Part shown: piece after piece, positions 1-64,000 of the stretch
How positions within the stretch are numbered: the first letter of the stretch is position 1
How the letters are laid out: each line of letters begins with the position of its first letter
Source: Planoprotostelium fungivorum
Taxonomy: Eukaryota; Evosea; Variosea; Cavosteliida; Cavosteliaceae
Assembly (NCBI GenBank): GCA_003024175.1
Contig: MDYQ01000111.1
Coordinates: 62,001 to 126,000, forward strand
Reading direction: 5' to 3'
DNA length: 64,000 nucleotides
Notes under the pieces: generated by a model
The model's input: only the letters and a program-made list of their open reading frames with translations
What the model was told of the DNA's origin: nothing
Databases searched by the model: none
Translations under genes and position numbers: made by a program

Positions 1-233
1 GTTTTTCGTCGATGGTTCATCATCTCGTGGCCATTCGTATTTCTTCGGTGTTTTTGGCATCCAATCGTCGGGCGAATCCTTGTCTTTTTTCCCCATCGCT
101 TCTTCTGGTGGGAGTTCTGAAACAGATCATGCGGTGGGCCAATTCCACGAATTATTCGTCTACAATCAGTTTTACAAACTGTCGGCCTCGAGATCGTCAT
201 TCACCGGTGTTCCTTCAATTCCCTGGTTGCATT

Positions 234-1437
234 ATGCTGTCCTCTACCCTTCGTTCCGCCAGAATTTCATGTGCTCCATTCAGGGTGAGTCCTCTTCGAG
301 TCAACCCTCCTCTGAGACGGGACAGCCATTCAGCACGGGCTCTTCTCAAATCAAGAAGATCGGAGTGTTGGGTGCAGGTCAGATGGGTGGCGGTATCGCT
401 CAGGTAATTTATTCCTCGTTTGACCTTCTCAAATGGTCAGGTGGCTGCACAGAATGGTTTTGAAGTCATCATGATGGACAACAGTGAGTCTTCTCTCACT
501 CGATCCCTGAAGCTCATGGGTGAGTAGCAGTCTTATCCCGATCGTCACCCACTTCTCACAGACAGTCTCATGACAAAGAACATCGCCAAGGGAAAACTCA
601 CTGAGGACCAGAAGGCATCGACACTCTCCAACATCATGACCACAACTGACATCAACTCGTTCAGGGGTGATGCACCTCTCTCCATCACGTCTCATGAAAA
701 CAGAGGTCGACATCGTCGTGGAGGCCGTCAGCGAGAACCCTGCAGTCAAGCACGCCATCTTCACACAGCTGTGCGGTCTCACCCGTCCAGACACCATCCT
801 CGCATCGAACACCTCCTCCATCTCCATCACCAAGATCGCCGCTGCGACGAGAAGACCTGACAAAGTCATCGGCATGCACTTTGTGAGTTACATCTCTTCC
901 ACTCGATTCACCTGAGACAGATGAACCCTGTGCCAGTGATGAAGTTGGTCGAGATCATCCCCGGCCTCGCTACGTCTCAGGCCACAACAGACGCCACGCT
1001 CGCACTCGCTCAGCAGATGGGAAAGACGACCACCATCTCGAGGGATATGCCCGGCTTCATGGCCAACAGGTGAAGACTTTTTGCATGAGCCATCCAATCT
1101 CATGTTGAACGTCACAGACTCCTCATGCCATACATCAACGAGGCCGTTCAAGCCCTCCTCGAAGGTGAACGAGATGGCAGGTTGTAGATTGAACAGAACA
1201 GGAGTGGGAAGCAGAGATGACATCGACACTACTATGAAGTTGGGATGCAACATGCCCATGGGCCCTCTGACCCTGGCCGATTTCATCGGTTTAGACACTT
1301 GTCTCTCCATCATGAAGATCCTCCACTCGGAGTTGGGCGACAGCAAGTACAGACCTTCTCCCCTTCTGGTCAAGTACGTCGAGGCCGGCTGGCTGGGAAA
1401 GAAGAGCGGCAGGGGCTTCTATGACTACACTCAATAG
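234..1437 (+). CDS. Mitochondrial 3-hydroxyacyl-CoA (3-hydroxybutyryl-CoA) dehydrogenase
   Basis: NAD-dependent oxidation of short-chain 3-hydroxyacyl-CoA in beta-oxidation, probably in the mitochondrial matrix. The spliced frame carries the Rossmann motif [15 protein letters not shown], then [32 protein letters not shown], the conserved [15 protein letters not shown] block and a C-terminal domain with [19 protein letters not shown] and [14 protein letters not shown]. This is the usual family order and about the usual length (near 300 residues). I chose the ATG at 234 because exon 1 ([17 protein letters not shown]) splices in phase 0 over the intron 285-325 and gives a basic, Ser/Arg-rich, acid-free leader typical of mitochondrial import. 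Further introns include 404-440 and one after GMHF. The last intron (ending AACAGAACAG before GVGSRDD) contains GTTGTAGA. The stop lies 27 bp from the convergent Rab gene. Confidence 0.9.
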
Positions 1438-1464
1438 ATGTCACTCTCGATCTTTTTATGTACA

Positions 1465-2345
1465 TCAGCAGCATCTCTTGGTGTTCTGTGCCTGTGGGTC
1501 CGGTGCTGTGAGGCGGATGCCGTCTGGTGGAATGTCTTTCGATGGCATCTCTTGATTCGTCGCGCAGGAGATGACACTGTTCACCAGGTGGTTCATGCAG
1601 TTCTCCACGTTCTTTCCTGTTTTGGCCGATGTCTCGAACCTTAAAAGATCAGATGAGGAGAGGGGTGGGGCTCACCAGGCGATGAAACCGTTCTCGATGA
1701 TGAACTTGTCGAGTTCCTCGGCGGAGACGGCTTGATTCGCTAGATCGCACTTGTTGGCCAGCAGAATGGATGGAACTCTCTCACCTGAAGAGATCAATGG
1801 GGAGAAAGAAGCGCTGGACCACACAAAGAAGAATGGAACAGATGAACTCACCGTCGGGCATCCTCACTTTGTGATCGAGGTCGGTCTTCCAACGAGAGAC
1901 GGCTTCAAAGGTTTTACGATTGGCGATGTCGAACACGATGACGGCTGCATCGGCGTGTCGATAATATACGTGCGTCATCACACCGAATCGTTCTGTTTGT
2001 ATTGCAGATTAGACGATATGGTTCGATGCATCGTTGGATCGTCTTTACCTTGACCGGCTATATCCCACAACTGTAATCGAACAATTGTGTTCTCCATTTC
2101 CAATAGTTTTAGAGCGAAGTCAGCTGTAAGATTGAATTCAATGCTGGATGTAGGATTAAACGGTCGTCACCTCCGATTGTGTATTTATACTTCATGCTGA
2201 ATTCATTCTCTGTATATCGCTTGACGACAGAGGTCTTTCCTATCATACAGACATCAGATCGTGCGACAAAAAGGACCCATTCACCCACGCTCGCCTCTCC
2301 AATGACTAGTATTTTGAAGAGATACTCCGTAATGTCTACTTCCAT
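1465..2345 (-). CDS. Rab32/38-family small GTPase
   Basis: Small GTPase of membrane traffic. Rab32-type Rabs act on lysosome-related, phagosomal and mitochondrial membranes. The spliced protein starts MEVDITEYLFKILVIGEASVG, then KTSVVKRYTENEFSMKYKYTIG, LQLWDIAGQERFGVMTHVYYR, ANKCDL and FETSAKTGKNVENCMNHL, and ends TKRCC, a double-cysteine prenylation signal. The DIAGQ variant of the switch-II motif (instead of DTAGQ) and the RWKTDLDHKVRMPDG segment are hallmarks of Rab32/38. One intron splits the P-loop between VG and K; others follow YTIG, AGQ and MPDG. The protein is about 220 residues, normal for the family. It runs convergently to the dehydrogenase gene. Confidence 0.9.
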
Positions 2346-2727
2346 CCGATTTATCCACCCCAGATGATGGTTATCCCCTCTCCCCGATGACGAAAACAAA
2401 CCAGAGAACCGTGGGAAATTTCCCTTTCGCAGAAGCCTTTTCCTTCAAAACCGCGCGACATGTTTTAGTGCACTGATAGGCCAGACATCTATACGTATCG
2501 TTTGATGCATCAATGCCACATAGAAGAGCACAAGTGACGATCTTGCAATGAGCAAAGGAAGACGGAGATCAGTTTATGGTCGGCCTCCACCCCGATTTCT
2601 CTCCTCTTCTCAAACGGGGGTCAACCATCCGATCCACCTGAGGTGAGCACATTATGAAGGAGGGTTTGAATCTATATCCTTCTCTTGTTATCCACGTGTA
2701 TGGGTATCCTCATATCAACGTCATGAT
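2346..2727. other. Intergenic spacer between two minus-strand genes
   Basis: About 380 bp upstream of the Rab32 start and downstream of the arrestin-domain gene. I see no convincing coding segment, RNA gene or repeat. It presumably holds the Rab32 promoter. Confidence 0.5.
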
Positions 2728-3954
2728 TCAACCTGATCGGCTGATCTTCAGCCGTAACTCGTAATAGATGTCCATCAAGGGTGTAGTACGCGTTGACCAA
2801 AGGCATTCGGGTAGCTGAGGATGTATCACTCGCGACGCCACGATTCCGCCTCACCTGTACTCGGTAGAGCTTCTCTGTGGGATAATGGGTTGGTTCCTCT
2901 ATGTTCATGCGATACAGAGACATGCAGTACCTCCTCTTCTCCCGTCGAGAGATGATGTGTGCATTGAAAGAGAGGGAACACCTGTCGATGGTCGTGGTCG
3001 AATGGTTGACCGAATCGATGCACACGGGCAGCTCTGTTGTGATGGTGAGATGGAGGGGAGATGAAAAGCTCTGCACCTTCACCCGAAGAGTAGCTCATCT
3101 TGTCCTTCGCCAGTTGGAGCTTGACATTCAGTCGACTCTGATGATGGACCTCTCTCTCAACAGGTGGGAGCACATTAGAAGGAAGGTCGAGAGTGACAGG
3201 TACGCTGTGAAAGGTGGGTATCTTCTCTTCCTTCGAATGCTTAATGTTTTGGCTGTGGGGGTATGTCACATTGACACACAATTCGTGGAAGCAGTGAATG
3301 CTGCATACGTCTGAGGCGTTCAACTGTAAGAGTCAATCAGATGAAATGTCAGGAGGCTCACTCGAAAAGAACTGGACAACTCTGGATCGTCTTTCACATC
3401 AAATTCAAAGGGAAAGCAGATGAAACCTGAAGGAAGATAGGTCTCCTGGGATAGAAGTTCTATGCTCTCTGAGTATAAGGTTCGTGGTGGAGTGGGAACC
3501 GATGGCATCTGTGTCAGCACCAAGTGATGATGTCGGATTCCGTTGTACAGAGAGATGGTGACGCCAGACACAGCCGTTTTTCTTTGGAATTGAAGAATAA
3601 CTCGTCCTGTGATCTTGTCGCCCAATCGAAAAGTTCCCATACGATCCAGTGTGATGGCGATGTAGTTGTTGAAATCGTACTTGACGGCATCCTCGAAATC
3701 TAATTGGAGAGTCTCATATTGGGCTCTTTCGACAACCTCTTCGATCTTCTCCTCCAACTTGCCATCGGTTGGTTGTGAGAGCTCGAGATCGATACTTGTC
3801 TTTGGTACGGAGGTAGCATTGTCGGCCAGGAATTGCTGCCCCATATCTGTGTTCTTGTCTGTAAAATGATGTCATCGACCCTCCTCTCGGTCGTTCTCTA
3901 GTTCGCACGAAATTCGCGAATCTAACCCACAGCTTGAGTGTTGTATACGGTCAT
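2728..3954 (-). CDS. Arrestin-domain-containing protein (ARRDC/ADC type)
   Basis: Alpha-arrestin-like adaptor, a family that links membrane cargo to ubiquitin ligases and endosomal sorting. The central exon reads YNNYIAI-like beta strands, then DRMGTFRLGDKITGRVILQF and VSGVTISLYNGIRHHHL, followed by YLPSGFICFPFEFDV. This last is the arrestin N-domain pattern of a stretch ending in a PF.F motif. The C-domain continues with IPVTLDLPSN-type strands, NVKLQLAKDKMSYSS, an intron, then ELPVCIDSVNHSTTTIDRC, ending in LMDIYYELRLKISRSG, the typical last arrestin strand. I placed introns so the frame stays open; one of 49 nt ends at ACAACAG before AGCTGCCC. The start at 3954 (MTVYNTQAV, then a short intron) is inferred; MGQQFLADN at 3844 is the alternative. 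The start lies only 53 bp from the divergent PIBF1 start. Confidence 0.65.
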
Positions 3955-4007
3955 ATTTGCGCGGGAGATTTGTTTTCGACAAGAGGAAAGATCATCGACA
4001 GGGCCTG

Positions 4008-6384
4008 ATGAGCTCTCTCTTTAGGGATGAGAGTATGCGAGAGTATGTTCGCAGCTTGAACGTAAGATAGTCTAGTGTTATGAATGTTTCAATTGCTAAT
4101 GCAGTTGCAGCTGTCGGAATCATCTCTCGATCTCGCCAAAGAGCTATTAGATAATGATATGTCTGATGATGACATCCTAGTAGACTCATCCAGTGAGAAG
4201 TCTGTGATTGTAGAATATTCTCTCCCGCCAAAACCTGAGCCATCCAATCTCTCTCAACAGATACGCATGATGGAACTGGAGGAGCAATTGAAAAAGGCAC
4301 ACCATGAGAAACAGATGGCAGAAGTCAGATATCGAAACGAGATACAAGGGTAGGAGTGTCATATCGTGACGATACTGAGACAGAAAAGCCTTCGTGTGGA
4401 TTTTCAGAAAGTTAGAGACAACATGTCAAACGAAATTGCTTCTCTACTACGTCGTCAGCAGGAATTAGAAGCCAAAAATCCCGTCTTAAAGGAGAGGATG
4501 TCAGACATGATCGAGGCGCTCAAAGGTGAACCGGTCTCTGAAGCCACGTACATCGAGCTGCATGGTATCCCTGAGAGGGAGAGGAGTATCAGAGATCACG
4601 TTGCCGTTCGAATGTTCGAAATGCAGCAGAAATTCCGCGGAGAAATCGAAGCCTTGAGGAGAGAGGTGCAACAATCCAAGTGAGAGTGATCATTATAGAG
4701 AGAATATCAATACTTGACGAGGATGAGCAATTTGGAATTGGAAAAGTCAAAGAATGAGATGGAAGTTCGTCTACAAGCTGCAGAATCCAGCCGAAAGCAG
4801 TTACGCACTGAGTTGGATTATGCCCAAGACAGATGTACAAAATTACAGCAAGAAGTGACGGACAGACAAGTTTTCAACGACGAGACCACCAGCCGGGCAG
4901 CCCACTACGAATCTATGAGAGAGAGATACGAGAAGGCGAACGCAGAGAAGGAGACTCTTCGACACGAGAGGAGCTTGTTGGACTCTCAATTGAAGCAAGA
5001 GAAGGAGGAGAGGAGCGAGTGGACGCGGGTGAAGGAGGACATGCAGAAGGAGATGGAGATGATACGCATGGACAAGGCTTATCTCAGTAGAGAGGCAGAG
5101 TCAGCCAGAGAGAAACTGCGCATTGCCGAAGACAAGAACGTACGAAAGAAGAGGAAAATCGAAGAACTGAAAAGAATGAGAGACACTGCCACGCAGCAGT
5201 TGATCAGAGAGCGTGAAAACCAAAAATCAGAATACGAGCTCAAATTGGACGCAGCGGTGAGGTGATAAGAGATGTAGAGGAATGACGGGTACAGATTGGA
5301 GAGATGAGGAAGAGAACTGCTGAAGCCAGCGACGAACTGAAGGCGAACGCAAAGGAGGCATTCGAGAGGGAGAGACGTATCCTCCTGGACAACCGAGATG
5401 CTGCCCTCAACGAGACAGAGAGGATGAGATTGAAGCTGAGCGAAAGCAAGGCGAGCTACGACAAATTATCCGAAGCGAGTCGAGAGATGCAGAGAACTTT
5501 AGAAGCCAAGATCACTCAGTTGACGGGGCAGCTGAAGATGAAAGAGTTTGAATACGAGAGATGCATGATCACCTTCGAGGAGCAGTCGAGCAATCTGAAG
5601 CAGATCAAGATTATAGAGGAGCAGCAGAGGAAGAAGATCGAGCTAGTGACGAAGGAGTATTACAACCTCAAGACGGAGACAGAGAGACGTTCAGCGGAAT
5701 TAGAGACCAGTTTGATCGAGAAGGAGGAGAGATTGTCCACTTATGAGGCCCTGGAGAAGGATCTAGACGAAGCCATGCTCACCTTTGCGGACACAAACTT
5801 TGAAAAGTTATCCACTCTCACTATGATCCCCACCGACCCGAGGAGAAGGATGAAGCAGGCCATGCAGATGTCCAGGAGGTTGATACAAGAACAGAAGTCA
5901 CACCAGGATACGGAGAGGTCTTTGGAGCTGGAGAAGTGAGCGAGAGCTGAGACTGTGTGGATGTCTGACAGTAGACAGAGTCAAAGTACAACAATTGACG
6001 GAAGAGCTGGGCAAGTGCAACGATTTGATCAATCAGACGCAACAACCTTATCATTACCTCGTAGACAGCCTCCGTCAGAGGGATGAGCTGGTCCGACAGC
6101 AGCAGAAGACCCTGGCTACCATGCAATCGGACATTCAACAGATGAGAGATGAATTGAAAGAAAGAGAAGAGACAGTGAGGAGAAACAGATACACTGCGTG
6201 AGATGAATGTAGACAGATTGTCCAATTGGAGAGGCAGTTGCAACACATTGAATCGATGAAAGTCATCATCAGACAACTACAAGCCAAGTTGGGAGATAGC
6301 AAGAGAGACGAATACATAAAGATCGTCGAACCTCAAGATCCCAACACAGAAGAGGTGATGAAGATCATGAGAGAGGGTGTCTGA
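4008..6384 (+). CDS. PIBF1: PIBF1/CEP90 orthologue, centriolar-satellite coiled-coil protein
   Basis: Nearly all of this protein of about 700 residues is predicted heptad coiled coil. It is more than a generic coiled coil: in order it matches human PIBF1/CEP90, including LRRQQELEAKNPVLKERMSD, IRDHVAVRMFEMQQKFRGEI, RDTATQQLIRERENQKSEYE, TKEYYNLKTETERRSAELE, the PRRRMKQAMQMSRRLIQEQ block and above all LINQTQQPYHYLVDSLRQRD, which is nearly identical in animals. In animals CEP90 works with OFD1 and MNR at centriolar satellites and distal appendages to start cilium assembly. The start at 4008 (MSSLFRDESMREYVRSLN) splices in phase 0 over a short intron to LQLSESSLDLAKELL. Introns of about 36-45 nt follow RNEIQ, VQQSK, KLDAA, LELEK and RNRYTA. 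The last exon ends MKIMREGV. Its presence suggests the organism retains centrioles or flagella. Confidence 0.88.
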
Positions 6385-6620
6385 CTCATACAGGGAAACA
6401 AAGTCTTTGAGGGTCGTCCGGTTTCCATGATCTCGGCACCACTCTGGTATCAAAAGTTGACGGGGAACGTAATGTGATGTGTTTGATTAGGACTGCGGAC
6501 AATGACGTCTAAAGGGGGCTTTCGGTCGCGTTTAGGAATATAAACAGAGCGAGTGATATTATGTCTCGATATTGTGTTCAGTCTCACAAGGTTGATGCAG
6601 TCAATTGTTTCGACAATTCT

Positions 6621-6933
6621 TTAGTTGTAGTAAAGTTCCAGACCCATACCGTCGTGAATCTCATAATCTGAGAGTGTGACGTCTGAAAGATGTGAGATGT
6701 ACTGATGAGATTCGAAATGACTCACGATCTTTGTAGATGGTGTACCACTTTTGGATACGAATCTTTTCTGGCCTCGTTCCTGTCTGAGCAGCGACAATCT
6801 TCTTCAGATCTCCAATCGTATCATCTTCGCTGACAAGATGTGAGATGTATAAACTTTTTACTTTGCTATCCACTTACTTCACTTTGACTCTCACTTTCTT
6901 CCCCAGACGGTCGTTAAGAATCACCTCGATCAT
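6621..6933 (-). CDS. UBL5: UBL5/Hub1 ubiquitin-like modifier
   Basis: A 73-74-residue ubiquitin-fold protein, the standard UBL5/Hub1 length. UBL5 binds spliceosomal partners such as Snu66 non-covalently and tunes pre-mRNA splicing. Exon 1 encodes [18 protein letters not shown], exon 2 [20 protein letters not shown] and then [14 protein letters not shown], and exon 3 [20 protein letters not shown]. The end is the family's YY-x terminus rather than the GG of conjugated ubiquitins. Two introns of about 45-50 nt interrupt it. It lies convergent to PIBF1 (236 bp apart) and divergent from the gene at 7218. Confidence 0.93.
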
Positions 6934-7217
6934 GCCTCGTTCTCGTTTAAAGTCTCTCTACACAACGTCATTCATTCGTTGTAAATTGTCCAAAAAGTCC
7001 CACCAATTATTTTTGGCCAGAGGTGTTTTCTCATAACATTCAATAGGATGAGAACAAATTCATATTCATGTACAATTCATACAACTTGTTAGCCTCGATG
7101 ACGAATGATTCTCCACCATCATTATATTGGTGCTAATTCGATACATAAGCCGGTTGTTTGTGCTGGGTTCAGCGAACGGAAGGTCCGAAACAGACACATC
7201 ATCCATTCACACCGACA

Positions 7218-8192
7218 ATGGGAAGCAAACAATCTCGATCCAATCGTCCCGTAGTGACTGAAACGTCTAACGATTATAATCCAGAAGATCCGACCACGTG
7301 GCCAGAGGATGCCCTGTCGTTTTCAGACACAAACGTGCCCAATGAAATCATCCAATTGTTTCAGCAGCTGAAAGACATCAAAGGAGATTGGAAAACTCAC
7401 ATGCATCCCAAAGTGGGTCTCATCCTTCTCATACCTATCTCTCAAACGGTTTAAAGACGGAAGTATTGTTGTGGGGCTTTGATCATGCCATTAAAGAGCC
7501 CATTCTGTGGCCATCACCTCTCCCTGACCTCCACTCCGCAGTAGCCGTCGAACGACAGTCAGGCTGGTCTATCTTCTTGGATTACGAATTCAGAGACAGA
7601 GTAGAAGAGGTACCATCCACATCCTCAGAGACATTCTAATGGACATTCAACAGATAAGGCAGCAGATGGGAATGATGAAGCCTGTCCTCATCAATGGGAA
7701 GAAGATGTCACTCTCACAGAGAACACCCTTCGCTGGAGAGCACCATTGGATGGGAGATTGTCCTTCAAAGAAATTCCTGGAAGAGACATACGGTCCCCCC
7801 ATTCTCGTTGTTCGCGGCCTCAACGTGTGGGCGGACGTCATCGGTTAATGGATCTTGATCGCATCATCTTATCGTCACAGGTGCAGACTCACCCAGCATT
7901 GTACTGTACAGTGATGGTACGCTCATCCGAGGTGATAAGAAGATGAATGATGTTACCCTCAAATCATTGGGAATCGAAAACTTAGTTGAGGTGAGTCCCG
8001 CCATCGCGATATGCAACAAGATGTCAATCCATACAGAGCATCGAGAATCAACACTTTAGTCTCAGCAATTGGACAGACCAACCGTCAAGCACGGTGTGGT
8101 ATTGGAATGAGGGGAAAGAGAAGAAAGTGTCCATCTACGGGGATCTCTTCGAGTTCATCCGATGGAAGGAATCGAAAGAACGAACGAAATGA
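7218..8192 (+). CDS. Unrecognised protein with N-myristoylation-type start MGSKQS
   Basis: I do not recognise this family. Splicing four or more short introns gives a protein of about 250 residues beginning MGSKQSRSNRPVV, where Gly2 and Ser6 fit an N-myristoylation site. Next come an acidic NDYNPEDPTTWPEDALSF segment, TEVLLWGFDHAIKEPILW, LINGKKMSLSQRTPFAGEHH, GPPILVVRGLNVWADVIG, ADSPSIVLYSDGTLIRG and a C-terminal WYWNEGKEKKVSIYGDLFEF with a basic tail WKESKERTK. The alternating hydrophobic pattern looks like a small beta-rich domain. Introns follow HPK, VEE, DVIG and NLVE. The stop is 25 bp from the TRAPPC10 stop, so the transcripts may overlap. Confidence 0.6.
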
Positions 8193-8217
8193 ATGTGTAG
8201 TTCTTCAGTGAGATGAT

Positions 8218-11200
8218 TTATGATGGAGGTAAAACGGCCTCGACGAGAGCAGAGACGAAGGTCTGCGGTGATCCCACTCTGCACTGTACGTGTGCGTTGG
8301 CGGTGAACGTCTTGTAATCGTGTATCCTCTCTCCGTCTACATCGTTGTAGAGCACCACCTTGGGCACGGGTAAGAAACCCGATGTGAGTGGCAGCAGCCG
8401 GCAAGAGAAACTCGTCTTCTCTCCTTCCTGCGGGGTGTCACTTCATTCTCTGTCATCCATCTTCTCACCTTCAGTTGGAAGGAGAGGATCTTCTTACCAG
8501 ACAGCATCCACACGGAGCTGTCCACGACGACTTCATACCTCAATCCCTGACAGAGAGAGAAGATGCAGCTGATCTCAAATTCCAGAGGTAAGAAGGCACC
8601 CACCGTCGTCTCTTCTGGAAAGTTCAACTGCACGTGATACGATAACTGCCGTCATCAGCTTCATCTACAACGACCTCCTTCTTCACCTTGGGAATATCGA
8701 CTTGGAAGGTCTTTCTGAAAGAATAATCGCTCTTGAGAGGACTGTTGAGGAGGAGAGGGTGTTGATTGGGATCCACCATACAATAGTTTGTGCTCAGTTC
8801 GAGAGTCTGAGAAGTGTCCTGGCTTGCCTTCTTCTGCTCCAGCTGAAACAAGAGGGACGCCAGCTGCCTCTCTTCGATCACCTGTCTCTGTCAACAAAGT
8901 CACACCTCTCCTCTACACTCACGATGTCTTCTTTTCTCTTGAATTCGTTCTCCACTGAGAAAGAGGCGGGAACGGTGAGGGCGTATTGTTTCAGTCGAGT
9001 GGCCGAGCTGATGGTCGATTGCAGCAAGATCTGCAGGTACATCCTGTCACACGTCAGACGTGTCACGTCAAAATGTCCCACGTTTTCTCCAGGGCCACGA
9101 TGTGGTAGTCGATCTCGAACGGGAAGCCGAAATCTACGGGAAGTTTGTGGGATATGAGGAAGGTCTCTTTGGTGTGTTTTCTGTAAGACAAGTCCAGCTG
9201 TACAATGGTGGAGGCTCTCTCTGCCTGGCCCACTTGGTACTGTCCCAAAATGGGCACGAAAAATTCGGCCGTCTGGCCGGCCAAGAGGGGGGAGGGTAGA
9301 GGTACGTCCCTTCCATTGTGACATTGTACCTGGACCGGTTACAATCCATCTACAACGGAGCATTCACCTGCGTCTGGTTGTCTGCAATTCCTTCTCTGTT
9401 CAACACTCGGATGTCGATGAAATCGGACTCTGGAAATTGGACTTGGACGTTGGACTGCTGGTTGGACACCCTCACGCTTCCGAATTGGACCGTATCTTCT
9501 CCCGTATGCACTAACACGTGGAGCAATTGTACGTTGTTCCAGATCAACACACCTGCTCTCGTTCAACAAGTTGCGAACGAATGATGAACCGACCTCCCGA
9601 TCCCTTCACTTCGATGTGAGCGGTGGGCTTGCTGGGAACTACTTTGAAAGTGAAGCCTGCGTGCTCTCCTTTGATGCTCTCGGTCAGAATCAACTTTCCG
9701 ATCTGTACGTTGAACGATTCGAGGACGTAGATACCGTGATGGATGACCTACACGGTGAGACTCTCTCCTCTTCCTCTTCTCACCTCTTCTTCAAACGTCA
9801 GGTGGTGGACTCTGTCGGGTTGTAGTGTAACATTCGCCACGCTGAGACGTATACTCGTGTCCACGTGATCGACTTCCTTATTGCTACTGTCTCGAATGGT
9901 CGGTAGCCTCTGCTCTAATGCAGCCTTCAGCGTCAACACGATGAACACTCTGTCCAATTTGACTTCCTATCCAAACGTCATCCTCTCTCCTCCATCTCTT
10001 CTCACCTTTGGAAAATTCGAATAGAGATGACAAGGAAGTGAGAGAGTCGTTCCAGATGTCAATACGAATTCTTTGTTCGTCTGCAGTTGTGAGTGAAATG
10101 ATGAGAAGAGAAGTCTACCTGCATGGTGATGCTGTGATGTAATATGGGATCACAGTTGTTGACGGATAGTGGCTCTGTCGATAGGGAGAAGATCTCGTCC
10201 ATGTAGAACTGTTTCTGCTCTTGGGTCGTGTGGTACTGTAGATCACGTGACAGCTTCTCGACGATGATGGAGAGGTACCTGTCCATTCTTAGTGATCCAC
10301 GATCTACAACAGTGTAGATTGATGTAGACTCACTTCTCCTTGTTCTGAAGCAACTGATAAGCGGTGGAGGCCTTGTCCAACACGTTGAGAGATAGTGCAT
10401 GCCAGCCTTCCTTCTCGTATTCTTTGTAGATCTTCTCCAGACCCTCTCCTCCCCTCTCGTACCTTCCCCTCAATCTACAACCTGTCACCTTCGTTCTCGA
10501 TGAGTTTCCACTCACACGTCCAGAGTTGCGAGGTCCTCTTTCACTTTCAAGATGCTCCTGAGCCTCGATGCATCCGTCGTGGGCTGTTCGTAATGTTGAA
10601 TGGCCTTCTGACATATCTCCTATTCTACTATTCAGATTCGATCACGTGAAACGAACGCACCGTATAACACTTGTCAAACTTTGCGTTCGAGCTCAACATC
10701 TCCCTCACGGATGCACTTCTCGGGCCCTCGATACCCTCCTCCGCTGTGAATGCCGCCGGGGCCTCTTTCCCCTCTCGATACGTCTTGCTCCTGTACTGTA
10801 CGAGATCGTCCCTCGGTAACCTACCGTGCATGCGTCCCAGCCTCAAGAGTTTCCTGGCTGCGGTGTGGTAGAGATCTCCCACGAGATAATGCATGACAGC
10901 CAATCTCCTCGCTGTCTCTGCTTCCAAATTCTTCTCCTCTTCGGTGGCCGCGTTCGATTCGTTCGATGGTTCTTCTGCCTCGCGATCTACGATTGATCAG
11001 GGAGTTTCGTTCGAAGGAAATGTGAATTCACCTGGAACAGGTTTGGTGTTGTTCTTTGACATTTCGTTCAATTTCTCTTCACATTGATTGGCGATCTGTC
11101 ACATCATCAGTCACTGATGGACATAAAAACGATTCATCACCTGCAGTGCACAATTGAGAGTCCAAGCGTCGACGAAAGAGGGGGAGAGAGGCTTCGCAGC

Positions 11201-12585
11201 GTGAGAGAAGAGAGAATTCATCTTCTGAAAGAACTCCATGGCCCTCCTTGCAGCTCTTCCGGGCGATCCTCTGTCCATCAAGAGTTGAGCCTGACGAGCA
11301 AAGATAAGTTGCTGCAGGTCGAACTCGCTCAACTTCTGATCGAAGATGAGTGATCGGAAATTCTTCCTTTTCAGGTCGAACAATTTTCCGTCCTCGTCAG
11401 AAGGTTCGTCCGCCCCGAATTGAGCGAAGCGATTGCGCGTACCTCCTCACGTAAGTGTCGTACGTACGTTACGTCGGGACTCACTCTGTTCGGATAATGC
11501 GACGTCCAACTCGTGATACTGTCGACTGGCCTCGTTCAGCATCCCCACACGCTCGTAAGTGAAGGCGAGACCCTCCTTGAGTAAAAATAGATCGTAGAAG
11601 CTCCAATTCGGCTTCAGTCTGCTGTCCATCAATCTCTTGCACTCCCCTTGGATCTGCAGGGCTGCATCGAAGGAAGCCAAGACACATTCTCTCAGTCGAA
11701 CGAGGAGCTCCTCCCACTTCTGATCGTTCTTCTCTGTCACGCGAACTTGACAGCATCTCTCCTTGGGATAACCTGTGGTACGTCACCATCTCCTGAAAGA
11801 TAGACTCTCACCTTTGATGATCTTGTTGTAGGTGGTGCCCACCAGCTTCGATGCGATTTCAGATCGAGTCGTCTTCTGGCTGATGCAGATGTCCACGATG
11901 AGCCACTCGAGTCTCTTGTTGTTCATGTCGTTCGTCCATTCTCTGATCTTATCTCCCAGAATCTACAACGTTGTAGAGCGCCATCGAAAAAGGGGCTCAC
12001 CTTGGGATCGGGTGCGTCCTCACACTGAACGAAAAGGAGACAAGCAGATGGACGGAGGTACCAGCTCATCGGTGTCATAGAAGTGAAAGTCTTCTCGGCG
12101 GGGACGAAAGATAGACGCACGGAGCCAGGTGGAGCCTCATTGAATTGGAGGGGTGATCGAGGGATCCATGGCTTCGTCAATGGACCCAATTGAAGGAGAC
12201 CGGCGCGTTCTAATGTTGCCCACAGACCCGGTGTCTCTTCTGCATCTGAAATGATTGGATCAGAAGGTTATCACGTCATCAGAGGGAATGGTGATAGAGA
12301 AGGAGGTGGTCCATGCAGAAACTGTGAATACGACGCCGAAGGATAAAACATCAAAGCACAGCGACATATCAGCTTCGTATTGATATCTGACTCACATCCT
12401 ATCGTAACACTGTCATTCTTCGTCTCATAAGAATCGACCAGTAAATCTGTGGCGCCACTGGGGAGTCTCTGTCTTGGAGTACCAATTCCCGAGGGTCTTT
12501 CAGCGGCCGTCTGACCTGTGACGCTACTCACAGTATATCCAACATTTGGAGTAAAGGAGTCAGCAGAGCTGTTTGGCTCTGACAT
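8218..12585 (-). CDS. TRAPPC10: TRAPPC10 / Trs130 subunit of the TRAPPII tethering complex
   Basis: TRAPPII tether subunit that works with the core complex in Rab activation at the late Golgi and endosomes. The encoded protein is about 1,200 residues, close to human TRAPPC10 (about 1,260). The N-terminal domain includes IREWTNDMNNKRLEWLIVDI, YPKERCCQVR and DSRLKPNWSFYDLFLLKEGL followed by NEASRQYHELDVALSEQ. These match the family's core blocks (WLIV, DPLK...CV, PGWSF..YF..QEELA, QYDELDALF) in order. The middle has helical repeats (MEFFQKMNSLF, LYHTAARKLLRLGRM) and the C-terminal third is beta-rich, as in other Trs130 proteins. A Ser/Thr-rich leader (MSEPNSSADSFTPN) precedes the domain. At least 15 introns of about 40 nt occur; one ends inside the palindrome at 11962-11977. 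It is divergent from gatC with 82 bp between starts. Confidence 0.9.
10303..10318. repeat. Imperfect copy of the intron palindrome
   Basis: TCTACAACAGTGTAGA lies in a TRAPPC10 intron and differs from the palindrome TCTACAACGTTGTAGA only at its two centre-right bases. See the intron-motif findings. Confidence 0.7.
11962..11977. repeat. Perfect 16-nt palindrome spanning a TRAPPC10 3' splice site
   Basis: TCTACAACGTTGTAGA. On the minus strand the inferred intron ends ...CTACAACGTTGTAG and the next exon begins ATTCTGGGAGATAAG (ILGDKIREW). The right half of the palindrome therefore supplies the acceptor AG, and the left half lies where a branch site would be expected. Confidence 0.8.
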
Positions 12586-12667
12586 GCTGTTTGTGTGGTT
12601 CAGAATGCGGCCGATGTGATTCGTTGTAAGATTCGCTAAAATCCCGATTCAAAGATCACCTCTCGCC

Positions 12668-13197
12668 ATGATACAAACGGGACTGCTCTGCCGATGGGCC
12701 AGCCTTTCGAAGAGAAAGATGGCAACGATTAATATTCAGCATAAACCATTCAAAGGATTCGAGCAACCTACATGGTCTGTCTCCATCTTCCTAAACAAGC
12801 CAGAGAATACAGACACAATTAGCGCAGAGAGAGTTCGCCAGCTCGCATCATCGACCAAGATCAAGGTATGATTATCGTAGACCGAAATGATCTGATAACA
12901 GACAGGTCACAGAGGAATCTGTAGAGGGTCTCGTCACGGATTTAAGGCAGATCCTAGGATTCGTTGGTCAGCTGTCTTCCGCCAGTGCTGAAGGCGTAGA
13001 ACCTCTCATCACACCCATAGAAGGTGGAGCATCGTTCTCGAACCCTCTGACGTACCTCAGAATGCATCCAAGTGACTGACAACCGATGGAGAGAGGATGT
13101 ATCCACCGTCACAGACACGAAAGACGTGATGGGACACACAAAGAACGTTCACAGATCCTATTTCACCTCGCCAAACGTCAAAGACCCACCTCCATGA
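12668..13197 (+). CDS. GATC: Glutamyl-tRNA(Gln) amidotransferase subunit C, mitochondrial (GatC)
   Basis: Small subunit of the GatCAB amidotransferase, which converts mischarged Glu-tRNA(Gln) to Gln-tRNA(Gln) in mitochondria. The leader MIQTGLLCRWASLSKRKMAT is Arg/Lys-rich and acid-free, like a mitochondrial presequence. After a first intron the core reads VTEESVEGLVTDLRQILGFV followed by GQLSSASAEGVEPLITPIE, the classic GatC pattern of two helices and then (D/E)GVEP. A 37-nt intron (GTGGAGC...CTCAG) joins this to ECIQVTDNRWREDVSTVTD and the end NVHRSYFTSPNVKDPPP, corresponding to the GatC C-terminal strand that wraps GatA. The region between leader and core is longer than in bacterial GatC. 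Confidence 0.85.
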
Positions 13198-13280
13198 GAT
13201 AAACATCTCGTGACATGATCATCATGTAGTTGAACGACAGCACAAATGGACGTGCACCTCTTATTTTGCATCTATTCAAA

Positions 13281-16200
13281 CTACTGCTTCAACTTTTCTG
13301 ACAAAAAGAGATCCGTCTCGTGGATCGAAAAGAAGGGCTCGTAGAAGATGAGACTTCCACACTTGAAGAGGAGAGGCCTCAACTCTCCCAGCATGTCCTT
13401 GTGGGCCTCGGCGGTGCTCTTGAGAGACAGATGCTGGAGAGACAACTTGTCCGTGATCAACCTCTTCAGACTCGAGTAATTGATGTTCTTGCACGAGTCG
13501 ATGAGTAATGCGATGAGGTTGGGAAAGTGATCGGTGATGAGCTGGATGGATTCATCACCGATCTCCGTAGCAGAGAGGTTCAAAGTTGTGAGGCGAGGGG
13601 CGATGGGTGAGTTGCACATGGCGATGACGGCCTCGTCGTTCAATTTGGGGCATCCGCTGATGTTCAAGTGTTCCAGCGATCTCAGACTCTGCGCCACGCT
13701 GTGAACCGCCGCACTCTGACTTTTCGTCAGACGAGCTCCTCTTTCTCTGCGACTCACTGTGATGTAGATGCAGTACGAGATGTCTAATACTTCTATTGAA
13801 GGGCAGGCTCTGACGATGGAGAAGATGGTGTTGTTCGTGATGTTGGCGTTGCCCGATATCCTCAGTGAGATGAGATTGGAGAGATAGCCGAGAGAAGAGA
13901 CGATACAATCTCTCGTGATGCCAGAGCAGAAGGGAATGTTGAGGACCTTGAAGTTCTTTCCCTTCGTCAAGAGGCTCGATAGACACTCGTCGTCAAAGAC
14001 GTCACTGCGCTCGATGGTTAATTCTTCCAGCTGAGTCAGTTGTTGGGCCAGCTGCTTGTACGATTTGCTTCTCAAGTTGGCGCTGCTGATGGCGATGCTT
14101 CTCAAGCTGGTCCGCTGTGATATCCACTACCATCGTGAGTGGTCATGACAATGAACATGGAGGAGTCTTACCTTGATGTTCTTGTCTTCCAGTGCGACGA
14201 AACCGGAACAGATGAGAGAGACCAATCGTGTGCAGTATCTACAGATGGAGTGTAGACTGTCGGGATAGTTCAAGAAGATGTCCGAGTAAGGGCAGATCAA
14301 CTGTTCTAAGCTCGGCAGGTGCAGTCCCATCTTCCCCGGATTGAAGGAACACCTTTGACGATCAGCGTTGAATGTCGTGAGAAGTACATCACCTCGTGAT
14401 GTTGAGATAGACGATGTTGGTGCCTCCCTCGAAGGACAGATTGTCAACCTCCGTGGTACCACTGATGTCCAAGTGTCTGATGTGCTTGCAGTGCTTCAAG
14501 ATGTCGTGAAAGTCTTCAGACCACCCTTTACAATCGGCCAGATTGAGTCGAGTGATGTTGACGAAAAACTGACACATGCTCTGCACGTTGTCGTAGGTCA
14601 ATTGTCCCTCCTATCGTGATCGTCAATCTACATCGTTGTAGATGAAAGATCGACCCACCGTCAGATCGATTGATTCCACGATTGCACCGTACTGCATCAG
14701 CGATGGACTCTCCAGTATGACCTTGTACGTTTCCTGGAATTGGATTACGCACGATCTACAATATCCTCTCACCTTCTGAAATAGATTGAATTGGAGGGAC
14801 CATTTTCTGTGCTTTCTGGCCGTAGCGAGAGCGTTCATGATGACATCGAGGCGAGATAGATCTCTGTACTTCTCCACTGCCTCTGCCAACAGCCTCCAAT
14901 CGATGTGAGGAAGTGATCTGAATGACATGTCCAACAGAAATTTCGCGTAGATGTCGAGAGTCTCTCTCGAGTCGGGAGATGCACTGTAGAAGTGAGTGAT
15001 GATGTCATCGAGACATCGTATGTGATATCTTACCTCAATGCCTGCTCGAATTTAGCCTGCGATAGAGAGAACATTCTCGACAATTTCCGATTCCCCTTCG
15101 CTTTCCCTGACTCCATCAGGTTCCAATTCACAAGAATAAATCCCAAATTCCAGAAATAAAACTCACCTTGCTCGTTCTGCTTTCCAAACAATATGGGATT
15201 CCAATTGTGATTGTACATGGACGTCGTATCAGTGGATGATCCCAGTGTGGTGCTGCCGTCGAGCAAGTGATTGTTGTTCCTCGTCGATGCATTCTGTTGC
15301 TCCGCTTCGATTCGAGCCCGCAGTGCAAATCCATTGGCCTCGGCAGCTGCGATGAAATCCATCGGTTTAGATCTGACGATAAAGTCTTCAATGTCCACTT
15401 CTTCAAAGGTGAACCTGATGACATGAGTACGTTACGTACGTACGTACGTACCCGTCTCCGTGCTTCTTCAGGCTCCTCCTGCAGTACTTGCTGATCTTGA
15501 TGCCACTGATCTTGGCCACTCTCTTGAACAGCCAATAGAAGCCCATGGAGGACCTGACCAAGTACTTAAGGATGTGCTCTTCTCCCTCGTATTCTTCTTC
15601 CTCTTCTTCAATCTCTTCATATTCTTCTGTGGCTTCTTTCTTCATCTCTTCGGTAGAAATTCTCGTCGGCAGGGCGTGGATATCTCGGCTGATAAAGGTG
15701 GGAGCTGAGTAGAGTGAATCAAATTGAATGAAATAAAAAGAGTCACCATTGCTGGGGCTATTACCCTGATAGGCCGTGTCTTTGATGTCTTCATCTTTGT
15801 CGTATTCACCGTATTCCTATCTCCTGGTCAGTGTTTTCCTCGATGGCGGATGCCTCACGTGCACGGTCTGAACATCTTCTGATTTCGTTTCAGGTTGAGC
15901 CTTGTGACGAGTCCAATTCGTTGTGTTGGGCATCACATCTGAAGGGTACAGCATGTAAGACATGTCACTCGATGATATTTTACAGAGATCCTACCATACG
16001 GTCATTCTGACAATGTGAATCGTGTAGACTCACCATTCCCTGACAATCGCAGAAGAATTTGGCCATCTTGGATGATGCTGAGATGTTGTGTCCCTTGTGG
16101 CACCTTTCACTGCACACGACACAACATCCGAGGTCTTCGATCAGATTACAAGTGAAGCAGTTGTAAAAAGGTTGTTCGGTGTAATGCTGAAGACGATGAG

Positions 16201-18718
16201 AAGGCGTAGAATAAGTCAAATACCTCTCCCGTGGCATTGAAAGTGCAGATACCCATAACGATGCATTTGTGGATCATCATGGTCGGATCTTGATCTTCCG
16301 TCATGATCTCCGCTCTCAGCTGATTCGAACTGGGAAAATCGCGGAATTTTCTCGCCATGGCGGGCTCCAGTTGTCCCCTCCAGAAGTCGACACCGTCATT
16401 TCTGTCGACATTCAGCTCTCGTTGTTCGATGGACAAAGAAACGACGCACCTGCGGAAATAGGCAGAGTTGGGAGAATTCTCTCCGATGATCTGATTGAAC
16501 AGGTTCAACACCACCTGTTTGTAACCAAAGATTCCGCGAATTTTTCTGTTCTGTGCATCTCTTCCCTGGTCAACGGTCAACGGGAGAGTGCATGTATCAC
16601 GTGACTGACCGTGCGCAGTTGGTATCTGAGCATGTTTTTGATGGTTCTGGCGATCATCTCCATTAGAATGTATCTTCTTATGAATGGATTCTGTGTGTTG
16701 TTTCTAACCACCCCCAGGTACCTCACATTGATTCCGGCTCGATGTAGATCGTGAATAAAAGTCTTTTTCAGAATCTGTTCTCCTTTTTAACCATCGAATG
16801 GTGAATGATATGCACCTTGATCACGGCGGAGATATCTTGGTTCATTCGATTGAACGAATGATCGAGAGAGGCCGCGAAAGAAGGTATGACCACATTGATC
16901 AACTTATTGGTGGCATCCATCACCTTTCATCATCATCATCGATCGCATCATCCATCATCGTCTCACCTCTTGTCTGTGCGTCATTCGATCAGGATCCTCT
17001 CGATCGCTGGGAGAGAAAGCGTCCGAAGACAGAGGTACAGGATTTGACTTGACAAATTCTGGACGGAACAACTGCCAGAGGTAACACGACTTGATGTCCA
17101 TCATCGGTGTGGTGGGAGCAAACGTCCTTGCCGCATCGATGAGATAGTATCGTTGATCAGATCCCAGATGTACTTCGATGTCGACCGGCCCATAGATGAT
17201 CATCCTCCCACTCACTCCTGCCTAGTTGACGTCACGTGACCGAAGACATGTCGTACGACATCTCACCACGTGGGCCTTCAGATTGAGATGAGAAGCGGCT
17301 CTCTTCATCATCATGGAGCATTCTGGCGTGGGTGATGCCATGTTTCTACCAAAGTCCATGCTACCGTACTGCAGGGTTGACTTATCGATGGGTAAGATGG
17401 ATATGGCAATCAATCGATAGCCCATGTAATCGATGAGAGACATCAAGGGTACGCGCAGTCCAACGCCGGCGGAGAAATATCTCGTCAGGCCTTTCTGCTC
17501 GTTCGATGCCGATTTCATGCAGAACTCGTCGCCTCCGTAGATGCCTTTCCAATCTTTTGCAAACTTATACAGGATTCCAGCGTGGACGTATTTCTCACCA
17601 CCGGCCTGTCCTCCGATGGAGATCGGCTGGGACACGTCAATCGGTACGTACGTACATTACGCACGACTCACCTTGATGGTCTTCTGATCGATGGAGAGAG
17701 TCTCTTCGTTGATGATGATCTTTCCGTACAAGATAGAGGTGCGCTCGAATTCTGAGGCCAACTGTGAGATCTGTTCGAATCGTTTCACCCTCTCTTCTGT
17801 CGTTCTCTGGGGTAGATCTAAGATCTGTACGTGTGTCAGACAGTGACACGTGTCGTTCGATTCACCTTCTGAAATTCTTCGTTCCAATTTCGCACGGCGA
17901 CAAATTGAGCGTTGATGATGTCGTTGAGACGCTTCTCGGTGCTGATGGACAATTGAGTCAGACTCCTCTCCACTTGAACTGCGATGTCTAACGCTTTTCC
18001 CACAGCCTCCATCTCCCTGTCTAGATGCTCCGCACTACTGCGATCTGTCATTGCATCAGGGTTCAGAAATACAACTGCAGATCATCGTTGAATGAGTAAA
18101 TCACCTTGTGTCTTGTGGTTCTTCTTTAATTCAGTGATAGATTGACTCTTCTCTTTTAGCATCTCACGGGAGTAGTTGAGGAGCTCATCCACCTTGTCCA
18201 TGGTATTCTTCGTGCTATCCAATAATGCCAGATCGTTCTCGTTCAAACGCAATACATCCACCTTCGGATGTCGTCTCTCTCTATCCTGATCATGCCATGT
18301 CAGCAGATGGTCTCGGTATCTAGAAGATGAATCTCACGTGTGTGGATGCACTATCACTGACACGACGAGCTGAATTCGTGCGTTGAAAATTGTTACTGCG
18401 TGGGGTGATGTTTCCTCTTCTCTCTTCTGGTGTTCTCTCCGAGTAAACGAGTTCGTATAATTTCGGGGCATTCTTCGATGAGTTCTCTCCGAGGACGTCG
18501 CGGTCGTCTTCATAATCGTGATTGATATCAACTCCCTGCCATGCTATGTAAGCCATTAAATAATCTATGAATTTTACCCCATCTACTGCATTCTGACTGA
18601 CACCTTCAGAAACGGAGAGATTTCGCATTTGTCTGAGAGGCAGTGATGCCTGTTGTTGTGGAGATATGTCTTCCACATAATCTACATCTCCATCGTCGTC
18701 ATAGTCAGGGTCGAACAT
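13281..18718 (-). CDS. Large multidomain protein: CLU domain, UBR-type zinc finger, leucine-rich repeats
   Basis: Read as one gene of about 1,550 residues. The N-terminus is acidic (MFDPDYDDDGDVDYVEDISP), followed by a coiled region (RLNENDLALLDSTKNTMDKV and NDIINAQFVAVRNWNEEFQK). Next is a CLU (clustered-mitochondria) domain: KYVHAGILYKFAKDWKGIYG, GDEFCMKSASNEQKGL, PLMSLIDYMGYRLIAISILP, GPVDIEVHLGSDQRYYLIDA, and the trailing NLFNQIIGENSPNSAYF...DFW block. A UBR box follows (QPFYNCFTCNL, CCVVCSERCHKGHNI, FFCDCQ) with the Cys/His zinc spacing. Then come an acidic EEYEEIEEEEEEYEGEE stretch and LRRs of the Cys-containing F-box type (LEHLNISGCPKLNDEAVIAM) to the end SEKLKQ. Frames join across canonical short introns at each domain border, including GM|DLCKISSSD after the UBR box. 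A split into two genes near 16.0 kb cannot be excluded without transcripts. Confidence 0.7.
14627..14642. repeat. Intron palindrome, one-base variant
   Basis: TCTACATCGTTGTAGA lies inside an intron of the CLU-UBR-LRR gene, between the exons ending SIDLTVG and starting EGQLTYDN. Only one base departs from the perfect palindrome. Confidence 0.75.
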
Positions 18719-19197
18719 GACCCTTTTGACCAGGAGATGTAAAGTTTAGAGTTGACGGCTTCAGCACGGCAGTAGCCGTGGTAAAGGTCAGCAATGGATG
18801 GATTGTCTTCTCAGAGACAAGCAGGTCCTCCGGTGGCTATCGCCTTCTTGTGATGTGGCACAAGATAAATAAATGCCATTGGAACCATCTACAATCGTCC
18901 GGGCGCCAATCTTTCAGGATCACCAGTTGGTTGTGCCATTAGTTCATATATATGCTAGTCACTAGCAGCGATTTTCAATCAAGTTAGATGTGCATTGGTG
19001 TCACAGTAGAAAGCTAGGACTGGACGAGCCATGACTGTTTGTAGTCTGACACGGTTCAGGTATTGGCTGTTCGGGTCTCCACATGATCCGAACACACACG
19101 ACGAACTGATTCAGCTAATCATAGCGGAAACAACTCAGCATTCAGCCATTTCATACCAAACACAAAGGATCACACACACGGCTAAAACAATACCTGT
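18719..19197. other. Divergent promoter region between the CLU-UBR-LRR gene and racA
   Basis: About 480 bp. It contains GCTAGTCACTAGC at 18954-18966, a perfect odd-length palindrome about 230 bp upstream of the racA start and preceded by an AT-rich stretch (TTCATATATATG). No coding segment recognised. Confidence 0.4.
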
Positions 19198-21466
<2,269 letters not shown>

Positions 21467-21499
21467 ATAAATAGGCTTACACTTATATACAATTTATTT

Positions 21500-24400
21500 C
21501 TATTCATCCTCTTCCGCACGTAAAAAGTGGAGGAAATCATCGGTTGGAGCGTATTGTTGGTTGACCAAGTGCGCGGCATCTACCATGTCATAGCTCATGA
21601 CTTCATCTTTTGGCCATAGGTCCGTCTCGTACACATTGTTGGATGATCCATCGGACAACCAGCTACATATCTGTACAAAGTCGGGTCTGTCCTCTGGTGA
21701 TGCCATCCACACTCCTGCTCGATGTTCAACGAGATAGACTGACCTCTTCTTACCCTTCATGACGGCTTGTAGCGTAAGTGGGGTACCATCCGGTATCTCC
21801 AATCTGTCACTCGTCAGTACAGAGTGTGTCTATGATCTGTACCTTTTATCGTTGAGGATGTCGATGGCAACCTCTACCATTGCCCTTTCACCCCATGGCT
21901 CTTCACACGTCAAGATCTCCCAGATGACCACACCGAAAGAAAAGGCTGAGTGCACGTTAATTGGATGCCAATGGTACAGGGTAAATGAGTCACCGTCAGA
22001 TTTAGTGCTGTACTCTCGCTTCGATATGGCTTCGGGCGACATCCATTTCACAGGCCCCATGGTACTGGCTGTTGTCGATGCAGTGTCTCTGCTCTGTATC
22101 TGCCTAGACATGCCAAAGTCGCTCACTTTTGCCTCGTGATGCTTTCTGCTCAGAGTCAGATATGGATGTATGACCCTTCGCTCACGAGAGCAGAATGTTT
22201 CTGGCAGCAAGATCTCTGTGTATGATCTGTTTGACGTCAGTCGACACATGATGACAAATGATGACTAATGATGACAAATGATGACGAATGATGACATCAC
22301 CTTCTCTTGATGTAGATGCAGCACTCCTTTGGCTATTCCAAGAATAATGCTGTCCTTCTTCTCTTGTGTCACTTCATTTCTGTGTGCCTCCAGATAGTCC
22401 AGTAGACATCCACCCTCACAGAATTCGCTGTTTGTATGTCTCAATCTCATGTGTCGTCTGATGCATCCGATACTCACGTGACGATAGACAGGGGATCAGG
22501 GGGAAACGTGTATCCCATGAACAGCACCACGTTCTGTTACATCATCGTCAGCTTCATCCTTTTTTCCTTCTCTTCTCACCGGATGAGGTCTCAAGCTCTG
22601 CACTAACGTCGCTTCATCCTGTTCCTCGTCAGTCGTTCACGTGCGATGAAAGATCACCAAGAAACTCTGCATCTGATCTGTGTTGATGTGTTCACTTCGT
22701 ATCTGTCACACGTCACTACATCATAATGACATGCTTTATCACCTGCTTGACAGCCACCGTTACGCTTCTCCAACTGGCCCTGTATACGATTCCAAACGCT
22801 CCCGATCCGATCATCACTTGTCCTTCTAACTCGCTGAATGGAATCTAAATTCACACAATCAGTTTGATCTTCGATGAGATCAGCAGATAACTCACCACAC
22901 TCTTGAGAGTGGCGTTGTTGTTGATCTGTGTAAAATCCACGAAGTCGAAGCTCGTTTTGTAGACTTGTTTCTTTCTCGCCAATAAGAGGACGATGACTAT
23001 TATGAAGACTAAGAAGAAGACACAAGCGATGACAGTTCCAGCAATAGCTCCTGCTAGGAATGAGATAAGATGAGACGACATGTGAAGATGAGAAGAATGG
23101 TTCACCGGCAGAGAGTCCAGTAGAAGCAGGGATGGCATCGGGCGTGATGGAGTCAGACACGCTCTGCACAGTGATGTTCATCGAGCTGTACGCTGACGAT
23201 CCCACTTGGTTGAGATATGACACTACTCTCGATGACGACCCTTCGTTCGATCCTTCTGTCATTTCGTCATCATCTGAATATGGTTGTGAGAATCACCAGA
23301 GGGAGGAGAGAAGGACAAATCGACAATCACACTGCCTGATCTCGTTCTCAGTATCTGCACTCTGTCGCTGCTGATGGCTGCGATCTTGGCCACTGACTGT
23401 ATGAAAGATGCAGAATCGAATGTAGAGACGCTCCCTGCACGTTTCAGCTCTTTCGTCATTCGGTGAGCTCTGTCACCTGCTATTCTGATGCTCATGTCAG
23501 CCGACTGATAGTTGTCCACTTGACATCTGGCTTGACATAGAACAGACGCTTGGGCTGGCAGAGGGCACACGAAAGTCTGATGAGTGAAATTGCAGTAAGA
23601 CAAAGAAGGAACGTTGACCATCAGCATGACATCAGTCAGCGTGTTGTATGACAGGTCAAGCGTAGACAGTGAGGTACAGCCTGTGAGATCAGGTACAGAT
23701 CCGTTGATGGTGTTGTGGCTGCACATGAGTCAGGTCAGATGTCGCACTACAAAGATCACCTTGCATCGAGATACCTCAGATTGAACAGCCCTGTTCATCG
23801 TAAGAGGCACATCTAAACAATCACCACCGATGAGTGTCACCTGACATAGAGGGAAGTGAACTGATCAGATTATGACTGACGTCAATAGACAACAGTCCTC
23901 TCATTCCGTTCAGCGTCTTGATCTGTCCGCTAAATGCGTTTCCTGTCACTCGTTCAGTTTCCGCTCATGTAGAAATGATAGATCACCGCTGAGGTTGAGA
24001 CGAGTGAGAGAAGACAGTGTGTCTAAGAAGCTGAGAGGTCCACTCAACTGATTACTGTGTCGCTTAGAAGATGTGGCAATACATATGATGGTCACCTCGA
24101 CAGATCGATGGTCTGTGGATCAGATTTGAGAGGATATGGCACTTGTCCTGTCAGCTGATTGTGCGACAGAGATAGCACTCGTAAGGAGTTCTGCTTCGCT
24201 GTACAGTATCAGATCTCACGGCGGTGTATACAACCCACCCAGTCCAACAGGTATCGATCCCACCAATCGATTGTAAGACTTTTACACGTCAGATAATGGA
24301 TTGGGGTAATCTAAACTCACGAGATCGATGACCTGTAGTCCTATCGATCCACTGATGTCTGGTATGTTTCCGTTCAGATTGTTGCCAGAGACGTTCAGTG

Positions 24401-27365
24401 ATATCAGATTGGGTAAGCTGAAGACGTCCTGCAGTCCTCCCGTCAGCTGATTGTTGCCCAGCGATAACGTCGTCATAGAGCTGAACAAGAGTCAATGATG
24501 ATTGTGTGGTAGAGAGTCACCTCGATTTGGTCACTGAGCTCGGAATGTCACCGACAAAATTGTTGTTGTCCTTACTTGGTCAGATGTCGTGTGAAAGATG
24601 AACGATGTCTCACAAAGTTGAGCTGAATCATCTGTGGTGAGCCCATCGCACCTGCGTAGGTTTAAAACGCATCATCATCAGCATCTCACCAGGTGGAATC
24701 ACTCCTCCAAACTTGTTATAGGATAGATCTGTCAGATATCAACGCGAGATGGAATATGAGACGTACCCATGTACTGTAGCTGACTCAGCTGGGCTAGCCT
24801 CGATTCTAGCGAGCCTGTCAACTGGTTTCTGCTCAAGTTGAGATAGGCCAAAGATGACAGCCTATCTTATGTTAGATGATGTCAATGCACATCATCACTC
24901 ACGATCCGATACTGTATTCCATATTACCAGTCAGCTGATTTGAACTGAGGTCGAGATGATACAGCGGCATTGTCACATTATAACCCTGTGTGAGTCAACA
25001 TCAGAGGATGCAGAGATCACGCACTTGTGGCATTCTGCCCGAAAGTTGATTGTTCGACCAATCACCTGCGACTCGTCAATCGTCTCCAATACAGAAATTC
25101 AAAACATGATGCGAAAAGTTCTCACAATAAGTCATCAACCTCCTGTCTCGAGTCAATCCACACAGTCTAACGGTAGTGCACTCACAGACTGATGGAGCTG
25201 CATGGACCTGAGAACTGATTGTACGAGATGTCCAGCAGCTGGATCTGCGGCATGCTCGACATCCAGAAGACTGTGCCGTTGAACTGATTCCTCTGGATCT
25301 GCAGCTTGAGTAAGTTGGAAGGTAGAGATGGTATAGGGCCGGTCAACTGAGACAACATCAGCGATGAGATGAGAAGCATAACGATGGCTCACTTCGTTAT
25401 CATTCATCCTTATCTGTAAGATCTGCGTGAGGTTCGTGATAGATCGAGGAAAGCCGCCCGTAAACTGATTGTAAGAGAGGTCGAGTACCTGCAATTGGGA
25501 CATCGAACCGAATGCATCGGGGATATCACCCTTTAACCTGCCCTGTGTCAGTTTCTTATATTGTATTTCCTCCACTCGAACACACCTGTTCTGACCGAAT
25601 TGCAGTAGAGCGATACTAGTCAGCTGAGAAACCTTGGGTGACAGCGTTCCAGTCAACTGATTCGACACCAGATTGAGTTGAAGGAGCTGTGTGCATTCGT
25701 ACAGCTCGTCAGGTATCGTTCCATTCAGCTCATTGTATCCCAACACCAGATACTGACAGGTTCAATCAGAGTGCGATAAACAGACTCACCACTAGTTTCG
25801 TAAGATTCTTGATGTCGGGTGAGATCGATCCGGTGAACCTGTTGTTGTTCAACTGGAGAGTGTCGATCTGTGTCGATCTGTAGATCGATGGAGGTATCTC
25901 TCCAGTGAAGCTGTCACCCTTCAGAGATGATATCATTGGCACAATCTCACTTGTTGGCATAGGCAATGATTTGAGCTAGATTGGGTAACTGATCCCAGAT
26001 GTCCTTTGTCTCTGTCAGTCAGATGATCGATGGTCGATCTCACCGGAAGGGGACCACTGAAGCCGTTGCCAGATATCGTGAGGTACGCCAAAGCTTTCAA
26101 CTGACCCAAGGAAGCAGGAATGGGACCAGTCAATTGGTTGTATCCCATGGCTATGATGTACAGATCGGGTAATGTGTTCACCCACTCTGGGAATTCTCCA
26201 TCAAATGCATTGAAGTCAATCCAAAGGAACTGTAGTGCTGTACGATCCATTCAGAGAGACAGAAGATGGAGAGTAGAATCACCTTTACATTGTCTCAGGT
26301 CAGGGACGGGTCCATGGTAATTGTTTGAATAGATCGTAAAATTGATCAACTGAACAGACATCAGTACCATCATGGTACATTTTGGGTAAATCGATCATCA
26401 CCTTTGGAAGTGCTAACGGACCAGTCATCTGGCTGAAATTTCCATCAAAGTTGTTCGCTCCCAGATGTAGATCTGTCAAATTGACGAAGTCATCTGTTCT
26501 TCGTCAATCCACAGCATCGACTGTACCTCTCTCACTCAATCGTGACAAGTTGATGTGACTGAAACTGTTGCCAAACAGTCCCAGGGCCGTCAACTTTGTC
26601 AGCTTCATCCAAGACTCCTGCAACAACATCAGTTCACCTCCTCTCTTCCATCGATCTCACCGGCACAGGGCCATATAGACGTCCGTTTTTGGATGTCACT
26701 CCCAGAGATAGACAAGTGAGATTGACCAGATTGCCCAGATCGTCAGGTAACATGCCAAGGAAGTTGTGGTTGAAGAAGTCGATGTATTCGAGGCGAGTCT
26801 TTGTGATCCAACTTGGAAAGGGACCACTCAGGTGATTGTGAGTAACTACGGTGGTAGCCGGATCATTGATGCCTCCATTATCTCCGAGATCGAGGACGGT
26901 CAGATCTTCGGGCGATGAGTCGATTGACAGACAGAAGACCACATGTCGATGTGTGGGAAGGATGATGTGAGAACAACTCACAAGAGAGACCAGACAGATC
27001 GGGTAGCTGACCCACGAGGTTGTTGTCTGAATCAGATGAATCAAGGGGACCATGTGCACCAGTACTCACTTAATCGAATTTCAGTAACGTGTCCATTTCC
27101 ATCACAAGTGATGCCATAGTAGCTGTGTAAAGTTGAACGAGTGATGGATTGTAGAGAATCAAATACCTGCAATAGCTGGCTGTTGTATTTTCCCAGTGTG
27201 TGTTGTTTATCCACTGCTCGCCTGTCCATTTCAGCTCACGTCTCCTGATTTTCGATCACCTCCCAACTCAACATATAGAGTTCTGAGAATATCCGCCTCT
27301 GCCCGAAACAGAGCTGCAGCTGATGTACAGAAAGTAAGAAGGATGCAGAGACCGTCCACTCTCAT
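21500..27365 (-). CDS. LRR receptor kinase with tyrosine-kinase-like domain, copy A
   Basis: Single-pass receptor of about 1,400 residues. It starts with a signal peptide (MRVDGLCILLTFCTSAAALF) and a plant-type LRR cap (WINNTHWENTTASYC, YYGITCDGNGHVTEIRL). More than 20 LRRs of the form LxLSxNxLTGxIP follow, often close to one repeat per exon. A juxtamembrane region (SYLNQVGSSAYSSMNITVQS) leads to the membrane helix AIAGTVIACVFFLVFIIVIV. The kinase has IGSGAFGIVYRASWRSVTVA with VK, NVVLFMGYTFPPDP, HRDLAARNILLS (HRD segment at 22197-22220), VSDFGMSR and GPVKWMSPEA. Lys, HRD and DFG are all present. HRDLAARN and PVKWM are tyrosine-kinase signatures; the N-lobe looks more like TKL kinases. The activation segment lacks tyrosine. 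The start at 27365 is fixed by the signal peptide. The tail ends FLRAEEDE. Confidence 0.88.
22248..22295. repeat. Intronic 10-bp tandem repeat (ATGATGACNA), five units
   Basis: Five tandem units with small variation lie in the kinase intron of copy A. The matching intron of copy B (28496-28534) has four units, so the array changed length after the duplication. Confidence 0.85.
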
Positions 27366-27749
27366 CGTGTTTTTCAACCGCCCCAACTCGAATATAAATA
27401 TATTGAAAAAGATTACATCCCTTCCATTTCCGGCAGACGAAGCAAATGCCTTTTTGAGCACACGACTTCTTTTTCCTTGCTCAAAAAGGCATTTACTGTA
27501 CTCTATCTATGCAGAGTGTGTCTGATGTGGAAGAGTACATTGGCATCGGAACTGTCCATCTGTAATCCGTGCTGCATGACCGTGTGTTTGTGTCTCTCAG
27601 CTATCGCTCGTGCGGTTACTTGAGCAGGCTCAAACCGCGGTTTGATGTGTTATGTGATCTCTGATGATGCATGAAATGGTATGGACGGCTCGCTTCTCCG
27701 AAAATATGTTGTCATGCAAATGAACGCCAGGCTGATTCTGATGTATGAT
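27366..27749. other. Spacer between tandem receptor genes, promoter of copy A
   Basis: 384 bp. Near the gene it is AT-rich (AATATAAATATATTG around 27390), a plausible core promoter for the minus-strand gene. It holds the 17-bp inverted repeat listed separately. No coding segment seen. Confidence 0.5.
27444..27494. repeat. Perfect 17-bp inverted repeat with 17-nt loop upstream of receptor copy A
   Basis: The left arm AAATGCCTTTTTGAGCA (27444-27460) pairs perfectly with TGCTCAAAAAGGCATTT (27478-27494). It lies about 80-130 bp upstream of the copy A start codon. The matching place upstream of copy B keeps a reduced version around 33787-33810 (TTTTGAGCTCAAAA followed by AGGTATTTT). It could be a regulatory hairpin, a paired binding site or a small foldback insertion; I see no clear target-site duplication. 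Confidence 0.8.
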
Positions 27750-30700
27750 CTATTTCTTTTCATCCTCTTCTAAAACGCCGAGGAAATTATCGGTCGAAGC
27801 GTATCGCTGGACCATATGCGTGGTGTCGACTGCATCATATATGATTCCTTCGTCTTTCGTCCGTCCGTCCGACTCGTAGTAGTCTTTGGTGACTTGACCA
27901 TCAGACAACCAGCTACAGATCTGTACAAAGTCGGGTCTGTCCTCTGGTGATGCCATCCACACTCCTGCTCGATATTCAACGAGATAGACTGACCTCTTCT
28001 TACCCTTCATGACAGCTTGTAGTGTAGGTGGTGTACCGTCTGGAATCTTTAATCTGTCACTCGTCAGTACAGAGTGTCGATGATGCGTACCTTTTATCGT
28101 TGAGGATGTCGATGGCAACCTCTACCATAGCCCTTTCACCCCATGGCTCTTTGCATGTCAAGATCTCCCAGATGACCACACCGAAAGAGAAGGCTGAGTG
28201 CACGTCAGTTGGATGCCAATGGTACAGGGTAAATGAGTCACCGTCAGATTTAGTGCTGTACTCTCGCTTCGATATGGCCTCAGGTGACATCCATTTCACA
28301 GGTCCGATGGTGCTGGCTGTTGTCGACGCAGTGTCTCTGCTCTGTATCTGCCTAGACATGCCAAAGTCGCTCACTTTTGCCTCGTGATGCTTTCTGCTCA
28401 GAGTCAGAAATGGTTGAATGGTTCTTCGCTTACGAGAGCAGAATGTTTCTGGCAGCGAGATCTCTGTGTATGATCTGTTTGACGTCAGTCGACACATGAT
28501 GACGAATGATGACGAATGATGACGGATGATGACATCACCTTCTCTTGATGTAGATGCAGCACTCCTTTGGCTATTCCAAGAATAATGCTGTCCTTCTTCT
28601 CTTGTGTCACTTCATTTCTGTGTGCCTCCAGATAGTCCAGTAGACATCCACCCTCACAGAATTCGCTGTTTGTATGTCTCAATCTCATGTGTCGTCTGAT
28701 GCATCCGATACTCACGTGACGATAGACAGGGGATCAGGGGGAAACGTGTATCCCATGAACAGCACCACGTTCTGTTACATCATCAGTTTCTTTCCTGTCT
28801 TTCGTCTCTCACCGGATGAGGTCTCATGCTCTGCACTAACGTCGCTTCGTCCTGTTCCTCGTCAGTCATCCACGTACGATGAAAGATCACCAAGAAACTC
28901 TGCATCTGATCTGTGTTGATGTGTTCGCTTCGGACCTATCACATGTCATTACATCTATGACATCATCTCTCTCACCTGCTTGACGGCCACCGTGTTACTT
29001 CTCCAGCTGGCCTTGTAGACAACTCCATATGCTCCTGATCCTATCATCACTTGTCCTTCTAGCTCGCTGAATGGGATCTAATCTTCTCAGTCGATGAAGT
29101 CTACGATGAGATCAGCAGATAACTCACCACACTCTTGAGAGTGGCGTTGTTGTTGATCTGTGTGAAATCGACCAACTCGAAGCTCGTCTTGTAGACTCTT
29201 CTCTTTCTCGTCAATAAGAGGACGATGACTAGTATGAAGACGAAAAAGACCACACAAGCGATGACGATTCCAGCGATAGCTCCTGCGAGGAATGAGATAA
29301 GATGAGACGATGTGGTTCACCAGCAGAGAGTCCAGTAGAAGCAGAAGCAGCATCGGGCGTGATGGAGTCAGACACGCTCAGCACAGTGATGTTCATCGAG
29401 CTGTACGCTGACGATCCCACTTGGTTGAGATATGACACTACTCTCGATGATGACCCTTCGTTCGATCCTTCTGTCATTTCGTCATCATCTGTATATGGTT
29501 GTGAGAATCACCAGAGGGAGGAGAGAAGGACAGATCGACAATCACACTGCCTGATCTCGTTCTCAGTATCTGCACTCTGTCGCTGCTGATGTCTGCGATC
29601 TTGGCCACTGACTGGATGAAAGACGCAGAATCGAAGGTAGAGACGTTTCCTGTACATTTCAGCTCTTTCATCATTCGGTGAGATCTGTCACCTGCTATTC
29701 TGATGCTCATGTCAGCCGACTGATAGTTGTCCACTTGACATCTAGCTTGACATAGAACAGATGCTTGTGCTGGCAGAGGGCACACGAAAGTCTGATGAGT
29801 GAAATTGCAGTAAGACAGAGAAGGAACGTTGACCATCAGCATGGCATCAGTCAGCGTGTTGTATGACAGGTCAAGCGTAGAGAGCGAGGTACAGCCTGTG
29901 AGATCAGGTACAGATCCGTTGATGGTGTTGTGGCTGCACATGAGTCAGGTCAGATGTCGCACTACAAAGATCACCTTGCATCGAGATACCTCAGATTGAA
30001 CAGCCCTGTTCATCGTAAGAGGCACATCTAAACAATCACCACTGATGAGTGTCACCTGACATAGAGGGAAGTGAACTGATCAGATTGTGACTGATGTCAA
30101 TAGACAACAGCCCTCTCATTCCATTCAGCGTCTTGATCTGTCCGCTAAATGCGTTTCCTGTCACTCGTTCAGTTTCAGCTCATCTAGAAATGATAGATCA
30201 CCGCTGAGGTTGAGACGAGTGAGAGAAGACAGTGTGTCTAAGAAGCTGAGAGGTCCACTCAACTGATTACTGTGTCGCTTAGAAGATGTGGCAATACATA
30301 TGATGGTCACCTCGACAGATCGATGGTCTGTGGATCAGATTTGAGAGGATATGGCACTTGTCCTGTCAGCTGATTGTGCGACAGAGATAACACTCGTAAG
30401 GAGTTCTGCTTCGCTGTGATCATCTCAGATCTCTCGGCAGAGTACATACAACTCACCCAGACCAACAGGTATAGATCCCACCAATCGGTTATAGGACTTC
30501 CATTTGTCAGTTGATCAATCAACAGGATTCAAACTCACGAGATCGATGACCTGTAGTCCTAGCGATCCACTGATGTCCGGTATGTTTGCGTTCAGATTGT
30601 TGCCAGAGACGTTCAGCGATATCAGATTAGGTAAGCTGAAGACGTCTTGCAGTCCTCCTGTCAGCTGATTGTTGCCCAGTGACAACGTCGTCATAGAGCT

Positions 30701-33610
30701 GAACAAGAATCAATGATGGATATGTGGTGGAAAGTCACCTCGATTTTGTCACTGAGCTAGGAATGTCACCGACAAAATTGTTGTTGTCCTTTCTTTGTCA
30801 GATGTTGTGCGAATGATCAACGATGTCTCACAAAGTTGAGCTGGATCATCTGTGGTGAGCCCATCGCACCTGAGACAATTTAGACCACATCAGCATCATC
30901 ATCAGCATCATCATCAGCATCAGCATCTCACCAGGTGGAATCACTCCTCCAAACTTGTTATAGGATAGATCTGTAAGATGTCAACACGAGATGGAATATG
31001 AGACGTACCCATGTACTGTAGCTGACTCAGCTGGGCTAGCCTCGATTCGAGAGAGCCTGTCAACTGGTTTCTGCTCAAGTTGAGATAGGCCAAAGATGAC
31101 AACCTATCTTATGTTAGATGATGTCAATGCACGTCATCACTCACGATCCAATACTGTATTCCATATTACCAGTCAGCTGATTTGAACTGAGGTCGAGATG
31201 ATACAGCGGCATTGTCACATTATAACCCTGTGTGAGTCAATATCAGAGGACGCAGAGATCGCGTACCTGTGGCATTCTGCCCGAAAGTTGGTTGTTCGAC
31301 CAATCACCTGCGACTCGTCATTCATTTTCTATGTAGAAATACAATGCTCACAATAAGTCATCAACCTCCTGTCTCGAGTCAGTCCGCACAGTCTAACGGT
31401 AGTGCACTCACAGACTGATGGAGCTGCATGGACCTGAGAACTGATTGTATGAGATGTCCAGCAGCTGGATCTGCGGCACAGTCGACATCCAGAAGACTGT
31501 GCCGTTGAACTGATTCCTCTGTATCTGCAGCTTGAGTAGGCTGGAAGGTAGAGATGGCATGGGACCGGTCAACTGAGACAACATCAGTGATGAGATGAGA
31601 AGCATAACGATGGCCCACTTCGTTATCGTTCATCCTTATTTGTAAAATCTGCGTGAGGTGCGTGATAGATTGAGGAAAGCCGCCCGTAAACTGATTGTAA
31701 GAGAGGTCGAGTACCTGCAATTTGGACATCGAACCAAATGCATTGGGGATATCACCCTCCAACCTGCCCCTGTGTCAGTCTCTTATATTGTATCTCCTCC
31801 ACTCGAGCATACCTGTTCTGACCGAATTGCAGTAGAGCGATATTAGTCAGCTGAGAGACCTTGGGTGACAGCGTTCCAGTCAACTGATTCGACACCAGGT
31901 TGAGTTGAAGGAGTTGTGTGCATTCGTACAACTCATCAGGTATCGTTCCATTGAACTGATTGTATCCCAACACCAGATACTGACAGGTTCAATCAGATTG
32001 TACGACAAACAAATTCACCGCCAAATTGGTCAGATTCTTGATGTTGGGTGAGATCGAACCGGTAAATCTGTTGTTGTTCAACAGGAGAGTACCCATCCCT
32101 GTCGCTCTGTAGATCGATGGAGGTATCTCTCCAGTGAAACTATGATCCTTCAGTGACATCTTCGATGCGCCCTCACTTGTTGGCATAGGCAGTAATTTGA
32201 GCTAGATTGGGTAACTGATCCCAGATGTCCTTTGTCGCTGTCAGTCAGATGATCGACGGTCGTTCTCACCGGAAGGGGACCACTGAAGCCGTTGCCAGAT
32301 ATCGTGAGGTACGTCAAAGCTTTCAACTGACCCAAGGAAGCAGGAATGGGACCAGTCAATTGGTTGTATCCCATGGCTATAACATATAGATCGGGTAATG
32401 TGTTCACCCACTCTGGGAAACCCCCGTCAAATGCATTGAAGTCGATCCAAAGGAACTGTAGTGCTGTACGATCCATTCAGAGAGACAGAAGATGGAGAGT
32501 AGAATCACCTTTACATTGTCTCAGGTCAGGGACAGGTCCGTGATAATTGTTCGAATAGATCGTGAATCTGACCAACTGAACAGACATCAGTACTGTCATG
32601 GTGCATTCTGAATGAATCGATCATCACCTTTGGAAGAACTAACGGACCAGTCATCTGGCTGAAATTTCCATCAAAGTTGTTCGCTCCCAGATGTAGATCT
32701 GTCAAATTGACGAAGTCATCTGTTCTTCATCAATCCACAGCATCGACTGTACCTCTCTCACTCAGTCGCGACAGATTGATGTGACTGAAGCTGTTGCCAA
32801 ACAGTCCCAGCGCCGTCAACTTTGTCAGCTTCATCCAAGACTCCTGCCACAACATCAGTCCACCTCCTCTCTTCCATCGATCTCACCGGCACAGGGCCAT
32901 ATAGACGTCCGCCTTTCGATGACACTCCCAAAGAGAGACAAGTGAGATTGACCAGATTGCCCAGATCGTCAGGTAACATGCCAAGGAAGTTGTGGTTGAA
33001 GAAGTCGATGTATTCGAGGCGAGTCCTTGTGATCCAGCTCGGAAAGGGGCCACTCAGGTAATTAGGGATGGGGGGCTCCATGGAAGGATCATCGTTGCCT
33101 CCATTGCCTCCGAGATCGAGGATGGTCAGATCTTTTGGACGATGAGTTGATTAACAGACAGAAGACCACATGTCGATGTGTGTGATCCGAAAGATTGAGG
33201 ATGACGTGAGAACAACTCACAAGAGAGACCAGACAGATCGGGGAGCTGACCCACGAGGTTGTTGGCTGCCGCAAATCAGTCAAGGGGTATACGCTCGAAG
33301 GTGCTCACCTAATCGAATCTCGGTCACATGTCCATTTCCATCACAAGTGATGCCATAGTAGCTGTGTCAAGTTGAGCGGGTGATGGCTTTGTAGATTTAA
33401 TCAAATACCTGCAATAGCTGGCTGTTGTATTTTCCCAGTGTGTGTTGTTTATCCACTGCTCGCCTGTCCATTTCAGTATCCGTCTTCTCATTTTCGATCA
33501 CCTCCCAACTCAACATATAGAGTCCTGAGGATGTTCGCCTCTGCCTGAAACAGAGCTGCGGCTGATGTACAGAAAGTGAGAAGGATGCACAGGCCGACCA
33601 CGACTCTCAT
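27750..33610 (-). CDS. LRR receptor kinase with tyrosine-kinase-like domain, copy B
   Basis: Close paralogue of the neighbouring receptor with the same exon plan. It has a signal peptide (MRVVVGLCILLTFCTSAAAL), LRR cap, more than 20 plant-type LRRs, a membrane helix and an intracellular kinase with HRDLAAR, VSDFGMSR and GPVKWMSPEAISKREYS. Differences are scattered: LGVSSKGGRLYGPVP here against LGVTSKNGRLYGPVP in copy A, ASTTASTIGPVK against ASTTASTMGPVK, and a different acidic tail (FLGVLEEDEKK). All key catalytic motifs are retained, so both copies look functional. Intron length differs at a CAT-CAG microsatellite (30888-30928, longer here) and at the ATGATGACNA array (28496-28534, shorter here). 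The start at 33610 is set by the signal peptide. Confidence 0.88.
28496..28534. repeat. Intronic 10-bp tandem repeat, four units (copy B partner)
   Basis: Same array as at 22248-22295, one unit shorter, in the matching intron of copy B. Confidence 0.8.
30888..30928. repeat. CAT/CAG-rich microsatellite in an LRR intron of copy B
   Basis: Tandem CATCAG and CATCATCAG units directly before an intron end. The partner intron in copy A (near 24670) has only a short CATCATCATCAGCATC run. Confidence 0.8.
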
Positions 33611-33942
33611 CGTGTTTCTCAACCGCCCTAACTGTGAATATATTCTTCGCCCGAAGGAAGGCTCGTATACTTTACAACCGCGTGAGTTGGCACCAAACTG
33701 TCAAGTCTTGACCATAAATGAAAGGAATATGCCTCCTTAAATCTGGATTATGTTTCCATTCGCGAGACGAAGCGAACGATTCCACATTTTGAGCTCAAAA
33801 AGGTATTTTCACCATGGTCGCGCTCTCAACATTTATATGAGAGGTCGCACAAAGCACATTGAGCGATGTATGACCAAGTCTGTCGTGTAAAACTCAGACT
33901 TGAAGACGACGCCATCAGACTAAATGTCAGATGTGGAATCTT
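33611..33942. other. Promoter of receptor copy B and 3' flank of the POT gene
   Basis: About 330 bp. The side near the receptor matches the copy A promoter (CAACCGCCC...GAATATATT). Around 33770-33815 it keeps GAGACGAAGCGAA and TTTTGAGCTCAAAAAGG, the partner of the copy A inverted repeat. No coding segment seen. Confidence 0.5.
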
Positions 33943-36045
33943 TTATTCCAACGAGTCCCCTTTGGGGATCTCTTCGATCTTCTCTTCCACCCTCGGCTGA
34001 TAGTTCCAAGAGATAAACAAGAAGACGACAAAGAGCAGAACTGTCTGCGTTATATCTCGTCCGTCTCACGATCGTTTGTTCCACTCACATTGTACACCTG
34101 CGAGGGTTCCGGGCAGGATCACCTTACTCAGTGGGATGTAAGGAAAGATGGCCGCCAACAGCGAGCCCGTGGACAGAGTTAACAGCCACACCGCAGTCAC
34201 CGTTCCCTGTTCGTCTGTCAGATGATCGCGCAGACCCGCTTCCCACTCACTCTTGTCCTTGCCGTTGCCTGTGAGTAGGCGAATTCATAAGCAGAGATGG
34301 CCAGCAAAATCTCGGCGCAAGAGATGAGGAAATACTGGATCAAGATCCACCAGATGCTGACCTCTCCTGAGATGCATCAGATGGTGACGAGATATGACGT
34401 CATCACCTGCGGGATGTTTCGACATGATGAGTTCGATGAGAGATTGGGCGATGAGAGCGCCGACGGCGAACAACTGACCCAGTCCCATCCTCTTCAGCTC
34501 GCTCAGGGGGAACTATCACTGGTCAATCTACAACGTTGTAGAACGACACTCACTCCCAGGTATTTACACAGCGGGTAGAACCCATAAGAAAAGGCGGGGA
34601 TGAGAACGATGTCCAACAGAGGATTGGCTGTTCCAACTGAAGCGGCTGGAATGGTAAAGCTCAGGCTGAGAGGGTGAGAAGAGAAAGAGAAGAGAGTCAC
34701 CTCTTGCGTCTATAGTGAAGGGTGACGTCTCTGTTCATCCTCTCTGCCTGCCACACCCACGAGGCATTCATCTGCATGAAGATACCCCAGAAGAGGGGGA
34801 GTGTTCTACAACGCGTCAGGATTCCATCTACAACGCGTTATTCACATGAAGACTTTGAGAACGTTGAGAGTGTGCTTCGTGTCTTCTACTTCTTCTCTCG
34901 TGTAGACGGATGCGCTCTTGTCTAACCAGTGTTCCTCCCCGGCACTTCTCTTTCCCGTCATTCCTCTCTGTCTCCATCAGCCTCACACTACGTACCGTAC
35001 TCACCCATACGATACCCAGACACTTGAAGAGGAAATTTCCTTTGGCGGGATTCTTCACGTAATGTTTCCAGGGTACCATCAGTACACCTGCGGTGAATCA
35101 GTCACAGACGTTCGATTCTGATGGATGGACACACCTACACCCAAGGCGAGAAAGGAGAGGATGCAGATGAATAAGATGGTGGGTCCATCCTTGAGAGAGG
35201 TGGGGCGATGAATGTAACCGACGTTATTGAATAACACGGGGGCTAACGCAGTGGACACCACAGAGCCGACCTACAACGTTTCAATCGAATGTGAAGCGAG
35301 ATATGTACCTGAATGCTCATGTAGAACCACGAGAAGTATTTTGAACGCAGGGCGTCCTGTGTAATGGTGAGATGGTGAAGTGTGAGATCATGAGAGTGAA
35401 AGATGAGAACAGAGGTGAGACAGACCTCAGAGGGAAGGAATTGGTCTCCCATGAGTGTGGAGATGCAGGGCTTGTAGAATCCAGACAAATACACACAGCA
35501 GATGGCGCAGCATGAGACGATACGGAAGAGGTGCTCGTTGTCCACGAAGATGTACGTGAGTCTAGATGCGAGCAGAACTCCATAAGCCACCTGCGATGCA
35601 ATTTCAATGTTTAAGGTGCAGAAGATCATGTCACCAGCAGACAAAACAGACCGGCTCGGAGGGTTTTCGCATGACCCCAGAAGGAATCAGCAATGTTACC
35701 ACCGACCATGCTCATAGAACATGCAATGGCGACTCCTGCCATGGTTGCCGTCGTGGCGAATGATTCGCTCAACCCCATAGAATCCTTGAAGTAGATGGCA
35801 AGGATGCCAGTGAATCCAGCGTTGACCATTCTACATGCGGTTCAGATGTTGGAACAAGAGAGGGACTGAACACTCACGAGAGAATGATATTAGTGAACAA
35901 AACATATTTGGCGTTTGCAACATGTGATTTCACCTCATTCTCCTGCAAATGATTAAGCAGATAGTAGGTAAAAAGGAGGGCTCACCTCATTGAATGTCTT
36001 GGATAAGAGAGGGCGAGTCTCATCGGTGTTTACCGATCCGCTCAT
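33943..36045 (-). CDS. POT/PTR-family (SLC15-like) proton-coupled peptide transporter
   Basis: Polytopic membrane protein of about 500 residues related to proton-dependent oligopeptide transporters. After an N-terminal tail (MSGSVNTDETRPLLSKTFNE, with a LL sorting-type motif) it shows FTGILAIYFKDSMGLSE, GGNIADSFWGHAKTLR, the family block GFYKPCISTLMGDQF (POT signature ..KPC...FGGDQF), and YFSWFYMSIQVGSVVSTALA (POT FSxFY.xINxGS). C-terminal helices include WWILIQYFLISCAEILLAIS followed by AYEFAYSQA, equal to the POT xGE...EFxYSQAP motif. The ExxER motif of helix 1 is not visible. The end is FISWNYQPRVEEKIEEIPKG. Substrate cannot be read from the sequence. Several introns carry TCTACAACG or CGTTGTAGA, including the perfect palindrome at 34527-34542 and two copies at 34805-34838. 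Confidence 0.85.
34527..34542. repeat. Perfect 16-nt intron palindrome
   Basis: TCTACAACGTTGTAGA in the middle of a POT-transporter intron, away from both splice sites (minus-strand intron from GTGAGTGTCG to GTGATAG). Confidence 0.85.
34805..34838. repeat. Two direct copies of TCTACAACGCGT in one intron
   Basis: TCTACAACGCGT at 34805-34816 and again at 34827-34838 within one POT-transporter intron. On the minus strand the second copy read forms the acceptor (ACGCGTTGTAG followed by exon AACACTCCCC). Confidence 0.8.
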
Positions 36046-36167
36046 GGCTTTTAAATGACAAAAGTCGCGAACGTGTGAGAAAACACGTGACCGACTAAAA
36101 CGCGCGGGAATGAACCCAACTCTTGACCCGCGGTGATATTACCCCACAGACAACTGCAAAATGGGTT

Positions 36168-37651
36168 TTATTTCGTCCATCTGGTCTTGGTCACATCGAA
36201 ACAGATGTTCGCCGTCTTCCTCAATTCATCGATGATGTCCTCCCCCACTGCCACTCCGGGCGTCAGCACACCTCCCTTTGCACACTTCTCTCGATTTCTC
36301 GCCACGTACACCGCGATCTATGCCGATCAGCTCCGATCGTACGATGATGAACATCACCTCAGACAACATGGCAGAGGTATCACCATATCCAGGGTCCTTG
36401 TTACCCCTCACAGTTCCGTAGAACACGGCGGAATTTCCGTCCTTTTTCTTTCCTTTGGCCAACAACTTAACGTCCCAGAATCCGTTGTCGATGGATTCCT
36501 GGGTGGGGCCCTGCAGGCGAGGGAGGACAAACTACATCGTTGTAGAACGATCTTATGGATGAAATCACCTTCTTGACCAACCAACGAGCGGGGGGTAGGG
36601 CTAAGAACAGACAAGTGAAGAGGGTGACGACTGATACCGCTGCGGCTACTGCGAACCACTTTGTTCCGAAAAACTCGGTGTAGGTGAAATCTTCAGAGAA
36701 ATTTGCTTCCTTACCCAGGATGGCTGCGGTCCTCCTCACCGCTCTGTACGTCGATTAGATGAGGATCTACAACGTTGTAGATGACGATCTCACCTCGTAT
36801 TGATGGGAGCCATGATGTAAGGAGCGGTCCACATTTTCGCGGAACGATCCCAGGCGGGAAGGAAACCGTCCTTCGGTCCGGTCTTTCTGCAGTGTGGAGG
36901 ACAGAGGAGGTGAGGCTTCAACAACTCTCCCACTTTTCCTTGTTCGTACTGTCTACATGTCATGCGAGAGCGACAACTCCTTGGACTCACCGCTCCCATG
37001 AGAGACAGAACAGTGCCCGATGCGAGATCACCCTTGCCATCGACGAAGTAGCCTCTCACTTCTTCACACGTGAAGCCCTCCGTCTCACAGTGTCTCGCCA
37101 TCATCTTGGCGCCCACGTCACCTGGAACCGAATCGAGGCCACAGAAGTGGATGACGAGGGTTTTCTTCTCTTCGCACTGTCGGTGGTAGCTGTAGACGGT
37201 TGGAGGTGATGGTGGACGACGGTCTCACCTGTCGATGATCTTCTTGACCCACCATGTCTCGCCGGTGATGTCGCAGTAGTGAGTCGCATTGTGAACGCAA
37301 GATGCGACCAAGTGATCTCCGTAGAGGGCGTATGGGCCGACAGTAGAGATCACAACCTGACACAGATGAATTTCAGGATCTCTTGTAGAGTCTCACGTCG
37401 GTCTGAGATGTGATCTTGTCTAAAGATGCTCGGTCGTCGCTGTCACCATATAGAGGTTGGATCTTGGAAAGAGGTTCGTGAATGGCTGCCAGTTCGGACA
37501 CGACCTTCTGCAGTTTCTGCTTGCTGCGGCCCGCGATGGTCCAGCGTAAATCACTGTGATGTTTCGCCAGATAAAAGGCCACCTGCCTGCCAACCACGCT
37601 GGATGCTCCCCATACGACGATCTGATACTCTCTCTTCTGCTTGTTGCTCAT
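36168..37651 (-). CDS. SCCPDH: Saccharopine dehydrogenase-like oxidoreductase (SCCPDH family)
   Basis: Rossmann-fold oxidoreductase of about 430 residues. It begins MSNKQKREYQIVVWGASSVV followed by GRQVAFYLA (nucleotide-binding G-A-S-x-x-x-G), then WTIAGRSKQKLQKVV, VISTVGPYALYGDHLVASCV, THYCDITGETWWV, FCGLDSVPGDVGAKMM and SGTVLSLMG. A hydrophobic segment WFAVAAAVSVVTLFTCLFLA then a QGPTQE-type element (GPTQESIDNGFWDVKLLAKG) match the C-terminal half of animal SCCPDH, which is membrane- or lipid-droplet-associated. The true activity of this family is unsettled; it is not the lysine-pathway enzyme. The end is NICFDVTKTRWTK. One intron holds the 18-nt palindrome at 36765-36782, another a near copy at 36532-36545. 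Confidence 0.88.
36532..36545. repeat. Intron palindrome, one-base variant
   Basis: CTACATCGTTGTAG within an intron of the SCCPDH-like gene. On the minus strand it reads CTACAACGATGTAG. Confidence 0.75.
36765..36782. repeat. Perfect 18-nt intron palindrome
   Basis: ATCTACAACGTTGTAGAT, the longest perfect copy in the window, inside an intron of the SCCPDH-like gene. Confidence 0.88.
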
Positions 37652-38530
37652 GTGTGACGATGTTATTTTTCGGCCTCACGTGAGACGAGCCCAATCGATT
37701 GAGCCGGTGTTGTTTATGAACGCTTTCTCTGACTTTTCAAAACCACGATCCAACACAGCAACAACCACCGTTGTTTTCATATCAAGTGCCGACATCTGTG
37801 CTCTCATACACCTCAACGAGGTTCTACATCAAGCTCGTCGCGGTCTGCAGACTCCCCCGCGTCAGTCCGAGTCCGAGTCCGATCTTCCCAATCGACCCCT
37901 GAGGCTGGAACATCACATTGTAATTCACGTACGCTCTTTTGGAAACGCGACGTCACACATCCAACCCCGAGCTTCCCACTGACATTATCCTTCCAATAAC
38001 TATCGGAACTCCGAACCCCGTTGTTCTTATCGGCTAACCGATGAATCCTCCGCATGTTAAGACTCTGAGACTCAATCACAGCCTCCAACACGAACCACGA
38101 CAGTGCTATCCTCTTAGTTTTCACCAGCACCTTAAAGAGAATGGATGGCGACCTACTCTTCTTCACTCCTCACGATCACGCAAACGATGATGCACGAACA
38201 ACTTACGCAACGATATAGACAACAAACGACGAGAAGGCAGGGATGACACGACGGACGACTGAACATCGGCGACCGAGTCATGCCAGAATCACCAAAGAGG
38301 ATGGAGGAGCATGACAGGAAGAGAAGTCGAGAGGATACAGTGTCGATCTGTATAAACATGTGTGAATGCCTATCCGTCTAATCTTATCGAACATCACATC
38401 ATCATCCATCCGATCTGACATTCTTACTTACGTTTCCATCATCCAATGTGATGACGGTGCATGTTTGTGACAATGTGCATGATGTGCGACGTCCACACGA
38501 ACCAAAAGAGAAGTAGTAGAAACAGATTTA
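37652..38530. other. Long gene-free stretch between SCCPDH-like and TOG-domain genes
   Basis: About 880 bp. Open frames on either strand are short, have odd composition and show no domain. I see no tRNA or clear repeat. It holds the promoter of the SCCPDH-like gene and the 3' flank of the TOG gene. Confidence 0.45.
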
Positions 38531-41500
38531 TCATTGATGGTACGTGCTCTTGATCTGTGCCAACTTTTCTCTCAAGGACATGGTCTCTCCTCCAGTCGTC
38601 GTGCTCCCCGGCAGAGTCAAGGCGGGGCTGATGTCCATGGCCGAAGTGTTGTAGACGCTGCTGTAAGCCGATCCCGCACTACCGTTACCACTCGTGTGCA
38701 TGTGCGCCTGCACGGCCTTCAACTTGTTCTTCAGATCCTGAATGGTCGTTGTAGACGCCGGCGCTCCACCACCCACCGTGGGTCGAATCGATATCGTTCG
38801 ATCGGCCAGACCCGTGGCATTCGACGATCTACAACGCTCAGTCTGACGTCACGTGACGTCATCACCTGTCGATGTCCCTTGGATTCGGATCTCGATTCTC
38901 CACGCTGGTTCCATCTTGATCTTGCTTCTGCAGCTCCTTCCTGATGAAGGCACGGAATGTCTCGCTCGCCGTGGCCAGACACACTTGAGCCTCTACATCG
39001 ACCGAGGGGTACTGCTGCTTGAACCTTCGAAGCTCTCGGAGACCCTCCTGTGACGTCTCCTTCTGTCCGATCTTCTTGAAGATGTCCATGAGAATGGCCT
39101 TGGGGGCCGTGGTGGAAGGTGCATGGGATGATGAGAATGATGATGTCTGTGATGATGGGGTGGGGCGGGTGGTTTGATCTCCACCGTCGGCTCGTCTGAG
39201 GAGGGCGTGGATGTAAGAGCGGATGGTGGGGGGAGGGTAAGAGGGGACGTCGATCAGGTAGCTGTTGATGCTGGGGGAGGGTCAGAAGTGGCCGGTTGTA
39301 GATGGATGTCCTCACTTGGGTCCCAGCTTCTGAACGAACTCCAATAATATCGTCTTGACGATCTTCAGGGGCATGTCGTACGGTGCGACCCACACGCTCG
39401 GTGGAAATTCCTGGAAACCGTCAATCTACAACGCCGTGACACGTCACACCTCTAAAAATAGATGCAGCTCGTACAGAGCACCCTTGACGTCCATGTCTTC
39501 ACCAGAAGAGATGAGTCGGCTCGTCTTCACGAGGCACTTCATCGTCAGCTCCTTCTGGTTGTCGTTGCTCTTCACTTCCTCCTGCCCAAATGATTGTGAC
39601 CTCTTTCGGATGAGGTTGGCCAGTGTTCTCATGAGAGCAGACAGGGTGCGATCACGGTTCGATGAGCCGATGATGTGGACGATGAGCAAGTTGATGGCCT
39701 TCAGCATGTGAGAGGGATCGTCATAGCCTGTATCCTGAGGTGGTTTGTCCATCGTTCTCAACAGTTCCGTGAAAAGTAACTGGATCTGTGAGATCTCGGT
39801 GAAATTTCACGCTTCACCTGTAAGACATCGGAAGATACGGTTTTCGCGCTCTCTCCCTTCTCAAAGACGTGATGGACTGTACCCAAGAGGGCATTGTGGA
39901 GCCTTCCTGGGAAGGGTCTCGTCTCGTAACACTCTTTCAGCTTGATCGTCAGGGCCTCCACCATGGCGTTGGCCTCCAACAGCATGATGAACTCTCCCTC
40001 TTCTGATCTCAGTCTCTTCGTCGCTTCGATGATCTTGGTGGAGTCGTCTGATCTCAAGTTCATGAGAATGACATCGGAGGACAGTTGACCGATGACGGGC
40101 GGGGCGTAATTACGCGTGGTGGTAGTAGTTCTGGGAGCAGAGTAGGAGGGTAGGGGCTCCACGGGGGTGATGGTGTGCTGGGAGAAGGAGGAGATGGAAG
40201 GGAGGGATGCAGAGGGCAGACTCAGCATCTGCAAAGATGAGCCGTCGTCGACCGTCTACAACGCACCTTTTCATCGAGGCGGAACATGTCCTTGGAGAAG
40301 GTCTTCGGTGGGGGTACCTTCTTCATTTCCTTCTTCGGTTGCTCCGCAACGACAACTGGCTCCGGCCTCTCCTCCACGGGGGGTGATGCGATTTCCTCCT
40401 GTACAACAGGCGGGGGTGCCTGTACAACGGGGGCGGGAACGGGCTGAGCCACGGCGGGGGCGGGGGCGGGAGCGGGGGCGGGGGCCGCCTTCTCTTCCGC
40501 TCGGGGGGCTTGATAAGAGACCGATCGGAGGTTATCCATGATGGGGTTGACGACGAGCTTGCTGGCGGGCTTGAGGTCCACCGTCTGCTTCAATACGTTG
40601 TTGTAGTTGGTCACACCGTACATGATAGCCTGACGCAGAATGTCCTCGGTCGCCTGCTGGATTCAGTTCGGAATTTCGAATTCCGAGCTTTCACCTTTCG
40701 GACTTCGGAATTCTTGTCTTCGAGACAGCCGACGAGTGGCTTGATCATCTGAGGGAAGTCGGAATTCTTCTTCAGGGTGCTGATGTGCTTGCTCATCCAC
40801 TGCAGGAGATCCTTCCTCGCGTTTTGAACTTCGATGACTGGGCAGATGGACTCGATCAATGGAGCGAGGCCGATCTCTCCCACCCACACGTCCAGACACT
40901 GTACAGCAGAGTCCTACGTACGTAAGAGGAGATTTCAGTGAGATGTCGCGGACTCACCCTGACGTTCTTCTTGTTATCCTGGAGGTTGACCAGCACGGTG
41001 GGAATGATGGCCTTGATGTTCTTCTCCACCTGTGGTCCCACGGCATTGGCGATCATACCCAAGATCTCCATGGCGATGACTGCCAAGTTTTTGTTCGAAT
41101 CGGCCACGCGAGATTTGAGGGCAGGGACGAGACCACCCAAGTTGGGCTTCAGCTTGCGATTGGCGCGGTTGATGATGTTGATGATGTCTTCGAGGGAGTT
41201 CTTTCTCGTCTTCCAATCGTTATCGTTGAGGTTCTTCAGTAATTCCGGGGTGATGCTGGCGGAGATATCGACGGGGCCATCTATAACGATCAGACACAGC
41301 GTTGTAGATCAGCACGCACCGGGTATCACGGGCTCGGGTGGAGGCTGAGGCTTAGCCTCTTCCTTCTTGACAGGCTTCTTCGTCTCCTTCGCAGGCGCAG
41401 GCTCTGATTTCTTCGGGGGAGGCTTCTTGTCTGATCCATTACTCGGTGGCGGTTTCTTCTTCCCTCCCGGTGCAGGTTTCCGACCCGGCTGAGGCGTGGA

Positions 41501-43435
41501 CTCTTCATCTCCATCGTCCAAATCAGGTGAAACGACGACGGGGGGAGGTGCGGCAATGGCGGGCATCTCTGGGATGTGCTCCTTGATTTTGGCCATCTTG
41601 ATCTTGTCAATGTTGGCAAAGTAAGGCTGAAGGGATCTCTCTCCCAAGACTCCGGTGAGGGCACCGAAGGCGATCGTCGCGTTCTCTCTGACCTGAGAGG
41701 GTCAGGGATGGGGTTTGGCGGGTTGTAGAGGGTCACCTCGGGTACGGGGTCGTCGAGGCCGTTGAGGAAATACTTTGCGAGGAATTTGAGAGATTTGGTG
41801 ATGGAAGTGCGCTTGGCGGCAGTGTTCGTCTTCTTTAAGCACTTTCCGATCCACAGGAGGACTTCCTGCCTGACCTTCGGTACCTTGTGGTCAGCAGAAG
41901 CCTGCAATTCTACAACGAGTCAGTTCCATCCCGTTGAAACGACAGTCTCCACCTTCGGTGATATCGGGGAAGAGGAAAGCCTCTCCGTACATGTTCTCCA
42001 GGGCTTCGTGAATGGGATCTGTCACAATCTGTTTCTTCTCCTTGAATTTGTCAAACAGTGTGGGCAGCAGACTCTTGGCCTCGTTGGCGTAGGACTTTCT
42101 CAGACCTTTCGCCAGACAGTTGATGGCTGCGGCTGACTTGGACACGACAACTACATTGGCATCGTTCAACAACTGCAAGGTCATCAGTCACCATCTCACG
42201 CATTCCAAACCATCCATCTTCACCTTCTTGAGAACCTTTGAGATGTCGTGATAATCTCCGGGCTTCAGACGGGGAACGTTGGCCAAGTTGATGAGTGCCT
42301 CCAATTGATCCTTTCGAATGGACCATTTTTTGTCCTCAAAGTTGGTGTACCAGTCTTCCTTGATCTTCGACAAGATCTCCGTCTCGTCGGCCATAGAGAA
42401 AGCATCCACCACTTCCTCTTCCTTGGCTGATATAGATTAAGATGTCGTCTTCATGATGATGTGCACCTGCGGCCTGTTGAGCCAACTCGTATTGCTTGGC
42501 TTGTTGCGAGCGAAGCCAGCGAGCAGGAACGGGCTTCGTCTTGTCTAAAGCCTCGAACCTTTTCATGTTTAGACGATGAAGATGGGTGAGACGATGGACG
42601 GGCGATGATGGATGCATCTCACTTGTCTTGCAGCTCCTTGACTTGTGCGGGTCGAAGTTTGTCCATCTGTGCCTTCAGCACGGCCTCACCCACCCAGCGG
42701 TAGATCTCGACGGTAAGATTACCGGCTTCGTCACGGACTGATTTGTCTGCGTTATCAAAGAAGGTGGCGAGATTCGAGAGGATCTGCTTCAGAGGGAGTG
42801 GCTTCACACCAAACTGGCTGATGATCTCCTTCAGTGCCTGGAGAGAGGCGACGCAGATCTTCGGTGTCTTGTGTGTGGCACCCTTGAGAACGGCCGTCTG
42901 AAAGGTATGAGCGATGGCGGAACGAAGATGAGTGGGTTCACCATCACGGGCTCGATGCATTCGATCTCAGTGTAGAGAATGAGTGCCTCTGTTGCTTTTG
43001 CCTTGGCCTGTGGCCTGCCTCCCAGACACTTTTCTACAAGAAGAGGACATACGAGAGCGGCATGCCTATTAAAAAATGAGCGGGAAGCCAAAAAGATGTC
43101 GTTTTAGAGGATAACCGATGTGATGTCCAATTGACTCACTTTGGCGCTTCTTTTGTAGCGCGGTCAATAAACTTGAGGAGAGGTTCCAAACCTTTCTCTT
43201 GTGCTACTGCGTTGTTATCATTCAAAATGGGCTTCCACAGACTTCCTACAAAAAAACGTGAGACAACATTTAAGAAAAGAAGAACCTCACCATACTCTGC
43301 GAAGCGGTGGTCCGTCGGTGATTCGATGGTATTAAATAGTTTGTATAGTTCTTCATATGCAGCGAGACGAACCTTCCATGATTTGTGGACGAGACGGTCG
43401 CTCAAGGGACCAGACACCTCGGTCGGGTCTGTCAT
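38531..43435 (-). CDS. CKAP5: XMAP215/CKAP5/Dis1-family TOG-domain microtubule polymerase
   Basis: Microtubule polymerase of centrosomes and plus ends, in the family of Dictyostelium CP224. The protein is about 1,400-1,450 residues. TOG1 starts MTDPTEVSGPLSDRLVHKSW then KVRLAAYEELYKLF and includes EKGLEPLLKFIDRATKEAPK. TOG2 reads WYTNFEDKKWSIRKDQLEAL and GLRKSYANEAKSLLPTLFDK. TOG3 reads ELLKNLNDNDWKTRKNSLED and NKNLAVIAMEILGMIANAVG. Linkers are basic and Pro/Lys-rich (KKPPPKKSEPAPAKETKKPV) or a Pro-Ala run near 40440-40490. The C-terminal part has DVILMNLRSDDSTKIIEATK and a helical region ending LREKLAQIKSTYHQ. Fewer TOGs than the five of vertebrate CKAP5 are evident. It lies upstream of and on the same strand as the SCCPDH-like gene. 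Confidence 0.9.
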
Positions 43436-43677
43436 GATCTAATCCTGTGTGTTTGGGAGGGTATCTTTTGATGCCTTCCCTCCAAAATGCCCTTTTGAAT
43501 TCTATGAATCTCCCGCCAAAAAATTCCGCGCCGCTCGCAATTGTTGTAGAACGAACGTTGGAAACAGAGGCTCATTTTCTCAGCCTCTGACGTTTTTCAT
43601 CGCCTTCAAGCTAATCTTCATAATGGTCTTGATTGATCACACATCAACTCTATGCAGATGGAGAGTGAGTCTTGCCT

Positions 43678-44279
43678 TCAGACAATACTAGATAGCTTTA
43701 TGTACATTTTGATTTTGTCGTCTAATAATGCAGATACTTTCCGCCTTCGTGCATTGGTAAACCAATTACTGATCTGCTTCAGCGTGAGCCCCGTCTGGTC
43801 AGACATCCTCTGTTTCTCCACTTCACACGGAAAAGGATTATCCTGAATGAGACGATCAGCTGATCGTCGTATAAATCGATGTCACACCAGGTGATCGACC
43901 AGCCATTTGGTCAGCAGTTGCCTCTGCTCACGATTGATCTTATGCTCATTTCTCTTCGGTCGTATATTCCCTTCCAATTCGATATCGACTGTATGCATTC
44001 AGACGATCTAGTGATGATGATGATCTCACCCTCTTTTTTGATGTTCTTTGCATCCATCCAACTTTCCGTCTTGAGTATGGTGCTGTACTTCACACAGTAC
44101 TCGAACGAGCACCCCTCCGCTCGTTTTAATTCCTCGTTGCAGTGCTTCAGAGTTCCAAGGAATCTGATGAAGAAGTCCGTCGTCCCATTGTTATATCCGG
44201 CAGCGTTGAAATTCTGAGCCAACTGTTCGATCCTCTCTGTCGATGTATCTAAGAAGTTGACCGCCTCCTGATCGTCCAT
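43678..44279 (-). CDS. TALE-class homeodomain transcription factor
   Basis: Only about 180 residues. After splicing a 41-nt intron (GTGAGATC...CATACAG) and another ending CATTCAG, the C-terminal part reads RPKRNEHKINREQRQLLTKW, LVDHLDNPFPCEVEKQRMSD, QTGLTLKQISNWFTNARRRK. The three extra residues between helices 1 and 2 (HLDNPFPC region) and the helix-3 motif NWFxNARRR are diagnostic of TALE homeodomains. The N-terminal part (MDDQEAVNFLDTSTERIEQL, FFIRFLGTLKHCNEELKRAE) is helical and I do not assign it to a known MEIS/PBC/KNOX domain. The stop is at 43678 after KMYIKLSSIV. Expected to act in the nucleus as a DNA-binding regulator. Confidence 0.88.
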
Positions 44280-44469
44280 GAGCTGCCGTTTGTGTCCTCC
44301 TTCCTAAAAAACCGACGGATTGATTGAAACACGAAATTTCCCCGACCATCTACAACCGAAAATCATTTCCCCCATTTTAACCAAATCAGCACTTTATTAC
44401 CCATGCATATTGTCTTCCCTTCCACAGTGAGCAATAGGGCAACACAATTCTCCCTCCTTCTCTCTTCCT

Positions 44470-46585
44470 CTACTGCTCCACCTGCGACTGGTGGTTTCTC
44501 AGGACGGTGAGTGCCTCTCCAACCTTCTTGGTGAGGGCCTCCTTGTTCTGCATGAGAGAGATGAGATCCACGGCCTCCATGCTCTCCAGCAGCATTCCGG
44601 TGATCTTTCCCGTGGAATCGTCGTTGATTCCGTTGGCGATGAGAATGAGTGCGATCATTCCAAAGAGGTGCTCTCCCACGCTGTTCCGTTGCTCGTCGGT
44701 GCTCATCTTGGCCACCTGATGATCTCAGCGTTACGTCTGGATGAAAGGTTCGAATGGACTTCACCTCGTCGGCGGTGAGATTGAGAGCGGGCAAGCTCGG
44801 GATGATGGGAAGGATGGAGGACTTGGTGTTGTTGGTGGAGTTTCTGACGTTGTTGTTCAGCTTGTAGCCTCCCCTGCCTCCTCTCTTGTTGTTCTTTCCT
44901 CCACGAGTGGAGACGTTCTGGCCCTGGGTGTACTGCTGAGCTGCAATGACGTCACGATACGTCACGACGATCTACAACGGGTCATCACCGTTTCCTGGGT
45001 ACATGAAACCGGCCTGAGGGAAGTAGACGGGACCTCCTCTCTGTCCCTGGTCGAGTCATTTCTCGGAATCTTCCATCTACAACGCACCTTGTTCTGCTGG
45101 GTTTCGAGGTTCATCTTTCTCTGGTCCTTCTTCTGTGCAAGGGCGACGTAGATAGCCTTTCCGTTGATGACCTTGTTGTTCAACTCGGTGACGGCACGTG
45201 TGGCCTCCTCTGGAGTCGAGTAGCAGACAAATCCGAATCCCTTCGAAGCGTTCGTCTTGTCTTCCAACATGACCTAGAAAAAGTGAGGATGTGAATATAG
45301 AGTGAATGTGAATATAGAGTGAATGTGAATATAGAGTGAATGTGAATATATAGAGTCAAACGATCTTTCACCTTGGCGGAGGTGATGGTTCCGCAGGTGG
45401 CAAACTCTTGTCTCAGTTTCTCGTCATCGACGGACTCGTCCAAGTTCTTGACGTATAGGTTGACACCCTGGTATTTGGATTGTCTCTCCGTCTGGATCTT
45501 GGTGAACATGTCCTTCAGCTCTCGCTCTCTCTCTCCCTTCTTCTGGGCCTTGCCCACGTACAGTCTGACACCTGTCGAGGTCAGGCGTTGTAGATGGATA
45601 AGATATCGATCACCGTCCAAGTCCTTGTCGTTGAGATCATCGACGGCCTTAGAGGCAGCCTCGTGCTCCTCAAAATTCAAAAATCCGAATCCCTACTCCA
45701 TCATCACAATCTACAACGTTGTAGACGGACCCACCTTCGACTCTCCGTTCTCGTCTCTCATGATGACGGCGGAAGTGATGGCTCCGTATTTGCCAAAGAG
45801 TTGGCGGAGCTTGTCCTCATCGTAGCTCTTGTCTAACGGCTTGACATAGATGTTCGTCCACTGGTCTTCTGAAACGTCTCCGTTCCTCTCCTTCTTCGAC
45901 TGGAAGGGGCAGATGCTCCACTCTTTTCCCATGATGTCCTTGCCGTCCAGGGCTTGGACAGCGGCCTGAGCGGCCTCAGGTGCTTCAAAGTGTACGAAAC
46001 CGTGACCCTTGCTGACACCCTTGTCGTCGGTGGAAATCTGATCATCGCGATGAGATGATGACATTGTGATCGATGGATGATGGATGATGAGCAGCCACCT
46101 TGCAGGAGAGGATGTTGCCGAAGGGGGAGAAGTTGTCGTAGAGGACTTTGTTGTCGACTTCCTTGGGGAGGTTTTTCACGAAGAGATTGCCGAGGTTGGA
46201 CTTGCGCAGCTGAGGGTCTCTCTGAGACCACATGATACGCATGGCTCTTCCCTTCAACTCTTTGTAGTTGAGAAGATCGAGCGCTCTCTCGGCTATACCG
46301 AGTCAAAAAGACCGAAAAAAACATGTTTCGGTGATGTCTGATGGGCCTTCTACGTGATGGGAGAATGTGAGAAATGAACGAGGACTCACCATCTTGAACG
46401 TTGTGGAAGTTAACGTAAGCGTATCCGAGGGAACGACGAGTGACAGTGTCTCGACAGACACGAATGGAGGCGATGGCACCCAATTGCTTGAAGACTTCGT
46501 AGAGTTGACTCTCGGTGATGTCAGCGTGGAGATCACCGACGTACAGAGAAGCGGAAGCGAAAGTGGGGGCGGCGGCAGCTTGCAT
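44470..46585 (-). CDS. PABPC1: Cytoplasmic poly(A)-binding protein (four RRMs plus MLLE domain)
   Basis: Binds poly(A) tails and links them to translation initiation and deadenylation. RRM1 starts [20 protein letters not shown] with [11 protein letters not shown] as RNP1. RRM2 has [20 protein letters not shown] and [12 protein letters not shown]3 has [23 protein letters not shown]4 has [20 protein letters not shown] and KGFGFVCY. A short RGG-like linker ([20 protein letters not shown]) leads to the MLLE (PABC) peptide-binding domain, with [10 protein letters not shown] and [20 protein letters not shown]. The linker is shorter than in animals. Introns contain a 17-bp minisatellite (45291-45358) and the perfect palindrome at 45710-45725. 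The start at 46585 ([18 protein letters not shown]) is unambiguous. Confidence 0.95.
45291..45358. repeat. 17-bp minisatellite in a PABP intron, four units
   Basis: Unit GTGAATATAGAGTGAAT repeated about four times, the last unit slightly changed. It makes this intron unusually long for the window. On the minus strand it lies between the RRM4 exons (TITSAK and [10 protein letters not shown]). Confidence 0.9.
45710..45725. repeat. Perfect 16-nt intron palindrome
   Basis: TCTACAACGTTGTAGA inside the PABP intron between RRM3 (DENGESK) and [11 protein letters not shown]. Confidence 0.85.
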
Positions 46586-47424
46586 GATTAGAGGTTGAAA
46601 GGAGGGGAATTGGCTGACTGGTTCGTCGAGGATCGTGTCTTGTCTTTTTTTGGTTTTTTAGGTTGATTGAGATCGTCCAATGCTAGATGGGAATGTCAGT
46701 GTCGACTCAACTCGATTTGATGGATTCAACCCATCGTTCATCCACACTATATATCGTCTCTCTTGTGAAGATGGATCCATCTGTGATATGAAACATGATC
46801 GATCGACAGAAAAAAAGGAGAACTCACCAAGCAAGCTTGGATTGGTCTCTCTTCCAATTGGCCGAACAGACGGCTCTTCTCTTCGAGGAAAGGAAAGAGA
46901 TGATGGCTCTGCCGGATAAAGGTGACCTATCACGTTCCTTACCGTGGACCTGAAAAAGTTGCGAATGAACTTTCCTTGAACTTTTGTTTGGAAACACAAG
47001 CCCTTCTGCCTGATAGAAGATGAGCAGCAGTGATGCTCGTGGTGGTGTGGTGGTCTGTGTTGTGCGTTCCTTGTCTCAGTCCAGAAAATTCGGCTGAAAT
47101 ACTCCACAATTCTCCGAGGCCGAGCGATCATGACTTCGTCCGAGAACATCGCAGGAAGAGAGCTCTCAACATTCAGAAGATAGAGTTTGAACAGATCAAG
47201 GAATGTCTTTACACGCTTCAATATGAAGCCATCTGACGGGTAAACTGTCTACGTTCAACTTTGCATCTGTTTTGAGCAGAGCAGGCAATTGGAGGGCCTG
47301 ACGTCTGCCTACTGATCAGAACATGATCAAACAAAAAAGCTTTGAATAGCTTGAACAATAAATAGACGCGAAATGGTAAATAAAATGTGGGACTACAAAT
47401 TTTCGAGCCAATCGCGCGACCGAC
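46586..47424. other. Divergent promoter region of PABP and PEN-2
   Basis: About 840 bp, one of the longest gaps. A minus-strand open frame at 46658-47221 (about 187 codons) lacks recognisable domains and has Ser/Arg/His-rich composition; it may be chance or 5' leader. No RNA gene seen. Confidence 0.4.
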
Positions 47425-47784
47425 ATGGACCCAGCAGATGACGAGCACCTCTCACCTGATAAGCAGATAGACATCGCAAAGAAGATGTATATTGGTGGGT
47501 TCTTCTTCCTACCTTGGCTATGGCTAGTCAACTTTTTGTTCTATAAGGAATACATGAACAAGCCCAACACTCCCCCAATCGTAAAGACTTGTGAGTATAT
47601 TTTTAATGATCGATTGTGATTCGTGAATCCTCCTGAATCGGCTGCAGATGTCTATCGCTCGCTGGCTGGATTCGGTATTTGGACAGTCGTATTTTTCATC
47701 TGGTTATCTGTGTATCTGGTCAATCACAATTCTTGGGGTGCAGGTGGTGACAAGATCGCAGTCAACATACCCAAGGGTGTATAA
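47425..47784 (+). CDS. PSENEN: PEN-2, gamma-secretase subunit
   Basis: Small membrane subunit of gamma-secretase, needed for presenilin endoproteolysis and intramembrane cleavage. The spliced protein is about 100 residues, as in other eukaryotes. Exon 1: MDPADDEHLSPDKQIDIAKK, then MYIGGFFFLPWLWLVNFLFY (family motif FLPWLWxVNxFYF). Exon 2: YRSLAGFGIWTVVFFIWLSV then YLVNHNSWGAGGDKIAVNIP, giving the second hydrophobic segment and the conserved C-terminal D-x-x-x-x-x-x-P region. The intron runs from GTGAGTATATT to GGCTGCAG and splits the Tyr codon after VKT. Confidence 0.95.
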
Positions 47785-47941
47785 AACGAACACATGTATC
47801 ATACCACCATCGTACATTCATCAACCATGACCCATCCTTCACAAGGACAGGAGTGATAGATTTATACATTTCCTCGATGAAGAGTTTCTCTTCTCACAAT
47901 TAACGCTGATGACGTGCATCCTCTGCACAGCGCTCATGTGC

Positions 47942-48637
47942 TCACTGCGTTTGTGCTGATATGGATTGTGTGACCCTCAGAGGTAAAGGTTCTAATTTCA
48001 CTCGCCCCAGTTTCTCCGATGAACTGGACCTCTTGATGGAGCCGACACTTTGAGTCAGCATGGAAGGTCTGGAGTCTCGATGATTGCGAGCTGACAGTGT
48101 TCTCGCATCGACCTCGGGACGGGAGATGGGAGGGAGTCTAAACGTCAAAGAAGACGGTGGGTGTCCTGCAGCTGAGGATAGAATGAGATGGTGCCACAAT
48201 AGATCCTCACCGCTTTGGGGCAGCAGTTCGTCGATCCGCATGTTGAAGGTGGGGTGCTTGTTGTTTTTGTCTGTATGAGGGACTTCCTTCTGTTCACCAG
48301 CTTTTTTGCTTGACTGAACCTCTCCTGTCGTCGATGTGGTTGATTCTGTGGTCTCGACAGATTTCGGATCTTCTGTGCTCTTCTCTTGACCATCGTCTGC
48401 CGTCTCGTCGGCAGCCGATTCATTCTGATTGGATGATGAATTTGGCTCGGTTGCAGTCGAACTTGATTCGGTAGCTTCATCTTTCTTGTAAGACTCTTCT
48501 TTGAGTTCACTCGAGTTCTGCTTCTATTAGAATCAGGGTGTTGTCATGCTTTGCCTCCATCTCACCTCTCTCTGTGACTCTTGCCGTTTGGCGGGAGCAG
48601 CTTCAACTTTAACGGAGGAGGAGGCACCACACCCCAT
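47942..48637 (-). CDS. Acidic low-complexity protein with MGCGASSS acylation-type N-terminus
   Basis: I do not recognise the family. The first exon, MGCGASSSVKVEAAPAKRQE and then SQRE, has Gly2 and Cys3 as in dually acylated (myristoylated and palmitoylated) membrane-anchored proteins. After an intron ending TCTAATAG comes a Ser/Glu/Thr-rich acidic stretch (EESYKKDEATESSSTATEPN, TEDPKSVETTESTTSTTGEV), then KHPTFNMRIDELLPQSG and a second intron. The last exon has LPPISRPEVDARTLSARNHR and SIKRSSSSEKLGRVKLEPLP, a basic Ser-rich tail with possible phosphorylation sites. About 200 residues, probably largely disordered. Frame choice rests on continuity across both introns. Confidence 0.6.
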
Positions 48638-49359
48638 GATGGTCCTGGTTTCAGGGCGAATATGCCGGATTTAGGCTTCACTTCTCCGAATAAACAACAA
48701 GTTCGTAACAATTTCACCTCCACAGCTACCAGCCCTCGCAGGAATTTGGAGCCTGAGATCTAATCCTGAGGAAGTGATTTGGTTTTTCTGGTTGGTGGCC
48801 ATCCATTTGGATCACTAATTTTTTTGTCGTGCATTTACCAGTAGTCGGAAGAGAAGTGATCCATCTTCAATGCACCATTTCACTACCAACCGGAAAAACC
48901 AAATCAAGTCTCTGCTCATTTACCAACTCTCCGTCTTTAGAAGGTTCTGAAAACTGGGTGACGTAGCAAAGGGTGTTGCAAATCGAAAAGCAGAAACAGG
49001 AGATACAAGTTGGTCATTCTTCACGAGAACTCATCTCGTGAAGAGGCGTGCTTGGACCAATATAGGCTGTGACGCAGAGTCAACTGAGCTGTAGCCCGAG
49101 GCGAGTGTCAAGGTGCCATCTTCGGAGTTCGAATGTGGAAATTTCATTCAGAAATTTCTGTTCTTTCGTCATCACGTGGGCGAATGTCACAACTCCCAAC
49201 TCTTTGGCAATATCTACCAGTTTTCTATGGCAACCTCACGGGGCTGAAAATGGGCGCCAGGGCGTCCTGATAACTTACAAATGACAGACACGCCATACAG
49301 AATTAACTATACGAAGAACGCCAACGTGAGCACAAGGACCTAACACATCTAACGCTAAC
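48638..49359. other. Intergenic region holding a foldback element, upstream of catalase
   Basis: About 720 bp between the divergent acylated-protein and catalase starts. It contains the foldback element at 48776-48905. A second palindromic piece, CACGAGAACTCATCTCGTG at 49022-49040, also sits here. No coding segment supported. Confidence 0.5.
48776..48905. mobile_element. MITE-like foldback element, about 130 bp
   Basis: Left end GATTTGGTTTTTCTGGTTGGT (48776-48796, 21 nt) is the reverse complement of the right end 48885-48905 with one mismatch. An inner pair TGGATCACT / AGTGATCCA (48808-48816 and 48855-48863) extends the hairpin. AAGT directly flanks both ends (48772-48775 and 48906-48909), consistent with a 4-bp target-site duplication. 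No coding capacity. I saw only one copy in the window, so mobility is inferred from structure. Confidence 0.6.
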
Positions 49360-51895
49360 ATGATGGAATCACAGATGGAAACGATGAAAGGATTATACAA
49401 CGCAGTTACGGGTAACCCCACTGTCCAAAATGTAGCCAACACGACCGCGGCTGCCGTCGGCACCGCCGTGAACACAGTCAATGATGGAATCAGAGGTGAC
49501 ATCAAGCAGAGAGATCTGTCCACCTACACTGTCGAGGACTGCCAGAAGGGAAATTACATCACCACCGACTTTGGAACTCGCATGAGTGACACCGACACTT
49601 CTCTCAAGGTAATGAACACGTCACGTGGCCTTGACTCATCTTCATCGTAGGGAGGAGAGAGAGGACCAATTCTATTGGAGGACTTCCATTTCAGAGAGAA
49701 GACCACCCACTTCGATCACGAGAGAATCCCCGAAAGAGCCGTCCACGCCAGAGGTGGACCCATTCATCTTCCAACATCGTTCTCAATTCGATGCAGGAGC
49801 TGGAGCCCACGGATACTTCCAAATGTACGAGGCCATCCCCGACCTCTCATGCGCCGATGTCTTCCAACATCCTAGCGAGAGGACTCCAGTTTTCGTCCGA
49901 TTCTCCACCGTAGCTGGTAGCAGAGGTTCCGCCGACACTGTTCGTGACGTCAGAGGATTCGCCGTCAAGTTCTACACGAAAGAAGGAAATTGGGATTTGG
50001 TTGGTAACAACATCCCCATCTTCTTCGTGCAAGAGGCCATCAAGTTCGCCGACGTGAGTTTCATCTACAACTCGCCAAGTCTGACTCCATCAGTTGGTCC
50101 ATGCTGCCAAGCCGGAGCCACACAATGAGATTCCACAGGCTCAGACCGCTCACGACAACTTCTGGGACTTCATCTCTCTCACACCCGAGTCCACTCACAT
50201 GACTCTGTGGACCATGTCCGACCGAGCCATCCCAAGAAGTTACCGTCTCATGCAAGGTTTCGGCGTCCACACTTTCGTCCTCTACAACGCAGACGGCAAG
50301 AGGAGGTTCGTCAAGTTCCACTGGACTCCCAAATTGGGAAGCCACTCTCTCGTTTGGGACGAGTCCCAAAAGATCACCGGAGCCGACCCAGATTTCCACA
50401 GGAGAGATCTGTGGGAAGCCATCGAGTCCGGAGCTTACCCAGAGTGGGAATTGGGACTCCAGATCGTCGAAGAAGAAGACGAGCACAAGTGAGCGCGTTC
50501 TGGCGCGTTGTAGACTGACCCCTCACAGGTTCGATTTCGACATCTTGGATTCGACCAAGTTTATTCCAGAGGAGCTCGCACCCATTCGTTACGTTGGAAA
50601 GATGGTATTGAACCGTAACCCGGACAACTACTTTGCCGAGACTGAACAAGTTGCCTTCTGTACTCAACACGTCGTGCCCGGTATTGCCTTCAGCAATGAC
50701 CCTCTCCTCCAAGGAAGAAACCACTCTTACCTCGACACTCAGATCACGAGACTCGGAGGTGACGTCCGTCTACAACTCGCCATCTTTCTCACACGGCGTA
50801 GGACCGAATTTCCAGGAGATTCCCATCAACAAGCCCGTGTGCCCCGTGACCAACAACCAGCGAGACGGAGCCCACAGGATGACCATTAACAAGGGAAGAG
50901 TCAATTACTTCCCCAATCGTTTCGGTTGTCCCATGACTGCCACGGCCGCTCAGGGAGGTTACGTCCACCCTCCCACCATGGTCCACGGTCCCAAAATCAG
51001 AGCGCGCGGTCCCAAATTCGCCGAGCACTTCAACCAGGCGAGATACTTTTACAACTCCCTCTGCTCTTGGGAGAAGGAACACGTCATCAAGTCCTACGCT
51101 TTCGAGTTGGGACACGTCGACGATCTCGGCGTGAGAGAGAAGATGATCCAACGTCTCAACTGCGTCGACCTCGATCTCGCACAGAAGGTCGCCTCGGCCA
51201 TTGGAGTCAAGCCCCCCACCACTTTCGACGGTAACGCCCACGACCAGAGGTGATGACTAGATCTCATCGTCATGACCGTCATGACACTCGACAGATCGGC
51301 CAAGTTGACTCTTGCGGGAAGCCCCAGGGACAGCATCGCCACGAGAAAGATCGCCTTCTTGATCGGCCCCGGCTACAACTCGGCCCAATTGAAGACGGTC
51401 CGTGCCGGCCTGGCTGCCGCTGGTGCCGTGACGGTTGTCATCGGCCCCACCAAGGGAGAGCAAGAGAAGGGAGACGAGGCCCAGTTCACTTACACCTCCT
51501 GCAAGTCCGTCCTCTTTGACGGTCTCGTCTTGGTCGGTGGAACGCAGTACGAGAAGATGAGCCAGATAGGAGAGGTGAAGATTTTATTCTATTTTATTGT
51601 TTCGAGGGCTGACTCGAAGCAGGTGAAGCAGTTTGTCAACGAGACGTTCAAGCACTGCAAGCCCATCGGTGCGATCGAAGAGGGAGCCGAGTTCTTAAAG
51701 ACATTCGGCTTCATCGGCGTCGGCATCGCAGGACCCGGCGAGCAGGATGTCTCATCGCAGGGAGTGGTCACCAGCATGAAGTTCTCACCCTCCATCATGG
51801 ACCTGTCTGGAACGATATCTTGGGGCAAGGACTTGCACAAGGCCATCGCCGAGCACAGACACTTTGAGAGAATCATCGACCCCGTTCCCGCTTAA
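49360..51895 (+). CDS. Large-subunit (clade 2) catalase with C-terminal glutaminase-like domain
   Basis: Heme catalase that breaks down hydrogen peroxide, of the long KatE/HPII type, about 710-720 residues. Catalytic His lies in [16 protein letters not shown]; the Asn/Phe region reads [20 protein letters not shown] and [18 protein letters not shown]. The heme-Tyr block reads [20 protein letters not shown]. The core ends with [20 protein letters not shown] and [21 protein letters not shown] class I glutamine-amidotransferase-like domain follows ([51 protein letters not shown]), as in HPII, with no evident catalytic Cys triad. The N-terminal extension ([20 protein letters not shown]) also fits long catalases. 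About eight short introns show the gene is host-resident. No peroxisomal SKL; it ends DPVPA. Confidence 0.93.
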
Positions 51896-52027
51896 AGAAC
51901 TTGTGTTATAAAGATAAGAATGTTAGAGGTGCTCATGAGGGTGTCCGCGAAAGTTTAGATATTTCAAGATAGGTCACGTGATACGGCAGTTTCACCGATT
52001 GACACAAGATCATCATCACATATACAG

Positions 52028-52631
52028 ATGGATAGACGACCACATATACCCATATCTTCCCTCACTGATAAAAGAGAATGGGATGAATTCGCCAACACTC
52101 TATCGGGTCGAGATCTTGACGAAGATATAGAAGCCAACATTGGTCTCATTCTACAGAGGCTTCAAGATTTGAATTGGCCTGGGAGTTCAGAAATCGCTCA
52201 GTACCTTCTTCGTCTACCATTCCAGCTCCTCTTACCTCATCTCTTGGACATCCTCGACACCGTGTGTGGAGCATAGACACACAACACTCTTACCTTTCAT
52301 CACAGGATGATCACACGTGGATATACAATGTCGTGATCGGCCTCTTAATCTACACCGATCGAAGCTGTGGCTCCACGATTGAGAGAAAAGATGAGAGTCG
52401 CACAGGACGAAGCGGATTTTGTCATCTTTGAACTTCTCATCCTCCAGCGGCTCTTGTGTGTAAGAGAGGCCGAGGAGATGATGATGCAATTGGAGGTGAG
52501 TGTCATTGACGGAGAGAGAGTCACATGCACAGGAGAGATATCACGGTTCAGATCTGACGCGGGACATCCTCCGTCTGAAGCCTTACCTCCCCCTACTGTC
52601 CATAGACGACAGCATCTGGAACGAAGAATGA
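52028..52631 (+). CDS. DUF5071-like small protein, reading frame possibly interrupted
   Basis: Exon 1 encodes MDRRPHIPISSLTDKREWDE, ANIGLILQRLQDLNWPGSSE, IAQYLLRLPFQLLLPHLLDI. The pattern of LQDLNWP, PHLL.IL and then (D)DHTWIYNVVIGLL over a canonical intron matches DUF5071, a helical repeat-like domain common in bacteria. The 3' part is also coherent: VAPRLREKMRVAQDEADFVI, FELLILQRLLCVREAEEMMM, intron, then RYHGSDLTRDILRLKPYLPL, ending DDSIWNEE. Between NVVIGLLI and EAVAPRLRE (about 52355-52375), however, the two parts are one base out of frame and I find no GT-AG intron that fixes it. It may be a sequencing error, an unusual intron or a decaying gene. Function unknown. Confidence 0.55.
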
Positions 52632-52845
52632 ACGAAACTCTTAATTTTCACACTCTTTATTACGTAATATGTTTCAAGTGGACGAATCTCTTGTCATCCG
52701 GCGTCACCTAACGCGTCTGCAAATCACCCATCAGTCACTTCTTTCACACTAATACACAAGGAAAAGGTGACAAGAGGCCGAGTAAACCCTTCAGTAACCA
52801 TGGAAGCAGGTGCAATGGGGGGAGTGAAACCAGTGTGACCAGCTC

Positions 52846-53125
52846 ATGCAGAAGACGAAAGAGGAGAGCAAGGAAGATGAGATGAATTACACCACGGATC
52901 GCTTGAAGACGTTGCATGAGGTTTTGGGTCGTCACATTCAACGCTGTCAGTCGGTTGCACCATCGACCATTCCAATGTCTGACCTCTTACCGTCAAGCCC
53001 AACGGAAACTCCTCTCGTGGACACCATCGTGACTCATGACAAGTGAGAGCACATCATCCATCGTAAGACTGACTCGTGATGACAGTTTCGACGAGTTGCC
53101 ATCCCTTCCGTCCATCAGTGAGTGA
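52846..53125 (+). CDS. Small unrecognised protein, two or three exons
   Basis: MQKTKEESKEDEMNYTTDRL, KTLHEVLGRHIQRCQSVAPS, TIPMSDLLPSSPTETPLVDT, then a 44-nt intron (GTGAGAGC...GATGACAG) and FDELPSLPSISE. The splice joins HDN in frame. An upstream ATG at 52800 (MEAGAMGG) could join through a 28-nt intron ending CATGCAG, removing the first residues listed here. The helical N-terminus and acidic/Pro-rich end do not identify it. About 80 residues. It lies between the DUF5071-like gene and the stop of the first GPS receptor (convergent). Confidence 0.45.
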
Positions 53126-53270
53126 GAAGAGACGAAGCATCCATGTATAGAAGAGGATCGAGCAACGGATGGACCACTGAACGATAGAGTATCTGACGGA
53201 GTCACAAATAGACAAACACCCCTATCCCAGAAGGTGTCTTCTTGTGTGAACATAAGAGATTTATCATTTC

Positions 53271-56200
53271 TCAGACGAGGGAGGCATAAGGATCGGGACC
53301 TTCAGAGAGGTCGTGCACTCTGGTCCCCGGTTTGTAGCCATTCATCTGGAATCGAATGACGATGGCTCTGGGAGTTAAACGCTCTTTCGGTGATTCGCGG
53401 CAGCTGTTCGTGTCATCGTCTCATTCATCTGATCGATCCGTCTCACCACTCTTCGATGATGGATCTGATCGTCTGGTTCCAATGTGGCTCTATCTGGGGT
53501 ACCACTCCCTTGGCAATCTGTTGATACATCTGTTGATCTGTCAATATGTCGTCCTCGTTCATCTCTTCACCTTCTGTTCTTGTTGGTACGGCTCTACTCC
53601 GCTCACGATTCGCCACAAGAGCATTCCAAAGCTCCACGTATCAGAAGCGGGTGTGATGGGTAATTCTTTGACGGCCTCAGGTGACTGAGCTACAGTCAGA
53701 AGTCTTCGCGATCGAGGATGTCGAGCTACGGTATCTCACACTGTAAGCCGAGCGATCTTCTTTCGAACTGAGACGACCCGTAGAAACACATCGAGAGAAG
53801 CCACAGAGTTTCGCCAGAATGACGGACCCTTCGATGGAGAGTAAGATCTGATCATCGTGTCAGAGATGATCGATCGCATCACATGACGCTCGATCACCTT
53901 CTTCGGGCAGATCTGATTGTGAACGACATTGTTATCTTCCAGGTAGGATAGGGCCGTGCTAATCTGAGAACCTCTGCGAACGAAGGTGAGTGGTGATAAG
54001 AAGTATCCATACTAGGTCCACTCACATGAGATGGGTCATGTCTGAGCTCAGTGTGTTGCCCTTCATGTATGTGTGAAGGTTTCCACTGTTCATCCATTCC
54101 ATCACAACACAAGACACTGCGACGGTCAACTCTCAACATCTGACACACAAACTCTACCTTCAGTGGAGAACTCTTGGTTGAGATACATGACGATGTTTGG
54201 ATGATGGAAACTCTGTCTCACATCAACTCGGATAATCTTTGTGATTGCCCATGTCAATTCACCTTCAGAGATATCGCCTCCTCCATCAGCTTTGTCCTGT
54301 ATTCATCTTTCGCCACTTTGATAGCCACGCGATTTGTATCTAAATAGAAACCCTCCCACACGGCGCTGTACTTCCCCTGGTGAATCTGTGACTTGTACGA
54401 GATTTTTCCCGCCAATTCGCTGACGGAATTCATCTTGATATCGTTCGCATCCGCTTGCATCTGGACGGTGATATTAGAATCCACGATACATCACCATACA
54501 ACACCTTTCTCTTGTACAGTATAACGATGACGATGACCACCAACAGGATCAAGAGACAGCCTCCGACGACTGCACCGATGATGATTCCCAGATTGTTCTT
54601 TGGACCGGACGTATTTGAGACAGTGGAATCTTCTCCACTCCCAGTGTTGACTTGACCTCCGTTTCCGTTTCCGTTGCCTCTCGAGATGAGTGTGAAATTG
54701 GTCAAATGATTGCAGTAGCATTTGTAGACGAGAGAGCTGTAGGTAGTATTACAGCCTTCGGTGGACCATCTCAATAGAGACTCGTCCCAAAAGCCGCAAA
54801 TGAGAGCTGTTCGATATTCAATGAGATTCGTACATGTGTTCTCACAGTTGTTCTCGCGGTCCAAATTGAACTGAATGACCACCGGCGTCTCCGTGTCTTT
54901 CACCGAGATTTCTGTGCCATTAGCATGGTATAGACTGACACCAGCCACCGCTACGAAACTGAATGATCTCAATTTCCATGTTGAATCGAATGACTTACGT
55001 GGTCACATTCGTCTCAAACTCTGCAGGTATCTCTCTCGTCGTGTAGTACAGCAGATAAGATCCGTTCGTCAAGCTCTGTGGCTCAATCACACCAGGAGGC
55101 AGAGTCACTCCTCCCAGATGGGTCGATATTTCTGCAGTGATGTTCTGCTGTAGGGTAACGGCGGTGAGATTGAGACGATCAGAAGAGAATGTGACAGATC
55201 CGTTGAGCATGTAATTAGCCAAGTTAGGCAGGAGATCGTACAAAGTATTCACTATTTCTTATCAGAGCTTGAGAATGATCACGATAACTCACGGAAATCT
55301 TGCGTTTGGGCTTCGAACGCATCGAATGTCACGGACAGTTGTGATACCAAACTGCCCAGAATAACCGTAACATTCGCATTATCCGCTGTAATGTCTGAGT
55401 TTCACCAATGATCATCCTTATTACCTTTCAGCAATGAAGACTTGAACGTGATGGTTACATCGCTTCTCGTGTACGAAGATATCTGCTGTCCCTGGAATCG
55501 TAGACTGACTGGGACGGAGGGAGCGTCAAGATAACGACCGTAGATCGTGATATTACCCCTTGCATACTGTACGCTATAGACGATGGCTCCGCGGATGGGA
55601 TAATGAAGATCTGACGTGGGGTCGAAAGCGGGAGCAGTTGAGCAAGTCAAAGCGGAGTTTCCATGCTGAGTGGAGGACGAATCACAAGGAAACAGGGTGA
55701 CGCTCCTGAGATTTGAAGTGGCGGGAATATCGTACGAAGGGTAGGAATTGGCCGTGTTATTCTATAATCTCGTCAGGTGATAGAATTCACCGTGGAAACC
55801 TCACTCTGAAATCACAGTTGACCAGGCTAGATGAACCGGCCGCATAGATAGCTCCACCATCCGATCCGTTATTGTAAGAGAAGACGGACGCTTCCGCGAT
55901 CACTCCCGCTGAGCTTCAAGTTAGCTGTCTCACCGGGGTAACGCACTCACCGCTACTGTAGATACCACCACCCGATGGTGCGTCATTGTGGGCGAAATAA
56001 GAACGAATCACAGAGACGGCGTTTCCGTAGATACCACCGCCTCCCACAGAGCCTCCCTTGCATCGGATGAAATTACTACCGGACAGAACCACTGCACCAC
56101 TGCTGTAGACGCAACCACCCATTCGACCGGCTGTATTGTCACGGAAGGAAGTGATAGAGGCGATTAGACCCAGAGATCCGGATGTGTACAGAGCTCCTCC

Positions 56201-58351
56201 CAGACCCCCCGCTGCATTCTCTTGGAAGAGACTGTTGGATATCTCCACAGAGGCAGCTTCCATCGCCCCTCCGTTGCCGTCTGATGACGGAGCAGAGTTA
56301 CCGATGAACTCGGCCCATTCGATCGTGACGTTGGCATTTGGAGCGTAGATAGCTCCCCCGCTCTGTCCGGCCGTGTTGTAGCTGATGTTGGACAGTCGCT
56401 CGTTGTAGATCGTGAGTGTACTACCTGCCATGTAGATACCTCCACCTAGCCCGGTGGCGTTATTGTAGAGGATGTCGGTGTCGTTGAGTTGTAGAGTGTC
56501 TCCTGCACAATAGATGGCTCCACCCTGACTGGCCGAATTTCCGAGGAATCGGGCGCCGTCCACAGAGATGTTCCCACCGGATATTGCTCCTCCTCGCCCA
56601 GGGGCAGACGCCTCGTTGTCGTAAAACCACGTTCTCAGTACGTACACGTTACCCTGATAACTGTACAATCCACCCCCCGAGTCCGCCCTATTATTGGAGA
56701 TCGTAAGATCTTCGCTGTGTACATCGAGCTTGGCGTAGATTGCGCCTCCAGATCCTTTCGCTGCGTTGTTGTCGTAGACACTTGCCACCGATTTGACTGC
56801 GCCTACATCAGAATGCACGGCTCCCCCCGCACCCAGTGATCCGGTATTATTGAGAAACGTAGAGTTGTAGATCGTGGCGTCGGTCGTACTGTAGATAGCT
56901 CCCGCCGTGTCTGTCGCCGTATGTGCTATGTACAAGCTGTTGTTGGTGGTGACGCTGCTACCAGAGAATAGCGCGCCTCCAGAAGAGGCAGTGTTGTTCT
57001 CGAAGCGGGCGTTCATTATCGTCATGTCACTTTGACTCCAGACGACACCTCCCTGGCCGATCGCCATGGTAATATAATTGTTCTTGTATTCTCCACCAGA
57101 CATCTGGACCCTTCCTCTACCATAGATGGCTCCTCCGTTTCCGTTCTTGACCTTGTTTGAGGAGATGATGGTGTCGCTGACGAAAGCGTCGCCCTGGCAG
57201 TACACTGCACCTCCATTCGATGCACCAGAGTTGAGAATAAGTTGGGTAGAATTGAGGAAGACCCTTGCGTTCCCGTAGATGGCTCCTCCTTGTTGCCCCT
57301 GGTTACCTTGTAGGGTGGTATGACCCAAGAATGCGTCTGAATTAGACCAGATGGCTCCACCGTCGCCGAGCGCCGTATTGTTAGACAGAATACAGTTGAA
57401 GGTACGGACGGTACCCAAGTTTGCATACAGACCGCCCGCTCTTCCTTGCGTCGAGATCGATCTCACAACGGTAGAGGAGTCCAAATCGATGTTGTTGTTG
57501 GCCCAGACGCATCCTCCGTTGTCAGAGGCAGAGTTCGTGTCGAATAGACACCTGAGGCAGCTGACGGATCCAGCGTTCGAGTAAACAGCTCCTCCGCGTG
57601 TACCCGAATTGAAAGAGAATCGGCTGTCGGTGATGGTGATGTTGTAACCGGCCCAAACGGTGGCACCGTAATCACTGAATGAATTGTTGAAGAAGGTGCT
57701 GTTGATGATGACGAGAGGAGGAGTGGGGGTGTTGGTGTGATAGATGGCACGCTGTGTGTTGAACGAGAAGGTGCAGCTATCCACGGTGAGAGCTCCGTTG
57801 ATGACTTTGATAGCTGAGCCGGTGTTGAATTGGAGCATGCTTCTCGAGATGATGAATGTGTTTGTGGTGGATGCGGATGTGATGACAGGAGAGGTGGAGA
57901 ATGTGCTGTCCGAGATCGTCACGTTGGGGACTTCTGTGAAGGATACGGTGGACCCTGAGAATAAGACGTTCGATATCGCCACCTGCGATGATTGAGATCC
58001 GACATCGAAAATGAAGGTGAGGTTTCATTCTACCTGGGGTATACTGCTGAATGTTATGGAACCGGTGATGACGGTATTGTTCGGATTCAAAGTGGAGAGC
58101 TGGAGTGTCATTTGCCCTCGAGCCGACAAAGAGGTCGACTCAGAGGTATAACTGTCCACAATAAGGTTGAAACCGGTGCATCCCGTGGAGGGGGCGTTGT
58201 TCCAGGCTGTTCGTTTTGTGAGGTGGTGAGAGGATCGTTTTCAATCACCATTGTTGATGCTCCCTGAGTAACCCGAGGTCTGCACATCGCAAACTGCAGC
58301 GTATATAGAATACAATGAAATCGAGAGGAGGACGACAATAGGGTTCCTCAT
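53271..58351 (-). CDS. GPS-motif receptor pseudokinase A: beta-helix, IPT and GAIN-like ectodomain, one TM helix
   Basis: About 1,450-1,500 residues. Signal peptide MRNPIVVLLSISLYSIYAAV. A large exon (about 55,955-57,970) encodes a right-handed beta-helix with many polymorphic-membrane-protein repeats (GGAIYSN..FxxNxA). Next come an IPT/TIG-like domain (RGNITIYGRYLDAPSVPVSL), a GAIN-B-like region (LNLTAVTLQQNITAEISTHL, VAGVSLYHANGTEISV) and a complete GPS motif: CGFWDESLLRWSTEGC and YKCYCNHLTNFTLI (54685-54798). The expected cleavage point in HL|T is at 54700-54708. Then a membrane helix (GIIIGAVVGGCLLILLVVIV) and a kinase fold (YSAVWEGFYLDTNRVAIKVA, SPEAVKELPITPASDTWSFG). HRD is HNQ (53913-53921) and DFG is CGF (53797-53805), so it should be catalytically dead although the beta-3 Lys stays. 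Tail: DLSEGPDPYASLV. Confidence 0.85.
54685..54798 (-). other. GPS autoproteolysis motif of receptor A
   Basis: All canonical GPS features are present: C-x-FWD, a second Trp, GC, C-x-CNHLTNF. The scissile bond in adhesion GPCRs lies between Leu and Thr of HLT; here HLT is encoded at 54700-54708. Four cysteines for the two GPS disulfides are in place. Confidence 0.9.
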
Positions 58352-59141
58352 GCTTCCGTCTGTAGTAAAAAGTTGTGCATGTCACAACTACAAACGATCT
58401 TACATACAGTGGTTTGTACTTTTTTACGCCCTTAAGGGGCTTCTCTGTATGCTCCACCTCCAACGATCTGATGTTGCATGCATGCGATGAGATCCTTCTG
58501 CCTCTATTTCTGTCATACATATTGGACCCAAACACGACTAAGTATTGTTTTGAGAACGATTTTGAGAACGATGAGAGGATGATTACGGCTCGCACAGTGT
58601 CTCGGCCCTTCATTTCCACTTCAATGTGGTTCTCCGCTCTTCGTCGATCTGCTGAAACCATTTCCGTGTATTCATCCATTCCGTGCATTCATTTGACGTG
58701 TCCTCTCTGGTGCATCATCGAGCCATTCTGTTTGTGATACCCCAATCACGTCCGAAGACGACTCTTGATCTCTTGCAACTTCCTTCTCACACATAGACTT
58801 CAGATCATGTCGGGTGTCAAAATGTCATTTGTGTAATAGAATTCCTTTTGGGCTAATGACGATGTTTGGTAGGTAGCATTGAACTCCAAACGATTCGCCC
58901 AGTTGTTCGTCGATAAATGAGAAGATTAGCTGATTGATCGGTTCCACCATGGTCCTTTGGCTGAGCTGTGAGAAATTAGAGACACAATATTATTCGCCCT
59001 TCAGCTCGTGTTGAGTGCAACGAAAAGAAATCCTTATCCTGTTTTGACAAATGGATGATGATGTAAGAATTGTCATCATTCCTAATCCTTCGCGAATTCG
59101 TGTTTTGTCCTTCGTTTATCATAAATTCACTAACAGAAAGG
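58352..59141. other. Divergent promoter region between receptor A and the secreted-protein gene
   Basis: About 790 bp separating the start codons of two secretory-pathway genes, so a bidirectional promoter is possible. A tandem TTTTGAGAACGA pair occurs near 58550-58572. I see no supported coding segment. Confidence 0.45.
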
Positions 59142-61433
59142 ATGAGAGCCGCTCTCCTGCTCTTCTTTTATCTCTCTCTTGCTCTGGGAGATGAAGTGAG
59201 AGGCGTCAGTTCCAGACACCTCACATTGACTCCTTCAGATCATCCAAATCACTCCCAAATGGAACGCGACCCGTTCACAAATTGACGCGTTCCAAGCGGG
59301 ACTGAAGAGAATGACCGAAGGACAATGGATGTACCATTGGGCTGATCTCTCCAACAGCGTCAGGTGGATGGCTGCGGGCCGCATTGATCAAGGAGAGCTC
59401 AACTGGTACTTGATTCAGAAGATGAAGTTCGCATTGTCTAATCCATTTGACCAGGTTCAACTCATTGAGCTCAAACATGTACGCCGGTGGTGGCTTCTAC
59501 ATGTCCACCGATCCCACAGATTCGGTCAGCTACGGGACGACACAGATTCGCATCTGGGTCCCCGCGAATACCTTGCTCTTCGATGGCGACACCTCATTCT
59601 ATTGCAAAGTGAAGAATGGTACACAAGATGATGCTAACATCTCTCAGTGTTTCAACAGATACTACGACGACAGTGAGAAGAGTTGGTTGGGCACCATCGT
59701 GCCTTTCATCCACCAGTATAGGGGGGACAACTGGAGGGTTGTTCACTCTGAAATTTTGACGGCGAAGGTGAAGAGAAGATCTCGTGATGGTCCGACTGAA
59801 GATGAACAGATCGAACCCGGAATCGGGTTCCAGCGTGACTCACCAGAGGTGATTGCGGATCATCTCGATCATCATCGTCGCAGTCTCTTCGCTCGGCCCT
59901 TCGAACTCACAAACCTCAGATCTACATATCATACAAAGGGATCTACAACGAGTTGGATCGAATCGTGACCGCGGAGAAGGATCCAATCGAACACAGGGAC
60001 CAGGGGGCGAACTACCTCTTGCGTCAGTTCAATCGCATCGATTTCCACGGATTGTGAGTGGCCAGAGAGGTATTCCTCACCTCTCTCAGATTGTACGCCA
60101 CAGCCAGAGTGGTCACGGATACGGCTGGAAGTTATTCTGCATCAGAAGATTTGGAATTGAAATTCTTATCTATGCAATTGCAGCGTATGAACGATGCATA
60201 CAGTCTGGACCATTTTCTGAGTGGAGACGGAAAGTCATTGGACTATGTAGTCTCAACCGTAGTGTACACGTACAAGAATATTTTGGGCTACTCCACTTGG
60301 TTCGTGATGACGATCGACTGATGATGTGACATTGACACCTTGTAGGAGAGATTCCGCTCAGTTCATGGGAAGCGAGGTGAAATCTCACACGTAGATCTAT
60401 GTCATTCTATATTCGATCCATCGGGTCTGATGCATGATACAGGCCAACGGAACACACAGACTGACGGTCAATCAATTCGCTAGGTACGTACAGTTCATCT
60501 CTGCCTTCTCTTCGCAGTCTCATGCGAATAAACTGACGAGGTATCAGAATGCAGCGAAATCCACTGCTGAACCTTGAGTCTGTAGGACAGGCCGATAACG
60601 GAGACGTCTTGGTGAACATCCAGCACGTTGACATCTTCAATTATACGAAGGCGTACAAGGCAGGCTACATCAACCAGGATCTGTACAACACGTTAACTTC
60701 ATATAATTCCACCCAATACAGGTGAACCATCGGTTATTTTGACGAACACTGATTCGATACAGAAATAATCCCAGTTTGGCGAGGAATGGAAATTCTCAGC
60801 TGGTACAGGGACTGTTGAAAGACATCTTTGTACGTCACATCGGCAAGCCTTTTCCATCGGGAACCATCTCTTTATACGCCGATCTCCTTGCACTCAGCCC
60901 TTATCAGAACAACAGTGATATCTTAGCCTTGTACGATCGTCATCGTCATCTGATCGAAACGTCTCATCATCGTCAGGGGCATCGTCCAGATGATGGCCAT
61001 GCAGAACCTGAATAAGACCCTTCACCCCGCCATCGATCCCAAGTGGACCTTGAGATACCACGAGTTCGGTCAACCCCTCCATCCCGTCTTGCGATCCGTG
61101 TGGTTCGGTGAGATCATCTCCGCCACGATGCGATCTGATCGCATGTGATGCAGATGACGCACAAAAGTCTTCGGATCTGATCAGAGAGTCTGAAGGAGAG
61201 ATGTTGAGGTCGTGGTACTACAAGTACGTTCCCAGCTATAGAGACGTGAGAGGGAGGAGTGAGATTCGATCTGAGGGGCTGAACAGATGTTCTTCAAGCA
61301 GGCGTGCGTTCTCCCCTCGATCTTTCAGGGTAGATTCAATTTCGACGACGGACAAGTGAAGATGATCTTGGACGGAAAGTACATCGACCTGTTCGATTCA
61401 GCTTTTCCTAATTGGAGAAGCGTAGACGTATGA
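59142..61433 (+). CDS. Secreted protein of unknown function with weak ADP-ribosyltransferase-like N-terminal motif
   Basis: About 600 residues after splicing ten or more short introns. The signal peptide MRAALLLFFYLSLALGDE is followed by IIQITPKWNATRSQIDAFQA, WMYHWADLSNSVRWMAAGRI, then YAGGGFYMSTDPTDSVSYG and TQIRIWVPANTLLF. GGGFYMSTDP...SYG before a strand ending in hydrophobics resembles the core of ADP-ribosyltransferase folds, but I cannot confirm catalytic residues, so this is tentative. The remainder (SYKGIYNELDRIVTAEKDPI, LKFLSMQLQRMNDAYSLDHF, KPFPSGTISLYADLLALSPY, KYIDLFDSAFPNWRSVDV) is unrecognised. One inferred intron is only 28 nt (GTTCGCATTG...GACCAG, near 59427-59454). It sits between the two GPS receptors, divergent from A and convergent with B. 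Confidence 0.65.
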
Positions 61434-61526
61434 ATGTGAACGTTCCACAAATATGCCTGACAGTATAAAAACACTTGATCTATCGTTGTATCGTTGAGAT
61501 AGATGATCTCTCTCGATTCTCTGTAT

Positions 61527-64000
61527 TTATCTGACTTCTCTCTCATCGAGGTCGTCGTCGATCATGCCATAAGGATCGAACTCGTCGTGCACATTGGATG
61601 TCGAGTTGTGTTCAGACATCTGAAAGCGTCTGACAATAGCCCTGGGTGTCATTCTCTCTTTGGGTGTCATGCGACAGCTGCGATGGTCATCATTCATCTT
61701 TGAATGCACCCACTCACCACTGTTCGATGATTGTTCTGATCGTCAAGTTCCAGCGAGGCTCTATCTGGGGGACCACTCCGTTCCCGATCTGTTGGTACAT
61801 CTGATATCGTGTTCATGCATTATCTTTCACCATCGCGTCACCTTATCTTGCTGTTGATAAGGCTCGGTACCACTCATGATTCTCCACAAGAGTATACCGA
61901 AACTCCACATGTCAGAAGCCGGTGTGACTGGCTGTCCCTGAACGGCCTCGGGAGACTGAATCGCCAGTCAATTCCAAACTCTTTTGCATCATAGTGGATG
62001 CGTCAGTCTCACACTGTAAGCTGAGCGATCTTCCTTCGGACTGATATGACCCGAATGAACGCAGCGAGAGAAACCGCAGATCTTGGCGAGTATGACATTC
62101 CCCTCGATCGAGAGCAAGATCTATTCTTCCATCAGATGGTATCACAGATTCATTCGATCACCTTCTTTGGACAGATCTGATTGTGGACGACGTTGTTGTC
62201 TTCCAGGTAAGACAGACCTTTAATCACATGGGAACCTCTGTCGAGCCGTTCAGCGATGAGATGCTCTTGGCGTGCTCACATATTGTAGGCCATCTCTGAG
62301 TTCAGTTTGTGCCTTTCCATGTAGGCTTCTAAACTTCCACTGTTCATCCATTCCATCACAACGCGAGACACTGCAACGCCATCAACTGTCAACGTCTGGC
62401 ATACAAACTCTACCTTCAGTGGAGAACTCTTGGTTGAGATACATGACTATGTTCGGATGATGGAAGCTCTATCACGCATCAATTCTGTTGACGAACACGA
62501 TGATCTCACCCTCAACGATATCGCTTCTTCCATCAATCTTGCCCTGTACTCTATTTTTACCACCTTGATGGCCACTTGATTGGTGTCCGAATAGAGGCCT
62601 TCCCAAACCGTACTGCAATTTCCATCGTAGATCTTCGATTTGTACTGAATTTTTCCAGCCAATTCACCAACGGTATCCAGAGATATATGGGATGCTCCTC
62701 TTTTCATCTGGTGAGATCAGTAGGTCATTCGATATGTGATCATCATAACACCTTTCTCTTGTACAAAAGGACGATGATGACGATGACCATCACGATCGTG
62801 AGACATCCACCTAATGCGGCACCGAGAATGATACCCAAGCCGTTATTAAGACCGGATAGATTTGAGACCATTGGATTCCCTCCATTTCCAGTGATGGGTG
62901 TACTTCGATTTCCGTTATCATTTCCCTTCGAGATGATGGTGAAATTGGTCAAGTGATTGCAGTAGCATTTGTAGACGAGAGAGCTGTAGGTGGTATTGCA
63001 GCCTTCAGTGGACCATCTCAATAGAGACTCGTCCCAAAAGCCACAATGGAGAGCTATACATCATTCAGAGTGTAAATTTACGATTGGTATCTCACAATTG
63101 TTGTCTCGATCCATGTTGAACTGAATGATGATCGGAGTTTCGGTCTTCTTCACGATGATCTCCGAGCCGTTAGAGTGGTACAAACTGATACCAGCCACGG
63201 GTGCGAAGCTGATACAATCTCAATTGTCTGTCAAAGTCGAATGACTCACGTGGTCACATTCGTCTCAAACTCTGCAGGTATCTCTCTCGTCGTGTAGTAC
63301 AGCAGATAAGATCCGCTCGTCATGCTCTCAGGCTCGATCACACCAGGAGGCAGAGTCACTCCTCCCAGATGGGTCGATATTTCTGCAGTGACGTTCTGCT
63401 GTAGGGTAACGGCAGAGAGATTGAGACGATCAGAAGAGAATGTGACAGATCCGTTGAGCATGTAATCTGTCAAGCTTGGCACGAAAGTGTACAACGTGTT
63501 CACTGATATTGTCAGTCCGTCTCTAAACTGAACAGAAACTCACAGAAATCTTGCATTTGAACGTCGAATGCATCGAACGAGATCGTCCGTGCAACATTCA
63601 CTCCTCCCAACATAAGAGAAACTGGTGCATCCACCGCTGGCGCATTCAGTCTATGCGTTGTTCATCGATCTCACCCGTCAGCACCGAAGGTCTGAAAGTG
63701 ATGGCATTATCGCTTCTCGTGTATGTGGTGATCTTCTGTCCCTGGAATCGTAGATTCATTGTAACGGAAATTTCGTTGAGGTGATGGCCGCTAATTAGGA
63801 TGGTACCCCTTGTGTAATACAACTGATCGACGATAGCACCGTGGATGGGATAATAGAGGTGCGACGTCGGATCGGTCACACGTGTGGGAGAGCAAGATCA
63901 AATCGACGGTCGAGCCAGAGTCGCAAGGATAAATCGTGACGCCGTAGAGTCTAGAACTGGACGAGATGTCGTAAGAAGGATAGGTAATCGCCGTATTGTT
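61527..64000 (-). CDS. GPS-motif receptor pseudokinase B (5' part beyond window)
   Basis: Paralogue of receptor A, cut by the right window edge, so start and beta-helix are not seen. Present, in protein order: an IPT/TIG-like domain (GTILISGHHLNEISVTMNLR), a GAIN-like region (LNLSAVTLQQNVTAEISTHL, PPGVIEPESMTSGSYLLYYT), the GPS motif (CGFWDESLLRW...CYCNHLTNFTII, 62932-63045), a membrane helix (GIILGAALGGCLTIVMVIVI) and the kinase fold (STVWEGLYSDTNQVAIKVVK). As in copy A, HRD is HNQ (62177-62185) and DFG is CGF (62070-62078), so the inactive state is shared and conserved. The linker after GPS and the C-terminal tail (EFDPYGMIDDDLDEREVR) differ from A. Introns match A in position. It ends at a TAA 94 bp from the convergent secreted-protein stop. 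Confidence 0.85.
62932..63045 (-). other. GPS autoproteolysis motif of receptor B
   Basis: CGFWDESLLRWSTEGC and CYCNHLTNFTII, nearly identical to copy A. HLT is encoded at 62947-62955. Near-identity here, while the neighbouring linker diverges, fits selection on the motif. Confidence 0.9.

Follow-up and report, generated by a model that had tools for sequence, protein, structure and literature searches.

Self-cleavage mediated by the GAIN domain has been studied mainly in seven-transmembrane (7TM) receptors and in polycystins, and the effects of cleavage are hard to separate from those of tethered agonism. In the polycystin-1 family, the GPS motif is found on a non-canonical, multi-pass receptor, and some adhesion GPCRs keep the GPS/GAIN module without cutting themselves. 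GPCR and kinase modules occur together in one protein in GPCR-TK of choanoflagellates and sponges and in GPCR-TKL/K fusions of choanoflagellates, as passages of one paper describe (PMC12716839). Dictyostelium rk3 is described as a single-pass receptor kinase of the TKL group with an extracellular TIG domain (PMC1420674), and Acanthamoeba and Physarum are reported to have, outside animals, tyrosine-kinase-group proteins with predicted TM domains (PMC4053784, PMC4758236); the term 'GPS' is absent from the main text of the paper on rk3 as well as from that of the latter two.

The locus described here lies in a 64,000-nucleotide stretch of the Planoprotostelium fungivorum genome (contig MDYQ01000111.1, positions 62,001 to 126,000; hereafter the window, to which all coordinates refer), with all features given on the minus strand. 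The predicted gene, copy A (53271..58351), has 17 exons and 16 introns of 39-55 nt and encodes 1455 amino acids from an ATG at 58351 to a TGA ending at 53271, i.e. exactly within the limits of the initial annotation. In order, the predicted protein consists of a signal peptide, a beta-helix, a weakly matching TIG/IPT domain, a putative GAIN subdomain B, a GPS motif, a linker, a TM helix and a tyrosine-kinase-like domain. As the initial annotation had anticipated, Pfam finds GPS (1e-9), kinase (PK_Tyr_Ser-Thr 3.3e-40, Pkinase 1e-31) and beta-helix repeats (Chlam_PMP 6e-19) in the spliced protein, with TIG passing its cut-off in a regional scan. GPS and TM helix are both encoded within exon 9 in a single open reading frame (Pfam GPS E 9e-11), so their linkage is independent of splicing, and a single 44-nt intron separates the TM helix from the kinase. 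By hydropathy (19-residue mean of at least 1.6), two segments stand out: one at the N terminus, the other being the TM helix. Signal peptide, ectodomain, one TM helix and cytoplasmic kinase fold are those of a receptor (pseudo)kinase, as judged by Pfam and by hydropathy. We would put at roughly 60% the probability that copy A encodes a single-pass type I receptor pseudokinase that undergoes autoproteolysis, retains its ectodomain non-covalently and signals as a scaffold.

With adhesion GPCRs (ADGRG1, ADGRG3, ADGRG6, ADGRL3, ADGRF1, BAI3) copy A shares a complete GPS with H-L-T, a likely GAIN-B context and a large preceding ectodomain; the GPS motif of this receptor family is present (Pfam 8e-11), but not its 7TM domain, in place of which one TM helix is followed by the kinase-like domain, with a long flexible linker and no bundle for a tethered agonist. 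Polycystin-1 family members likewise bear GPS on a non-canonical receptor but are multi-pass where copy A is single-pass; no Pfam match to PLAT or REJ was listed for copy A. Rk3 is similar as a TIG-bearing single-pass receptor kinase but, as a member of the TKL group, probably differs in kinase group (PMC1420674), the Acanthamoeba and Physarum receptor tyrosine kinases are probably similar as non-animal tyrosine-kinase-group proteins with predicted TM domains (PMC4053784, PMC4758236), and the GPCR-TK and GPCR-TKL/K fusions, as described, have 7TM domains instead of one TM helix (PMC12716839).

The ectodomain starts with a signal-peptide-like N terminus of about 19 amino acids (58295..58351), seen by hydropathy and sequence. 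A beta-helix-type region of about 700 residues with Chlam_PMP/POMP repeats follows (55805..57982; Pfam 1.2e-24, NCBIfam POMP_repeat 4.4e-29). The structure model of exon 3 is all-strand (mean pLDDT 69), and no Foldseek match of the beta-helix model had E<=0.001; its top hit was a PL6 alginate lyase (E 3.1e-3, TM-score 0.17), and pertactin reached a TMq of 0.37 at E 0.31. The model thus gives a fold class only and names no relative. In a Pfam scan of the region only, the TIG/IPT domain (55333..55563, across the intron 55424-55386) reached 21.8 bits (E 2e-4), where 20.9 is the cut-off. TIG was not listed at E<=1 in the full-length scan, and the reading of this as 'no IPT' was dropped after the regional result. 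The proposed stalk of beta-helix and IPT is upheld, the IPT part weakly.

The GPS motif (54688..54801; Pfam E 8e-11) is complete, as initially annotated: its 4 Cys, both Trp and H-L-T (54700..54708), where self-cleavage is predicted between Leu1104 and Thr1105, are intact in copy A and in a tandem paralogue, copy B. Exons 7 to 9, with introns 54998-54959 and 54845-54807, encode the roughly 125 residues in front of it that form the putative GAIN subdomain B (54802..55251). All 15 distinct PDB sequences matched by a GAIN-GPS profile at E<=1 are adhesion GPCRs, but a search with only the pre-GPS region gave 0 PDB matches at E<=10, and we therefore regard a GAIN fold before the GPS as likely only. 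The initial annotation had assumed this fold, and direct searches did not bear it out: in addition to the missing PDB match, Pfam GAIN was not listed at E<=10 (HMMER's filters drop most weak matches), and an exon structure model has a pLDDT of 37, too low to read a fold. There seems to be no space for a GAIN subdomain A of the helical type, as the TIG match ends about 30 residues ahead of the beta-rich part.

The intron directly before the GPS (54807..54845, GTGAGA...ACAG) is hidden, since its 39 nt are in frame and a plain reading passes through it with 13 intron residues. When these were removed, with equal query ends, the E-value improved for 10 of the 11 previously matched PDB adhesion-GPCR sequences (from 1.7e-3 to 5e-6 for ADGRG1) and worsened for ADGRD1 (from 2.4e-3 to 3.2e-2). 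The counterpart intron in copy B has 42 nt and contains the sole in-frame stop between the TIG region and the end of this copy; the idea that this TGA before the GPS marks copy B as a pseudogene was rejected, as it sits inside a GT-AG intron.

From the predicted cut, a mostly Gly/Asn/Ser-rich stretch of 37 residues (54592..54702) leads to the membrane; its last 30 codons are variable, with 14 of 30 residues identical between the copies. The single TM helix (54514..54591, hydropathy 3.46) has a small-xxx-small motif, which reads GAVVG in copy A and GAALG in copy B. Of the earlier proposal that the tethered peptide is joined to a kinase instead of a GPCR, the kinase-like domain beyond a single TM helix stands, but the tethered-agonist idea is not directly transferable, because there is no 7TM bundle for docking and some 37 flexible residues lie between predicted cut and membrane.

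The tyrosine-kinase-like domain (53358..54400, 8 exons) matches PK_Tyr_Ser-Thr with E 3e-40 in copy A and 4e-40 in copy B. Tyrosine kinases make up all of the best 60 of its 2197 PDB matches, and searching with just the C-lobe brings up CaM kinases, GRK6 and CASK as well. Best among the matches listed are 7t6f (4e-24), labelled only 'Tyrosine-protein kinase' in the PDB and presumably JAK1, and FAK (1e-23). The likeness to the JAK JH2 pseudokinase and to FAK/Src-type tyrosine kinases lies in these matches, and the first matched domain of 7t6f likewise has HGN for HRD; in contrast to them, copy A is receptor-linked and lacks FERM, SH2 and a second kinase domain, and JAK JH2 has HGN and DPG where copy A has HNQ and LCG. 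Sequence and PDB comparison show HNQ in place of HRD (53913..53921) and LCG in place of DFG (53800..53808). Thus, the catalytic and the Mg-binding Asp, which an active receptor tyrosine kinase would have, are lost, as they are in copy B with HNQ and ICG. The catalytic-loop Asn is also lost in both copies (second K of CPKK) and the glycine loop is degenerate; the VAIK Lys (54317..54319) and the alpha-C Glu are kept. With both Asp lost in both copies and the VAIK Lys kept, the domain is probably a maintained pseudokinase, in agreement with the initial annotation.

Copy B (61527..64000, its 5' end beyond the window) comprises TIG-like and GAIN-like regions, GPS, TM helix and pseudokinase. It has kept all 12 comparable introns, and all 11 internal exons have equal lengths in the two copies. 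A second copy in the window with the same motif and exon structure makes the observation more than chance, and gene model and paralogue agree on the single-pass architecture originally put forward, with GPS and kinase in one predicted gene. The first visible exon (326/337) and the last (151/133) differ in length, and the former has a 1-nt frame difference; for these reasons, copy B could have become a pseudogene recently, or its sequence could include an error. Codon comparison of the copies shows strong purifying selection on the kinase domain (Ka/Ks 0.117, Fisher p 7e-32, 241 codons); Ka/Ks of the GPS block is 0.13. Ks is low in GAIN exon 7 (0.13) and the GPS block (0.25) compared to the kinase (1.26), which suggests local gene conversion.

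These data bear on several other readings. An adhesion receptor that remains uncut, using its GPS/GAIN module as a rigid juxtamembrane fold and its kinase-like domain as an anchor or scaffold, would fit the unrecognizable subdomain A and a pre-GPS part too divergent for any PDB sequence or Pfam GAIN match, but the cleavage motif with its Cys and Trp residues intact in both copies and the low Ka/Ks of the GPS block make it a rather unlikely, if serious, alternative. Slightly less likely again, copy A could belong to a receptor array of the immune- or prey-recognition type with fast turnover and gene conversion, in which the cytoplasmic part would be a decoy: tandem copies, the Ks differences and the frame difference in copy B would suit it, whereas a decoy has no need of such strong constraint on the kinase.

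Catalytic activity remains in some pseudokinases, and a true receptor kinase working by unusual chemistry would be consistent with the retained Lys and Glu and the strongly constrained fold; with catalytic Asp, catalytic-loop Asn and DFG Asp gone from both copies and a degenerate glycine loop, we consider it improbable. That two adjacent genes were wrongly joined, with GPS-TM and kinase on separate transcripts, is very improbable, as there is no spacer between TM helix and kinase N-lobe, and the one GT-AG intron joining them has the same position in copies A and B.

In the preferred reading, i.e. a self-cleaving single-pass receptor pseudokinase, the GPS would cut itself between Leu1104 and Thr1105 in the secretory pathway, and the beta-helix/TIG fragment would stay non-covalently on the membrane stub via the GAIN-like beta-sandwich. 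Contact with a ligand or surface, possibly with pull, could then rearrange or strip this N-terminal fragment, which would alter TM association through the small-xxx-small motif and expose the flexible stub. As the cytoplasmic domain is without the usual route of phosphotransfer, we propose that it may act as a scaffold or allosteric partner of an active kinase. More tentatively, and with considerable doubt, copy A might stand for a class of receptors whose self-cleaving GAIN/GPS latch controls a kinase-fold scaffold rather than a 7TM bundle, with removal of the retained ectodomain being read via TM association and assembly of the pseudokinase with its partner. If so, the GAIN latch would be a module of general use in receptors and not confined to GPCRs. 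Cleavage and tethered agonism would also become separable in a GPS receptor with one TM helix and a kinase-fold tail, since no effect of cleavage there could come from tethered agonism on a 7TM bundle, and such a receptor would bear on the role of GAIN before it joined 7TM domains in holozoans.

The initial annotation had suspected an undescribed architecture. No GPS/GAIN single-pass kinase receptor was found among the open-licence papers listed, judged by titles and the beginnings of abstracts; GAIN outside 7TM receptors as such, however, has already been reported from non-holozoan genes (PMC12716839, section 11). No relatives were confirmed in viral_contigs or genome_contigs, or among plasmids by near-identical DNA, and two phage matches (E 0.6 and 0.7) were put down to chance; these collections being prokaryotic or viral, this absence is uninformative on eukaryotes. 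The window itself contains two other kinase genes, which have intact tyrosine-kinase signatures and adjoin LRR reading frames.

From an ATG at position 58351 to a stop at 53271 on the minus strand, the predicted receptor pseudokinase gene (copy A) reads as a single open protein once GT-AG introns, read by hand, are removed, and these two positions are exactly the limits set by the initial annotation. A model with 15 introns gained a 16th from comparison with a tandem paralogue (copy B), and the final version has 17 exons, 16 introns of 39–55 nt and 1455 amino acids. Copy B lies on the same strand, from the end of the window (64000) to 61527, with 73% DNA identity over 2.35 kb and introns of 38–57 nt. 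All 12 introns placed in it fall at intron positions of copy A, and internal exon lengths are equal throughout (11 of 11); the first visible and the final exon differ, at 326 versus 337 and 151 versus 133 (B versus A). Once the intron before the GPS is removed, copy B is free of internal stops throughout the part that begins with its TIG region; upstream of the TIG region, its first visible exon (64000–63675, minus strand) carries a 1-nt frame difference, i.e. either a lesion or a sequence error. Copy A is a real and well-modelled gene.

The 16th intron (39 nt, in frame, 54845–54807), located just before the GPS, was tested by PDB sequence matches using queries with equal ends, with or without its 13 residues. 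With these residues, 11 PDB sequences matched at E ≤ 1, all of them adhesion GPCRs; without them there were 16, including 14 adhesion GPCRs, with neuroplastin and an mRNA export factor as the others (E values of 0.4 and 0.99). Removal improved the E value for 10 of the 11 earlier matches (ADGRG1 from 1.7e-3 to 5.1e-6) and worsened it for one (ADGRD1, from 2.4e-3 to 3.2e-2). On the plus strand, at 49616–51892, the window also contains a catalase gene of the large-subunit type, with a C-terminal Catalase_C domain (Pfam 7.5e-17) and short introns. Its GT-AG introns, 40 and 43 nt long (ends chosen by eye), occur at places required by the conserved catalase protein, so short introns are normal in this DNA.

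The kinase-like domain matches PK_Tyr_Ser-Thr (3.3e-40 in A, 3.6e-40 in B), and the best 60 of its 2197 PDB matches are all tyrosine kinases; with the C-lobe alone, 7t6f (which we take to be JAK1) and TYK2 come out on top, with CaM kinases, GRK6 and CASK lower. Aligned to 7t6f and FAK, copy A shows HNQ in the HRD position, a K replacing the catalytic-loop Asn, and LCG instead of DFG (ICG in copy B); the VAIK Lys and the alpha-C Glu are retained. The term pseudokinase, already used in the initial annotation, is borne out by the replacement of HRD and DFG in both copies (HNQ; LCG/ICG). Between copies A and B, with the copy B stretch above the frame difference excluded, Ka/Ks is 0.27 over 603 codons and 0.117 over the 241 kinase codons (Ka 0.147, Ks 1.26, Fisher p 7e-32). 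It is 0.14 in exon 8 of the putative GAIN region, 0.13 in the GPS block and 0.27 in the TM, and looser or uninformative in the juxtamembrane segment (0.38), TIG (0.43), linker (0.50) and GAIN exon 7 (0.53, p 0.19); for the 22-codon C-terminal tail it is 1.8 (p 0.37). Because the losses are common to both copies and the domain is strongly constrained, it is, as judged by sequence, a maintained pseudokinase and not a decaying kinase. Ks, which is 1.26 in both the kinase and GAIN exon 8, dips to 0.25 in the GPS block and to 0.13 in GAIN exon 7; DNA identity (62926–63502 versus 54690–55251) is 92.5% in exon 7 and 64% and 78% in the adjoining exons. With low Ks on either side of a diverged exon 8, local gene conversion between A and B in GAIN exon 7 and the GPS block seems likely.

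Domain searches, as proposed earlier, recovered the GPS (Pfam 8e-11), beta-helix repeats (Chlam_PMP 1.2e-24; POMP_repeat 4.4e-29) and the kinase (3.3e-40). The single-sequence AlphaFold2 model of exon 3 consists entirely of strands without a helix (mean pLDDT 69), and this beta-helix model had no Foldseek match at E ≤ 0.001. The proposed IPT domain held up regionally, with TIG slightly over the cut-off of 20.9 bits in an 87-residue query (21.8), but fell slightly below it in a 150-residue query (20.2) and was unlisted in the Pfam scan of the whole copy A protein. By hydropathy there is a single TM, and the N terminus is hydrophobic as well.

At E ≤ 1, a two-copy profile spanning the GAIN region and the GPS drew matches to 15 distinct PDB sequences, every one an adhesion GPCR, with ADGRG1 the strongest (1.6e-6); ADGRG6 chain 6v55 (E 0.009) is tabled at profile positions 37–164, i.e. 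most of a GAIN-B, and the remaining matches begin at position 101 or later. The proposed GAIN-type ectodomain is favoured by these matches, but not by the pre-GPS part: the 124 residues preceding the GPS matched no PDB sequence at E ≤ 10, the Pfam GAIN model was unlisted at E ≤ 10, and the sole fold run, on a single exon including the 13 probable intron residues, gave a pLDDT of 37. With these three giving no support, the fold assignment rests on the GPS and on the general placement of such motifs within GAIN domains.

A holozoan GPCR survey describes GAIN as older than opisthokonts, as present in other genes in non-holozoans and as fused to 7TM in holozoans alone (PMC12716839); a survey of GPCRs in Amoebozoa reports none in the family-2 members (PMC10445921). 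The word ‘GPS’ does not appear in the main text of the Dictyostelium kinome (PMC1420674) or the Acanthamoeba (PMC4053784) and Physarum (PMC4758236) genome papers, and among the papers listed in a partial coverage of the literature, titles and abstract openings pointed to none that combines GPS/GAIN with a single TM and a kinase domain. This weakly suggests that the GPS–TM–pseudokinase architecture is new; of the undescribed class proposed initially, the architecture was not found in the literature searched, but GAIN outside 7TM proteins has already been reported (PMC12716839).

In its action the protein probably resembles an adhesion receptor whose tail serves as a scaffold. Adhesion GPCRs are 7TM proteins, whereas copy A has one TM; 7TM was tested and is absent, which rules out adhesion GPCR identity. 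Adhesion GPCRs self-cleave between Leu and Thr of the GPS, and the residues for this cleavage are all present in copy A. From the predicted cut to the TM there are 37 Gly/Asn/Ser-rich residues, so a classical tethered agonist would have neither a 7TM pocket nor a short reach. Both copies have a small-xxx-small motif in the TM helix, through which altered TM association would be the simplest readout, and the pseudokinase tail could serve as scaffold or allosteric partner. Elsewhere in the window, signatures of active tyrosine kinases (HRDLAARN, DFGMSR, VKWMSPEA) occur in two further kinase regions, one of which, spliced by eye, reaches Pfam 6.5e-75; as a guess these intact kinases might be partners of the tail. 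The two regions, near-duplicates at 21500–25761 and 28060–29944 on the minus strand, have LRR reading frames adjoining the kinase domains and, from their sequence, are probably LRR receptor tyrosine-kinase-like genes.
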